Shown piece after piece: positions 1 to 43,477 of a DNA stretch of 43,477 bases. Each line of letters opens with the position of its first letter. Position 1 is the stretch's first letter. The stretch covers positions 1-43,477 of the forward strand of contig JACPQC010000022.1 of NCBI GenBank assembly GCA_016190695.1, read 5' to 3'. The notes under the pieces were generated by a model that was not told where the DNA came from, searched no databases, and saw only the letters and a program-made list of their open reading frames with translations. This DNA is from Chloroflexota bacterium. GTDB lineage: Bacteria > Chloroflexota > Dehalococcoidia > Dehalococcoidales > RBG-16-60-22. Position numbers and translations under genes: made by a program.

Positions 1-252
<252 letters not shown>

Positions 253-289
253 AGGGAGATGACTTGAGTGTGTAACATTCTAGTCTCCT

Positions 290-306
290 AGGTCGGTCAC
301 CGACCT
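290..306. other. hairpin in the 16S 3' flank
   Basis: AGGTCGGT and ACCGACCT form a near-perfect palindrome about 40 nt after the 16S end, followed by six A on the plus strand. The T-tract is therefore on the wrong side for a classical intrinsic terminator in either direction. It may be a processing or termination structure of the unlinked 16S transcript. The rest of 253-417 is AT-rich and holds nothing else I recognise. Confidence 0.4.
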
Positions 307-417
307 AAAAAATCGGTGTATTTCCCTTCCTTCCGCTATCCAGTAAGTTAAGGTGCTTTTTTGTTTGGGAAGAACCAAACCGTCGGAAGATATAACATTC
401 TTAAACGCGAATGACGT

Positions 418-870
418 TTAGCTTAGCTTCGACTTTATATCCGCTTCAGATTCTTCGTTGAATATCGTATCAAGTAGATGCTTTGAACCAATCCCTTTAT
501 AAATCGTCTCACGCGTCTTTCTCCACGTTTTGTCAAATACGCTTGGCTTGTCAGTCCCGTCGAGATGGTGGTACGCCGCAGAGAATAAGTCCTGCATTTG
601 GCGACGAGAAGCGTAATCTAACAACAACTGATTATCTTCCCACCACATTATGGCTTTCTTAATAGAAACGTTTTTGTCGTCAAAGTTAAGTTTATTATCA
701 TACGTGTCGTGCCATATTCTATAGATTTGAGATAAGGCTTCTTGATGGGTATGTAAACGCTTCTCAAAAGTCATTACTCGGAATCGTTCTCTATTTTCTC
801 GCCAGTGTCTGAATTCACTTATACCAGCCCCAAGAACAACGCTAATTAAAGCAATAATCCACTCTGGCAT
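418..870 (-). CDS. hypothetical protein with N-terminal membrane segment
   Basis: A 150-residue protein of unknown function. I place the start at the ATG at 868-870 because the product then begins MPEWIIALISVVLGAG, a short hydrophobic segment of about 15 residues, and AGAGGTG lies 7-8 nt upstream. A longer upstream reading frame to 984 runs into repeat DNA and is unlikely to be coding. After the membrane segment the protein is charged and probably helical (FRHWRENRERFRVMTFEKRL), with Trp and Tyr-rich stretches, reminiscent of small anchored proteins that are common accessory genes; I recognise no family. The gene is distinctly AT-rich compared with its neighbours and sits between 16S rRNA and tRNA-Ile, pointing to acquisition. 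A TGnTAAAAT extended -10 (minus strand, plus positions 899-907) could drive it. Confidence 0.7.
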   Translation of the reverse strand: MPEWIIALISVVLGAGISEFRHWRENRERFRVMTFEKRLHTHQEALSQIYRIWHDTYDNKLNFDDKNVSIKKAIMWWEDNQLLLDYASRRQMQDLFSAAYHHLDGTDKPSVFDKTWRKTRETIYKGIGSKHLLDTIFNEESEADIKSKLS

Positions 871-1037
871 TACAACACCTCTATTTATGTTGTACGTTAT
901 TTTACCATAGGCACAATAGATAATATGCCTCACCCCCTTTGTCCCCCCTCTCCATTCTAAAACCCCCATAGACCCCCTATACAAAAGGGGGAGACTGATC
1001 AGTGAAAGACACAGGTGTAAGGGTTTGCACGGTCATC

Positions 1038-1174
1038 TTCTCCCTTTCGTAAAGGCCTGCCCTGAGCCTGCCGAAGGGGAGAGTTAGAGAGGGATTTTGA
1101 GATTGTGAAATCCCCCTTCCGTCCCCCTTTACGAAAGGGGGAGACTCTTCAAAACCTTTTTCAGCATCCTGCCC
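1038..1174 (-). repeat. MITE-like palindromic repeat, copy 1 (reverse orientation, interrupted)
   Basis: This stretch holds, in reverse orientation, the same elements as 6119-6247 and 14971-15115: an arm CCCCCTTTACGAAAGGGGG, the link GAAATCCCCCTTCCGTCC, the middle GAGAGGGATTTTGA and an end CTTTTTCAGCATCCTGCC. The second arm (TCTCCCTTTCGTAAAGG) is split by CCTGCCCTGAGCCTGCCGAAGG, a short motif that looks like a second repeat inserted into it. Together with 870-1037 (further G/C-tract arms at 980-993) this makes the 871-1344 gap almost entirely repeat DNA; I see no gene in it. Confidence 0.7.
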
Positions 1175-1183
1175 TGTGCCTTT

Positions 1184-1246
1184 CTGGATACCGGCTTTCG
1201 CCGGTATGACGTTGTTTCCTGTCATGCCGGTGGGAACGGCATCCAG
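1184..1246. repeat. 63-bp inverted repeat with CCGGTATGAC hairpin
   Basis: CTGGATACCGG at 1184 is mirrored by CCGG...CATCCAG ending at 1246, with inner GGTATGAC/GTCATGCC halves. The left half is itself a hairpin (ACCGGCTTTCGCCGGT). Related hairpins occur at about 13749-13770 (ACCGACGGAAGTCGGT) and 14934-14956 (ATACCAGCGAAAGCTGGTAT), so this is a dispersed intergenic palindrome family. Confidence 0.65.
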
Positions 1247-1344
1247 GATGGCGCTGCAGTGATCCTGCGCGGGGAACGATGGGAATAACGGCCGTGTGCC
1301 GCCGGTAGCGGCAGAGTGAGAACAGATAGGAAGAACTGTGGGGA

Positions 1345-1421
1345 TGGTGCGCCAAGGTAGACTCGAACTACCGACCTCCGCTTTATCAGAGCGGCGCTCT
1401 AACCAGCTGAGCTATTGGCGC
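1345..1421 (-). tRNA. tRNA-Ile(GAT)
   Basis: A complete 77-nt cloverleaf on the minus strand including an encoded 3' CCA. The acceptor stem is GCGCCAA/TTGGCGC, the D-arm GCTCAGCTGGTTAGAGC, the anticodon stem CCGCT/AGCGG around loop CTGATAA (anticodon GAT, isoleucine), and the T-arm GGTAG-TTCGAGT-CTACC. tRNA-Ile(GAT) is commonly found in 16S-23S spacers; here it is about 1.1 kb past 16S and on the opposite strand, with its own promoter. Confidence 0.97.
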
Positions 1422-1433
1422 GATTCAAGTTAT

Positions 1434-1462
1434 ATTCTAGAAGAAAACGCTCCTGGAATCAA
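1434..1462 (-). promoter_or_regulatory. sigma-70-type promoter for tRNA-Ile
   Basis: On the minus strand TTGATT (1457-1462) and TAGAAT (1434-1439) are separated by 17 bp, placing the start site about 6 nt before the mature tRNA 5' end at 1421. Good consensus and spacing, but predicted from sequence only. Confidence 0.65.
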
Positions 1463-1498
1463 GTTCCCTTACCTGTTTTCGCCACCAGAACCCCAATC

Positions 1499-2398
1499 TC
1501 AGGCGATGGGCAGAAAGACGCCGCCGCGGAGAAATAGATAGCGGAACATCACCGCGCCGATGGCCACTTCCACAACGTCAGCCACCACCAGCAGCCCGCC
1601 GCCGACTCCGCCGCCATAAGCGTTCACCAGGAAGACCACCACCGGGAAAATGAGACCGACGGCCAGGAACAGGCCGAAGAAGTACCAGGCATTGCGGCCC
1701 TCCATGGCCAGGAAACGCACTGAGCGCTGGCTGGCCAGGTTTACCCGGTACGCGCTCCAGAAGTAGAAGAACAGCAGGACAAGGGTGCTGATGCCGGTCC
1801 ATAGCGCCGCCTGGGTGATCACCGCCTCTTCCACGCCGGCCACCGGTGCGAAGTGGTAGACCAGGTGGGCGATGTCCGCCCCGGTGAAGATGGAGACCGC
1901 CAGGAACAGCACCGGCAACAGAGACTGGTTCCAGAAGGGCACTGCCGTCCGGTTGAGCAGCAGGCCGGTGTAGGTTATGGTCATGAAGGCGAAGATCACT
2001 GACAGCCCCAGCAGCGTTGCGCCGAAAGCCCCCTGTGAGGTCCAGGGCAGCCAGGAGAAGGCGGCATAGTCCGGCAGCAGGTAGGCCAGCGCGAACACGA
2101 CAAAGCCGGTGAAGAAGATGAAGCCGCGGCTTATCCAGGAAGAGTTTGGCCGCCGCACTGCGCGCCAAAAACGCTCGGGCCTGCCCAGAAAGAAGATGTG
2201 GGTGACGCCCTTGCCGATAGCCACGATGAGCACCCCGATGAGGGCAGCCCCGGCGAAGCCGGCCAGCAGGGACACCAGGTACAGGCCGGCGCCCACACCG
2301 CCGAAGTACAGCGCCAGCATTATGAGGAGGCGTCGCCCGCCCAGACCCCACTCCCTCTGGAAGGTGAAATCGACTACAAATGTCGAGGTCTGTACCAT
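1499..2398 (-). CDS. nrfD: NrfD/PsrC-type membrane subunit
   Basis: A 299-residue integral membrane protein of the NrfD/PsrC family, the quinone-interacting anchor of complex iron-sulfur molybdoenzymes. It has about eight hydrophobic segments (for example LLIMLALYFGGVGAGLYLVS near residues 24-43 and GFIFFTGFVVFALAYLLP near 91-109) and the family-typical FFLGRPERFWRAVRRPNSSW loop near residues 68-87. It is the last gene of the operon running from 5954 down, 9 nt after the ferredoxin subunit, with GGAGG ahead of the ATG. In this family electrons pass between the quinone pool and the ferredoxin subunit; direction (reductase or dehydrogenase) cannot be read from sequence. Gene symbol denotes the family only. 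Confidence 0.9.
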   Translation of the reverse strand: MVQTSTFVVDFTFQREWGLGGRRLLIMLALYFGGVGAGLYLVSLLAGFAGAALIGVLIVAIGKGVTHIFFLGRPERFWRAVRRPNSSWISRGFIFFTGFVVFALAYLLPDYAAFSWLPWTSQGAFGATLLGLSVIFAFMTITYTGLLLNRTAVPFWNQSLLPVLFLAVSIFTGADIAHLVYHFAPVAGVEEAVITQAALWTGISTLVLLFFYFWSAYRVNLASQRSVRFLAMEGRNAWYFFGLFLAVGLIFPVVVFLVNAYGGGVGGGLLVVADVVEVAIGAVMFRYLFLRGGVFLPIA

Positions 2399-2407
2399 TG
2401 CTGCCTC

Positions 2408-3010
2408 CTACTTAAGGTAATAGACCGATGGTTCAGTGCCGAACTCGGGTAGAAGCGGCTCGCCGCGGAACTCACGTATCAACCGAGAGACCTCGCTGTC
2501 AGGGTCATCCAAGTCCCCGAAGACCCTGGCCTTGGCCGGGCAGACTTCAACGCACATGGGCTCAAGTCCCTCATCCACCCGGTCGGCGCAGAAATCGCAC
2601 TTGGTGACCGTCCCCCTCTGCCACCTGCCGTACATCCTCTCCTCGTAAGGGGTCAGTCCCTTGGGGAAGTAACCTTCCACCTCGTCCATGAACACGCGGA
2701 TGTTGTAGGGGCAGGCCTGCATGCAGTAGCGACAGCCGATGCACTTGTCCTGGTCTACCGTAACAATGCCGTCACTGCGCTGGACGGTGGCCCCGGAGGG
2801 GCATACCTCAAGGCACGCCGGCGTCTTGCAGTGATTGCACAGCACCGGCCAGAATACCCTCTTGGCGGTGGGGAACGTGCCCACCTCCTTTTCCAGAACC
2901 TTTGTCCAGAAGACCCCCTTGGGCGTGCCGTTCTTGGCCTTGCAGGCCATAATACAGCTATAACAACCAACACACCTGGACAGGTCTATCACCATGCCCC
3001 GTCTTACCAT
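2408..3010 (-). CDS. ferredoxin-type electron-transfer subunit, four [4Fe-4S] clusters
   Basis: A 200-residue protein with four Cys groups: CVGCYSCIMAC (about residues 13-23), CNHCKTPACLEVCP (58-71), CIGCRYCMQACP (90-101), and CDFC plus CVEVCP (137-158). This is the DmsB/NrfC/PsrB pattern, which carries four [4Fe-4S] clusters and wires the molybdopterin subunit to the membrane subunit. AGGAGG precedes the ATG by 7-8 nt. It sits between the MoaD-like gene and nrfD in the same operon. No Tat signal is present; in this family the B subunit has none anyway and would follow its catalytic partner. Confidence 0.93.
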   Translation of the reverse strand: MVRRGMVIDLSRCVGCYSCIMACKAKNGTPKGVFWTKVLEKEVGTFPTAKRVFWPVLCNHCKTPACLEVCPSGATVQRSDGIVTVDQDKCIGCRYCMQACPYNIRVFMDEVEGYFPKGLTPYEERMYGRWQRGTVTKCDFCADRVDEGLEPMCVEVCPAKARVFGDLDDPDSEVSRLIREFRGEPLLPEFGTEPSVYYLK

Positions 3011-3049
3011 TTACTCAGCCTCCTAACTGTGACCTTAAGGCGGCACAGA

Positions 3050-3337
3050 CTATCCCGCCCCCAGCGCATGCATCGAGAAGAAATTGACCTCGCCGCTGGC
3101 GGGCCGGCCCAGGTCTCCGGCATCTACCTCATCCAGGCCGTCTTCCAGCACCAGGAACATCTTGCAGAAATGCATTATCCTGCCGTCGGCGTCCAGCACC
3201 TGGTCTCGGAAAGGCTCTCCATATTTCACCGCCAGCTTTTCAAGGAGAACGCCAACGCTGGTATTCTCGGGGACCTGTATCTCATCGTCACGCGGTATAC
3301 CGTTGAACCCGCCGAAGAAGCGCACCCTGACCTTCAT
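3050..3337 (-). CDS. MoaD/ThiS-like ubiquitin-fold protein
   Basis: A 95-residue beta-grasp protein of the MoaD/ThiS type (KVRVRFFGGFNGIP at the N-terminus, then a PENTSVGVLLEKL helix). MoaD carries sulfur as a C-terminal thiocarboxylate on Gly-Gly for molybdopterin synthesis. Here the C-terminus reads HALGAG, so the usual penultimate Gly is Ala. The ATG at 3335-3337 is chosen because the family N-terminus begins there and it lies 4 nt after the catalytic-subunit gene; the longer upstream frame is the antisense shadow of that gene. Being locked into the oxidoreductase operon suggests a dedicated role in cofactor delivery or maturation of that enzyme (inference), possibly for a tungsten or molybdenum bis-MGD site. 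Confidence 0.8.
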   Translation of the reverse strand: MKVRVRFFGGFNGIPRDDEIQVPENTSVGVLLEKLAVKYGEPFRDQVLDADGRIMHFCKMFLVLEDGLDEVDAGDLGRPASGEVNFFSMHALGAG

Positions 3338-3341
3338 CACC

Positions 3342-5954
3342 CTATTTGCCCTTCTCCTCCGCCTTCCGCACCCTGATCTTGATGCAGTTCTCGATGCCGC
3401 TGTACTGCTTGTCCAGGTACTTGATGTCGTGGGAGACCAGGACATTGAACTGGGTGCCTTTACCCTTGCTCACCGGATGGGAGTCCCAGTGGCCGCCATG
3501 GCGGCTGACCGCTACCACCTCGGGATGGATGCACTGTGTCAGCTTGACCTTGCCCCTCTGGGTATAGCCGGATACCGCCTCCACCACCAGCTCATCACCG
3601 TCTTTTATGCCCTGTTTGGCCGCCGTGTCCGCGTTCATCACCAGGTTCATGCCCCAGGGGTGATGCTCGGACAGCTCCAGCAGCCAGGGATTGCGGGTCA
3701 TCCAGAAATGGGTCAGCACCGGCAGCCGGAACGGTATGGCCACCAGGTCGTATCCCGCCTTGTTGTCGACAAAGGTGGCCGTCGGCTTCCACTCCGGCAG
3801 GGCGGTGTAGGCCGAGGTATCCCACTTGATGCCCTGGGCGTCGACAAACGCCCTTAGCTCGGCGCCGGCCTTGAGGTGGTGCTCGAAGTAGATGGGGCTG
3901 CGGCCTTTGAAGAAGGGGCGGGGGTAGCGCTCTTTGACCGAGCGGCGCCACTTGATATGTCCGTCCTGCGCCAGTTGCTCTACCGGCTTGTTCCAGACCC
4001 CTTCGGCGAAACGCCTGATTATCTCTTTGAAGGGATATTTCTTGTCCTCGTCGAGCCGGTACCCCTTGGGCAAGTCCCAGACTATGTTGACTATCCGGTT
4101 GTAGTCGGCCAGGAAGCCAGCCCGATCGGCGATCTCCATCCAGACATCCAGCATCTCCTTGCCGATGATCTCATTCTCGGGCACTACCGGCTGGCGGAAG
4201 TTCACGCAGTAGTGCGCATTGTCCATAGTGCCGCCCATATAGCCGTTTATCTCGGTACCCAGGCCGTGTCTCTCAAAGGACATGGGCATGGGAAAGAAGA
4301 TATCGGCAAACTCGGCGGTCTCGTCTACCATGGAGTCGCACACGATGCGGAACTGGTCTTTGCTGGCGCGGGCCGCCTCCTGCGGGTTCATCTGGTTGCT
4401 GATGTCGTTGCATCTGAATCCCAGCACCATCTTGGTCTTGGGAATCTTGTTATTGAACAACTCCGGCTGGAGCTGGTTCATGGCCCACAGGCTCTGCGTG
4501 CTGAAGGAGAGGGGTATCAGGTCCCAGCCGGTTCGGTCTCCCATCGTACCCGGCTTCAGCGAGGGGTAACAGCAGCTACGGGTACCGCCAAAGCAGCTAA
4601 AGGGAGAGGTTACTATCAGCCCTTCCTCGGACATACCGGGGAAGGCGCTCTTGCCCGACCACAAAGTGCGTTTGTCCTCAGGCTGGTAGGGGTAGTCCAG
4701 GATAACGTCATCGCCGACGGTGCCGCCAGGCACGTTGACCGCCCCGATGACCATCATGATGGTCTGCATGACGAAGCCCACCCAGTAGCCGTTGGTATGC
4801 TGGCTGACCCCGGTGTACCAGTGTATGGCGGCGGGGCGGTAGGGCAGGGTGACGCCCTCTATCTTGATGGTCGAGCCGATGCTGGCGGCCTCGCCGAACT
4901 CGGTGGCCAGGCGTCTTATCGTCCCCGCCGGTATGGTGGTTATCGGCGACGCCCATTCCGGCGTGTACTGCTTGACATGGTCCTTGAGCACCTGGAAGGC
5001 GGGACGGCAGGCGATGCCATTCACCTCATAGCTGCCCAGGATGGTCACATCTTTGAAATCGGCGTCAAAGGGCTTGGCCTTCTGCTCCGCCGCGTCCCAC
5101 ATCAACGGCTTCACCCCGGACTCGTCCCGGAGATAATAGCCATCTTCCTTGACCAGGTAGGGGGCATTGGTGTACTGCTTGAGGTATTCTTCGTCATAGT
5201 GGCCGGTCTCATTCAACAGCACGTTGAGCCAGGCCAGGGCCATGGCCATATCGGTGCCCGGCCTGATGGGCACCCACTCGTTGGCCTTGGCGCCCATATT
5301 CGACTGCACGGGGTCAACACAGACGATCTTCAAGCCCTTCTTCCGCCGTTTTTCGGCAATGTCCAGGGTGGCAGTTGTGCCGCAGTGCTGGAGCATGCCG
5401 CCCTTGTTCGACCCCCAGAGCACCAGGTAGCGGCAGTGCTCAATATCAGGGTACTGGTGGAAGGTGCTCATGGTGATGAAGGGCTGGCAGTGGACGGAGC
5501 TTCCGCAGACGGGGTCATTGAAGAAGAAGTTCTTGGTGCCGAAGGACAGCCTCACCGCCGCCGGCAGCCAGTCGAGTAGGGGCAGGTCGTTGAAGGAAAG
5601 CACGGCGTCATCCGGGTTCTCATTTCGGACCTCGGCCACCTTTTTGGCAGCCAGGTCATAGGCCTCTTCCCAGCTCACCGCCTTCCACTTGGGGTCAACG
5701 CCGATGCCCTTCTCCGGGTTGGTCCTCACCAAGGGAGTGGTAGGGCGGTAGGGGTCATACAGTCCCATTATCTGGCCGAAGGCCTTGGCGCAGATTTTAC
5801 CGGCGTTATAGGGGTTCTCCGGGTCTCCCTTGACGCCGACCACCACGCCGTCAACGCGGTGCACCATCAGGCCGCAGGTGGCATTGAAACAGCCGTGACA
5901 AAAGGTCTTGACCCAGACGTCTTCCTTGACCGCGCCCTTCTTGACCTGTACCAT
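3342..5954 (-). CDS. molybdopterin oxidoreductase catalytic subunit (DMSO reductase family)
   Basis: An 870-residue molybdenum/tungsten bis-MGD enzyme of the DMSO reductase superfamily. The N-terminus has the [4Fe-4S] motif C19-x2-C22-x4-C27-x27-C55. The molybdopterin domains follow (GKICAKAFGQIMGLYDPYRP, WEEAYDLAAKK, LWGSNKGG), with Cys150 in FNDPVCGSS a candidate metal ligand, and a C-terminal dinucleotide-binding domain (HPWGMNLVMNADTAAKQGIKDGDEL, near residues 765-790). A Cys ligand would fit the polysulfide/thiosulfate/arsenate-reductase side of the family, but substrate cannot be assigned. There is no twin-arginine signal, so it looks cytoplasmic. It is the first gene of a four-gene operon with a MoaD-like protein, ferredoxin subunit and NrfD anchor, driven by the promoter at 6038-6067. 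GGGAGGGG precedes the ATG. Confidence 0.93.
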   Translation of the reverse strand: MVQVKKGAVKEDVWVKTFCHGCFNATCGLMVHRVDGVVVGVKGDPENPYNAGKICAKAFGQIMGLYDPYRPTTPLVRTNPEKGIGVDPKWKAVSWEEAYDLAAKKVAEVRNENPDDAVLSFNDLPLLDWLPAAVRLSFGTKNFFFNDPVCGSSVHCQPFITMSTFHQYPDIEHCRYLVLWGSNKGGMLQHCGTTATLDIAEKRRKKGLKIVCVDPVQSNMGAKANEWVPIRPGTDMAMALAWLNVLLNETGHYDEEYLKQYTNAPYLVKEDGYYLRDESGVKPLMWDAAEQKAKPFDADFKDVTILGSYEVNGIACRPAFQVLKDHVKQYTPEWASPITTIPAGTIRRLATEFGEAASIGSTIKIEGVTLPYRPAAIHWYTGVSQHTNGYWVGFVMQTIMMVIGAVNVPGGTVGDDVILDYPYQPEDKRTLWSGKSAFPGMSEEGLIVTSPFSCFGGTRSCCYPSLKPGTMGDRTGWDLIPLSFSTQSLWAMNQLQPELFNNKIPKTKMVLGFRCNDISNQMNPQEAARASKDQFRIVCDSMVDETAEFADIFFPMPMSFERHGLGTEINGYMGGTMDNAHYCVNFRQPVVPENEIIGKEMLDVWMEIADRAGFLADYNRIVNIVWDLPKGYRLDEDKKYPFKEIIRRFAEGVWNKPVEQLAQDGHIKWRRSVKERYPRPFFKGRSPIYFEHHLKAGAELRAFVDAQGIKWDTSAYTALPEWKPTATFVDNKAGYDLVAIPFRLPVLTHFWMTRNPWLLELSEHHPWGMNLVMNADTAAKQGIKDGDELVVEAVSGYTQRGKVKLTQCIHPEVVAVSRHGGHWDSHPVSKGKGTQFNVLVSHDIKYLDKQYSGIENCIKIRVRKAEEKGK

Positions 5955-6037
5955 CGTTTCCCCTCCCGGCGGCCCCTGCCGCGAGACTAATCACTCAAAA
6001 AGCGTGGCGAGCACGCCCGCTGTTGACGAACAATTTG

Positions 6038-6067
6038 AGTATATATCCGGCCTGATTTCCGTGTCAA
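6038..6067 (-). promoter_or_regulatory. promoter of the molybdoenzyme operon
   Basis: On the minus strand TTGACA (6062-6067) and TATACT (6038-6043) are separated by 18 bp, giving a start site near 6031 and a leader of about 75 nt before the ATG at 5954. Strong consensus; not tested. Confidence 0.7.
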
Positions 6068-6118
6068 ATTGGGAGGTTCGCCTTGACACCGCTATCCCGC
6101 CTCCCTATCAGGATACTG

Positions 6119-6247
6119 AATAAGACTTCGGAGAGTTTCCCCCTTTGCAAAAGGGGGACGGAAGGGGGATTTCAGAATATCAAAATCCCTCTCTTATCTC
6201 CCTTTTCGAAAGGGAGACGAAACATCTTTCACATTTTTCATCACCCT
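6119..6247 (+). repeat. MITE-like palindromic repeat, copy 2
   Basis: Two G/C-tract hairpins, CCCCCTTTGCAAAAGGGGG (about 6141-6159) and CTCCCTTTTCGAAAGGGAG (about 6199-6217), are joined by ACGGAAGGGGGATTTC and AAAATCCCTCTCTTATC. The right end TTTTTCATCACCCTGC matches the ends of the copies at 14971-15115 and 1038-1174. It fills most of the 5955-6305 gap between the two divergent genes; the remainder holds their promoters. Confidence 0.75.
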
Positions 6248-6255
6248 GCTATAAT
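6228..6255 (+). promoter_or_regulatory. promoter of the PreA-like gene
   Basis: TTCACA (6228-6233) and TATAAT (6250-6255) are separated by 16 bp, with a start site near 6262 and a 44-nt leader. The -35 lies inside the right end of the MITE-like repeat and the -10 just outside it. A weaker alternative, TTGACA-17-TATCAG, lies at 6083-6111. Confidence 0.65.
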
Positions 6256-6305
6256 TCGGGTTAATAGGCTTTTGCAGAAGCGGAATTATCGTAAAGGACA
6301 AGAAA

Positions 6306-7688
6306 ATGGTTGATCTGACTACTACCTACATGGGTGTCCCCATCAAGAACCCCCTCATCCTCGGCGGCGGCCCGCCAACTTCCACGCCTGAAATCTGCGA
6401 GAAGGCGGCCAAAGTGGGCGGCTGGGCGGCGGTGGTGCTGAAGGTGAACTTCGCCGATGACGTGGTACAGTCGGTGTGCGCCAGCCCTGAATCCGTCTAC
6501 CGCACGCCACGGCCCTACCTGAGGCTGGTGGACTCGCGGGGTATGGAGCGCTGGCGGCCACCCGCCCCACGTGCCGACGCGCCACGCTCGGCCACCGGCA
6601 AGCTGGGCAAGATGCCCGCCGGCTACATGATGGTCTCCTGCATGCAGGTGGAGCCATCACCCACCCGGATTCACGCCGGCACCGGCATCTTCTACAACGG
6701 CGAGCGCTACCTCTACTATATCAACAAGACCAAGGAGCTGCTCGAAGGGACTGACTGCAAGGTCATCCCTGACGTGCTGGCCTTCACCGAGGCTGGCTGG
6801 GAGCAGCAGTGCCGCCTGATAAACCAGTCCAGGGCTGACATGGTGGAGCTGAACATGGGCGCTCCGGCGGCGATGGTGACCGACCCCCGGACAGGCAGGC
6901 ATATACACCTCAGCTCCTCGCCGGAGATGGTGGAGCGGTGGACGCGGTACTGCGTGGAGCGGATGAAGGTGCCGGTGGGGGTCAACCTGCCCGCCCACTG
7001 CACTGACCCACTGGCGGCGGTGAAGGCGGCGGTGCGGGGCGGGGCCAGGGGCATAAGCTTCGGGGATTGTCCCGCAGTCAAGCCGCCGGTGACGCCCCTG
7101 GTCATCAACCCCGATACCCTGGAGGCGGGGTTTACGCCGGGCATGCCCTTCAGAAGCCCCTCCGGCCTGGCCTGGTCGGTATCTTACATCTGCGGCTCGG
7201 TGGCTCACATGAGGATGAACGGCGTCGAGGCGGACATCAAGGGGGCCGGAGGCATACGCGACCACCGTGACGTGCTGCGCATGGTGATGGCCGGGGCCAG
7301 TTCAGCCCAGGTCTGCACGGCGGCGACGGTGGAGGGCGTGGAGATAGGCGCCGACTACCTGCGAGACCTGGAAGCCTGGATGAATGCCAAAGGCTACCGC
7401 AGCCTGAAGGAAATCCAGGGCAGGGTGGTCGACCAGGGGCTGAAAGTAGACCCGTCCCGTTTTAACGGCGAGATATCCCAGCTTGCCGGCGGCCCGGTAC
7501 CGGCGCAGCAAGTGGCGCTCGACGCCGACCGGTGTATTGACTGCCGCTGGTGCCAGTCCTGCTGCTACCTGCAGGCCATCGAGATGAAGAACGGCCTTCC
7601 TGTAATTGACGACCGGCGCTGCGAGGTCTGCGGGCTGTGCGTGGACGTCTGCCCGGTGGATGCGCTGTCCATTGTGGCGAGAGAATAG
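6306..7688 (+). CDS. PreA-like dihydropyrimidine/dihydroorotate dehydrogenase-fold flavoprotein with C-terminal ferredoxin domain
   Basis: A 460-residue protein. Residues 1 to about 370 form a TIM-barrel of the dihydroorotate/dihydropyrimidine dehydrogenase type (start MVDLTTTYMGVPIKNPLILG; GGARGISFGDC, IKGAGGIRDHRDVLRMVMAGASSAQVCTA as FMN-phosphate-binding elements). The C-terminus has two [4Fe-4S] motifs, CIDCRWCQSCC and CEVCGLCVDVCP. This is the PreA architecture (NAD-dependent dihydropyrimidine dehydrogenase subunit). No PreT partner is adjacent, and the barrel has a long insertion around residues 65-110 (RPPAPRADAPRSATGKLG region), so the substrate may differ. RBS is AAAGGA before ATG 6306. 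The tail of this gene is followed by two unrelated AT-rich genes. Confidence 0.85.
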   Translation: MVDLTTTYMGVPIKNPLILGGGPPTSTPEICEKAAKVGGWAAVVLKVNFADDVVQSVCASPESVYRTPRPYLRLVDSRGMERWRPPAPRADAPRSATGKLGKMPAGYMMVSCMQVEPSPTRIHAGTGIFYNGERYLYYINKTKELLEGTDCKVIPDVLAFTEAGWEQQCRLINQSRADMVELNMGAPAAMVTDPRTGRHIHLSSSPEMVERWTRYCVERMKVPVGVNLPAHCTDPLAAVKAAVRGGARGISFGDCPAVKPPVTPLVINPDTLEAGFTPGMPFRSPSGLAWSVSYICGSVAHMRMNGVEADIKGAGGIRDHRDVLRMVMAGASSAQVCTAATVEGVEIGADYLRDLEAWMNAKGYRSLKEIQGRVVDQGLKVDPSRFNGEISQLAGGPVPAQQVALDADRCIDCRWCQSCCYLQAIEMKNGLPVIDDRRCEVCGLCVDVCPVDALSIVARE

Positions 7689-7831
7689 GCTTGACGCTTT
7701 TTAGGGCAATCTGCCGTCCTTTTCCATTTCCTGTCCTGCAGGCAGAAATCCCCCTTCAGAAGCATAGCACCTGCTCCATCGGTCAGGTCTGCAACTTACA
7801 AACTAAAATAGTCCTGATGAGGAACGTTAAT

Positions 7832-8173
7832 GTGGTCAGACTCCCTGATGCTGAAAAAGCTATCATAGAGCCTGGAAAACTTGCAGGCTACATCCTTTCT
7901 TCTACGCATCCCGTGGGTCGGTTCAAAGCCGCTGTCTTCCAGAAGTTGGGATACTCCTCAGAAAACTGGGAGGAATTTGAACACAATTTGAGAAAGCTAG
8001 TTCTTACCCAAGCTGCTTTGAAAGTTGGAGAATCTCAATATGGGAAGAAGTATTTAGTCAAAGGCCCGTTCACTGGCACCTCAGGCAACACGAAGCAAAT
8101 TGTGACTATATGGGTTATACTTGAGGGCGAGAGCACTCCCAGATTTGTAACTGCTTACCCAGGAGAACTGTAA
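7832..8173 (+). CDS. DUF6883-like protein
   Basis: A 113-residue protein beginning MVRLPDAEKAIIEPGKLAGY and containing SSTHPVGRFKAAVFQKLGY, text I associate with the DUF6883 family. I choose the GTG at 7832 because GAGGAA sits 7 nt upstream and the family usually opens with the LPxAEKAxI motif; the ATG at 7817 has no ribosome binding site. The stop codon overlaps the next start (TAATG at 8171-8175), so the two are translationally coupled. Family members are frequently paired with DUF4926 proteins in accessory regions; a toxin-antitoxin or related role has been suggested by context only. The pair is AT-rich against its surroundings, consistent with transfer. Function unknown. Confidence 0.8.
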   Translation: MVRLPDAEKAIIEPGKLAGYILSSTHPVGRFKAAVFQKLGYSSENWEEFEHNLRKLVLTQAALKVGESQYGKKYLVKGPFTGTSGNTKQIVTIWVILEGESTPRFVTAYPGEL

Positions 8174-8406
8174 TGAAATTCGAAAAATTGGAAATAGTGG
8201 TCCTTGCACATGACATACTTGAGCACGGACTCCAGGCGAGTGATGTAGGTACAGTAGTGGAAATCTATCCCGGAGGCGGGCTGGAGGTCGAGTTTGTGAG
8301 GGCGTCCGGGATAACCCAAGCTTTACTCACTTTGACAGACCAAGACGTCAGGAAGATAGATTCGCACGACCTTTTATCGATACGACGACTGGCTGAAGTG
8401 AGCTAA
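8173..8406 (+). CDS. DUF4926-like protein
   Basis: A 77-residue protein (MKFEKLEIVVLAHDILEHGLQ...GDVGTVVEIYPGG-like core) that looks like the DUF4926 family: a small beta-rich, SH3-like fold with LxxxDVGTVVxIYPGGGLEVEF. It is coupled to the preceding DUF6883-like gene by a one-base TAATG overlap with AGGAGA just upstream. The pairing of these two families is a known arrangement; the biochemical role of neither is established to my knowledge. The 8407-8492 gap that follows has weak imperfect dyads and no convincing terminator. Confidence 0.8.
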   Translation: MKFEKLEIVVLAHDILEHGLQASDVGTVVEIYPGGGLEVEFVRASGITQALLTLTDQDVRKIDSHDLLSIRRLAEVS

Positions 8407-8492
8407 ACGAGGCTCATTCGTCTTGTCTCGCTTTCGGATGAAGCCCTTAACCCCCAGGCCTCAGAAGGCTGCAGCCGAGAAGAAGAAACAGG

Positions 8493-9773
8493 CTACTTCC
8501 TCTCCAGCACCACCGCCATGCCCTGCCCCCCGCCGATGCACAGCGTGGCCAGCCCGTACTTCAGGTCACGGCGGGCCATATCGTGGGCAAGGGTGACGAC
8601 TATCCTGGCACCGGTGCAGCCGATGGGATGCCCCAGCGAGATACCGCCCCCGTGAGGGTTCGTCCTGGCCAGGTCAAGCCCAATCTCCTTGATCACGCCC
8701 AGGGCCTGCGAGGAAAAGGCCTCGTTCAACTCGATGCAATCGATGTCCTTCATGGTGAGACCAGCCCGTTCCAGCGCCTTCTTGGTTGCCGGTACGGCCC
8801 CCATGCCCATATACGCCGGATCAACGCCCCCCGATGCGTAAGACTTGATGGTGGCCAGGGGCTTGAGTCCCAGTTCCGCCGCCTTCTCCGCAGACATTAT
8901 CACCAGGGCGGAAGCGGCATCGGTGATGCCTGAAGCATTCCCCGATGTGACCGCTCCATCCCTCTTGAATACCGGCGGCAGCTTGCCCAGAAGCTCCATC
9001 GATGTCTCCCTGGGGTGTTCGTCAACATCGAAGAGCCTGGTCTCTTTCTTCACCCTGACGTCCACCGGAACGATCTCCTGCCGGAATACGCCGGCCTTGG
9101 TCGCCGCGAGCGCCCTCTGGTTGCTCATCAGGGCAAACTCGTCCTGCTCTTTCCTGTTTATGCCGTACTTATCGGCGATGTTCTCGGAAGTGAGTCCCAT
9201 GTGATAGCCGTTAAATATCTCCCAGAGGCCATCATGGACCATGCCGTCGACCAGTTCGGCATTGAACATCCTGGCCCCCCACCTCGCCTTGGGCATGTAA
9301 TAGGGAGCACAGCTCATATTCTCCATGCCGCCAGCGATAACAACGTCAGCATCGCCCGCCTTTATGCTCTGGGCAGCCAGCGCCACCGCTTTCATCCCCG
9401 AAGCGCAGACCTTGTTCACAGTAAAGGCGTTTACCTCTTTGGGCATGCCGGCGTAAATGGACGACTGGCGGGCCACGTTCTGTCCCTGGCCGCCCTGGAG
9501 GACGTTGCCCATGATGACCTCGTCCACCTTGATCTCGCGGAGCGCGCCATTCCAGTCGTGGTACTTTTGCTCCAGATCTATCATTTCGCTGGACTTGAGC
9601 GCTTCGGGGGCGTAGTCCTGCTCCCGGGAATCACGCCCCGGCTTGAGATTGGCCTTCTTCATCGCCTCCCTGATGACGATGCTCCCCAGCCTGACAGCCG
9701 GGACATCCTGCAATGCGCCGCCGTAGTTTCCTATGGCAGTCCTCACTCCACTGACGATAACAGCTTCTCTCAT
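8493..9773 (-). CDS. acetyl-CoA acetyltransferase (thiolase)
   Basis: A 426-residue thiolase that condenses or cleaves acetyl-CoA/3-ketoacyl-CoA. The nucleophile is Cys123 ([10 protein letters not shown]), the general-base loop is GHPIG with His382, and Cys412 lies in LCIGGGQG. Classical thiolases are about 390 residues; this one has about 33 extra residues at about 47-80 ([16 protein letters not shown]...DWNGALREI) between the N-terminal strand-helix and the [10 protein letters not shown] strand, which resembles no family core element I know. It is the last gene of the 12290-to-8493 operon with a crotonase, an HBD and an SDR, fitting either fatty-acid breakdown or reductive chain building. 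ATG is preceded by GGGAGAGGACC. Confidence 0.93.
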
Positions 9774-9802
9774 GGTCCTCTCCCAACAAATTTATCCCTG
9801 AA

Positions 9803-10561
9803 CTAAAAAGTGAACAGGCTTGCGCCTCCGCTCACCTCTATGGCTTCGCCGGTAAGATAGCTCGACTCCTCGGAAGCGAGGAACGCCACAACATTGCTCA
9901 GCTCCTGGGGTTGGCCCATGCGGCGCAGTGCCAGGCGTTTGACGATGCGCTCCCGGAACTCAGGGGCTACTTCGTAAAAGCTGCCACCATCAAAAACGCC
10001 CAGGACAATGGCGTTGGAGGTTATGCCGCGGCGCGCACCTTCCAGGGCGATGGTCTTGGTCAGGCCGATAAGCCCCGCCTTGGTGGCAGCGTAGCTGCAC
10101 TGGCCGATGCCGCCCATGGTGCCGGCTATCGAGGAAATGTTGATCACACGCCCCCAGCCCCGCTCCGCCATCGCCGGAAAGCAGCACTTGGTGGTATTGA
10201 AGGCACCGGTGAGGTTAACGGACAGGTCCCGGTCCCAGTCTTCCTTCTTCATGTTGACTATGGTGGTGGCCCGCACTATGCCGAAAGCGGCGTTGTTGAC
10301 CAGGATATCTACCGGCCCCAGCTCTTTGCTCACCTTCTCCACGCCGGCGCTGACCTCATCCAGTTTGGCTACGTCCATCTTGACCGCCAGGGCCTTTCTG
10401 CCCAGCGCCCGGGCTTCTTCAGCCACCGCCTCGGCCTTTTCCAGGTGGCTGTGACCGGTGATCACGATATTGCAGCCGGCCTTCGCCAGGGTCAGGCAAT
10501 GCATCCTCCCCAGCGCGCCGGACCCCCCGGTGACCATTGCCACCTTGCCTTCAATACTCAT
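9803..10561 (-). CDS. SDR-family oxidoreductase (FabG-like)
   Basis: A 252-residue classical short-chain dehydrogenase/reductase. It has the NAD(P) glycine motif TGGSGALG (about residues 10-17), NNAAFG (about 88-93), the catalytic Ser in NISSIAGT and the YAATK Tyr-Lys pair (about 157-161). Members oxidise or reduce hydroxyl/keto groups; beside a thiolase, HBD and crotonase the likely substrate is a 3-hydroxyacyl-CoA or related alcohol (inference). It sits 29 nt upstream of the thiolase and 68 nt after the HBD gene. Which nucleotide it uses is not clear from the sequence. Confidence 0.88.
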   Translation of the reverse strand: MSIEGKVAMVTGGSGALGRMHCLTLAKAGCNIVITGHSHLEKAEAVAEEARALGRKALAVKMDVAKLDEVSAGVEKVSKELGPVDILVNNAAFGIVRATTIVNMKKEDWDRDLSVNLTGAFNTTKCCFPAMAERGWGRVINISSIAGTMGGIGQCSYAATKAGLIGLTKTIALEGARRGITSNAIVLGVFDGGSFYEVAPEFRERIVKRLALRRMGQPQELSNVVAFLASEESSYLTGEAIEVSGGASLFTF

Positions 10562-10629
10562 TACACTACTCCTTACTCATATTGTGAAGTAAAAAAGCGA
10601 GGAAGGATGACCCTCGTGGGGCATCAGCC

Positions 10630-11481
10630 TTATTTATAGTCGTAAAAACCCTTGCCGGTCTTGCGCCCCAGCCATCCGGCGGTCACCATCTTGTTAAGCA
10701 AGGTGGGGGTGATGTACTGGGGGTCTTTGAACTCCTCATAGATACCGTTGGCGATGAAGGCCAGCGTGTCCAGCCCCACGAGGTCGCACAGCGTCAATGG
10801 CCCCATCGGGTGGTTGAGTCCCAGGTTCAGACCGGTGTCAATATCTTCCCTGGTGGCGACGCCGCACTCGTACATCCTGATGGCGTTGAGCAACTGCGGC
10901 ACCATGAGGCGGTTAACGATGAATCCGGGCATGTCGCGGGCGATGATGATGGTCTTGCCCACCGATTTGCCGAACTGCTTGCCGGTCTCCAGGGTATCGT
11001 CGCTGGTGGCAATGGACCGGACTATTTCCAGCAGTTTCATGATCGGTACCGGGTTAAAGAAGTGCAGGCCCAGCACCTTCTCCGGCCTGGAAGTGGCCCG
11101 GGCCATGTCCATTATCGACAGTCCCGATGTATTGGAGGCCAGAATGGCGTGGGGCGGGGCTACCTTGTCAAGGTCGGCGAATATCTTCTTCTTGAGTTCC
11201 AGGTTCTCAACTGCCGCCTCGATGACCAGGTCGCAGTCGCCAAAATCGGTAGTGGTGGTAGTACCCTTGATACGCCCCAGCGTGGCGTCCTTGTCCTGCT
11301 GGGAGAGCTTCCCCTTTTCCACGCCCCTGGAGAGCGAGGAATTGATCGCCCACAGGCCCTTGTTCAGCAGCGCATCGTTTATCTCGGAGACAACCACCTG
11401 GTAGCCTGACTGGGCAGTGACCTGAACGATGCCTCCCCCCATCAACCCGCAGCCGACAACGCCAACTTTCTTGATGTCCAT
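10630..11481 (-). CDS. 3-hydroxyacyl-CoA (3-hydroxybutyryl-CoA) dehydrogenase
   Basis: A 283-residue dehydrogenase of the Hbd/PaaH type. The N-terminal Rossmann motif is VGVVGCGLMGGGIVQ (residues 6-20), followed by ASNTSGLSI and the catalytic-His region LHFFNPVPIMKLLEIV, then the C-terminal helical domain (GFIVNRLMVPQLLNA, HPMGPLTLCDLVGLDT). It interconverts 3-hydroxyacyl-CoA and 3-ketoacyl-CoA with NAD(P). Length is standard. It follows the crotonase gene by 20 nt in the same operon, so hydratase, dehydrogenase and thiolase together make the classic core of beta-oxidation or its reverse. Confidence 0.94.
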   Translation of the reverse strand: MDIKKVGVVGCGLMGGGIVQVTAQSGYQVVVSEINDALLNKGLWAINSSLSRGVEKGKLSQQDKDATLGRIKGTTTTTDFGDCDLVIEAAVENLELKKKIFADLDKVAPPHAILASNTSGLSIMDMARATSRPEKVLGLHFFNPVPIMKLLEIVRSIATSDDTLETGKQFGKSVGKTIIIARDMPGFIVNRLMVPQLLNAIRMYECGVATREDIDTGLNLGLNHPMGPLTLCDLVGLDTLAFIANGIYEEFKDPQYITPTLLNKMVTAGWLGRKTGKGFYDYK

Positions 11482-11501
11482 ACTTCTCCTCTTCAGAGTG
11501 T

Positions 11502-12290
11502 TTATCTGGCCTTGTAGACCGGTTTTCTCTTTTCAACAAAGGCGCCGGTGCCCTCGGCGAAGTCCTCTGTCCGGGACAAATAGGCCTCCAGGGCGTTCTC
11601 CAGCCTCAAGCCGTCATCCAGCGCCATGCTGGTGCCCCGGACCATGGCCTCTTTGGCCGCCCTTACTGCCAGCGGGCCGGCCTGGCAGATGATATCGGCC
11701 CATTCCCTGGCGGTGGACATCACTTTGTCCGGGGGGACAACGGCGTTGACCAGGCCGATGCGATAGGCCTCCTGGGCATCGATGGGCCGCCCCGTAAACA
11801 GCAATTCCGCGGCCTTGCACCAGGGGGCCATCCTGGGCAGCCGCTGCGTGCCGCCCCAGCCGGGTATCAGCCCCAGGTTGACCTCCGGCAGGCCCAGGCG
11901 GGCTTTCTCAGAGGCTATCCTGATATCGCAGGCCAGCACCATCTCCATGCCACCGCCCAGGGCGATTCCGTTTATGGCGGCGATAAGCGGCTTCCACAGC
12001 TCCAGCCCGCGCATGTGAGTGGCCGGGATGGCCCACGGCTTTTCCTGGACGTTTTCTTTCATGAAGGGAAGCATGTCTTTGATGTCAGCCCCGGCACAGA
12101 AGGCCTTTTCGCCGGCGCCGGTCATGATGCCCACCCACAGCTCCGGATCGTCCCGGAAATCGACTAACGCCTGGTGAAGCTCGGTGATGGCCTGTACATT
12201 GATGGAGTTCAATGCCTCCGGACGATTGATGGTGAAGATAGCGATCCTGCCGTCTTTCTTGTAGTCAACAGCCACGTTTTCCCCTTTCAT
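11502..12290 (-). CDS. enoyl-CoA hydratase/isomerase (crotonase family)
   Basis: A 262-residue crotonase-fold enzyme. The oxyanion-hole segments are AFCAGADIKDM and GIALGGGMEM, and GLPEVNLGLIPGWGGTQRLPR carries the Glu expected for hydratase activity. It adds water to trans-2-enoyl-CoA. First gene of the four-gene operon, with the promoter at 12392-12421 and a leader of about 95 nt. The ATG is preceded by a weak Shine-Dalgarno; a second in-frame initiation at MKGEN itself is the only reasonable start because the frame upstream is short. Confidence 0.93.
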   Translation of the reverse strand: MKGENVAVDYKKDGRIAIFTINRPEALNSINVQAITELHQALVDFRDDPELWVGIMTGAGEKAFCAGADIKDMLPFMKENVQEKPWAIPATHMRGLELWKPLIAAINGIALGGGMEMVLACDIRIASEKARLGLPEVNLGLIPGWGGTQRLPRMAPWCKAAELLFTGRPIDAQEAYRIGLVNAVVPPDKVMSTAREWADIICQAGPLAVRAAKEAMVRGTSMALDDGLRLENALEAYLSRTEDFAEGTGAFVEKRKPVYKAR

Positions 12291-12391
12291 TCAAGTTTTA
12301 GTAGCCTATAGTCCGACCGGCGGAGGCGTTATCGCTCGCAACAACTCTCCGTGGAGATAAGATATGGTTGCCGGGGAGTGAACACTGTCTG

Positions 12392-12421
12392 ATTTTAGCA
12401 GGAATGCCACCAGACCGTCAA
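12392..12421 (-). promoter_or_regulatory. promoter of the acyl-CoA operon
   Basis: On the minus strand TTGACG (12416-12421) and TAAAAT (12392-12397) are 18 bp apart, and the -10 has an upstream TG (TGCTAAAAT, extended -10). The start site would be near 12385. With the plus-strand promoter at 12509-12537 this fills the 305-bp divergent gap 12291-12595; I see no gene in it. Confidence 0.65.
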
Positions 12422-12508
12422 GGCGAGCGTAAGCAAAGCAGTTTCTCGTTGTGTTGTACCTTACCCGCCCCTGTGATGAGAATGTTATCCCTAAATGACC
12501 GCAAAGGC

Positions 12509-12537
12509 TTGACACTTGCAGGAGGCTCTAATATGAT
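12509..12537 (+). promoter_or_regulatory. promoter of the M50 protease gene
   Basis: TTGACA (12509-12514) and TATGAT (12532-12537) are 17 bp apart. The predicted start is near 12544, leaving a leader of about 52 nt before the ATG at 12596. Confidence 0.7.
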
Positions 12538-12595
12538 GAGTAAAGAGGGTCCGGCGGAGTCCGGTAGTCGATTTGATTGAGGACAGGGAGTAGCT

Positions 12596-13714
12596 ATGAA
12601 AGGCTCTCTTGGTCTCCTGCGGATTGCCGGCATCAGGATAGGTATTCACTATACCTGGCTGCTGGCCTTTGTCCTGATAACCTGGTCCCTCGCCCAGGGG
12701 TTCTTTCCCCGCTTCTTTCCGGGATGGAGCCAGACAGAGTACTGGATTACCGGCGTTATCGCGGCACTGACCCTCTTCCTCTCGGTGCTGATACATGAGC
12801 TGGCGCATTCCTTTGTGGCCAAGGCCAGCGGCCTCCCCGTTGAGAACATCACCCTCTTTATCTTCGGGGGAGTGAGCAACATCGGCGGCGAGATGAAGAA
12901 ACCCAGGGCCGAGTTTGTCATGGCAGTGATCGGCCCGGTGAGCAGCCTGGTCCTGGCCGCCATCTTCTGGGGGCTGAGGCAGTTCGCCGGAGATTCTACC
13001 AGCCCCCTTGCAGCGACTTTCACCTATCTGGCGCTGGTGAACGCCCTGCTCGGCGCTTTCAATCTCCTGCCCGGCTTTCCCCTCGATGGGGGCCGGGTGC
13101 TGCGCTCGATCCTCTGGGGCATCACCAGGAACATCAGAAAGGCCACCAACATCGCCGCCACGGTAGGGCAGATATTGGCCTTCGGCCTCATCGGCTTCGG
13201 CGTTTTCCAGTTCCTCCAGGGGGACTTCCTGGGCGGGCTGTGGGTGGCCTTCATCGGCTGGTTCCTCAACGGTGCGGCAGACGCCAGCCGACAGGAAGTA
13301 ACCCTCCAGGAGCACTTTCGAGGCGTCCGGGTCAAAGATATCATGGACGCCACCCCGGAGACAGTCACCCCGGAGGTCACCGTGGCCGACGTGGTCAAGA
13401 ACATATTTCTGCGCCGGGGACGCCGGGCAGCTCCGGTGTGCCGGGATGGCCGACTGGCCGGTATTGTGACGCTGACAGACGTAAAAGAGCTACCCCAGCA
13501 GGACTGGGCGACGACGGCAGTGTCTGAGATTATGGCCACCCAGCCCCTTTACAGTGTCCGCCCCGAGGATGACCTCGGCTCCGCCTTCCGGCTCCTGGCG
13601 CAGTATGGCATCAACCAGGTGCTGGTGCTGCAGGATGGTAAACTGGCCGGCCTGCTTAGCCGGGCCGATGTTATCCAGCACCTCCAGCTTAGCCAAGAAA
13701 TAGGCATGTCCTAG
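12596..13714 (+). CDS. site-2 protease family (M50) metalloprotease with CBS pair
   Basis: A 372-residue intramembrane zinc protease-like protein. Residues 1 to about 225 hold five or six hydrophobic segments, with the zinc motif HELAH at 67-71 and the second active-site motif NLLPGFPLDGG at 156-166 (Asp164 as third ligand). A pair of CBS domains follows from about residue 245 to the end (VKDIMDATPETVTPEVTVADVV...; VSEIMATQPLYSVRPEDDL), probably an adenosine-nucleotide sensing module. This SpoIVFB/Rip3-like architecture cleaves membrane-bound regulators or lipoproteins in known cases; its substrate here is unknown. GGGAG lies 5 nt before the ATG. It is a single-gene unit followed by repeat DNA. 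Confidence 0.92.
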   Translation: MKGSLGLLRIAGIRIGIHYTWLLAFVLITWSLAQGFFPRFFPGWSQTEYWITGVIAALTLFLSVLIHELAHSFVAKASGLPVENITLFIFGGVSNIGGEMKKPRAEFVMAVIGPVSSLVLAAIFWGLRQFAGDSTSPLAATFTYLALVNALLGAFNLLPGFPLDGGRVLRSILWGITRNIRKATNIAATVGQILAFGLIGFGVFQFLQGDFLGGLWVAFIGWFLNGAADASRQEVTLQEHFRGVRVKDIMDATPETVTPEVTVADVVKNIFLRRGRRAAPVCRDGRLAGIVTLTDVKELPQQDWATTAVSEIMATQPLYSVRPEDDLGSAFRLLAQYGINQVLVLQDGKLAGLLSRADVIQHLQLSQEIGMS

Positions 13715-13899
13715 CGCCCTATGCATAGACATTTTCACTTATTTACCATACCGACGGAAGTCGGTATCCAGACGTTTTCTGGTTCCGTATCGAGCCTGCC
13801 CTGGAAAGGGTAAGGAATGGTCAATATGTCGCAAGCCATGTTTCTTCGAACGTTGCATTTAGGCAACGAACGCAATGTATTTTGTAGCACTGCTATGCC

Positions 13900-13992
13900 C
13901 TGTCATTGCGAGCCATCCCGCCTCAAGCGGGAGGCGTGGCAATCTCACATTATATGGATTGCCACGTCGCCTTCGGCTCCTCGCAATGACAG
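13900..13992. repeat. 93-bp palindromic element with 13-bp inverted ends
   Basis: CTGTCATTGCGAG (13900-13912) is repeated exactly inverted as CTCGCAATGACAG (13980-13992). Inside, ATCCCGCCTCAAGCGGGAGG forms a hairpin and GGCAATC/GATTGCC another dyad around the AT-rich centre. It occupies the 13715-14099 gap along with the CCGACGGAAGTCGG hairpin near 13750; no gene is visible there. Elements starting TGTCATTGCGAG are dispersed intergenic repeats in many bacteria. Confidence 0.8.
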
Positions 13993-14099
13993 TTTAAGTG
14001 TTGCTTGAGCACTAGCTTCTGGCCTTCTGGAACAATGTGGTGAGCTTATTCGCAAGTAAAGGTCCATATTCGGACAAAAGAGAACAAGGAGGTAATCGA

Positions 14100-14573
14100 G
14101 TGTATCAAAAGTTGCTGGTCCCGCTGGACGGCTCGGAGCTGGCCGAATGCGTCTTGCCACATGTCGAGGTCATTGCCAGGGGCTGTGAGACAAAGAACCT
14201 GGTGCTGTTCAGAGTGGTCGAGCCGGTGGTAATCCCCCCCGGCGCCGACGGCCCCGCCTTCACCCACGAAGAGACCAGCCGGATGGACGAGCGGCATCTC
14301 AGTGAAGCGCGCGACTACCTTGAGAGTCTGGCAAGCCGTGAAAAATTCAGAGGTCTGAACATCAGCACGGAGGTCGTTCTGGGCAGGGTGGCCGAAAGCA
14401 TATGTGACTATGCCGAAAACAACGGGGTTGATTTCATCGCTATAGCCACCCACGGCCGCTCCGGGGTGAGCCGCTGGGTCTGGGGCAGCGTGGCTGACCG
14501 GATCCTCCGCTCCTCCAGCGTACCGGTGCTCATGGTGCGCTCGCCCGGGTGCCAGCCCCGTACCCAGACGTAG
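14100..14573 (+). CDS. universal stress protein (UspA family)
   Basis: A 157-residue Usp-fold protein. The start [16 protein letters not shown] is a GTG at 14100-14102 with AAGGAGG 6-7 nt upstream, better than the upstream ATG at 14037, which would add an unrelated N-terminus. The ATP-binding signature G-x2-G-x9-G-(S/T) is present as [15 protein letters not shown] near residues 120-134. UspA proteins of this type bind ATP and act in stress adaptation; no target can be inferred. It stands alone between two repeat-rich gaps; a second Usp is encoded at 16867-17334. Confidence 0.92.
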
Positions 14574-14663
14574 GCCCGTTTTGCGGAAAAACATCACTGC
14601 TGTCCAATCATCCATGCCCGCTTGCAGCGAGCATCATGAAGTATGAAAATAGATATGTACTAC

Positions 14664-14781
14664 TGTCATTCTGATCGTAGCGAAGAATCTGGGTGGGCGG
14701 GGCATAGCCCCACTCCAGATTCTTCAGTCGCGCTTGTCCACCAAAGCCTCGGCGGAGGTGGGTCGCTTCTTCGGAATGACA
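14664..14781. repeat. dispersed imperfect palindrome (TGTCATTCTGA family)
   Basis: TGTCATTCTGA with GCGAAGAATCTGG on the left is mirrored by CCAGATTCTTC and TTCTTCGGAATGACA on the right. The same words (CTCAGAATGACA, GAGATTCTTCG, GCGAAGGGTCTGG) occur in the 41714-41912 element, so the two are related, but this copy lacks the GGCTGTCCGAAA ends. Confidence 0.7.
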
Positions 14782-14970
14782 TTTTCGTCGGTATTTTCGG
14801 AGCAAATTAAAAATAGGGATTAGAAGGGGCTTCGCCCCTTCAACAAATCTCTTCCCTCCCCCTCTGGGGAAGGGATAAAGGGATGGGGCAGTGTGCCTGG
14901 AATATGTTTGCCTGGTTCCAAATAACTCCCCTCTGGATACCAGCGAAAGCTGGTATGACAATCTATACGT
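14782..14970. other. non-coding spacer with small hairpins
   Basis: Part of the 642-bp gap 14574-15215. GAAGGGG-CTTCG-CCCCTTC (14823-14841) is a 7-bp stem without a following T-tract, and ATACCAGCGAAAGCTGGTAT (about 14937-14956) belongs to the same hairpin family as 1184-1246. The minus-strand open frames here are made of repeat DNA; I see no gene or promoter. Confidence 0.5.
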
Positions 14971-15115
14971 AGCAGTGTGATGAAAAAGTCTCGGTTGAGT
15001 TTCCTCCTTTGAAAAAGGGGGGCGGAAGAGGGATTTTCTACTCTCAAAATCCCTCTCTATCTCCCTTTCTTAAAGGGAGACGACACATCTTTACTTATTT
15101 TTCATCAACCTGGCA
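14971..15115 (+). repeat. MITE-like palindromic repeat, copy 3 (most complete)
   Basis: The left end AGCAGTGTGATGAAAAAGT and the right end ATTTTTCATCAACCTGGC are imperfect terminal inverted repeats of about 16-18 bp. Between them lie two G/C-tract hairpins (CCTCCTTTGAAAAAGGGGGG and CTCCCTTTCTTAAAGGGAG) joined by GAAGAGGGATTTT and AAAATCCCTCTCTATC. Same order as the copy at 6119-6247, reversed at 1038-1174. No coding capacity. Confidence 0.78.
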
Positions 15116-15215
15116 GGTCTGAAAAACCAGGTTCGCCGTTAAACGATGCTGTCTAAATCAAACCTGATCGAGAAACCTATTTTGGACAAGAGTGAAAAAA
15201 CATAGGAGGTGTCGA

Positions 15216-15767
15216 ATGGCCAGGGTAGCCAGAGAGGTAGTGGAGAAAGCAGGTGTCAATGTCGATCAACTGGTGCAACTACTGGTAACAAATGCCGCCG
15301 CCGAGCTTACCACCTACTATTATTACACCATACTCAGGGCCAACCTCATCGGCCTCGACGGCGAGACCGTCAAGGAGATCGCCGAGATAGCCCGCCTGGA
15401 AGACCGCAACCACTTCGAAGCCCTTGTCCCCCGCATCTACGAGCTTGGCGGCAGACTGCCCGACAACATGAACGAGTTTCACGATTGTTCCGCCTGTCCA
15501 CCGGCGAGGCTGCCCCAGGACCCCAGGGACACCAAGGCCATCTTGCAGGTGCTGGTGGACGCAGAGAGATGCGCGGTGCGCGGCTATACCCATATCTGCA
15601 ACCTCACTGCCGGCAAAGACCACCGCACCTATGACCTGTCCCAGGCTATCCTCAACGAGGAAGTGGAGCACGAGTCCTGGTTCTCCGAGTTCCTGGGAGA
15701 AGGGCCTTCCGGCCATTTCATGCGGCGCGGTGATACCTCGCCCTTCGTGTCCAAGTTCCTCAAGTAA
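15216..15767 (+). CDS. DPSL-type ferritin (Dps-like thioferritin)
   Basis: A 183-residue ferritin-like four-helix protein. Candidate ferroxidase ligands are Glu30 (NAAAELTTYYYY), Glu62 and His66 (RLEDRNHFEAL), Glu117 (DAERCAVRGY), Glu149 and His152 (NEEVEHESWF). Cys91, Cys94 (CSACPP) and Cys119, Cys128 lie close to the site, a feature of the DPSL (thioferritin) group of prokaryotic Dps-like proteins, which store iron and detoxify peroxide. I choose the ATG at 15216 since GGAGGT lies 5-6 nt upstream; an upstream ATG at 15192 adds only a short basic stretch. It is followed 12 nt later by a ZIP transporter and then a cytochrome-b5-like gene. Confidence 0.9.
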   Translation: MARVAREVVEKAGVNVDQLVQLLVTNAAAELTTYYYYTILRANLIGLDGETVKEIAEIARLEDRNHFEALVPRIYELGGRLPDNMNEFHDCSACPPARLPQDPRDTKAILQVLVDAERCAVRGYTHICNLTAGKDHRTYDLSQAILNEEVEHESWFSEFLGEGPSGHFMRRGDTSPFVSKFLK

Positions 15768-15779
15768 GACGGATGGAAA

Positions 15780-16592
15780 ATGATAGACTGGTTGCAGGCG
15801 CTGCCGCCGATATTGCAGGCGCTGCTGGCAGCGTGTTTTACCTGGGCAATGACCGCCGTGGGTGCCGCCGCCGTCCTGGGGACGAGGGGTATCAGCCAGA
15901 AGACGCTGGACCTGATGCTGGGCTTCGCCGGCGGGGTGATGATCGCCGCCAGCTTCTGGTCGCTGCTGATGCCGGCAATAGAACTGTCCCGGGGTGGGGA
16001 GCTGCCCTTGTGGCTGCCCCCGGTCACCGGTTTCCTGCTGGGCGGGGCCTTTCTGAGGGCGGCCGACGCCATATTGCCGCACCTGCACCTGGGCTATCCC
16101 GCCGAGGAGGCCGAGGGAATACGGACGAAGTGGCAGCGCAGCATCCTGCTGGTGCTGGCCATCACCCTGCACAACATCCCTGAGGGCCTCGCCCTGGGAG
16201 TAGCCTTCGGAGCGGCCGGCATGGGCCTGCCCTCGGCCAGCTTTGCGGCGGCCATTGCCCTCGCCATCGGCCTGGGGATACAGAACTTCCCTGAGGGCCT
16301 GGCCGTATCCGCCCCCCTCCGGCGGGAGGGGATGTCGTCGGCGAAGAGTTTCTGGTACGGGCAGTTGTCCGGGGCCGTCGAGCCGCTGGCGGCGGTCGCC
16401 GGGGCCGCTGTCGTCTCCCTGGTCCAGCCGCTGCTGCCCTATGCCCTGAGCTTTGCCGCCGGGGCAATGATATTCGTGGTGGTGGAAGAGGTGGTCCCGG
16501 AGTCCCAGCGTTCCGGCAATGCTGACCTGGCCACCTCCGGGGGCATGGCCGGGTTCGCCGTCATGATGCTGCTGGACATCGGGCTGGGGTGA
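15780..16592 (+). CDS. ZIP-family metal transporter
   Basis: A 270-residue inner-membrane protein with about eight hydrophobic segments. The ZIP metal-binding helices are recognisable as LHNIPEGLALG (about residues 130-140) and IQNFPEGLAVS (about 166-176). There is a His/charged loop near residues 100-120 (PHLHLGYPAEEAEG). ZIP proteins move zinc, iron or manganese into the cytoplasm. The gene begins 12 nt after the ferritin gene and its TGA overlaps the GTG of the next gene, so the three form one unit, suggesting metal supply and storage are coordinated (inference). Confidence 0.92.
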   Translation: MIDWLQALPPILQALLAACFTWAMTAVGAAAVLGTRGISQKTLDLMLGFAGGVMIAASFWSLLMPAIELSRGGELPLWLPPVTGFLLGGAFLRAADAILPHLHLGYPAEEAEGIRTKWQRSILLVLAITLHNIPEGLALGVAFGAAGMGLPSASFAAAIALAIGLGIQNFPEGLAVSAPLRREGMSSAKSFWYGQLSGAVEPLAAVAGAAVVSLVQPLLPYALSFAAGAMIFVVVEEVVPESQRSGNADLATSGGMAGFAVMMLLDIGLG

Positions 16593-16840
16593 GAAAAGCT
16601 GTGCGAGGAAACGTGAAGACCTTCAGCAAAGCGGAGCTCAAACAGTATAATGGCTGCAATGGCCCGACCTACATCGCCTATGCCGGCAAGGTGTACGATG
16701 TATCGTCGAGTTTCCTCTGGAAGAAGGGTATCCACCAGTGCAGCCACGAGGCCGGACAGGACCTGACCCCGGACCTGGACCAGGCCCCGCACGGCCCCGA
16801 TTTGATGGACAAATTTCCCGTGATCGGGGTGCTTGAGTGA
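16589..16840 (+). CDS. cytochrome-b5-like heme-binding domain protein
   Basis: An 83-residue single-domain protein of the cytochrome b5-like heme/steroid-binding family: TFSKAELKQYNG...PTYIAYAGKVYDVSSS near the N-terminus, W43-region KKGIHQCSHEAGQDLT, and APHGPDLMDKFPVIGVL at the end. The HPGG ligand motif of true cytochrome b5 is absent; His in GIHQCSH and in APHG are possible haem ligands. The GTG at 16589 overlaps the preceding TGA (GTGA) and is used here; GTG at 16613 (product KTFSK...) with GAGGAAAC close upstream is an alternative. Soluble, cytoplasmic by appearance. It may deliver electrons to or sense redox for the ferritin upstream, but that is inference. Confidence 0.82.
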   Translation: MRKAVRGNVKTFSKAELKQYNGCNGPTYIAYAGKVYDVSSSFLWKKGIHQCSHEAGQDLTPDLDQAPHGPDLMDKFPVIGVLE

Positions 16841-16866
16841 ACGCCCTGTTCGCTTTGGCCAGGGTA

Positions 16867-17334
16867 TCACCCCGCCGCTAACGGCCTGATGACCAGCACC
16901 GGAAGACCGCCCTCCCTGAGCACGTAGTCCGCCACGCTGCCGAATATCGCCCGGCTCAGGCCGCTGCGCCCGTGCGAGGCCATGGCGATAAGGTCTACCG
17001 CGTTCTCGCGGGCGTAGTTCACTATGACCTCACCCGCCCTGCCCACGATTACCGCGGTATCTACCGGCAGTCCCTTTTCTATAAGCGGGCCGGCCGTTTT
17101 CTCCAGGTAAGACTCGGCCTGGAGCAGCGCCTGGCGCGCCCGCTGCAGCATGGACCCGGTCTCAACAGGCACCGGCTGGGTGCCCGGTATCCCCGGCGTC
17201 ACCACCTCCGGTTCGGGGACAGCCTGGAACAGGATTACCCGGCTCTTGAAGGCGACTGCCTCCGCCTCAGCATAGGGCAGGACCTGCTCGGCGAGCCTGG
17301 AGCCATCCAGGCAGACCAGTATGGTGTTGAACAT
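16867..17334 (-). CDS. universal stress protein (UspA family)
   Basis: A 155-residue Usp-fold protein (MFNTILVCLDGSRLAEQVLPYAEAEA at the N-terminus). The nucleotide-binding signature GRSGLSRAIFGSVAD is at about residues 126-140. It shares the fold and motif with the protein at 14100-14573 but differs in sequence (longer central loop with PGIPGTQPVPVETG), so it is a paralogue rather than a recent duplicate. AGGAGGTAGGC precedes the ATG. It lies 39 nt downstream of the sugar dehydrogenase gene, probably in the same transcript, and its 3' end faces the cytochrome-b5-like gene with only a weak dyad between them. Confidence 0.93.
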   Translation of the reverse strand: MFNTILVCLDGSRLAEQVLPYAEAEAVAFKSRVILFQAVPEPEVVTPGIPGTQPVPVETGSMLQRARQALLQAESYLEKTAGPLIEKGLPVDTAVIVGRAGEVIVNYARENAVDLIAMASHGRSGLSRAIFGSVADYVLREGGLPVLVIRPLAAG

Positions 17335-17373
17335 GCCTACCTCCTCGTGCCTGTTTTTACCGGCCCGGTGCTT

Positions 17374-18486
17374 CTACAGCCGGGCGGGGTCAATTCTGAT
17401 GATCCGGTCATCATCGGCTGCGGGCGCGCCCCGTCCATCGCGGTTGTTGGTGAGGACGTAGAGAAAGCCGTCGGGGCCGGCAACCACCTCCCGCAGGCGG
17501 CCCAGTTCGCCCTCAAGATGCCGGCTGAGCCGGGCTTCATGCCCCGACAGGGACACCCGGAACAGGCTCTGGCCGCGCAGCCCGGCGAAGTAAAGCGACC
17601 CGCCGGCGAAGGCCATCCCGGAGGGCGCCCAGGTATCGCCGCCGCTGTGGAGCACAGGGCTGATAAGCCCCTCTGCCCGCTCATCGCCCCGGATGGTCGG
17701 CCAGCCATAGTTGCCGCCGGGGATGATCAGGTTAAGTTCATCGGTGGCGCTGGAGCCATGCTCGGTGGCCCAGAGCTGCTCCCTGTCGTCCCAGGCCAGC
17801 CCCTGCGGATTGCGGTGGCCCAGGGAGTAGACCGGTGAGCCGGGGAAGGGGTTGTCATCAGGGACTGTCCCATCATCTTTCAACCTCAGTATCTTGCCGG
17901 CCAGGGAAGCCCTCTCCTGGGCCAGGATGGCCACCGAAGCATCGCCGGTGGTGATATAGAGCATGCTGTCCGGCCCGAACTTTATATGGCCGCCGTCGTG
18001 AATGCCCGCCCCGGGGATGCCATCGATGATAACGGAGTCGTCCACCAGCGCGCCGCCCCGGAACTTCAGCCTGACCACCCGGTTGGCCAGCCCGCGCTCG
18101 GACTGGTAGGTGTGGTAGACATAGACGGACTGGTTGCGGTCGAAGTCGGGATGGAGGGCCAGGCCGAGCAGTCCCCCCTCGCCGCGATGGGCCACTTCTT
18201 CGATGGTGCGCAGCGGGCTGGCGATAAGCGCCCCCCCGGCATCGAGGAGGCGTATCCGGCCAGGACGCTCGGTGAAGATGATGCCGCCATCGGGCAGGAA
18301 ATCGGCGGCCCAGGGCGCTTCCAGGCCCGTAGCCAGCGTCGCCACCGCTTCCCTGGCCATGATCGGCTCAGCTCCCGGCGAGGGAGATGGCCCGGGTGGC
18401 GGCGCCGGACTGCACCCCGCCATGATCGCCGACGCGAGCGCCATTACGAGGGCCGTGGCGGTGCACTTCGCCTGAAACCACTTCAT
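17374..18486 (-). CDS. PQQ-dependent sugar dehydrogenase-like lipoprotein
   Basis: A 370-residue six-bladed beta-propeller of the GSDH/aldose sugar dehydrogenase (YliI-like) family. The N-terminus is a lipoprotein signal: basic MKWFQAK, a hydrophobic stretch and lipobox IMAGC with Cys24, followed by a Pro/Ser-rich linker, so the enzyme is anchored outside the membrane. Family motifs include APWAADFLPDG, GEGGLLGLALHPDF, HDGGHIKFGPD, HRNPQGLAWD and ATEHGSSATDELN. Homologues oxidise aldose sugars with PQQ; no PQQ synthesis genes are in the window. It is preceded by the small Cys-rich gene (2-nt gap) and followed by UspA. Confidence 0.92.
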   Translation of the reverse strand: MKWFQAKCTATALVMALASAIMAGCSPAPPPGPSPSPGAEPIMAREAVATLATGLEAPWAADFLPDGGIIFTERPGRIRLLDAGGALIASPLRTIEEVAHRGEGGLLGLALHPDFDRNQSVYVYHTYQSERGLANRVVRLKFRGGALVDDSVIIDGIPGAGIHDGGHIKFGPDSMLYITTGDASVAILAQERASLAGKILRLKDDGTVPDDNPFPGSPVYSLGHRNPQGLAWDDREQLWATEHGSSATDELNLIIPGGNYGWPTIRGDERAEGLISPVLHSGGDTWAPSGMAFAGGSLYFAGLRGQSLFRVSLSGHEARLSRHLEGELGRLREVVAGPDGFLYVLTNNRDGRGAPAADDDRIIRIDPARL

Positions 18487-18488
18487 GC

Positions 18489-18653
18489 TTACTGCTCCAG
18501 GGAAAAGCCATGCTCCGTGATCTCAATGTTGCAGCTATTATTGGCCTGGCGCCCCGCCTGGCATTTCTCGGCCCATTGTCGCTCATCGCAGGCAAAGCCG
18601 CAGGCCTCGCACACGTACAGCGTCCTACCGCCCCCGGCAACCTGCTTTACCAT
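18489..18653 (-). CDS. small Cys-rich (zinc-ribbon-like) protein
   Basis: A 54-residue protein with CEACGFAC near residues 14-21, a further Cys in AEKC (about 31) and one in SCNIEI (about 42), in the layout of a small zinc-ribbon or rubredoxin-like fold. I place the start at the ATG 18651-18653 because GGGAGG is 6 nt upstream; the upstream frame to 18701 has no ribosome binding site and would begin inside the promoter. It is the first gene of the unit with the sugar dehydrogenase and UspA. Similar tiny proteins ending in a CNIEI-like strand accompany metal or stress genes, but I do not know a function. Confidence 0.7.
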   Translation of the reverse strand: MVKQVAGGGRTLYVCEACGFACDERQWAEKCQAGRQANNSCNIEITEHGFSLEQ

Positions 18654-18691
18654 TGCAGCCTCCCTGCAACCGGGAATCATCCTATACTTCG

Positions 18692-18720
18692 AGTATAGCA
18701 CTATACGACCGGGATGTTAA
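18692..18720 (-). promoter_or_regulatory. promoter with palindromic -10 (minus-strand unit)
   Basis: On the minus strand TTAACA (18715-18720) and TATACT (18692-18697) are 17 bp apart, start site near 18685. The -10 lies in a perfect palindrome CTATACT-TCG-AGTATAG (18682-18698), which could be an operator; CTATAC recurs at 18701-18706. Confidence 0.65.
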
Positions 18721-18733
18721 CAGGCCGGGCAGG

Positions 18734-18742
18734 TGCTATAAT
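18734..18742 (+). promoter_or_regulatory. extended -10 promoter of the SHOCT/methyltransferase unit
   Basis: TG-C-TATAAT (18734-18742) is a textbook extended -10, with a TTAACA 14 bp upstream that is too close to act as a normal -35. Start near 18749, 26 nt before the ATG at 18775. The TGTTAACA palindrome (18715-18722) is shared with the divergent promoter. Confidence 0.55.
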
Positions 18743-18774
18743 GAAACCAGAACGCAGACAAGAGGGGCAGAGTT

Positions 18775-18993
18775 ATGGAATGGCTCGGCGGCGCAGTCCT
18801 GTGGATGTTCTTCGGCCTGATCTGGACAATCATCATCGGCGGCGGCGTCATCGCCCTTATCGTCTGGCTGGTGATAAGGCTGACCAGGGGCAGCCAGGGA
18901 AAACAGAGCGCCCTGGACCTGGCGCGCACCCGCTATGCCAAAGGCGAAATTTCCAGGGAAGAATTCGATCAGTTGAAGAAAGACCTGCAATGA
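18775..18993 (+). CDS. SHOCT-domain membrane protein
   Basis: A 72-residue protein: one membrane segment (about residues 6-35, WMFFGLIWTIIIGGGVIALIV core) followed by a SHOCT domain (ALDLARTRYAKGEISREEF, about 47-66). SHOCT domains are short helical modules often found at the C-terminus of membrane proteins, with a proposed oligomerisation role. The stop overlaps the next ATG (ATGA, 18990-18993), coupling it to the methyltransferase. Function unknown. Confidence 0.85.
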   Translation: MEWLGGAVLWMFFGLIWTIIIGGGVIALIVWLVIRLTRGSQGKQSALDLARTRYAKGEISREEFDQLKKDLQ

Positions 18994-19619
18994 CGGCTAA
19001 CGGGACAGACATGAGGACTGCCGCCGCCCGGGGGCGGTACAACCGCATCGCGCCTGTCTATGACATTATGGAAAGCCTGATGGAGAGGCGTTTCAAGGAG
19101 TGGAGAAAGCTTCTCTGGAGCAAAGTGGAAGGCGGTAACGTCCTGGAGATAGGCGTGGGTACGGGCAAGAACTTCCCCTATTACCCCGCCGGGGCCAGCA
19201 TCACCGCCGTCGACTTCAGCGAGAAGATGCTGACGCGGGCACAGGAAAAGGCGGTCAGGTACAGGGTCAAAGTGTCCCTGCGCGAGATGGACGCCCAGCA
19301 TCTGGACTTCCCCGATAATACCTTCGACACCGTGGTCGCCACCTTCGTCTTCTGCTCGGTGCCGGACCCGGTGCGCGGCCTGATAGAGGCGGCGCGGGTG
19401 TGCAGGCCCGGCGGTAAAGTGGTCCTGCTGGAGCATGTCCTCAGCGCCAACCGCTTCCTGGCCGGGCTGATGGACCTGGCCAATCCGGTGGTGGTAAGGA
19501 TGGTGGGGGCCAACATCAACCGCCGCACCGTGGAAAATGTCCGCAACAGCGGCCTGGTCATAGAGCAGGTCACCGATCTGGCCAGCATCGTCAAGCTCAT
19601 CGAGGCCAGGAAGGCTTAG
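18990..19619 (+). CDS. class I SAM-dependent methyltransferase
   Basis: A 209-residue methyltransferase with motif I VLEIGVGTGKNFPYYP (about residues 54-69), the acidic residue of AVDFSEKML, and later VVATFVFCSVPDP and RPGGKVVLLEHV. The pattern is near the UbiE/COQ5 and phospholipid N-methyltransferase (PmtA) groups; substrate is not decidable. The ATG at 18990 overlaps the SHOCT stop; the ATG at 19011 (MRTAAARGRYN) is an alternative. The 19620-19750 spacer after it contains only a GGGGC-TTCG-CCCC hairpin near 19740. Confidence 0.9.
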   Translation: MTANGTDMRTAAARGRYNRIAPVYDIMESLMERRFKEWRKLLWSKVEGGNVLEIGVGTGKNFPYYPAGASITAVDFSEKMLTRAQEKAVRYRVKVSLREMDAQHLDFPDNTFDTVVATFVFCSVPDPVRGLIEAARVCRPGGKVVLLEHVLSANRFLAGLMDLANPVVVRMVGANINRRTVENVRNSGLVIEQVTDLASIVKLIEARKA

Positions 19620-19750
19620 TGTCTGGTTGCGCTGGCAGGCGTGAATTTCCTTTGTCTTTCCCCTTTATCCACTCTTCGTCTGATGTCTCCAGCACAAAAG
19701 GGATATCGCCTGGCCGGACAGGGGAAGAGAGGCAGAGAGGGGCTTCGCCC

Positions 19751-21133
19751 CTAGCCCCGCCGCCTGACCCGCCTTCTCTCCTGGGGGCGGAGGTCGCCGC
19801 GATAGTCCGGGGCGGTGATATTGAAGAAGGTGCTCAGCTTGTGGTCTATCAGCCTGGAGGCGATGCGCCCTTCGATCTCGTCGGCGTCCAGCGTGTAAGT
19901 GGTGGTGATGACGGTAGGCAGCCTGGCGTTATAGCGATAGTTGACCACCTGGTACATCTTCTCCCGGGCCCAGGGCGTGCCTGATTGCTCGCCGAAGTCG
20001 TCCAGCACCAGCAGCGGGGCGGTCTTCACGCTCTCAAAAAGCTGGTCGTAGCCCACCTTGCTGCCCGGGCTGAAGGTCGCCTTCAGATGGTCCAGGAACT
20101 CGACCACCACCACGAACAGGGCGGGCTGGTTGGCCTGGTAGCGGAAGTTGCAGATGGCCGCCGCCAGGTGCGTCTTGCCGCAGCCGTTCACCCCCTGGAG
20201 CACCAGCCAGCCATCCGGAGACCGGGCGAAGCTCATGGCGAGGTGGTAGACCGCCTCCAGGTTATCGCGGTACTCCTCCTTGACCCGCAGATCAAAATTG
20301 GAGAACGTCATGGTCTTCTGCAGTTCGAATTCCGGCCCCCAGCCGTAGAGCGAGGCCGTTTGCTCTTCTTCGATGACGTGAAGCTGGCTTGTCCTGGGGT
20401 CGCTGAGGCGGGTCTGCAGCCTGTCGTCCAGTTGGGGCACAGGCACGATGGTCACCACCACCGTCGGCAGTTCGGCATTGAAGCGATAGGTCAGTAGCTG
20501 GTCGAGCTTCTCGCGCGCCCAGGGCGTGCTGGACTGCACCCCCAGGTCATCGAGCACCAGCAACGACACGTTGCGCACCTGGTCGAAGAACTCGTCATAG
20601 GGGATGTCGCTGGTGGGGCTGAAGCTCGCCTTCAGGTGGTCGAGCAGGTCGGGGACGCTGATATAGAAGACCGGCTGATCGAGGGCCAGCCGGTAGTTGG
20701 CTATGGCCGCCGCCAGGTGGGTCTTGCCACAGCCGCTGGGACCGCTAAGGACGAACCATCCCTTCGGCCCGGCGGCGAAGACCCTGGCCGCCTCGAAGGC
20801 GCCGGCGAACTGCCGCTGGTGGGCCGGATTGCCGCTGCGTCCCTGTGGGACCAGGTTATCAAAGGTCAGCCGGGTAAGCTGGCCGAGATTGCTGTAACGC
20901 TGCAGCCAGTCCCGCCGCTTCTGCTCAACCTGTTCCCGGACACAGTTGCAGGGCACTGTCCGGCTGAAGTCCGGCTTCCCCGATGCCAGCCGGGGATGGA
21001 CTACCCCCGCCCCCTTGCACACGGGGCATTCGGGCGCACCCGGGGTCTCCGTTTCATCGCTGGACCATGTGTCCATATCGCTGCTTGAGATATTTGTCCG
21101 CATCTTTTTCAGGATGTCCCCTATGTGTTCCAT
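19751..21133 (-). CDS. tandem-AAA+ DnaC/DnaI-like helicase loader
   Basis: A 460-residue protein containing two complete DnaC/IstB-type ATPase modules. Residues 36-64 form a zinc-finger-like motif (C36-x2-C39, C62-x-C64). Module 1 has Walker A GPSGCGKT (131-138) and Walker B LLVLDD (191-196); module 2 has GVNGCGKT (314-321) and LLVLDD (374-379). The modules align over their length (KTHLAAAI; FLDHLKA-FSP; GVQSSTPWAREK / GEQSGTPWAREK; DDRLQTRL / EGRIASRL), so this is an internal duplication. Known loaders of this family have one module and act as hexamers loading DnaB at origins. The ATG at 21133 has GGAGG 9 nt upstream but overlaps the DnaD-like gene by 80 nt; Met20 at 21076 is an alternative. 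Last gene of the rplI-dnaB operon. Role as loader is inferred from context and motif. Confidence 0.9.
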   Translation of the reverse strand: MEHIGDILKKMRTNISSSDMDTWSSDETETPGAPECPVCKGAGVVHPRLASGKPDFSRTVPCNCVREQVEQKRRDWLQRYSNLGQLTRLTFDNLVPQGRSGNPAHQRQFAGAFEAARVFAAGPKGWFVLSGPSGCGKTHLAAAIANYRLALDQPVFYISVPDLLDHLKASFSPTSDIPYDEFFDQVRNVSLLVLDDLGVQSSTPWAREKLDQLLTYRFNAELPTVVVTIVPVPQLDDRLQTRLSDPRTSQLHVIEEEQTASLYGWGPEFELQKTMTFSNFDLRVKEEYRDNLEAVYHLAMSFARSPDGWLVLQGVNGCGKTHLAAAICNFRYQANQPALFVVVVEFLDHLKATFSPGSKVGYDQLFESVKTAPLLVLDDFGEQSGTPWAREKMYQVVNYRYNARLPTVITTTYTLDADEIEGRIASRLIDHKLSTFFNITAPDYRGDLRPQERRRVRRRG

Positions 21134-21764
21134 CGTCCTTGCCCTCCGTCGCCCAGCGCTCCAGGATGGCCGCGATGTAGGCCCACTTGCGCTTTCCGTT
21201 GTTCACCGCTTCCCTGACGGCGTCCCTTATCCACTGCTCCGGGTAGGTCTTCTCCGCCGCCCGCAGTTCCTCGGCGATCATCGGGGTGAGCATGCCGATG
21301 TTCGCCTCGTACAGGGCGAAGATATCAGGCAGCGGCCCTACAGCTTCAACCGGAGGCCCTCCGGCTTTCCAGTCGCCCAGGCTTATCTCACCGGCCTGGA
21401 CCCTGGATACAATGCCCTGGTTGGCGGCGGTATTGAGGAAATAGACGGTATCGGCTGCCTCGCCCTGCTGCACCGCAAGCTTGAGGAACACCCCCCGCCC
21501 CACCGCCCTGCCCAGGGCCTGGCGCAACGTCTCTGCCGGCGTCTCCCCCAGGCCCTGCAGACCGGCGAGCAGACCGGGGCTGGCTTCAAGCTCGGAGGCG
21601 CTTATGAAGCGGGGCTGCCCCCGTTTGTGGTACAGCGCTGCCAGGGCGTACAGCGTCACCTTGAGTTCCGCCATATCGCTTATCTCCGGCAGCAGGCGGC
21701 TGAAGAAGACATTCGGGATGGAAGTGAAGTACATCCGGGCCGGGAAACCTTCGAACTGCTTCAT
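21054..21764 (-). CDS. DnaD-domain primosome protein
   Basis: A 236-residue protein. The C-terminal part (about residues 148-225) matches the DnaD/DnaB_2 domain: FALYEANIGMLTPMIAEEL, YPEQWIRDAVREAVNNGKR and WAYIAAILERWATEGKDD. The N-terminal part (FEGFPARMYFTSIPNVFFSRLLPEI) is likely a winged-helix region. In Firmicutes such proteins remodel DNA and recruit the helicase and its loader at origins or restart sites. The ATG overlaps the dnaB stop by four bases (ATGA, 21761-21764) and its 3' end overlaps the loader gene, so all three are translationally linked. Confidence 0.9.
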   Translation of the reverse strand: MKQFEGFPARMYFTSIPNVFFSRLLPEISDMAELKVTLYALAALYHKRGQPRFISASELEASPGLLAGLQGLGETPAETLRQALGRAVGRGVFLKLAVQQGEAADTVYFLNTAANQGIVSRVQAGEISLGDWKAGGPPVEAVGPLPDIFALYEANIGMLTPMIAEELRAAEKTYPEQWIRDAVREAVNNGKRKWAYIAAILERWATEGKDDGTHRGHPEKDADKYLKQRYGHMVQR

Positions 21765-23137
21765 GGCGAGATAACCTCTTGACTGTCAAAGTTCTCGAAC
21801 CTGGCCAGCTCATGCCTGAAACGCAGCTTTATCTGGCCGGTGGCGCCGTTGCGGTGCTTGGCAACAATAAGGTCGGCCTCGCCCCGGGGGTACTTGCGCT
21901 CCGGGTTCCGCGTCTGCCACTCGTCTTCCTTGTAGTAATACTCGTCCCGGTAGACGAACAGGACCACGTCGGCGTCCTGCTCGATGCTGCCGCTGTCGCG
22001 CAGGTCGGAAAGCTGGGGGACGTGAGATTCGCGCCGCTCGGAGGCCCTGCTGAGCTGGGAGACAGCGAGGACCGGCACGTTCAGCTCGCGGGCCAGCGCC
22101 TTCAGGGAGCGGGAGATGAAGCTTATCTCCTGAACGCGGTTCTCAGTCCGGGTGTCACCCTGCATCAGCCCCAGGTGGTCCAGGATGATGAGGTCCAGGC
22201 CGCCACACTCGTGATAAAGGCGGCGGGACTTGCTCCGCATCTCCACCATCCGGAGCAGCGGTGAATCATCGATATAGACCGGCGCCTCGGCCAGGACGCC
22301 GATGGCATCCATGATGCGCCGCTCCTCTTCCTCGGAGTGATGGTCGAAGCGCAGCCGCTTTGACCGCAGCCCGGACTCGCCGGCCAGCAGGCGCAGCACC
22401 AGGGACTCGCGGGCCATCTCCAGGGAGAAAATGGCCACGGACCCTTTGCGCTCAACGGCCACATTGCGGGCGATGTTCAGGGCGAGGCTGGTCTTGCCCA
22501 TGCTCGGTCTGCCCGCCACGATGATCAGGTCCGAGCGGTGTAGCCCCTCCAGGATGTCGTCCAGGCTCAGGAAACCGGTGGTGATGTAGGACGATGTCTC
22601 TCCGGCGGCCTCTCCCTCGGCAGCGGCGGCGGTCTCAAAATACTTGTCCAGCACCTCCCGGATGTGGACGAAGTCCCTCGGCCCCCGGCCACGCCGTAGC
22701 TGGTAGAGCAGGCCCTCCGCCTGGCTCAGGCTGGCATCCACATCGGGGTCGGCGGCATAGCCAATGGCAGCTATCTGCCCGGCGGCGTTTATCAGCCGGC
22801 GCATTACGGCAAGCCGGTGCACGATATCCGCGTAGTTGTCGATATCCAGGGGGGTAGGGCAGATGGATATGAGATGGCTCAGGTGGGCCACCCCGCCGCA
22901 GGACTCCAGCTTGCCCCGCCGCCCCAGCTCCTGCGCCACCGTTATCTGGTTTATGGCATCATCGGCATCGTAGAGGGCGACACAGGCCTGGTACATCGCC
23001 TGGTTGCCCTCGTAGTAGAAGTCAGGCGGGTTGAGCACGGTGGCGATCCGGTTTATGGCGCTGCCATCGATGAGCAGCGAGCCAATAACCGCCTCTTCAG
23101 CGTCCTGGTCGTGAGGAGGCAGCCTGTCCTGGAACAC
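21761..23137 (-). CDS. dnaB: replicative DNA helicase DnaB
   Basis: A 458-residue hexameric 5'-3' replicative helicase. The N-terminal domain starts PPHDQDAEEAVIGSLLID; the RecA-like domain has Walker A GRPSMGKTSLA (about residues 208-218), Walker B LIILDHLGLMQGD and the motif AVSQLSRASERR, ending with DLRDSGSIEQDADVVLFVYRDEYY and KHRNGATG. No intein is present. The start is GTG at 23135-23137, immediately after the rplI stop (TAAGTG), with a Shine-Dalgarno inside the rplI end. Downstream genes are a DnaD-like protein and a tandem AAA+ loader. Confidence 0.97.
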   Translation of the reverse strand: MFQDRLPPHDQDAEEAVIGSLLIDGSAINRIATVLNPPDFYYEGNQAMYQACVALYDADDAINQITVAQELGRRGKLESCGGVAHLSHLISICPTPLDIDNYADIVHRLAVMRRLINAAGQIAAIGYAADPDVDASLSQAEGLLYQLRRGRGPRDFVHIREVLDKYFETAAAAEGEAAGETSSYITTGFLSLDDILEGLHRSDLIIVAGRPSMGKTSLALNIARNVAVERKGSVAIFSLEMARESLVLRLLAGESGLRSKRLRFDHHSEEEERRIMDAIGVLAEAPVYIDDSPLLRMVEMRSKSRRLYHECGGLDLIILDHLGLMQGDTRTENRVQEISFISRSLKALARELNVPVLAVSQLSRASERRESHVPQLSDLRDSGSIEQDADVVLFVYRDEYYYKEDEWQTRNPERKYPRGEADLIVAKHRNGATGQIKLRFRHELARFENFDSQEVISP

Positions 23138-23587
23138 TTATTCCCCTTCCCTCTCCACGACCACTTTTATCCTGGGAGATAGGTCTTTCGACAGCTTGAC
23201 TTCCACCTCATGGGCGCCAAGCTGCCGGATCGGCTCCTCCAGTTCAACCTTGCGCTTGTCGACGGCATACCCGGCGCTGTCCAGGGCCGCGGCGATATCG
23301 GCGTTGGTCACCGAGCCGTAGAGCTTATCATCGGCCCCGGCGCGGGCCTTGACGATGATCTCCCGGCCCTCCAGTTCCCGGGCCAAGGCCATCATCTCGG
23401 CCTCGGTCTGCGCCTGGATGAGCGCCCTGGCCTTTATCTGCGCCTGGACCAGCCTGGATGCCTCGGCCGTGGCCGGCATGGCCAGCTTCTTCGGAATCAG
23501 GTAGTTCCGGCCATAGCCGTTGGCCACCTCTTTAGTCTGGCCAGCCTTGCCCACTTTTGGTACGTCTTCCAGAAAGATTACTTTCAT
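23138..23587 (-). CDS. rplI: 50S ribosomal protein L9
   Basis: A 149-residue L9: N-terminal MKVIFLEDVPKVGKAGQTKEVANGYGRNYLIPKKLA domain (split across RNA-binding residues), long central helix, and a C-terminal domain with LYGSVTNADIAAAL. The ATG at 23585-23587 matches the conserved family start; GAAAGGAAAT lies upstream. First gene of the rplI-dnaB-dnaD-loader operon; rplI-dnaB linkage is common in bacteria. Confidence 0.97.
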   Translation of the reverse strand: MKVIFLEDVPKVGKAGQTKEVANGYGRNYLIPKKLAMPATAEASRLVQAQIKARALIQAQTEAEMMALARELEGREIIVKARAGADDKLYGSVTNADIAAALDSAGYAVDKRKVELEEPIRQLGAHEVEVKLSKDLSPRIKVVVEREGE

Positions 23588-23620
23588 CAGATTTCCTTTC
23601 ATCCCGGCAATTTTACAGAA

Positions 23621-23649
23621 ATTATAGACTACCCTCCCGGTAAAGTAAA
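23621..23649 (-). promoter_or_regulatory. promoter of the rplI-dnaB operon
   Basis: On the minus strand TTTACT (23644-23649) and TATAAT (23621-23626) are 17 bp apart; start near 23614, about 27 nt before the rplI ATG. Separates this operon from trxB upstream. Confidence 0.65.
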
Positions 23650-23700
23650 AGATGGAGGGCGGAAATATTTTAAGGAAGGTCGCAGGCGCTTTGAGCGGCA

Positions 23701-24633
23701 CTAATCGTGCCCGGCGATGTATTCCTCGGCGCGGATGGCAGCAATGGCGCCGTCCCCGGCAGCGGCGATGACCTGACGGACCGATTCATGACGGATATCT
23801 CCGGCTGCAAAAACGCCGGACAGACCCGTCTCCATGCGGTTATTGGTAATGATCGCCCCGGCGGCGTCCACGCTGACGAAGTTCTTGAGAAAACGGGTGT
23901 TGGGCCTGAAGCCTATGGACACGAAGACACCGTCCACGTCCAGGCTGAAGTGGTCGTCGGTGGTCAGCCGGCGCAGCCTGAGGCTCCTGACGAAGTCGTC
24001 ACCGAGGACCTCGTCGACGACGGCGTTCCAGAGGAACTCTATCTTCCGGTTGGCAAAGGCCCGCTCCTGCATGATGCGGGTGGCCCGGAGCTGGTCCCGC
24101 CGGTGAATGACGATGACCCTGGAAGCGAATTTGGTCAGGTGCAGGGCCTCGGTAATGGCGGCATTGCCGCCGCCGACCACGGCCACCGTCTTGTCCACGA
24201 AAAAAGCGGCATCGCAGGTGGCGCAGAAAGACACGCCGCGCCCGGTGAACCTGTCCTCGCCGGAGACGTTCAGCTTCTGCCGCTCCGAGCCGCTGGCGAT
24301 GATGAGCGCCCTGGCCGATAGCTCCCCGCCGGCGGTCTTCACCACCTTGCGCCCCTCCCTTAGCTCTACGCCGGTGACCTCATCCATCAGCGTCTCCAGG
24401 CCGTACTTCATGGCCTGGGCATGCATCAGCTCGCCCAGCTCCACGCCACCGACACCGTCTGGATAGCCGGGGTAGTTGTCCACTCTCTCCGCGTTGGCGA
24501 TCTGCCCGCCCACCATCCCCATCTCCACCAGGACCGTCTTGAGCCTGTCCCTGGCGGCATAAATGCCGGCGCTCAGCCCGGCCGGGCCGCCGCCAATTAT
24601 GATGACATCATAGTCCTTATCCAGATCAGGCAT
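23701..24633 (-). CDS. trxB: thioredoxin reductase
   Basis: A 310-residue low-molecular-weight thioredoxin reductase: FAD motif GGGPAGLSAGIYAAR (about residues 13-27), redox disulfide CATC in SFCATCDAAFF (about 136-142), NAD(P) motif GGGNAAITEAL and the C-terminal ATA-like GVFAAGDI. It reduces thioredoxin using NAD(P)H; which nucleotide (or ferredoxin) it uses is uncertain. It is the last gene of the 30533-to-23701 run, 19 nt after a small thioredoxin-fold-like gene. Start ATG at 24631-24633. Confidence 0.96.
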   Translation of the reverse strand: MPDLDKDYDVIIIGGGPAGLSAGIYAARDRLKTVLVEMGMVGGQIANAERVDNYPGYPDGVGGVELGELMHAQAMKYGLETLMDEVTGVELREGRKVVKTAGGELSARALIIASGSERQKLNVSGEDRFTGRGVSFCATCDAAFFVDKTVAVVGGGNAAITEALHLTKFASRVIVIHRRDQLRATRIMQERAFANRKIEFLWNAVVDEVLGDDFVRSLRLRRLTTDDHFSLDVDGVFVSIGFRPNTRFLKNFVSVDAAGAIITNNRMETGLSGVFAAGDIRHESVRQVIAAAGDGAIAAIRAEEYIAGHD

Positions 24634-24652
24634 ACATCCATTCCCCTGAAAA

Positions 24653-24964
24653 CTATCTTAACAGCTCCATCGTGGCATCGATAGCATCGGTCAGCATCCG
24701 GTGGTCGAAGAAACCGGATATCCTCGGCTCGCCGTCGATGAACAGCACCGGCAGGGGCAGAGCGCGGGCGCGGGCCATTATCTCCGGATTAGAGGCGCAG
24801 GCTTCAGTACTGGCAAGGTCCAGGTAACTGAACCGGGAGTCGGCGCCAAGCTGCGCCCTGATGCGCTCCTCGGCCAGTGACCGGGTGCTGTCCTCTGACC
24901 AGTCTACCCCGCAGCGGGCGTCGCATTTGCCTTCAGCGCTGTTGTCCACAATGACAATATCCAT
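24653..24964 (-). CDS. small thioredoxin-fold-like protein
   Basis: A 103-residue protein between trxA and trxB. Cys14 and Cys18 (CDARC) lie near the N-terminus, Cys at STEACAS later, and LPLPVLFIDGEPRISG near the C-terminus reads like the cis-Pro loop and beta-hairpin of a thioredoxin fold (YuzD/DUF1462-like order of elements). I would not name the family with certainty. The start ATG is 2 nt after the trxA stop, and it is 19 nt from trxB, so it is probably co-expressed and may be a specialised redox carrier. Unverified. Confidence 0.75.
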   Translation of the reverse strand: MDIVIVDNSAEGKCDARCGVDWSEDSTRSLAEERIRAQLGADSRFSYLDLASTEACASNPEIMARARALPLPVLFIDGEPRISGFFDHRMLTDAIDATMELLR

Positions 24965-24966
24965 AA

Positions 24967-25293
24967 TTACCCCAGGACTTCATCCAGGCTCCGCTTTAGC
25001 TCTGACTTGGGCCTGAAGCCCACGATATTAGACTGAGGTTTGCCCTCCTTGAAGATCATCAGGGTGGGGATGCTCATGATGCTGTACTGGGCAGCGATCT
25101 TCTGGTTCTCATCGACGTTCACCTTGGCAAAGTCGATCTTGCCTTCGTACTCGCCAGCCAGCTCGTCGACAATCGGCGCTACCATCCGGCACGGCCCGCA
25201 CCACTCCGCCCAGAAGTCCACCAGCACCGGCTTATCGGATTTCAGGACGACCTTGTCAAAATTGTCCTGGGTTACTGCGACTGGTTTACTCAT
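24967..25293 (-). CDS. trxA: thioredoxin
   Basis: A 108-residue thioredoxin with the active site EWCGPCRM (Cys31/Cys34) and the cis-Pro SIPTLMIFKEG. Standard length and fold. Its start (ATG at 25291-25293) overlaps the plsX stop by 8 nt, so the two are translationally coupled, an unusual partner. Downstream come the small redox protein and trxB. Confidence 0.97.
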   Translation of the reverse strand: MSKPVAVTQDNFDKVVLKSDKPVLVDFWAEWCGPCRMVAPIVDELAGEYEGKIDFAKVNVDENQKIAAQYSIMSIPTLMIFKEGKPQSNIVGFRPKSELKRSLDEVLG

Positions 25294-26272
25294 AATCTCC
25301 CTCCGCTATTTTCTGCTTTATTCCTCGTTCCACCGTGTCCTTGGCCAGCTTGATGGCGCTCTTGACCGCCCTGGCCTGGCTGCGCCCGTGGGCGATGATT
25401 ATGTCTCCCCCCAGACCCACCAGGTAGGCCCCCCCATATTCCCGGTAGTCTATTTTCCTCGCCAGGCCAACATCCTGCAACAGGTCGCGCCCCCGCAACT
25501 GTGACACGCTTGAGAATATCTGGCCCGCCTGCCGTATCAGGGTCAGAAAGCTGTCTGACATGCCTTCTATCGTCTTGAGCATGATATTCCCGGTAAATCC
25601 GTCGGTCACGATGACGTCCGCCGTCCTCTTCAGGATATCATGCGGCTCTATGTTGCCTATGAACTCAAAGCCATTGTTCTTCTTCAGGAGCTGGTAGGTC
25701 TCCAGTACCAGGTGGTTCCCTTTGTTCTGTTCGCTGCCATTGCTGAGCAGTCCCACGCGCGGCGTGCCCAGGCCCAGGATGTTCCGGCTGTAGATGGCCC
25801 CCAACTGGGCGAACTGGAGCAGGTGCCCGGGACGACAATCGGCATTGGCCCCGGCGTCTATGAGCAGGGCGGGCACCGTCGATATCGAATCCAGGAAGCA
25901 GCCAATGGCCGGCCGGTCTATCCCCTTCACCTTGCCCAGTTGGAGCAGTCCGGCACAGAGCACGGCCCCGGTGCTTCCCGCCGAAACAAAGGCGGCGGCT
26001 CTCCCCTCCTTTACCAGGTTCACCCCGACCACTATTGAAGAATCAGGCTTGTTCCGTACAGCCTTTATCGGCGATTCATCGCACTCGATGGTCTGGCTGG
26101 CTTCAACGATGCTGATGGACTTGTCCAGCGCCCGGCCTGCCAGCACGCGCAGGACGTTCTTCCTCCCCACCAGGGCTATTTCAACGCCATATTCCTGGGC
26201 CGCTTTCACCGCCCCCTTGACTATTTCATGCGGTGCGTAATCGCCACCGGCAGCATCAACGGCAATTATCAT
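25286..26272 (-). CDS. plsX: phosphate acyltransferase PlsX
   Basis: A 328-residue PlsX that makes acyl-phosphate from acyl-ACP for phospholipid synthesis. Recognisable are MIIAVDAAGGDYAPHEIV at the start, FVSAGSTGAVL, KGIDRPAIGCFLDS, LIDAGANADCRPGHL, GLLSNGSEQNKGN and DVIVTDGFTGNIMLK. I place the start at 26270-26272, where the family begins, with AAGGT upstream; an in-frame ATG at 26308 lies inside the preceding gene. No fabD/fabG/acpP cluster follows; instead it sits between an activase gene and thioredoxin. Confidence 0.95.
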   Translation of the reverse strand: MIIAVDAAGGDYAPHEIVKGAVKAAQEYGVEIALVGRKNVLRVLAGRALDKSISIVEASQTIECDESPIKAVRNKPDSSIVVGVNLVKEGRAAAFVSAGSTGAVLCAGLLQLGKVKGIDRPAIGCFLDSISTVPALLIDAGANADCRPGHLLQFAQLGAIYSRNILGLGTPRVGLLSNGSEQNKGNHLVLETYQLLKKNNGFEFIGNIEPHDILKRTADVIVTDGFTGNIMLKTIEGMSDSFLTLIRQAGQIFSSVSQLRGRDLLQDVGLARKIDYREYGGAYLVGLGGDIIIAHGRSQARAVKSAIKLAKDTVERGIKQKIAEGDYE

Positions 26273-26283
26273 TTTTTCAGACC

Positions 26284-27249
26284 TTAGCCAGCCGAGGTAC
26301 GCTCCCACATATCACACCGCCCGCCCCACCGGGCCAGCACCTTGCCATTGGTGGCTAGCTGGGCGATCTCGCACAAATTAGGGCACGCCTTGCACTCGAA
26401 CGAAGAAGTGCGGTACTGGATATCGCTGATGCCAAAGCCCCTGAATTTCGTGGAATCTGAATGGTCAGCCATCTCCTCGTGCGCCAGCAGGGCGGCCCCG
26501 ATAGCGCCCATGACCTCGTGGTGAGGCGGGATGATGATATCGGTCTTAAGCTCTTCCCTGAAGGCCTTTACTATACCCTGGTTGAAAGCGACCCCGCCCT
26601 GGAAGACTATGGGCGGCCTGATCTCTTTTCCCGAGGCGATGTTGTTCAGATAATTGCGCACCAGCGCCTGGCACAGCCCGTAGAGGATATCCTCGATGCG
26701 GTGGCCCACCTGCTGCTTGTGTATCATGTCCGATTCGGCGAAAACAGTGCAGCGCCCGGCGATGCGCACCGGCGTTTCACTGTCCAGGGACTTGTGGGAG
26801 AAGTCCTCAATGCCCATGTTGAGCCGCAGCGCCTGGTGGTCCAGGAAGCTGCCGGTGCCGGCGGCGCAGACCGTATTCATGCCGAAGTCGGTCACCACGC
26901 CATCCCTGATAATGATTATCTTGCTGTCCTGCCCGCCGATCTCCAGCACCGTCTGTACATCCGGTATGTAATGCAGGGCGGCGACGGCGTGAGAGGTGAT
27001 CTCGTTCTTTATCAGGTCGGCCCCCACAATGGTCCCGGCCAGGTAGCGGGCGCTTCCGGTAGTGCCCACGCCCCTTATCTCCACGTCCGCAGGCAAATGC
27101 CGCCTGACCTCGGCCAGCCCCTGCTGCACCTTGACTATGGGCTGTCCCTGGGTGGGCAGATAAAAGTCTGCTATCAGTTCGTCATTTACGTCCAGCGCGG
27201 CGACCTTGGTGGTAACCGAGCCGACATCAATCCCTAAGTAGGCTTCCAT
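26284..27249 (-). CDS. BadF/BcrA-type ATPase (acyl-CoA dehydratase activase-like)
   Basis: A 321-residue ASKHA-fold ATPase of the BadF/BadG/BcrA/BcrD/HgdC family. It has the phosphate-binding LGIDVGSVTTKVAALD (4-19), IGGQDSKII, NTVCAAGTGSFLDHQALRL (Cys of the bridging [4Fe-4S]) and VRIAGRCTVFAESDMIHKQQ (second Cys). A C-terminal extension has CKACPNLC and GGRCDMWE, an extra Cys group seen in multi-domain activase relatives. Such activases use ATP to drive low-potential electrons into 2-hydroxyacyl-CoA dehydratases or benzoyl-CoA reductases. It overlaps the upstream DUF2229-like gene by 23 nt and precedes plsX by 11 nt. Substrate enzyme unknown. Confidence 0.9.
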   Translation of the reverse strand: MEAYLGIDVGSVTTKVAALDVNDELIADFYLPTQGQPIVKVQQGLAEVRRHLPADVEIRGVGTTGSARYLAGTIVGADLIKNEITSHAVAALHYIPDVQTVLEIGGQDSKIIIIRDGVVTDFGMNTVCAAGTGSFLDHQALRLNMGIEDFSHKSLDSETPVRIAGRCTVFAESDMIHKQQVGHRIEDILYGLCQALVRNYLNNIASGKEIRPPIVFQGGVAFNQGIVKAFREELKTDIIIPPHHEVMGAIGAALLAHEEMADHSDSTKFRGFGISDIQYRTSSFECKACPNLCEIAQLATNGKVLARWGGRCDMWERTSAG

Positions 27250-28351
27250 AAGCCCTCCTCACGTTATTACAGGCCAGGCGCGCCCGCCGCCTCCGCTCCA
27301 GCAGGTCAACGAAGGCCTCCAGCCTGGTCAACATCCCCGCCTTCCCCATCTGCTCGTCACACAGGATGGTCAGCACCGGGATGTCCTCCTGGGTGGTCGG
27401 CATTATGTTCTGGGCCACTATCTCCGGCATGCAAGTGAACGGCGCCAGATGTATTATACCATCGTAGTCCTCTCCGGCGTGGAGCACCTTTTCCCCCACC
27501 GACTCCCAGCCCTCGCCGCCGACGTCGTGCTTGAGATAGGGCATCGCCGCCCGTTGATAGCGCTCTTTCTCATTTATACCCAGCGGATTGAGGAACAGGC
27601 TGAACTTGGTCCATTCAGAGATGAACGTGGTCCGCCTCACCTCAACCCCCAGCTTGCCCAGCTCCACCTCGACATCCAGGTTGGAGAACGGCTCGAGGAC
27701 AACGTAGAACTCGCCGATGACCCGCACCTTCAACGGATTGGCCCGGCTCTGCCTGGGGACAGCGTCCAGTTGCGCCAGGTAGCTCTTCTTTATCTTCTTG
27801 AGCGAGGCATAGTCATTGGCCCCGTCAATGGCTTCAATGGCGCTGGTATATAGCTCCTGGGCCGCGCCCTTGACCTGTTCCGCCGGCCTCACCTTCTGCA
27901 CCGAGCGCTCAATGGCATCCAGGGCGTGCAGCTTTGCCAGTGCAAACCGGAACGAGGTGATAAGCCTGTACCAGGAGGCGTCGTTGGAAAGCCGCTTTAT
28001 CATCTGCATGAAGCCGATCAGCTTGCGCTCCGAAACGCCAAGCTCGACGATTTCAGCGTTGTAGCCTATCTCCCGCAGCACCTGCTGCTGCACCTTGGCG
28101 TAGTAGCCCAGCCGGCAGATGCCGTTGCCGCCGGGCATGAGCAGTGTGTCCGCCCCCATCGCGGCGCATTCGATCAGGTTGCCCAGCGTCAGCTTGAACG
28201 GGATGCACAGCCCTTCCGGCGAGTATTTGGCCCCCAGGGACAGGGTGCGCTGGCTGTTGGAGGGCGGTATCACGTAGTCCACGCCCAGCCTTTCGAATAG
28301 TGTCTTCAGGGTAATGTGCAGATTGCCCATGTGGGGCATGCCTATGCGCAT
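27227..28351 (-). CDS. DUF2229-like, 2-hydroxyacyl-CoA dehydratase-subunit-related protein (B)
   Basis: A 374-residue protein (MRIGMPHMGNLHITLKTLFE...) related to its neighbour at 28342-29364: both begin with a KIGIPxxx/RIGMPxxx strand and end with a TRLEAFVDxxxRR motif, with an IxLAPFTCMPE / IGLVAFGCGPD pair in between. Cys in GLCIPFK, IECAAMG, GICRLGY and FTCMPE are candidate cluster ligands, as in the iron-sulfur subunits of 2-hydroxyacyl-CoA dehydratases. I recognise this as the DUF2229/activase-associated group. In some Clostridia the homologous modules are fused to activase domains in one very large protein; here they are split. Overlaps the activase gene by 23 nt. Function unknown. Confidence 0.82.
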   Translation of the reverse strand: MRIGMPHMGNLHITLKTLFERLGVDYVIPPSNSQRTLSLGAKYSPEGLCIPFKLTLGNLIECAAMGADTLLMPGGNGICRLGYYAKVQQQVLREIGYNAEIVELGVSERKLIGFMQMIKRLSNDASWYRLITSFRFALAKLHALDAIERSVQKVRPAEQVKGAAQELYTSAIEAIDGANDYASLKKIKKSYLAQLDAVPRQSRANPLKVRVIGEFYVVLEPFSNLDVEVELGKLGVEVRRTTFISEWTKFSLFLNPLGINEKERYQRAAMPYLKHDVGGEGWESVGEKVLHAGEDYDGIIHLAPFTCMPEIVAQNIMPTTQEDIPVLTILCDEQMGKAGMLTRLEAFVDLLERRRRARLACNNVRRAYGSLLRD

Positions 28352-29364
28352 GTTTCTTTCCGCCTCTTCTTTCTCCGCACCATGTCGACAAAGGCCTCAA
28401 GGCGGGTGACTATGCCTGCCTCGGCGGTGTGCTCCTCCAGGGTCAGGTTCATAAACGCCGCCGCGCCCGGCAGCGCCGAATGACGGCGCACCATGTCCAT
28501 CATCAGGGAGTCCGGGCCGCAGCCGAAGGCCACCAGGCCGATGACGCCGTCCACGTCATGCTCCAGGTAATGGCCCCCCGCCCCGACCACCTCGTATTCG
28601 TAGGTCCAGTATGACTGGCCCACCAGCCTTCCTATGCCGGAATCGATGGCCTCGGCGGCCAGCATCTCCGGGGTATGCACCCTGATGTTGTGCTGCTGCA
28701 GCCAGTTGATCAGGCGATGGCTTACATGGTGGTCATAGAGGATGTAAGGATGGCCGATCACGGCTATGTGCGCCTGGCCCGAAGCGTCGGCAGTCGGAAG
28801 CGCCTTTTCCTTGCTCGCACCCTTGCCTTCAGGCTCGGCTTCCAGGCCGAACATCCGCTCCAGCGCCTGCGGCGGCGTCAGTCCCTCCTCGACCATCAGG
28901 CGGCAGTATTCCAGGTGTTTCTGCCAGGCTGACATGGCCGCCTGCCGCACCTTCGAATGGTTCCGGGTGAAGTGCCGGCCCAGCCGGTCGATCTCCCGCC
29001 AAAGTTCCTTCTCTCCCTTGTTCATATCCACGTCAATCGAGAGTATGGGAGGGCATTCCGGGACCACCGCCCTGGTCATATCAGGCAGTCCCAGGAACTT
29101 GGAGCAATTGAACACCTTCGCCTTCAGGCTGCGTATGGCCGGAATAAAAACGCAGTCGCATTTTCCCACCAGGGACATGACGTGCCCCATGTAGGCCTTG
29201 GCCGGGAGGCAGGTATCGGCCACCACCCGGGATATGCCTGAAGAAAGAATGACCCTCGTGGTATGCGGAGATACGACCACCTCCGCGCCCAACTCCTCGA
29301 AGAAGTGCTTCCACATGGGATAATACTGGTAGTAGAGCAAGGCCCTGGGAATGCCGATCTTCAT
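28342..29364 (-). CDS. DUF2229-like, 2-hydroxyacyl-CoA dehydratase-subunit-related protein (A)
   Basis: A 340-residue paralogue of the preceding entry (MKIGIPRALLYYQYYPMWKHFF). Cys occur in ADTCLPAK, GKCDCVF, FNCSKFL, PECPP and FGCGPD; the N-terminal pattern is that of PF09989 (DUF2229) as I remember it. It ends VTRLEAFVDMVRRKKRRKET. It starts 4 nt inside the M20 gene end (ATGA, 29361-29364) and overlaps the second paralogue by 10 nt, so all are co-translated. The two may form a heterodimer like HgdA/HgdB (inference). Confidence 0.82.
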   Translation of the reverse strand: MKIGIPRALLYYQYYPMWKHFFEELGAEVVVSPHTTRVILSSGISRVVADTCLPAKAYMGHVMSLVGKCDCVFIPAIRSLKAKVFNCSKFLGLPDMTRAVVPECPPILSIDVDMNKGEKELWREIDRLGRHFTRNHSKVRQAAMSAWQKHLEYCRLMVEEGLTPPQALERMFGLEAEPEGKGASKEKALPTADASGQAHIAVIGHPYILYDHHVSHRLINWLQQHNIRVHTPEMLAAEAIDSGIGRLVGQSYWTYEYEVVGAGGHYLEHDVDGVIGLVAFGCGPDSLMMDMVRRHSALPGAAAFMNLTLEEHTAEAGIVTRLEAFVDMVRRKKRRKETCA

Positions 29365-30533
29365 TTTTGCGCCTCAAACTCCGCCCTGACCACGTTCAGC
29401 ATCGCCGGCGACGCCAGCAGGTCGGCCACGGTCATGGCCATGGCCTTGGCCCCGTCCAGCATCCCCTGGATGGCGGTCTCGGAGGTTGCCGCCTGGGCAA
29501 ATTCCGGGGAATGTATCAGCACCCCCGGCGGCACGATGGCCACCATCGGATGAATGCCGGGCACCAGTTGACTGACATTGCCCATGTCGGTGCTGCCGAA
29601 GCCTACTGCCGAACCGGCAGGCAGCATCTCCCGCCCCAGTAACTCCATGTTGCGCTCGAAAAGCTGGGCCAGGGTCTGGTTGTTGACCAGGGACGAGTAG
29701 CGCACCTCTGCCCAGCGGTATTCCAGCCTGGCCCCGGTAGCAGTGGCAGCCCCGGCAAAACAGCTTATAACCCTTTCCTTCAGCTCGTCAAGATAGCTGT
29801 CATTCTCGGCGCGCACCACGAAATTGCCGGCGGTATGCGCCGGGACGATGTTGGCTGCCTCGCCGCCGTCGGTGATGATGCCGTGAATGCGGCACCGCTC
29901 CCTGATATGCTGCCTCAGTGAGTTGATGGCGTTGAAAGAAAGCAGCATGGCGTCCAGGGCATTGATGCCTTCCTCGGGGCGGGCAGCGGCATGGGCCGCC
30001 CGGCCAAAGAACTCCACGTCCAGCGTCTGGCAGGCCAGGGATTGCACCACGGTGGCATTAGCCACGCCCGGGTGTACCATCATGGCCACGTCCACGCCGT
30101 CAAAACACCCCCGCTGCACCATCAGCGCCTTGCCCCCGAACAGCTCTTCGCCAGGCGTGCCCACCACCAGGACTGAGCCGCCAAAGCCGTCTACAGCGCG
30201 TTTGCTGGCCAGCCCGGCGGCCACCGCCATGGCGGCGATCAAGTTGTGCCCACAGGCATGGCCCAGCTTGGGCAGGGCATCGTACTCGGCCAGAATAGCA
30301 ATGACCGGCAGTCCCTCGCCGTACCTCGCTTTGAAAGCCGTCGGCATGCCACAGACGGCCCTCTCCACGGCCAGCCCGTTATCCTCCAGGTAATCGGCCA
30401 GCCAGGCAGCAGCTTTATATTCATAAAAGGCCGTTTCGGGGTTAGCATGTATTCTGAGGCTAAGCTCGGTGAGCTCACCGCGACGGGAATCTATGCCAGC
30501 CACGAGCGACTGCTTCAGTTCGTCAAGGTCCAA
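29361..30533 (-). CDS. M20-family amidohydrolase/metallopeptidase
   Basis: A 390-residue zinc amidohydrolase of the M20/AbgB-like group. Metal and catalytic motifs are HACGHNLIAAMAV (about residues 88-100), GTPGEEL, MVHPG and GFGSTDMGNVSQLVPG near the C-terminus. Substrates in the family include aminobenzoyl-glutamate, N-acyl amino acids and dipeptides. No ATG is suitable: the open frame continues into nusA antisense DNA, so I place the start at a TTG (30531-30533) with GGAG 8 nt upstream, which gives a family-typical length. First gene of the eight-gene run to trxB; a promoter lies at 30570-30598. Confidence 0.85.
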   Translation of the reverse strand: MDLDELKQSLVAGIDSRRGELTELSLRIHANPETAFYEYKAAAWLADYLEDNGLAVERAVCGMPTAFKARYGEGLPVIAILAEYDALPKLGHACGHNLIAAMAVAAGLASKRAVDGFGGSVLVVGTPGEELFGGKALMVQRGCFDGVDVAMMVHPGVANATVVQSLACQTLDVEFFGRAAHAAARPEEGINALDAMLLSFNAINSLRQHIRERCRIHGIITDGGEAANIVPAHTAGNFVVRAENDSYLDELKERVISCFAGAATATGARLEYRWAEVRYSSLVNNQTLAQLFERNMELLGREMLPAGSAVGFGSTDMGNVSQLVPGIHPMVAIVPPGVLIHSPEFAQAATSETAIQGMLDGAKAMAMTVADLLASPAMLNVVRAEFEAQK

Positions 30534-30569
30534 GGTGGTGGCTCCAGTTGAAAATCGCCGGTTGATACT

Positions 30570-30598
30570 ATTATAACCGATGTACTCAAGGCTGCCAA
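30570..30598 (-). promoter_or_regulatory. promoter of the M20-to-trxB operon
   Basis: On the minus strand TTGGCA (30593-30598) and TATAAT (30570-30575) are 17 bp apart, with the start near 30563 and about 30 nt of leader before the TTG. Supports starting the M20 gene at 30533. Confidence 0.7.
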
Positions 30599-30619
30599 GC
30601 CTTTCAAAGGTAAATTGCC

Positions 30620-30648
30620 TTGCACCAAAATATGGATTATGATATACT
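30620..30648 (+). promoter_or_regulatory. promoter of the nusA operon
   Basis: TTGCAC (30620-30625) and TATACT (30643-30648) are 17 bp apart. Start near 30655, giving a leader of about 65 nt that contains the hairpin at 30675-30696. Confidence 0.75.
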
Positions 30649-30674
30649 TTAGTGTCAATAACGCGGGTTTGTGG

Positions 30675-30696
30675 AGTGGGTAGTACCCACTTTTTT
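30675..30696 (+). terminator. terminator-like attenuator hairpin in the nusA leader
   Basis: AGTGGGT (30675-30681) pairs with ACCCACT (30685-30691) over a 3-nt loop and runs into TTTTTT (30691-30696), the form of an intrinsic terminator. It lies after the predicted promoter and before the nusA ribosome binding site (GGAGG at 30703-30707), so it would regulate nusA rather than end another gene. The minus-strand M20 gene begins upstream and runs away, so no plus-strand gene ends here. Confidence 0.7.
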
Positions 30697-30719
30697 ATTA
30701 ATGGAGGTCTTAAGCGGGG

Positions 30720-32183
30720 ATGAAGAGCGATTTTCTGCTCGCCATAACCCAGCTCTCGGCAGAAAAAAATCTGCCCAAAGAAGTTATCCTCGGCGCGGTA
30801 GAGGCGGCGCTGGTATCGGCCTACCGTAAGGAGCACTTTACCCCTAACCAGGACATAGCCGTCAAGATCAATCCGGGCACCGGTAAAGTAGAGGTCTGGG
30901 CGGGCAAAACGGTAGTTGAAAGACCTGTTGACAGCCGCACCGAGATATCCCCGGACGAGGCGCGCCGCATCAAACCTGACGCGCAGCCTGGCGAAGTGAT
31001 AATGGTGGAGTCCACCCCCCACAATGCCGGGCGCATTGCCGCTCAGACGGCCAAACAGGTCATCATGCAACGCCTTCACGAGGCGGAGCACACCGCCATA
31101 TACGACGAATATACCAGCAAAGAGGGAGATGTCCTCTCCGGGGTAATACAGCGCATCGAGGCGGCACAGGCCTATGTTGACCTGGGCCGGGTGGAGGCGG
31201 TGTTGCCCGCTTCCGAGCAGGTACGCATCGAGCGCTACCGTGTCGGCCAGCGCCTGAAGGTGCTCGTTTTACAGGTGCAGCGCACCCCGAAAGGGCCCCG
31301 TGTAATCATCTCCCGCTCTCATCCCAACCTGCTGCGGCGTCTCTTCGAGCTTGAAGTCCCCGAGGTCTTTAACGGCACCGTGCAGATCAAGGCTGTCTCA
31401 CGGGAAGCCGGCTTCAGAAGCAAGGTGGCGGTAGCCTCCCGGCAGGAAGGTGTTGACCCGGTCGGCTGCTGCATCGGACTGCGCGGCATCAGGATACAGA
31501 ACATCGTAAACGAGCTTCACGGCGAGAAGATAGATGTCATTCAATGGCATCCCGACCCGGCCATGTTCATCGCCAGTGCGCTCAGCCCGGCCCGGATAGT
31601 CAGCGTCGAACTGGACAAGGAAGCGGAAACGGCTGTAGTTGTTGTGCCGGACAAACAGCTATCGCTGGCCATCGGCAGGGAGGGGCAGAACGCCCGTCTC
31701 GCCGCCAAACTGACCGGCTGGCGGATAGATATCAAGAGCAGTTCTGCGATAGAGGCCGAGAGAATGGCCCGCGCCGCGGCGCCGGCAGCAGAAGTCCCCG
31801 CCGAACCGGTGGCGGTTGAGCCGGTGCCGGCGGCCAGGGAAGAACCAGTTCCGGCAGCAGTGGCGGCGGTTGCTCCACCTGTTGAAGCGCCGTCCGCGAC
31901 AGAGATAACCCTGGAAGCTGAAGAACCCCAGGTGGCTGAGGTTGAAATAGTCGAAGAGGAAGAGGGAGAGGAGTTCATCCCCGAAGTTATCGAAGAGCCG
32001 GTGATAGCTGACGACAGGCCCCAGATCCGGTTTGCCGAAGATATTATGGTGCCCAGGGGCAAAGGCCCGGACAGAAGAAAGAAAAAGAAGAAGGTCGTAG
32101 CGGGCAAGGAGAGCGAGGAAGGCGCCAAGGCGAGAAAAGGGCGCCGCGATACCGGGGTCAGGGTGGATGACTACGAATTCTAA
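30720..32183 (+). CDS. nusA: transcription termination/antitermination factor NusA
   Basis: A 487-residue NusA: N-terminal RNA-polymerase-binding domain ([18 protein letters not shown], about residues 22-39), S1 domain ([23 protein letters not shown]), KH1 and KH2 ([38 protein letters not shown]) and a long Ala/Val/Glu-rich tail (about 350-460) ending in basic KKKKK. It lacks the E. coli-type acidic repeats but the tail is notably acidic. The ATG at 30720 follows GGAGGTCTTAAGCGGGG. Leader hairpin suggests autoregulation through NusA-stimulated termination (known in other bacteria). rimP, usually just before nusA, is not seen. Confidence 0.97.
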
Positions 32184-32496
32184 GGTGATACCGGCAAAAC
32201 ATGTACCGCAGCGCACCTGCGTTGTCTGCCGCTCGACCAGGGACAAGAAACAACTGGTGAGGCTGGTGCGGAGCACTCAGGGCAACGTCCAGGTGGACCT
32301 TACCGGCAGGATGGCGGGGCGAGGCGCTTACCTCTGCCGTGAATGGCAATGCTGGGAAGCGGGACTTAAGCGCAAGCGTATCGAGCAAGCATTACGCGGC
32401 CCCCTATCAAACGAGGACCGCGACAGCCTCATTGAGCAGGCCAAAGGCCTGTTTGGCAAGGAGTTGATTATTGGTAAAAGCAGGGAAACCAGCTAA
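32167..32496 (+). CDS. ylxR: YlxR/DUF448 RNA-binding protein
   Basis: A 109-residue YlxR-family protein with the signature [22 protein letters not shown] (Cys-x2-Cys) and GRGAYLCRE. YlxR has been linked to RNase P regulation in Firmicutes; it is a standard resident of nusA-infB operons. ATG 32167 lies inside the nusA end (17-nt overlap); a GTG at 32185 (product [11 protein letters not shown]) would avoid the overlap. Symbol denotes the family. Confidence 0.92.
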
Positions 32497-34270
32497 CGTG
32501 GCCCGCCCGGAAGGCGCCGGGGCAGTACAACGCATCGAACTACCTAACTCTCTGGCGGTGAGGCAACTGGCCGAGGCGCTGGAGGTAGACGTCATCGATA
32601 TCATCAAGCGGTTGATGAGGAATGGCATCATGGCCAACATCAACCAGGTGCTTGACTTTGACACCGCCAGGGCGATAGTCAGGGGCTACGGATACGAGGC
32701 CCGCCTCAAGCCCCAGCCCCGCGCCGGCCAGACCAGGCGCCAGAGACCGCCCTCGGCTGACAAGGAGACGCTCCAACCGCGGCCTCCGGTAGTCACCGTG
32801 ATGGGGCACGTAGACCACGGCAAGACCAGGCTGCTGGATGCCATTCGCCAGACCAACGTCATGGAAGGCGAGGCAGGCGGTATCACCCAGCACATCGGCG
32901 CTTACCAGGTCACCATCAACGGCCAGAAGATAACCTTCCTGGACACCCCGGGGCACGAAGCCTTCACCAACATGCGCGCTCACGGAGCACAGATAACTGA
33001 CATCACCATACTGGTAGTGGCCGCTGATGACGGGGTTATGCCCCAGACACAGGAAGCCATCAGCCACGCCCGCGCCGCCGGGGTACCAATTGTGGTCGCT
33101 ATCAACAAGATCGACAAGCCCAATGCCAACCCGGACCTGGTCAAGCAACAGCTTGCCGACGCCGGACTGGTAGTAGAGGAATGGGGCGGAGACGTCATCT
33201 GCGTGCCCATCTCTGCCAAGGAAAAACTCGGCATAGAGGAGCTATTGGAGAACCTGCTGGTAGTTGCCGAGATGGAAGACCTCATGGCAGACCCGTCCCG
33301 GCCGGCCATTGGAGTGGTCATTGAAGCCAGGATGGACAAGGCCAAAGGCTCGCTGGCCACGGTGCTGGTGCAATCAGGGACTTTGCGGCCCGGCGATACC
33401 GTAGTTGTGGGCACCACCTGGGGCCGTGTGCGCGCCCTCTTTAATGACCAGGGGAAGCGCGTAAAGAAGGCCGAGCCGGCCACGCCAATCGAAATCCTGG
33501 GGTTAAACTCTGTACCGCAGGCGGGCGATACCCTGGTCACCGTACCTGATGACCGGGAAGCCCAGGCCCTGGTGGAAAGACGCAAGCAGGACTCGCAGGA
33601 GACATCCCTGGCAGCCAGGGGGGTAAACCTTCACAACCTCCACGACCAGATAAGCTCCGGGCGGGTAAAAGAACTCAACGTGATTATCAAGACCGACGTC
33701 CAGGGCAGCCTGGAGCCGATACGCGCTTCGCTGGAACGCCTGGCAACCGACAAGGTCAAGGTCAGGATAATCCACAGCGGCACAGGCCGTGTAACCGAGA
33801 GCGATGTAATGCTGGCCATCGCCTCCAAGGGACTCGTCCTCGGCTTCGGCGTAGACTCGGAAGAAGGCGCAAAACGGCTGGCAGCGACCAGGGGCGTGGA
33901 CATCCGTCACTACAACGTTATCTACAGCCTTATCGATGAAATGGACAAGGCGCTCAAAGGCATGCTCGATCCGGTCTACGAAGAGGTGGTCGAAGGACAG
34001 GCCGAAGTGCGGGCGGTCTTTGCGGCTAAGGGTAACAAGATTGCCGGGGTATATGTCACCCAGGGCAAGGTCAGCCGCGGCGCTACGCTCAGGGTAAGGC
34101 GCGGGGCCGAGGTCATACTGGAGCAGGGCGCGGTCAGCAGCCTCAAGCGTTTCAAGGACGACGTTAAGGAAGCTGTCGCCGGCTATGAATGCGGCATCGG
34201 CATCAAGGACTTCAACGATGTTCAGGTGGGAGACGTTCTGGAGTTTTACAAGAGCCAGAAGGTCACATAG
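32471..34270 (+). CDS. infB: translation initiation factor IF-2
   Basis: A 599-residue IF-2 with a short N-terminus; the GTPase domain begins with [20 protein letters not shown] (about residues 107-126), then [30 protein letters not shown], followed by domains II-IV ([30 protein letters not shown]). The start is TTG (32471-32473) with AAGGAG about 7 nt upstream, inside the ylxR end. The reduced N-terminal domain compared with the E. coli form is usual for compact bacterial IF-2 and not a truncation of the core. Confidence 0.97.
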
Positions 34271-34288
34271 CGGCGGGTGGACTGAAAC

Positions 34289-34672
34289 ATGTCACACCGC
34301 ATACAGCGCATCAATCACCTGATCCGAAACGAACTCAGCGGTCTGCTGCGGCAGGGAGTAAAAGACCCCCGGCTCGGTAATTTCGTGGCCATCACCGAGG
34401 TTATCACCACGCCAGACCTGCGCTATGCCAGGATTTTTGTCAGTTTTCTGGGCGATCAGCCAGAGAAGGAGCAGGCGCTGAACGCCCTCGCCTCAGCCAC
34501 CGGCTTTTTTCGCAGCCATCTTGCCAAAAGCCTGAAGCTGCGCCGGGTGCCGGAACTTAGCTTCCACTGGGACGATTCCATAGAGCGCGGTGAACGCCTC
34601 ATGCGCCTTATCGACCAGGTGAGCGCCGAGGGACTGGAGAAGGAAGAGCCTCCTCCCCGGGACGCAGCCTGA
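34289..34672 (+). CDS. rbfA: ribosome-binding factor A
   Basis: A 127-residue RbfA: MSHRIQRINHLIRNELSGLLR at the start, ITEVITTPDLRYARIFVSFLG in the KH-like core, and LKLRRVPELSFHWDDSIERGERL near the C-terminus. It aids 30S maturation at the 5' end of 16S rRNA. Starts 18 nt after infB; ends 18 nt before truB. Confidence 0.96.
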   Translation: MSHRIQRINHLIRNELSGLLRQGVKDPRLGNFVAITEVITTPDLRYARIFVSFLGDQPEKEQALNALASATGFFRSHLAKSLKLRRVPELSFHWDDSIERGERLMRLIDQVSAEGLEKEEPPPRDAA

Positions 34673-34690
34673 AGCCTCCCCGAGGACAGC

Positions 34691-35587
34691 GTGGAAGGCG
34701 TATTAAACATTGACAAACCACAGGGCCTGACCTCCTTTGACGTCGTGGCCGCTGTACGAAGGCTGTCCAGACAGCGGAGGGTGGGACATGCCGGCACACT
34801 TGACCCGATGGCCACCGGCGTCCTGCCCGTATGCCTGGGCTATGCCACCCGCCTTATCGAATACCTGGCCGACACCGCCAAGACCTACCGCGCCTGGATC
34901 GAACTGGGGATCGAGACCGACACCTATGATGCCACCGGCAGCGTCACTAGCCGCGCTGACCCCTCAGAGATAACCCCGGCACTCCTGGAAAAGGGGCTGG
35001 CCGCCTTCCGTGGCGACATAGAGCAAACACCCCCTATGTACAGCGCCGCCAAGTACCAGGGGCAACCCCTGTACCGGCTGGCCAGGGCGGGACTGACCGT
35101 TGAAAGAAAGAGCCGCCCGGCCCATATCTACCGCCTGGAGATCGTTGACTGGCAGCCGCCTGTTATCACTATCGAGGTAGACTGCGGCAAGGGCACCTAT
35201 ATCCGCTCGCTGGCCCATGACCTCGGCCAGTCCCTCGGCTGCGGCGCTACGCTCAAGCAGCTTGTCCGCACCAGGTACGGCCCCTTTGACCTCGCCGGGG
35301 CGACCTCCCTGGATCGCTTCCTCCAAGGCGATTGGCAGTCCCTGCTACACCCCCCGGACACCCTGGTGCAGCACTGGAAGGCCGCCCTGCTCAGCGAGGC
35401 TTCTGCCAAAGATGTGAGCAAAGGCTGTCCGGTAAGCCTGGCCTCTACGGAGGAGCAACCTCTGCCTGGCGAGCGCCGCCGCGCTTACTCCCCCGACGGG
35501 AGTTTCCTGGCCGTCCTCCGCTTCGACTCTGAGACCGGCCTGTGGCGCCCTGAGAAGGTGTTCTTGTCGCCTCGACCGGCGGAATGA
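34691..35587 (+). CDS. truB: tRNA pseudouridine-55 synthase TruB
   Basis: A 298-residue TruB with the catalytic loop GHAGTLDPMATGVLPV (Asp of TLD, about residues 36-51), AKTYRAWIELGIETDTYD and CGKGTYIRSLAHDLG. It converts U55 of tRNA to pseudouridine. The start is GTG at 34691 with GAGGA 6 nt upstream. It is the last gene of the nusA operon; ribF, often next, is absent. Confidence 0.96.
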   Translation: MEGVLNIDKPQGLTSFDVVAAVRRLSRQRRVGHAGTLDPMATGVLPVCLGYATRLIEYLADTAKTYRAWIELGIETDTYDATGSVTSRADPSEITPALLEKGLAAFRGDIEQTPPMYSAAKYQGQPLYRLARAGLTVERKSRPAHIYRLEIVDWQPPVITIEVDCGKGTYIRSLAHDLGQSLGCGATLKQLVRTRYGPFDLAGATSLDRFLQGDWQSLLHPPDTLVQHWKAALLSEASAKDVSKGCPVSLASTEEQPLPGERRRAYSPDGSFLAVLRFDSETGLWRPEKVFLSPRPAE

Positions 35588-35604
35588 AGCAGGCTCGCAA
35601 ACCC

Positions 35605-35633
35605 TTGACATTCTGTGTATAAAAGGGTATAGT
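35605..35633 (+). promoter_or_regulatory. promoter of the inositol-phosphate synthase operon
   Basis: TTGACA (35605-35610) and TATAGT (35628-35633) are exactly 17 bp apart, a near-consensus promoter; start near 35640, leader about 120 nt to the ATG at 35759. No terminator is evident between truB and this promoter. Confidence 0.75.
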
Positions 35634-35758
35634 TCAACGTGTTTCAGGATTGGAATCGCCGCCCTGGCCAAGCGCGGGGCCTGTCTTAAAGGAATAGCTG
35701 GACCATGCGACGCCAGAGCAAATCCCCTGCATCGGCTAGAAAGGAGACCGGCTCAACT

Positions 35759-36856
35759 ATGGGCAAGATCAACGTGGCCCTCATCGGCGTGGGCAACTGC
35801 GCCTCATCCCTGGTCCAGGGCGTGCACTACTACAAAGCGGCCAAGGACTCCGAGTTCGTCCCTGGACTGATGCATGTCAACCTGGGGGGATACCACATCA
35901 GCGATATCAACTTCGTCGCCGCGTTTGACATCGACAAGAACAAGGTGGGCAAGGACCTCTCACAGGCCATTTTCACGCCGCCCAACAATACCTACAAGTT
36001 CTGTGAGCCTCCTGCTTCGGGGGTCAAGGTCGAGCGGGGCATGACCCATGACGGCCTGGGCAAGTACCTCTCCCAGATAATCCAGAAGGCCCCCGGCCCC
36101 ACCGCGGACATAGTCAAGATACTGCGCGAGACCAAGACCGATGTGGTGGTCAACTACCTCCCCGTTGGCAGCGAAGAGGCCACCAAGTGGTACATCGAAC
36201 AGGTGCTTGCCGCCGGTTGTGGCTTCATAAACTGTATCCCGGTGTTCATTGCCCGTGAGAAATACTGGCAGGGGCGCTTCACCGACAGGGGACTCCCCGT
36301 CATCGGCGATGATATCAAGTCACAGGTGGGCGCGACCATCACACACCGCGTCCTCACCCGCCTCTTCAGGGACCGGGGCGTCAAGCTGGAGAGGACCTAT
36401 CAGCTTAACTTCGGCGGCAATACCGATTTTTACAATATGCTCGAAAGGGAGAGGCTCGAATCCAAGAAGATATCCAAGACGACAGCCGTCACCTCCCAGT
36501 TGGACTACCAGCTTGACCCCGACGATATTCACGTCGGTCCCAGCGACTACGTACCCTGGCTCAAAGACCGGAAGTTCTGCCACATCAAGATGGAGGGCCG
36601 CACCTTTGGCGATGTGCCGCTGGACCTGGAGCTGAAGCTGGAGGTCTGGGACAGCCCCAACTCTGCAGGCGTGGTCATTGACGCCATAAGATGTTGTAAA
36701 CTGGCCATGCAGCGCGGCCTTAAAGGCGCCATAGAAGCGCCTTCCGCTTATTTCATGAAATCCCCCCCGGTCCAGCACACCGATGACCAGGCTCACCACA
36801 TGGTGGAGGAGTTCATCGCGGCGGAGGCGCCCCCAGAGGTGAAGCCATCAGAGTGA
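35759..36856 (+). CDS. ino1: inositol-3-phosphate synthase (Ino1, short bacterial type)
   Basis: A 365-residue myo-inositol-1/3-phosphate synthase. The Rossmann motif is [16 protein letters not shown] (about residues 5-20); catalytic-domain text includes [31 protein letters not shown] and [20 protein letters not shown]. It converts glucose-6-phosphate to inositol-phosphate, the first step toward inositol lipids. I use the ATG at 35759 since the conserved protein begins there; AAGGAG is 12 nt upstream, rather far. The ATG at 35705 adds 18 basic residues and has AAGGA at a similar distance, so the start is not certain. Confidence 0.93.
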
Positions 36857-36872
36857 CTTCCCTGGAGACGGG

Positions 36873-38033
36873 ATGAAGATTGCACTGGTCTCCCCTTATG
36901 ATTTCGCTTACCCGGGAGGAGTGGTCAACCATATCTCCTGTCTGGAGCGTCAACTTACCATGCTGGGGCACCAGGTCAGGATAATCGCCCCCGCCTCAAA
37001 AGCGGTCTACACCTATGGAGAGAGATTCATCCATATAGGCACGCCCCGACCGGTACCGGCGAGCGGCTCTATCGCCCGCGTTACCGTGTCGGTAAGACTG
37101 GCCTCCCAGATACATGCCGCCTTTGACCGGGAGCAGTTTGACATCTGCCATCTGCACGAGCCACTGATGCCCACGCTGTGCACCACCACGTTGCGCCTGA
37201 AGCGCGTCCCGATGGTAGGCACCTTCCACGCCTGCGGGGGCAAGCCCTGGTACAACTTCAGCACGCCCCTGGGGGTGATGTACCTGAAGAGATGGTTCAA
37301 GAAACTGGACGGTCACATCGCCGTATCCCCGGTAGCCCGCCAGTTTATTCAGTCCTACTTTCCCGCCGGCTACGAGATCATCCCCAACGGAATCGATGCC
37401 AGCCACTTTTCCCCCGACGCCCCGCCCCTGGAAGAGTTCGACGACGGCAAGCTAAACATATTATTCGTGGGCCGGATGGAGAAGCGAAAAGGCGTCAACT
37501 ACCTGCTGGAGGCCTACAACATACTCAAACGCAAGCTCCCGGAAACCCGCCTCATCATCGTCGGCCCGGGATTGAGACTGCGGCGAAAGTACCAAAAATA
37601 CGTAGATGACAACGGCCTTAGAGATGTGGCTTTCGTGGGGTACGCCAACTACGCTGACTTGCCCCGCTATTACGCTGTGGCTGATATCGCCTGCTTCCCG
37701 GCCACCAACAGCGAGAGCTTCGGCATCGTGCTGCTCGAGGCAATGGCCTCAGGCAAATCGATAGTGGCCACGGATATAGAAGGCTACGCCGGCGTCATCA
37801 CTCCCGGCGACGAAGGACTTCTGGTGCCCCCCAGGGACGCCGCAACGCTGGCCAGTTCGCTAATCACCCTGCTCCAGGACGAGCCGCTGCGCCGGCGTAT
37901 GGGAGCTGCGGGGAGACAAAAAGCGCTGCAATACGACTGGTGCCATGTTGCTCAAAGAGTGCTAAATCATTATAATAGAGTGCTTGACGGTAATTTGCTC
38001 GACGAAAGGCAGCTTGAGTGCGCTGTTCCATAG
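36873..38033 (+). CDS. GT4-family glycosyltransferase (PimA-like)
   Basis: A 386-residue GT-B glycosyltransferase of family 4. The N-terminus is ALVSPYDFAYPGGVVNHISCL, and the nucleotide-sugar site is ESFGIVLLEAMASGKSIVATD (near residues 285-305). The Glu-x7-Glu motif is present in that segment. Architecture and context resemble actinobacterial PimA, which adds mannose to phosphatidylinositol. It starts 16 nt after ino1 and its stop is followed immediately by the next ATG. Acceptor is not proven; a different inositol-lipid sugar transferase is possible. Confidence 0.85.
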   Translation: MKIALVSPYDFAYPGGVVNHISCLERQLTMLGHQVRIIAPASKAVYTYGERFIHIGTPRPVPASGSIARVTVSVRLASQIHAAFDREQFDICHLHEPLMPTLCTTTLRLKRVPMVGTFHACGGKPWYNFSTPLGVMYLKRWFKKLDGHIAVSPVARQFIQSYFPAGYEIIPNGIDASHFSPDAPPLEEFDDGKLNILFVGRMEKRKGVNYLLEAYNILKRKLPETRLIIVGPGLRLRRKYQKYVDDNGLRDVAFVGYANYADLPRYYAVADIACFPATNSESFGIVLLEAMASGKSIVATDIEGYAGVITPGDEGLLVPPRDAATLASSLITLLQDEPLRRRMGAAGRQKALQYDWCHVAQRVLNHYNRVLDGNLLDERQLECAVP

Positions 38034-38660
38034 ATGGCGGTAAAAAAAGGCCGGGACAAGGATGACAGGAAAATGAAAGCGATTACTTTCAGCGAGAGCA
38101 TAGCTCATAACCTGACCATTCCGGTGATACGGCTTCTGGCCAGGACCTCTATCCGGCCTAATGCCCTCACCTGGGGCGGGTTCCTTATCACACTTGTCGC
38201 CGCGGCCCTTATCGCCGCCGGTCAGTACCTGATTGCCGGAATTGTCGTCCTGGTGGCCGGGTTCTTTGATATGCTGGATGGAGCGCTGGCCCGCCACACC
38301 AGCCAGGTTACCCGTTTCGGCGGCGTTCTTGACTCCACGCTGGACCGGCTGGCCGAAGCTGTTCTCCTGCTCGCCTTGCTGGTGCAGTTTCGTTCCGTCA
38401 CTGAAGGCGTGCTCATCGGCCTGGCGCTGGTCGGCTCTTTCATGGTGAGCTACATCAGGGCCAGGGTTGAAGTGCTCGGCCTGCAATGTACAGTGGGACT
38501 ATTTACGAGGGCGCACAGGGTCATCGTCCTGGCGCTAGGCTTACTGCTCAGTCACATTGACTATGCCCTGTTCATCGCTCTGGTCATGATCGTGTTCTTC
38601 AGCTTCTTCACCGCCGGCCAGAGACTGTTCCATGCCTGGCGACTGACCGCCTCCGACTAG
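38034..38660 (+). CDS. CDP-alcohol phosphatidyltransferase (PI-phosphate synthase candidate)
   Basis: A 208-residue membrane enzyme with the exact family motif D79-x2-D82-G-x2-A-R-x8-G96-x3-D100-x3-D104 and about six hydrophobic segments. It transfers a phosphatidyl group from CDP-diacylglycerol to an alcohol; next to inositol-phosphate synthase the alcohol is most likely inositol-phosphate, giving phosphatidylinositol-phosphate (inference). The ATG at 38034 directly follows the glycosyltransferase stop (TAGATG). An acidic/basic N-terminal tail precedes the first segment. Confidence 0.85.
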   Translation: MAVKKGRDKDDRKMKAITFSESIAHNLTIPVIRLLARTSIRPNALTWGGFLITLVAAALIAAGQYLIAGIVVLVAGFFDMLDGALARHTSQVTRFGGVLDSTLDRLAEAVLLLALLVQFRSVTEGVLIGLALVGSFMVSYIRARVEVLGLQCTVGLFTRAHRVIVLALGLLLSHIDYALFIALVMIVFFSFFTAGQRLFHAWRLTASD

Positions 38661-38704
38661 CTTCTGAATGCGCTTTCGCCGGAAAAAACTGGGAGGGACC
38701 AATC

Positions 38705-40012
38705 ATGCCCGTTATCATTGCTATTGGCGCACAGTGGGGAGACGAGGGGAAGGGAAAGATAGTTGACATGCTGGCCGAGAGGGCGGACATGGTGGTGCGC
38801 TTCTCCGGCGGCGATAACGCCGGACACACCGTGGTCAACTCCTTCGGCGAGTTCGGCCTGCACCTTGTCCCTTCGGGCATCTTCTCCTCACGGGCGCTTG
38901 CGGTCATCGGCAACGGGGTAGTGGTCAACCCGGCAGTGCTGCTACAGGAGTTGGCCAAGCTCAATGAGCGCGGCGTGGACACCTCGCGGCTGGCCATCAG
39001 CGACCGCGCCCACGTTATCATGCCCTACCATATCATGCTGGACAAGTTCCAGGAGCAGGCCCGCGCCGGAAAGGCCATCGGTACCACCGGCAAGGGCATC
39101 GGCCCCGCCTTCGCCGATAAGGCCACCAGGCACGGCGTAAGGATGGTTGACATTATCGATAGCGAAAGGTTGCGCGAGCGCCTCACCACCGTGCTTGAAT
39201 ACAATAACACCATCATGACCAGGGTCTACGGCGCCTCCCCCCTGTCCCTGGAAGAAGTCCACAGCGAATATTGCCGGTATGGCGAACAACTGGCCCCCTA
39301 TATCCGCGATACCTCCCTGCTTCTGGACGAGGCCATAGCCCGGGGTCAGGTCGTCCTTCTCGAAGGGGCGCAGGGGGCGCTGCTTGACCCCGATTTCGGC
39401 ACTTACCCCTTTACCACCTCGTCCTCCCCACTTTCTGGAGGCGGCTGCCTGGGCGCGGGTGTTCCCCCCACCAGGATAAACCAGGTGCTGGGCGTGTTCA
39501 AGGCCTATTGCACCAGGGTCGGCGGCGGACCGATGCCCACCGAGCTAAAAAACGAGATGGGACAGGCTATCCGGGAGCTTGGCCACGAATATGGCACCAC
39601 CACCGGCAGGCCCCGCCGCTGCGGCTGGTTTGATGGGGTGGCCGCCCGCTTCAGCACCCGGATAAATGGCTTCACCAGCGCCGCTATCACCCGGCTAGAC
39701 GTGCTGGACACCCTGCCCAGCTTGAAAATATGTATCGCCTACAGGCTGGACGGGCAGATAATCGAGCATTTCCCCGCCAGCGCCACTGACCTGGAGCGCT
39801 GTGAGCCGGTGTACGAAGAGTTCCCCGGCTGGCAGACCCCGATTTCCGACATCCGCCGGTATGACCGGCTGCCGGTGGCGGCGCGGCGTTACATGGCGCG
39901 GCTCGAAGAGATAATCAACTGCCCGGTCAGCCTGGTATCAGTGGGAACGAGGCGCGAGGAGACCATATACAAGATGCCGGACCTGATGACACAGCCTGTA
40001 ACGCAGAGGTAA
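38705..40012 (+). CDS. purA: adenylosuccinate synthetase
   Basis: A 435-residue PurA: GTP site GAQWGDEGKGKIVDML (about residues 8-23), SGGDNAGHTV, GTTGKGIGPAFADK, LEGAQGALLDPDFGTYPFTTSS, TTTGRPRRCGWFD and RLDVLD. It joins IMP and aspartate in AMP synthesis. Full length for the family. GGGAGGGACC precedes the ATG by 5 nt. It lies 44 nt after the phosphatidyltransferase and 4 nt before the FAD-dependent gene, so may share the ino1 transcript. Confidence 0.97.
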   Translation: MPVIIAIGAQWGDEGKGKIVDMLAERADMVVRFSGGDNAGHTVVNSFGEFGLHLVPSGIFSSRALAVIGNGVVVNPAVLLQELAKLNERGVDTSRLAISDRAHVIMPYHIMLDKFQEQARAGKAIGTTGKGIGPAFADKATRHGVRMVDIIDSERLRERLTTVLEYNNTIMTRVYGASPLSLEEVHSEYCRYGEQLAPYIRDTSLLLDEAIARGQVVLLEGAQGALLDPDFGTYPFTTSSSPLSGGGCLGAGVPPTRINQVLGVFKAYCTRVGGGPMPTELKNEMGQAIRELGHEYGTTTGRPRRCGWFDGVAARFSTRINGFTSAAITRLDVLDTLPSLKICIAYRLDGQIIEHFPASATDLERCEPVYEEFPGWQTPISDIRRYDRLPVAARRYMARLEEIINCPVSLVSVGTRREETIYKMPDLMTQPVTQR

Positions 40013-40016
40013 AGCA

Positions 40017-41666
40017 ATGATGAAGAATGCGCCGGCTATCAAAACAGACGTGCTTGTCATCGGCGGGGGCGGGGCCGGGCTGAGGGCGGCCATCGAGGCC
40101 AGAAAACAAGGCGTGGACGTGCTGGTGGTCTCAAGCTCCCGGACCGGATATGGCAATAACACGGCAATCTCCAGGGGAGCGATGTCCGCCGCAGGACAGG
40201 CCGGCAACCAGGACAGCCCGGAGCAGCACGCCGCCGACATCATCAAGGGCGGCCAGTCCCTGAGCGACCCGGCGCTGGCAATGGTGGTGGCGCGCGGCGG
40301 GAAAGGGCAGCTTGCCGACCTCATCGAGTACGGCGTCAGGTTCCAGGCGAAAGACGGCCAGCTAAGCGTCAGGCAATCGCCGGGGCACAGCCATCCCCGG
40401 ACTTACTACAGCGTTGAGAACCTGGGTGTCACCATGACCCAGCCCATGCTGGACTACGCCCTGAAGGCGGGGGCGAAGATAATGGACGGCATCACCCTGA
40501 CCGGCATACTGGCCGGTGACGGCTCGGTCGCCGGGGCGGCCGGCCTGGACAGGGAGGGCAACCTGGTGACCTTCAATGCCAAAGCGGTCATACTGGCCTC
40601 CGGCGGCCTGGGGCGGCTCTTTCTCAGGACGAACAACACCACCAGCAGCACCGGCACCGGCTACGCATTAGCCTACAAAGCGGGGCTGCCATTGGTGGGG
40701 ATGGAGTTCACCCAGTTCTACCCTACCGCCCTGGCAGACTATTCCGGCTACAAGATGGTGCTCTATGAGACGCTGGTCGCCAGGGGCGAGGCCCTCTTGA
40801 AGAACTCCCTGGGCGAGGATATCCCGGAGAAATACGGCATAAAAGACCCCCGCGTCATGACCCGGGACGCCCTGGCCAGGGCGGTCATGCAGGAGATATT
40901 ACAGGGGCGGGCCGTTGACGGCGCCGTCATCATGGACCTGACCAGCGTGTCAGAAGAGGTCCTCAGCCAGCATTTCCCCTTCCTGGTCAAGAAGGTGCGC
41001 GCGGGCATAAAGCAGGTGCGGGTAGCGCCGACAACGCATTACCAGATGGGCGGTGTCAAGATAGACGAGCATGCCCGCACTGCCATCAGCGGCCTTTTTG
41101 CCGCCGGTGAGGTCTGCGGGGGCATCCATGGCGCCAACCGCCTGGCCAGCAACTCGCTCACCGATGCCTTTGTCTTCGGCGCTGTCGCCGGGGAGAGCGC
41201 CGCGGCATATGCCCGGGAAGCGGCTTTGCCTCCACTGCCCGCGGGACAGCTCTCCGGTGAGACAGAGCGGCTGAAAGGACTGGGGTCGCCTTCGGGCAGT
41301 GAAAATGTGGCCGAGCTTCGCAAGCAGCTACAGTCCATTATGTGGTACAAGGCGGGGATAAACAGGGAAGCCGCCCCCCTGAAACAGGCATTAGAAGGGA
41401 TAGACTACATCCAGGACCGCCTGCGGTCTGCGGCTATAACCAGGCCGGCAGAGTTCGTTGACGCTGCCGAGCTGAGCGACATGGCTACAGTCGGCCGGAT
41501 GATTGTCCTGGCTGCGTTGATGAGAGATGAGAGCCGGGGCGCTCACTACCGGCCAGACTACCCCCGGCAGGACGATGCCCACTGGCTGAAGAATATCGAG
41601 GTCTCTCTCCGCGGTGACCAGATGACGTTGAGCGCTGTTCCGGTAAAGCCGCCTGGGAAAAGTTGA
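40017..41666 (+). CDS. FAD-dependent oxidoreductase (SdhA/FrdA/NadB family)
   Basis: A 549-residue flavoprotein of the succinate dehydrogenase/fumarate reductase/L-aspartate oxidase family. The FAD motif is VLVIGGGGAGLRAAIEA (about residues 12-28), then STGTGYALAYKAGLP, the catalytic PTTHYQMGGVKID and FAAGEVCGGIHGANRLASNSLTDAFVFGAVAG. The His that covalently binds FAD in SdhA/FrdA is not evident in the SVENLGVTMTQPM segment, closer to soluble fumarate reductase or NadB types. No iron-sulfur or membrane partner is adjacent. ATG 4 nt after purA; possible roles are fumarate reduction or aspartate oxidation. If it were an aspartate oxidase the link to purA, which also uses aspartate, would be notable; unresolved. 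Confidence 0.85.
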   Translation: MMKNAPAIKTDVLVIGGGGAGLRAAIEARKQGVDVLVVSSSRTGYGNNTAISRGAMSAAGQAGNQDSPEQHAADIIKGGQSLSDPALAMVVARGGKGQLADLIEYGVRFQAKDGQLSVRQSPGHSHPRTYYSVENLGVTMTQPMLDYALKAGAKIMDGITLTGILAGDGSVAGAAGLDREGNLVTFNAKAVILASGGLGRLFLRTNNTTSSTGTGYALAYKAGLPLVGMEFTQFYPTALADYSGYKMVLYETLVARGEALLKNSLGEDIPEKYGIKDPRVMTRDALARAVMQEILQGRAVDGAVIMDLTSVSEEVLSQHFPFLVKKVRAGIKQVRVAPTTHYQMGGVKIDEHARTAISGLFAAGEVCGGIHGANRLASNSLTDAFVFGAVAGESAAAYAREAALPPLPAGQLSGETERLKGLGSPSGSENVAELRKQLQSIMWYKAGINREAAPLKQALEGIDYIQDRLRSAAITRPAEFVDAAELSDMATVGRMIVLAALMRDESRGAHYRPDYPRQDDAHWLKNIEVSLRGDQMTLSAVPVKPPGKS

Positions 41667-41713
41667 CGGGCAAGCCACACAGGAAGTAGTCCCCGGCAGT
41701 CACCAGTCCCGGA

Positions 41714-41912
41714 GGCTGTCCGAAAGTCGTTGTCACCCTGAGCCACAGCCCTGGTTCCACTCGTTCCGATACGTCAGAGTGAACTGAGTCACCACCTGGC
41801 TCGCCACGAAGTGAGCGAAGCGAAGGGTCTGGCTGGGGGTGGGTTCACGTATCCCCCACCCCGAGATTCTTCGATTCGCTCCGCTCTCTCAGAATGACAT
41901 TTTCGGACAGCC
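41714..41912. repeat. 199-bp MITE-like element with perfect 12-bp terminal inverted repeats
   Basis: GGCTGTCCGAAA (41714-41725) is mirrored exactly by TTTCGGACAGCC (41901-41912). Inside lie CACCCTGAG and CTCAGAATGACA, GCGAAGGGTCTGG and GAGATTCTTCG, shared with 14664-14781. It fills most of the 41667-41934 gap between two convergent genes and has no coding capacity. No target duplication was evident by eye. Confidence 0.8.
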
Positions 41913-41934
41913 CCTGACAATTATTCTATCCGGT

Positions 41935-43119
41935 TCAACCTTTTTTTATCTTGTGGGTCCGCTTGTACATTCTCTGGTCCGCCGATACCAGCGCCTTTTT
42001 GACCGCACCCGGCGAATGGACGGCCAGCCAGCGGGCCAGGTTGTGAAAAGGCACCTGAGGCTTGTTCCAGGGGCAGACCGAGATGCAGCGCCCGCCGCAA
42101 CTGGTCCACTCCTTCTTGTTGGCGCTCCAGAAGGTAAGACAGCGCTCGGCATTGATGTACCACTTCCGGAACCCGGGATTATTGTAGATGCCCAGCGGCT
42201 GTTCCGTCGGCGGGCCGAAGGGAACGGCATTGGCCGGGCAATAGGTGGCGCAGCTCTCGCAGGCCATGCAGAAATCGTGCACCCCGAAGGAGATGGGCCG
42301 GTCCGCCTGCAACGGCAGGTTGGTCATCACCGCCTGGATGCGCATGTTTATGCCGAACTCCGGGGACAGCACTCTGCCCGTCCGGGCGAACTCGCCCACG
42401 CCGGCGTCAATGGCTATCGGCACCAGGTTCAGTTTAGAGTCAGGTCCCACACTCTCGTGGTAGGCCGCTTCGTAGCCCAGCCCGCAGATGAAATCGGCAA
42501 GCTGGGTGGTGATAACCTTCAGGCGGGAATAGGTGTCCGGCACCGCCGCCGACGACATGTGGGAAGGGGCTGACTTGATGAATTCGCGGACATGGGATAC
42601 CACCGCGATTACCGCATACTCATAGGGGACATCGATGTCCTTGTAGACCCAGCGCCGGTCTATCCTGGCGATGCGCACCGCCTCGGCGCCGTAGAACAGG
42701 GCCGCTTTCTTGACCAGCCGGGACATCCAGGCCCGGTCGGTGACCTCTAGCCTGCCTTCGGGAGGGGTTACGGGCAGGGTGGGTGGGTGATAATCGCGGC
42801 AGAGCCGCCAGGTGGCCTGGGTCAGGCTCTGGCCGATGCGCGCCCCGATATCAAGCTCGTGGTAGGGGAGGGGGGCGCGGGACTCCGAGCCGGTGCGGGC
42901 CTTGAACCGCTGGCGGGTTTCTTCGCCGAAGGGATTGTCCGGCAGCAGCAGGTTGAAGGCATCCTTGCGCCGGTCAAACTGCTCTACAGGGCCGGTAATG
43001 TACCTCTCGTAGGTGGGACTATCCACCTCCTTTACGCCGAGCCAGCGCCGGAACCGCTCCTGCTCCCGCAGCCTTTTCTCGTAAGGCATCAACGCCGCTT
43101 CAAGTTGCTCTAAATTCAT
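41935..43119 (-). CDS. reductive-dehalogenase-family protein, no Tat signal
   Basis: A 394-residue member of the reductive dehalogenase (RdhA)/epoxyqueuosine-reductase-related superfamily. The two C-terminal [4Fe-4S] motifs are C284-x2-C287-x2-C290-x3-C294-P and C327-x13-C341-x3-C345-x3-C349-PWNK, the RdhA spacing. A cobalamin-binding core would lie before residue 284 (AVIAVV, FICGLGYEAAYHESV, LSPEFG...RIQAVMTNL). The twin-arginine leader of respiratory RdhA and a downstream RdhB anchor are both absent, so the protein looks cytoplasmic and solitary; substrate unknown. ATG at 43117-43119 (GGGGGGAG just upstream) is chosen; a TTG at 43146 adds 9 residues. It sits beside an insertion sequence. 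Confidence 0.85.
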   Translation of the reverse strand: MNLEQLEAALMPYEKRLREQERFRRWLGVKEVDSPTYERYITGPVEQFDRRKDAFNLLLPDNPFGEETRQRFKARTGSESRAPLPYHELDIGARIGQSLTQATWRLCRDYHPPTLPVTPPEGRLEVTDRAWMSRLVKKAALFYGAEAVRIARIDRRWVYKDIDVPYEYAVIAVVSHVREFIKSAPSHMSSAAVPDTYSRLKVITTQLADFICGLGYEAAYHESVGPDSKLNLVPIAIDAGVGEFARTGRVLSPEFGINMRIQAVMTNLPLQADRPISFGVHDFCMACESCATYCPANAVPFGPPTEQPLGIYNNPGFRKWYINAERCLTFWSANKKEWTSCGGRCISVCPWNKPQVPFHNLARWLAVHSPGAVKKALVSADQRMYKRTHKIKKG

Positions 43120-43153
43120 CGCTCCCCCCTGTTCGCTGACAGCCAATGCATTA

Positions 43154-43183
43154 ATGCTAATGCCCGGAGAAGGCCGGCGTCAA
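43154..43183 (-). promoter_or_regulatory. putative promoter and palindrome upstream of the RdhA-like gene
   Basis: On the minus strand TTGACG (43178-43183) and TAGCAT (43154-43159) are 18 bp apart. The -10 overlaps the palindrome GCATTAATGC (43148-43157), a possible operator. Moderate match only. Confidence 0.45.
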
Positions 43184-43201
43184 GCGAACCGATTGACTCA
43201 T

Positions 43202-43258
43202 AATAAGTGTTACCCAAGGAGGGGTAGTTGCGTCAATAATAGTGTTACCGAAAGGAGG
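43202..43258 (+). repeat. direct repeat at the left end of the insertion sequence
   Basis: AGTGTTACC occurs at 43206-43214 and 43241-43249, each preceded by an AATAA/AATAAT run and followed by CAAGGAGG or GAAAGGAGG; the two copies are 35 bp apart. This looks like the transposase-binding end of the element and supplies the Shine-Dalgarno. The outer boundary is probably near 43199. Confidence 0.6.
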
Positions 43259-43263
43259 TAAAG

Positions 43264-43477
43264 GTGACAAGACGCGGCATAATGGAATACGCCCAGGCGA
43301 TACGAAGCCGGTATTGCCGGGCAAATAGAAAAGAGAAGAGTATGATACTGGATGAATTCACCAAGGTCACTGAGTTGCATCGCAAGGCGGCGATCAGGCT
43401 CTTAAGAGGCCTGGACAAGCCCAGGGCAAGCAAGCGGCGGGGCCGGCCGAATCAGTACGGTGCAGCTGTGCAGGAAG
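43264..43477 (+). CDS. IS transposase, N-terminal part (cut by window end)
   Basis: The first 71 codons of a transposase run off the window. The GTG at 43264 has AAAGGAGG 5 nt upstream. The text MEYAQAIRSRYCRANRKEK, ILDEFTKVTELHRKAAIRLL and KRRGRPNQYG matches the helix-turn-helix N-terminus of integrase-type (DDE, rve) transposases I know from Dehalococcoidia and related genomes; I cannot assign the IS family firmly. Whether it is intact is not visible. Confidence 0.85.
   Translation, partial: MTRRGIMEYAQAIRSRYCRANRKEKSMILDEFTKVTELHRKAAIRLLRGLDKPRASKRRGRPNQYGAAVQE

Follow-up and report, generated by a model that had tools for sequence, protein, structure and literature searches.

A split DUF2229 and BadF activase gene set of Dehalococcoidia as a probable single-activase enzyme of the BCR/HAD type

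What does a BadF/HgdC-type activase act upon when the genes that overlap it encode two DUF2229 proteins? The question is raised by a Chloroflexota contig (JACPQC010000022.1), the whole of whose analysed stretch of 43,477 nucleotides is called here the window. In the window, an M20 metallohydrolase gene, two DUF2229 paralogues (DA and DB) and an activase gene (ACT) form one overlapping series (Table 1). The original prediction had suggested that the paralogues themselves may be the target of the activase. Our analysis points in the same direction, and we assign a probability of roughly 0.7 to the reading that DA and DB together form an ACT-driven enzyme of the BCR/HAD type, either a radical reductase or a dehydratase, which is split into separate genes and is served by a single activase.

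Table 1. Genes of the DA-DB-ACT locus and the adjoining plsX; positions are those of the window
Gene	Position	Strand	Length	Description
plsX	25286-26278	-		phosphate acyltransferase; named from synteny and sequence
ACT	26284-27249	-	321 aa	BadF/HgdC-type ATPase (activase)
DB	27227-28351	-	374 aa	Red2-like; second catalytic-type subunit, DUF2229/HGD-D fold
DA	28342-29364	-	340 aa	Red1-like; first catalytic-type subunit, DUF2229/HGD-D fold
M20	29361-30533	-	390 aa	TTG start; M20D metallohydrolase, HmrA / Xaa-Arg dipeptidase (PM20D2) group

Read along the minus strand, the genes follow one another in the order M20, DA, DB and ACT, with overlaps of 4 nt between M20 and DA (ATGA), 10 nt between DA and DB and 23 nt between DB and ACT. 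Coordinates, Pfam matches and alignment agree with the original description of two overlapping DUF2229 paralogues with a BadF activase bearing a cysteine tail, joined by a 4-nt overlap to M20. The longest ORF of M20 extends further upstream, and the TTG start was chosen since relatives begin there. Behind ACT comes the conserved string plsX-trxA-grx-trxB-rplI-dnaB, where grx denotes a small thioredoxin-like gene, and nusA is divergent. A search for the three-gene set, proposed earlier as a check, found it again in other genomes, mostly labelled Dehalococcoidia: DA and DB are adjacent in 18 of 18 loci, ACT is the next gene after DB in 17 of them (the contig of the 18th ends before it) and M20 lies upstream of DA in 15. 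Given this recurrence across loci, the DA-DB-ACT arrangement is not due to chance. Monoglobus, a member of the Clostridia, also has a split set with the order DA-DB-ACT. The set is conserved and, as far as a partial literature search shows, uncharacterised; the same partial search returned next to nothing on DUF2229, a single mention. The literature on the type 1 mlp cluster was rejected as relevant, since it deals with a different kind of activase.

DA matches PF09989 (DUF2229) with 171 bits, above the cut-off, and DB is a diverged DUF2229 protein whose match to the same family (43 bits) is weak but above the cut-off. The two are full-length paralogues (blastp 6.7e-8; profile-profile comparison 1.5e-20 over 304 columns). 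Against PF06050 (HGD-D) neither gave a match above the cut-off, PF09989 being the only family found, and their assignment as PF06050 2-hydroxyacyl-CoA dehydratases was rejected for lack of a family match. Sequence searches of the PDB with both proteins returned noise only, except for a weak match of the DA C-terminal part to DCCP. AF2 models of DA and DB (pLDDT 75 and 77) were compared with solved structures using Foldseek. The DA model matched DCCP (7yyl and 6eno, its best fold matches) and HadBC (3o3m) with a probability of 1.00 and 3-methylbenzoyl-CoA reductase (9g87) with 0.99, while the DB model matched HadBC (3o3m, its best match), DCCP (6eno) and BzdNO (8s02), all with 1.00. Two subunits with the HGD-D fold, as found in BCR/HAD enzymes, are thus encoded side by side; their fold class is secure and the details are not, because the TM-scores are moderate (0.35-0.56).

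Moreover, each of the two paralogues has a set of three cysteines. C52, C87 and C282 of DA are conserved in 100% of 26 split and 29 fused sequences, and C49, C79 and C307 of DB in 100% of 24 split sequences and 97% of the fused set. In BzdO, the catalytic [4Fe-4S]-OH2 cluster is bound by three cysteines at positions 95, 128 and 380 (PMC11971306), and the sets of DA and DB are putative ligands that may each bind a [4Fe-4S] cluster. The earlier proposal stood or fell with conserved cluster ligands in the paralogues, and the invariant sets in the alignment speak for it. Because both proteins model as the BCR/HAD fold and each carries an invariant three-Cys set, DA-DB is very probably the target of ACT. 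DUF2229 is listed as an activase domain that has yet to be characterised; our results place it with the catalytic subunits of BCR/HAD enzymes, and its placement as part of the activase was rejected in view of the catalytic-subunit fold in the DA and DB models.

As for the activase, ACT matches PF01869 (BadF) with 168 bits and has the two conserved cysteines of BCR/HAD activases, C128 and C167 aligning with both bridging-cluster cysteines of MbdQ (9gai_D), HadI (4eht), HgdC (1hux) and 7yyl_E. Its C-terminal tail has four more (C286, C289, C293 and C312), invariant in 17 of 17 sequences, which may hold a further cluster. In its single activase and its two diverged catalytic subunits of the same fold, each with a three-Cys set, the locus resembles HadBC-HadI and HgdAB-HgdC; it differs from them in that DA and DB lack a PF06050 match or a PDB sequence match to the Had and Hgd catalytic subunits, and in that ACT has the extra four-Cys tail. 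In fold, DA, DB and ACT also resemble the catalytic subunits and activase of class I benzoyl-CoA reductases (BzdNOPQ, MbdONPQ), whereas those enzymes have a pair of activase subunits as well as one that carries a double cubane (PMC11971306), and ACT stays far below the cut-offs of the BCR A/D or BzdQ families (119 bits against 578, 62 against 313 and 69 against 380).

The original prediction also held that related modules occur elsewhere as one large fused protein, which it left unnamed; this counterpart was found to be PlsA/Ger. With profiles built from the families of this locus, the fused layout reads BadF1-BadF2-Cys motif-DA-DB, and DUF2229 occurs in 42 of 400 genomes of the phylum, in many of them within one frame of ~1,400 aa. 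The layout of the plasmalogen synthase PlsA is Act1, Act2, Red1, Red2 (PMC12838417), and Ger, a glycerol ester reductase, has two BadF domains (PMC13274423, PMC8788747). Both enzymes turn the esters of lipids into vinyl or alkyl ethers, and their heterologous expression reportedly yields plasmalogens or alkyl ethers (PMC12838417, PMC13274423). Fused relatives were found in Listeria, a reported plasmalogen producer (PMC9702350), as well as in Paraclostridium, Haliovirga and Collinsella, and the DA and DB profiles match the corresponding parts of the fused proteins, Listeria's included. The split set thus has homologues of both Red1 and Red2, and it shares with PlsA-PlsR and Ger a BadF protein with a four-Cys tail, Red1 (DUF2229) and Red2, with identical conserved cysteines. 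Every split ACT (100%) has the tail, as do 97% of fused Act2, whereas it is missing throughout Act1 (0%); ACT, which groups in the tree on the Act2 side, corresponds to Act2 of the fused proteins.

In other respects the two forms are unlike. The split set consists of three genes and the fused one of one or two; the order is Red1-Red2-Act instead of Act-Act-Red1-Red2, and in place of Act1 and Act2 ahead of Red1 there is a single BadF gene behind DB, Act1 being absent. Their phylogenetic positions are also separate: in the trees, split DA stands as a single clade opposite fused DA and outside PlsA/Ger (support 100/100), and split ACT makes up a clade of its own (100/92), which lies with Act2 and apart from Act1. 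Conclusions about the root are limited by long branches and midpoint rooting. Given this separation, the split form is a parallel lineage of long standing and did not arise by a recent splitting of PlsA/Ger. Intermediate arrangements occur, with DA-DB fused and ACT separate (L051), DA-DB fused with no ACT beside it (L052, L053), or BadF1-BadF2-DA fused and DB separate (L050, L057). DA of the window is 24% identical to Listeria Red1 and 26-27% identical to Chloroflexota Red1; with such low identity and a separate clade, the substrate of DA-DB may differ from that of PlsA/Ger. In addition, both sets coexist in G019, G029, G081, G089, G170, G177, G194 and G401, which argues for a different job of the split set.

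The distribution of ACT, taken from family and profile searches of a class sample of 119 genomes, suggests that DA-DB is not its whole story. Split DA is present in 24 of the 119, and an intact ACT orthologue in 37 (counted by hand; one is partial but reaches the tail), 15 of which have no split DA. Of the genomes with split DA, 22 have an ACT that can be assessed, and in every one of them it is the tailed form; a tailed ACT also occurs in 9 genomes devoid of split DA, and none of the 6 genomes with a tail-less ACT has split DA. The association of tail and split DA (Fisher p 0.002, uncorrected for kinship) may rest on one loss event, because the genomes with the tail-less form fall within a single order. 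Where DA and DB are missing, the order of the locus is M20-ACT-plsX. Three complete genomes of 1.4-1.5 Mb (G007, G020 and G048) contain one BadF protein, which is ACT next to M20 and plsX, one HGD-D protein and no DUF2229, and in these ACT almost certainly has another partner. Their lone HGD-D protein, of ~340 aa, is encoded between gapA and eno (neighbours named from sequence), is kept there in 8 genomes and retains C52, C78 and C282. ACT probably serves a second partner besides DA-DB, and this is most likely the lone HGD-D protein, because it is the sole HGD-D accompanying the sole BadF in the three complete relatives. Pairing of the activase with a dehydratase elsewhere in the genome had been named as the outcome that would count against the paralogues as target. 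This concern proved partly justified: HGD-D proteins do exist in the source genome (G000). Two of them lie in a benzoyl-CoA-reductase-like locus (contig C21) with its own pair of activases, but an orthologue of the lone HGD-D (contig C29) has no activase beside it.

Taken with what is known of the BCR/HAD family and with the conserved residues, these observations suggest a mechanism. ACT would form a homodimer around one bridging [4Fe-4S] cluster and use ATP hydrolysis to drive electrons, one at a time and at low potential, out of a ferredoxin-like donor and into a heterodimer of DA and DB, each subunit of which would carry a three-Cys [4Fe-4S] cluster. DA-DB would then reduce its substrate, a carbonyl compound, by way of a ketyl-type radical, and ACT would power another partner too, likeliest the HGD-D protein whose gene lies between gapA and eno. 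By analogy with PlsA/Ger, our leading but tentative guess for the substrate is a membrane-lipid acyl ester. The split set represents a lineage that runs alongside the enzymes of plasmalogen and ether-lipid formation, with one activase instead of two, and it bears on the published question of the role of PlsA-like homologues that lack activation domains (PMC13274423). Dehalococcoidia, whose genomes range from those with either set, split or fused, to those with both and those with none, lend themselves to ether-lipid comparison. Moreover, the complete relatives with the activase and the lone HGD-D alone open an unassigned core function to direct test.

The strongest competing view is that the lone HGD-D protein is the main, ancestral partner of ACT, DA and DB being secondary and lost in many lineages. 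We consider this slightly better than an even bet: the three complete genomes without DUF2229, the retention of the HGD-D gene in place with its three cysteines and the many activases without split DA are all as it would have them, yet ACT and the HGD-D gene are unlinked in the genome, and the DA/DB-less genomes of the taxonomic order to which the window belongs have a shorter, tail-less ACT, so that the DA-linked ACT may have switched partner. Besides, this view is compatible with DA-DB also being a partner of ACT. A variant in which one activase of this class feeds two unlinked radical enzymes, the core HGD-D protein and a DA-DB enzyme with a new, non-PlsA substrate, appears rather unlikely; were it true, the core metabolism of these bacteria would include an ATP-dependent radical reaction, since only the pair of ACT and the HGD-D protein is left in some complete relatives. 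Perhaps DA-DB-ACT is instead a split Ger/PlsA turning phospholipid acyl esters into alkyl or vinyl ethers, a possibility we rate somewhat below even. Its modules are the same as those of the fused proteins, with which it has every three-Cys set and the tail in common, and PlsA and Ger were reported to make such lipids heterologously (PMC12838417, PMC13274423); against it stand the clades of split DA and split ACT apart from every fused form, the absence of Act1 and the genomes that carry both sets. A firm product assignment would in any case be unsafe, because Ger and PlsA are indistinguishable from sequence alone (PMC13274423). In two distant Chloroflexota (L039, L053), a radical-SAM SPASM gene next to the split set may seem to favour a lipid role, but its best matches among solved structures are SPASM maturases, with no lipid synthase among them, and its reading as a membrane-spanning lipid synthase is unsupported. 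Likewise, we set aside the adjacency of plsX as a hint at lipid chemistry, since plsX adjoins ACT where DA and DB are absent too.

A double cubane requires more than three cysteine ligands per chain, and the three fully conserved cysteines in DA and in DB are too few for an [8Fe-9S] cluster. This makes it very improbable that DA-DB is a DCCP-like double-cubane protein reducing small molecules, even though DA and DB share the fold of DCCP, the activase is homologous to DCCP-R and DCCP structures are the best fold matches of DA. Moreover, DB is closest to HadBC, and DCCP is a homodimer (PMC11971306) with a double cubane in each chain, unlike the two diverged genes seen here. Returning to the reading of DA-DB as an ACT-driven BCR/HAD-type enzyme, it remains to place M20, which might be a pathway partner supplying or processing the reductase substrate. 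Its 4-nt overlap, its position directly upstream of DA in most of the loci and its occurrence near DA in several more distant Chloroflexota fit such a role; nonetheless, M20 relatives are found in 95 of the 119 class genomes, many without DUF2229, M20 adjoins ACT where DA and DB are missing, and some split sets have no M20 nearby (L044-L046, L067). We therefore find the role improbable and reject M20 as a necessary part; a functional tie between it and the reductase is not supported, and M20, being so widespread without DUF2229, is probably an operon neighbour outside the redox system. The protein itself is a member of M20D, with phmmer matches to HmrA (3ram, 6.7e-80) and Xaa-Arg dipeptidase (7yh4, 4.4e-66), 228 bits to TIGR01891 (cut-off 154), the Pfam M20 and M20 dimerisation domains, and the metal-ligand motifs GHACGHN, PGEEL, MVHPG and IHSPEF readable in its sequence.

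The lone 2-hydroxyacyl-CoA dehydratase-type (HGD-D) gene, a candidate second partner of the activase ACT, keeps its position between gapA and eno across Dehalococcoidia genomes, its product carries C52, C78 and C282 as invariant residues, and in three complete relatives the sole HGD-D protein is its orthologue. The benzoyl-CoA-reductase-like locus of the window's genome is distinct from the DA-DB-ACT set; it encodes a pair each of HGD-D proteins and BadF activases, together with a MaoC-like gene.

Coordinates of the features in the window, its genome (G000) and related loci (L numbers)
Feature	Location	Strand	Context
Small thioredoxin-like protein	window 24653-24964	(-)	trxA and trxB on either side
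Lone HGD-D protein, 346 aa	G000 contig C29:54259-55212 (L008); L133 8194-9234		gapA and eno on either side
Benzoyl-CoA-reductase-like locus	G000 contig C21:460-4927 (L001, L006, L007)		
Extra DB paralogue	L010 7996-9063; L014 7990-9057; L013 1845-2921; also L045		
Radical-SAM SPASM protein	L039 9339-10844; L053 9499-11088		adjoins split DA/DB

In some relatives the DUF2229-type genes number three, through an extra DB paralogue that sits between DA and DB or, in L013, occupies DB's own place; the Cys equivalent to position 331 of the window DB is absent from it in L010, L013 and L014. Split DA/DB genes with a radical-SAM SPASM neighbour were observed in two distant Chloroflexota, the two neighbours sharing 58% identity. 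In L095-L099, loci from genomes that belong to the window's taxonomic order and have no split DA/DB, ACT has lost the four-Cys tail, possibly through a single loss event.

MAGs labelled Deltaproteobacteria (L015, L016, L017) carry the window's gene string, from M20 or DA through dnaB with nusA divergent, with protein identities of about 55-79%, and this label is probably wrong. The small thioredoxin-like gene is found in about half of the syntenic loci.
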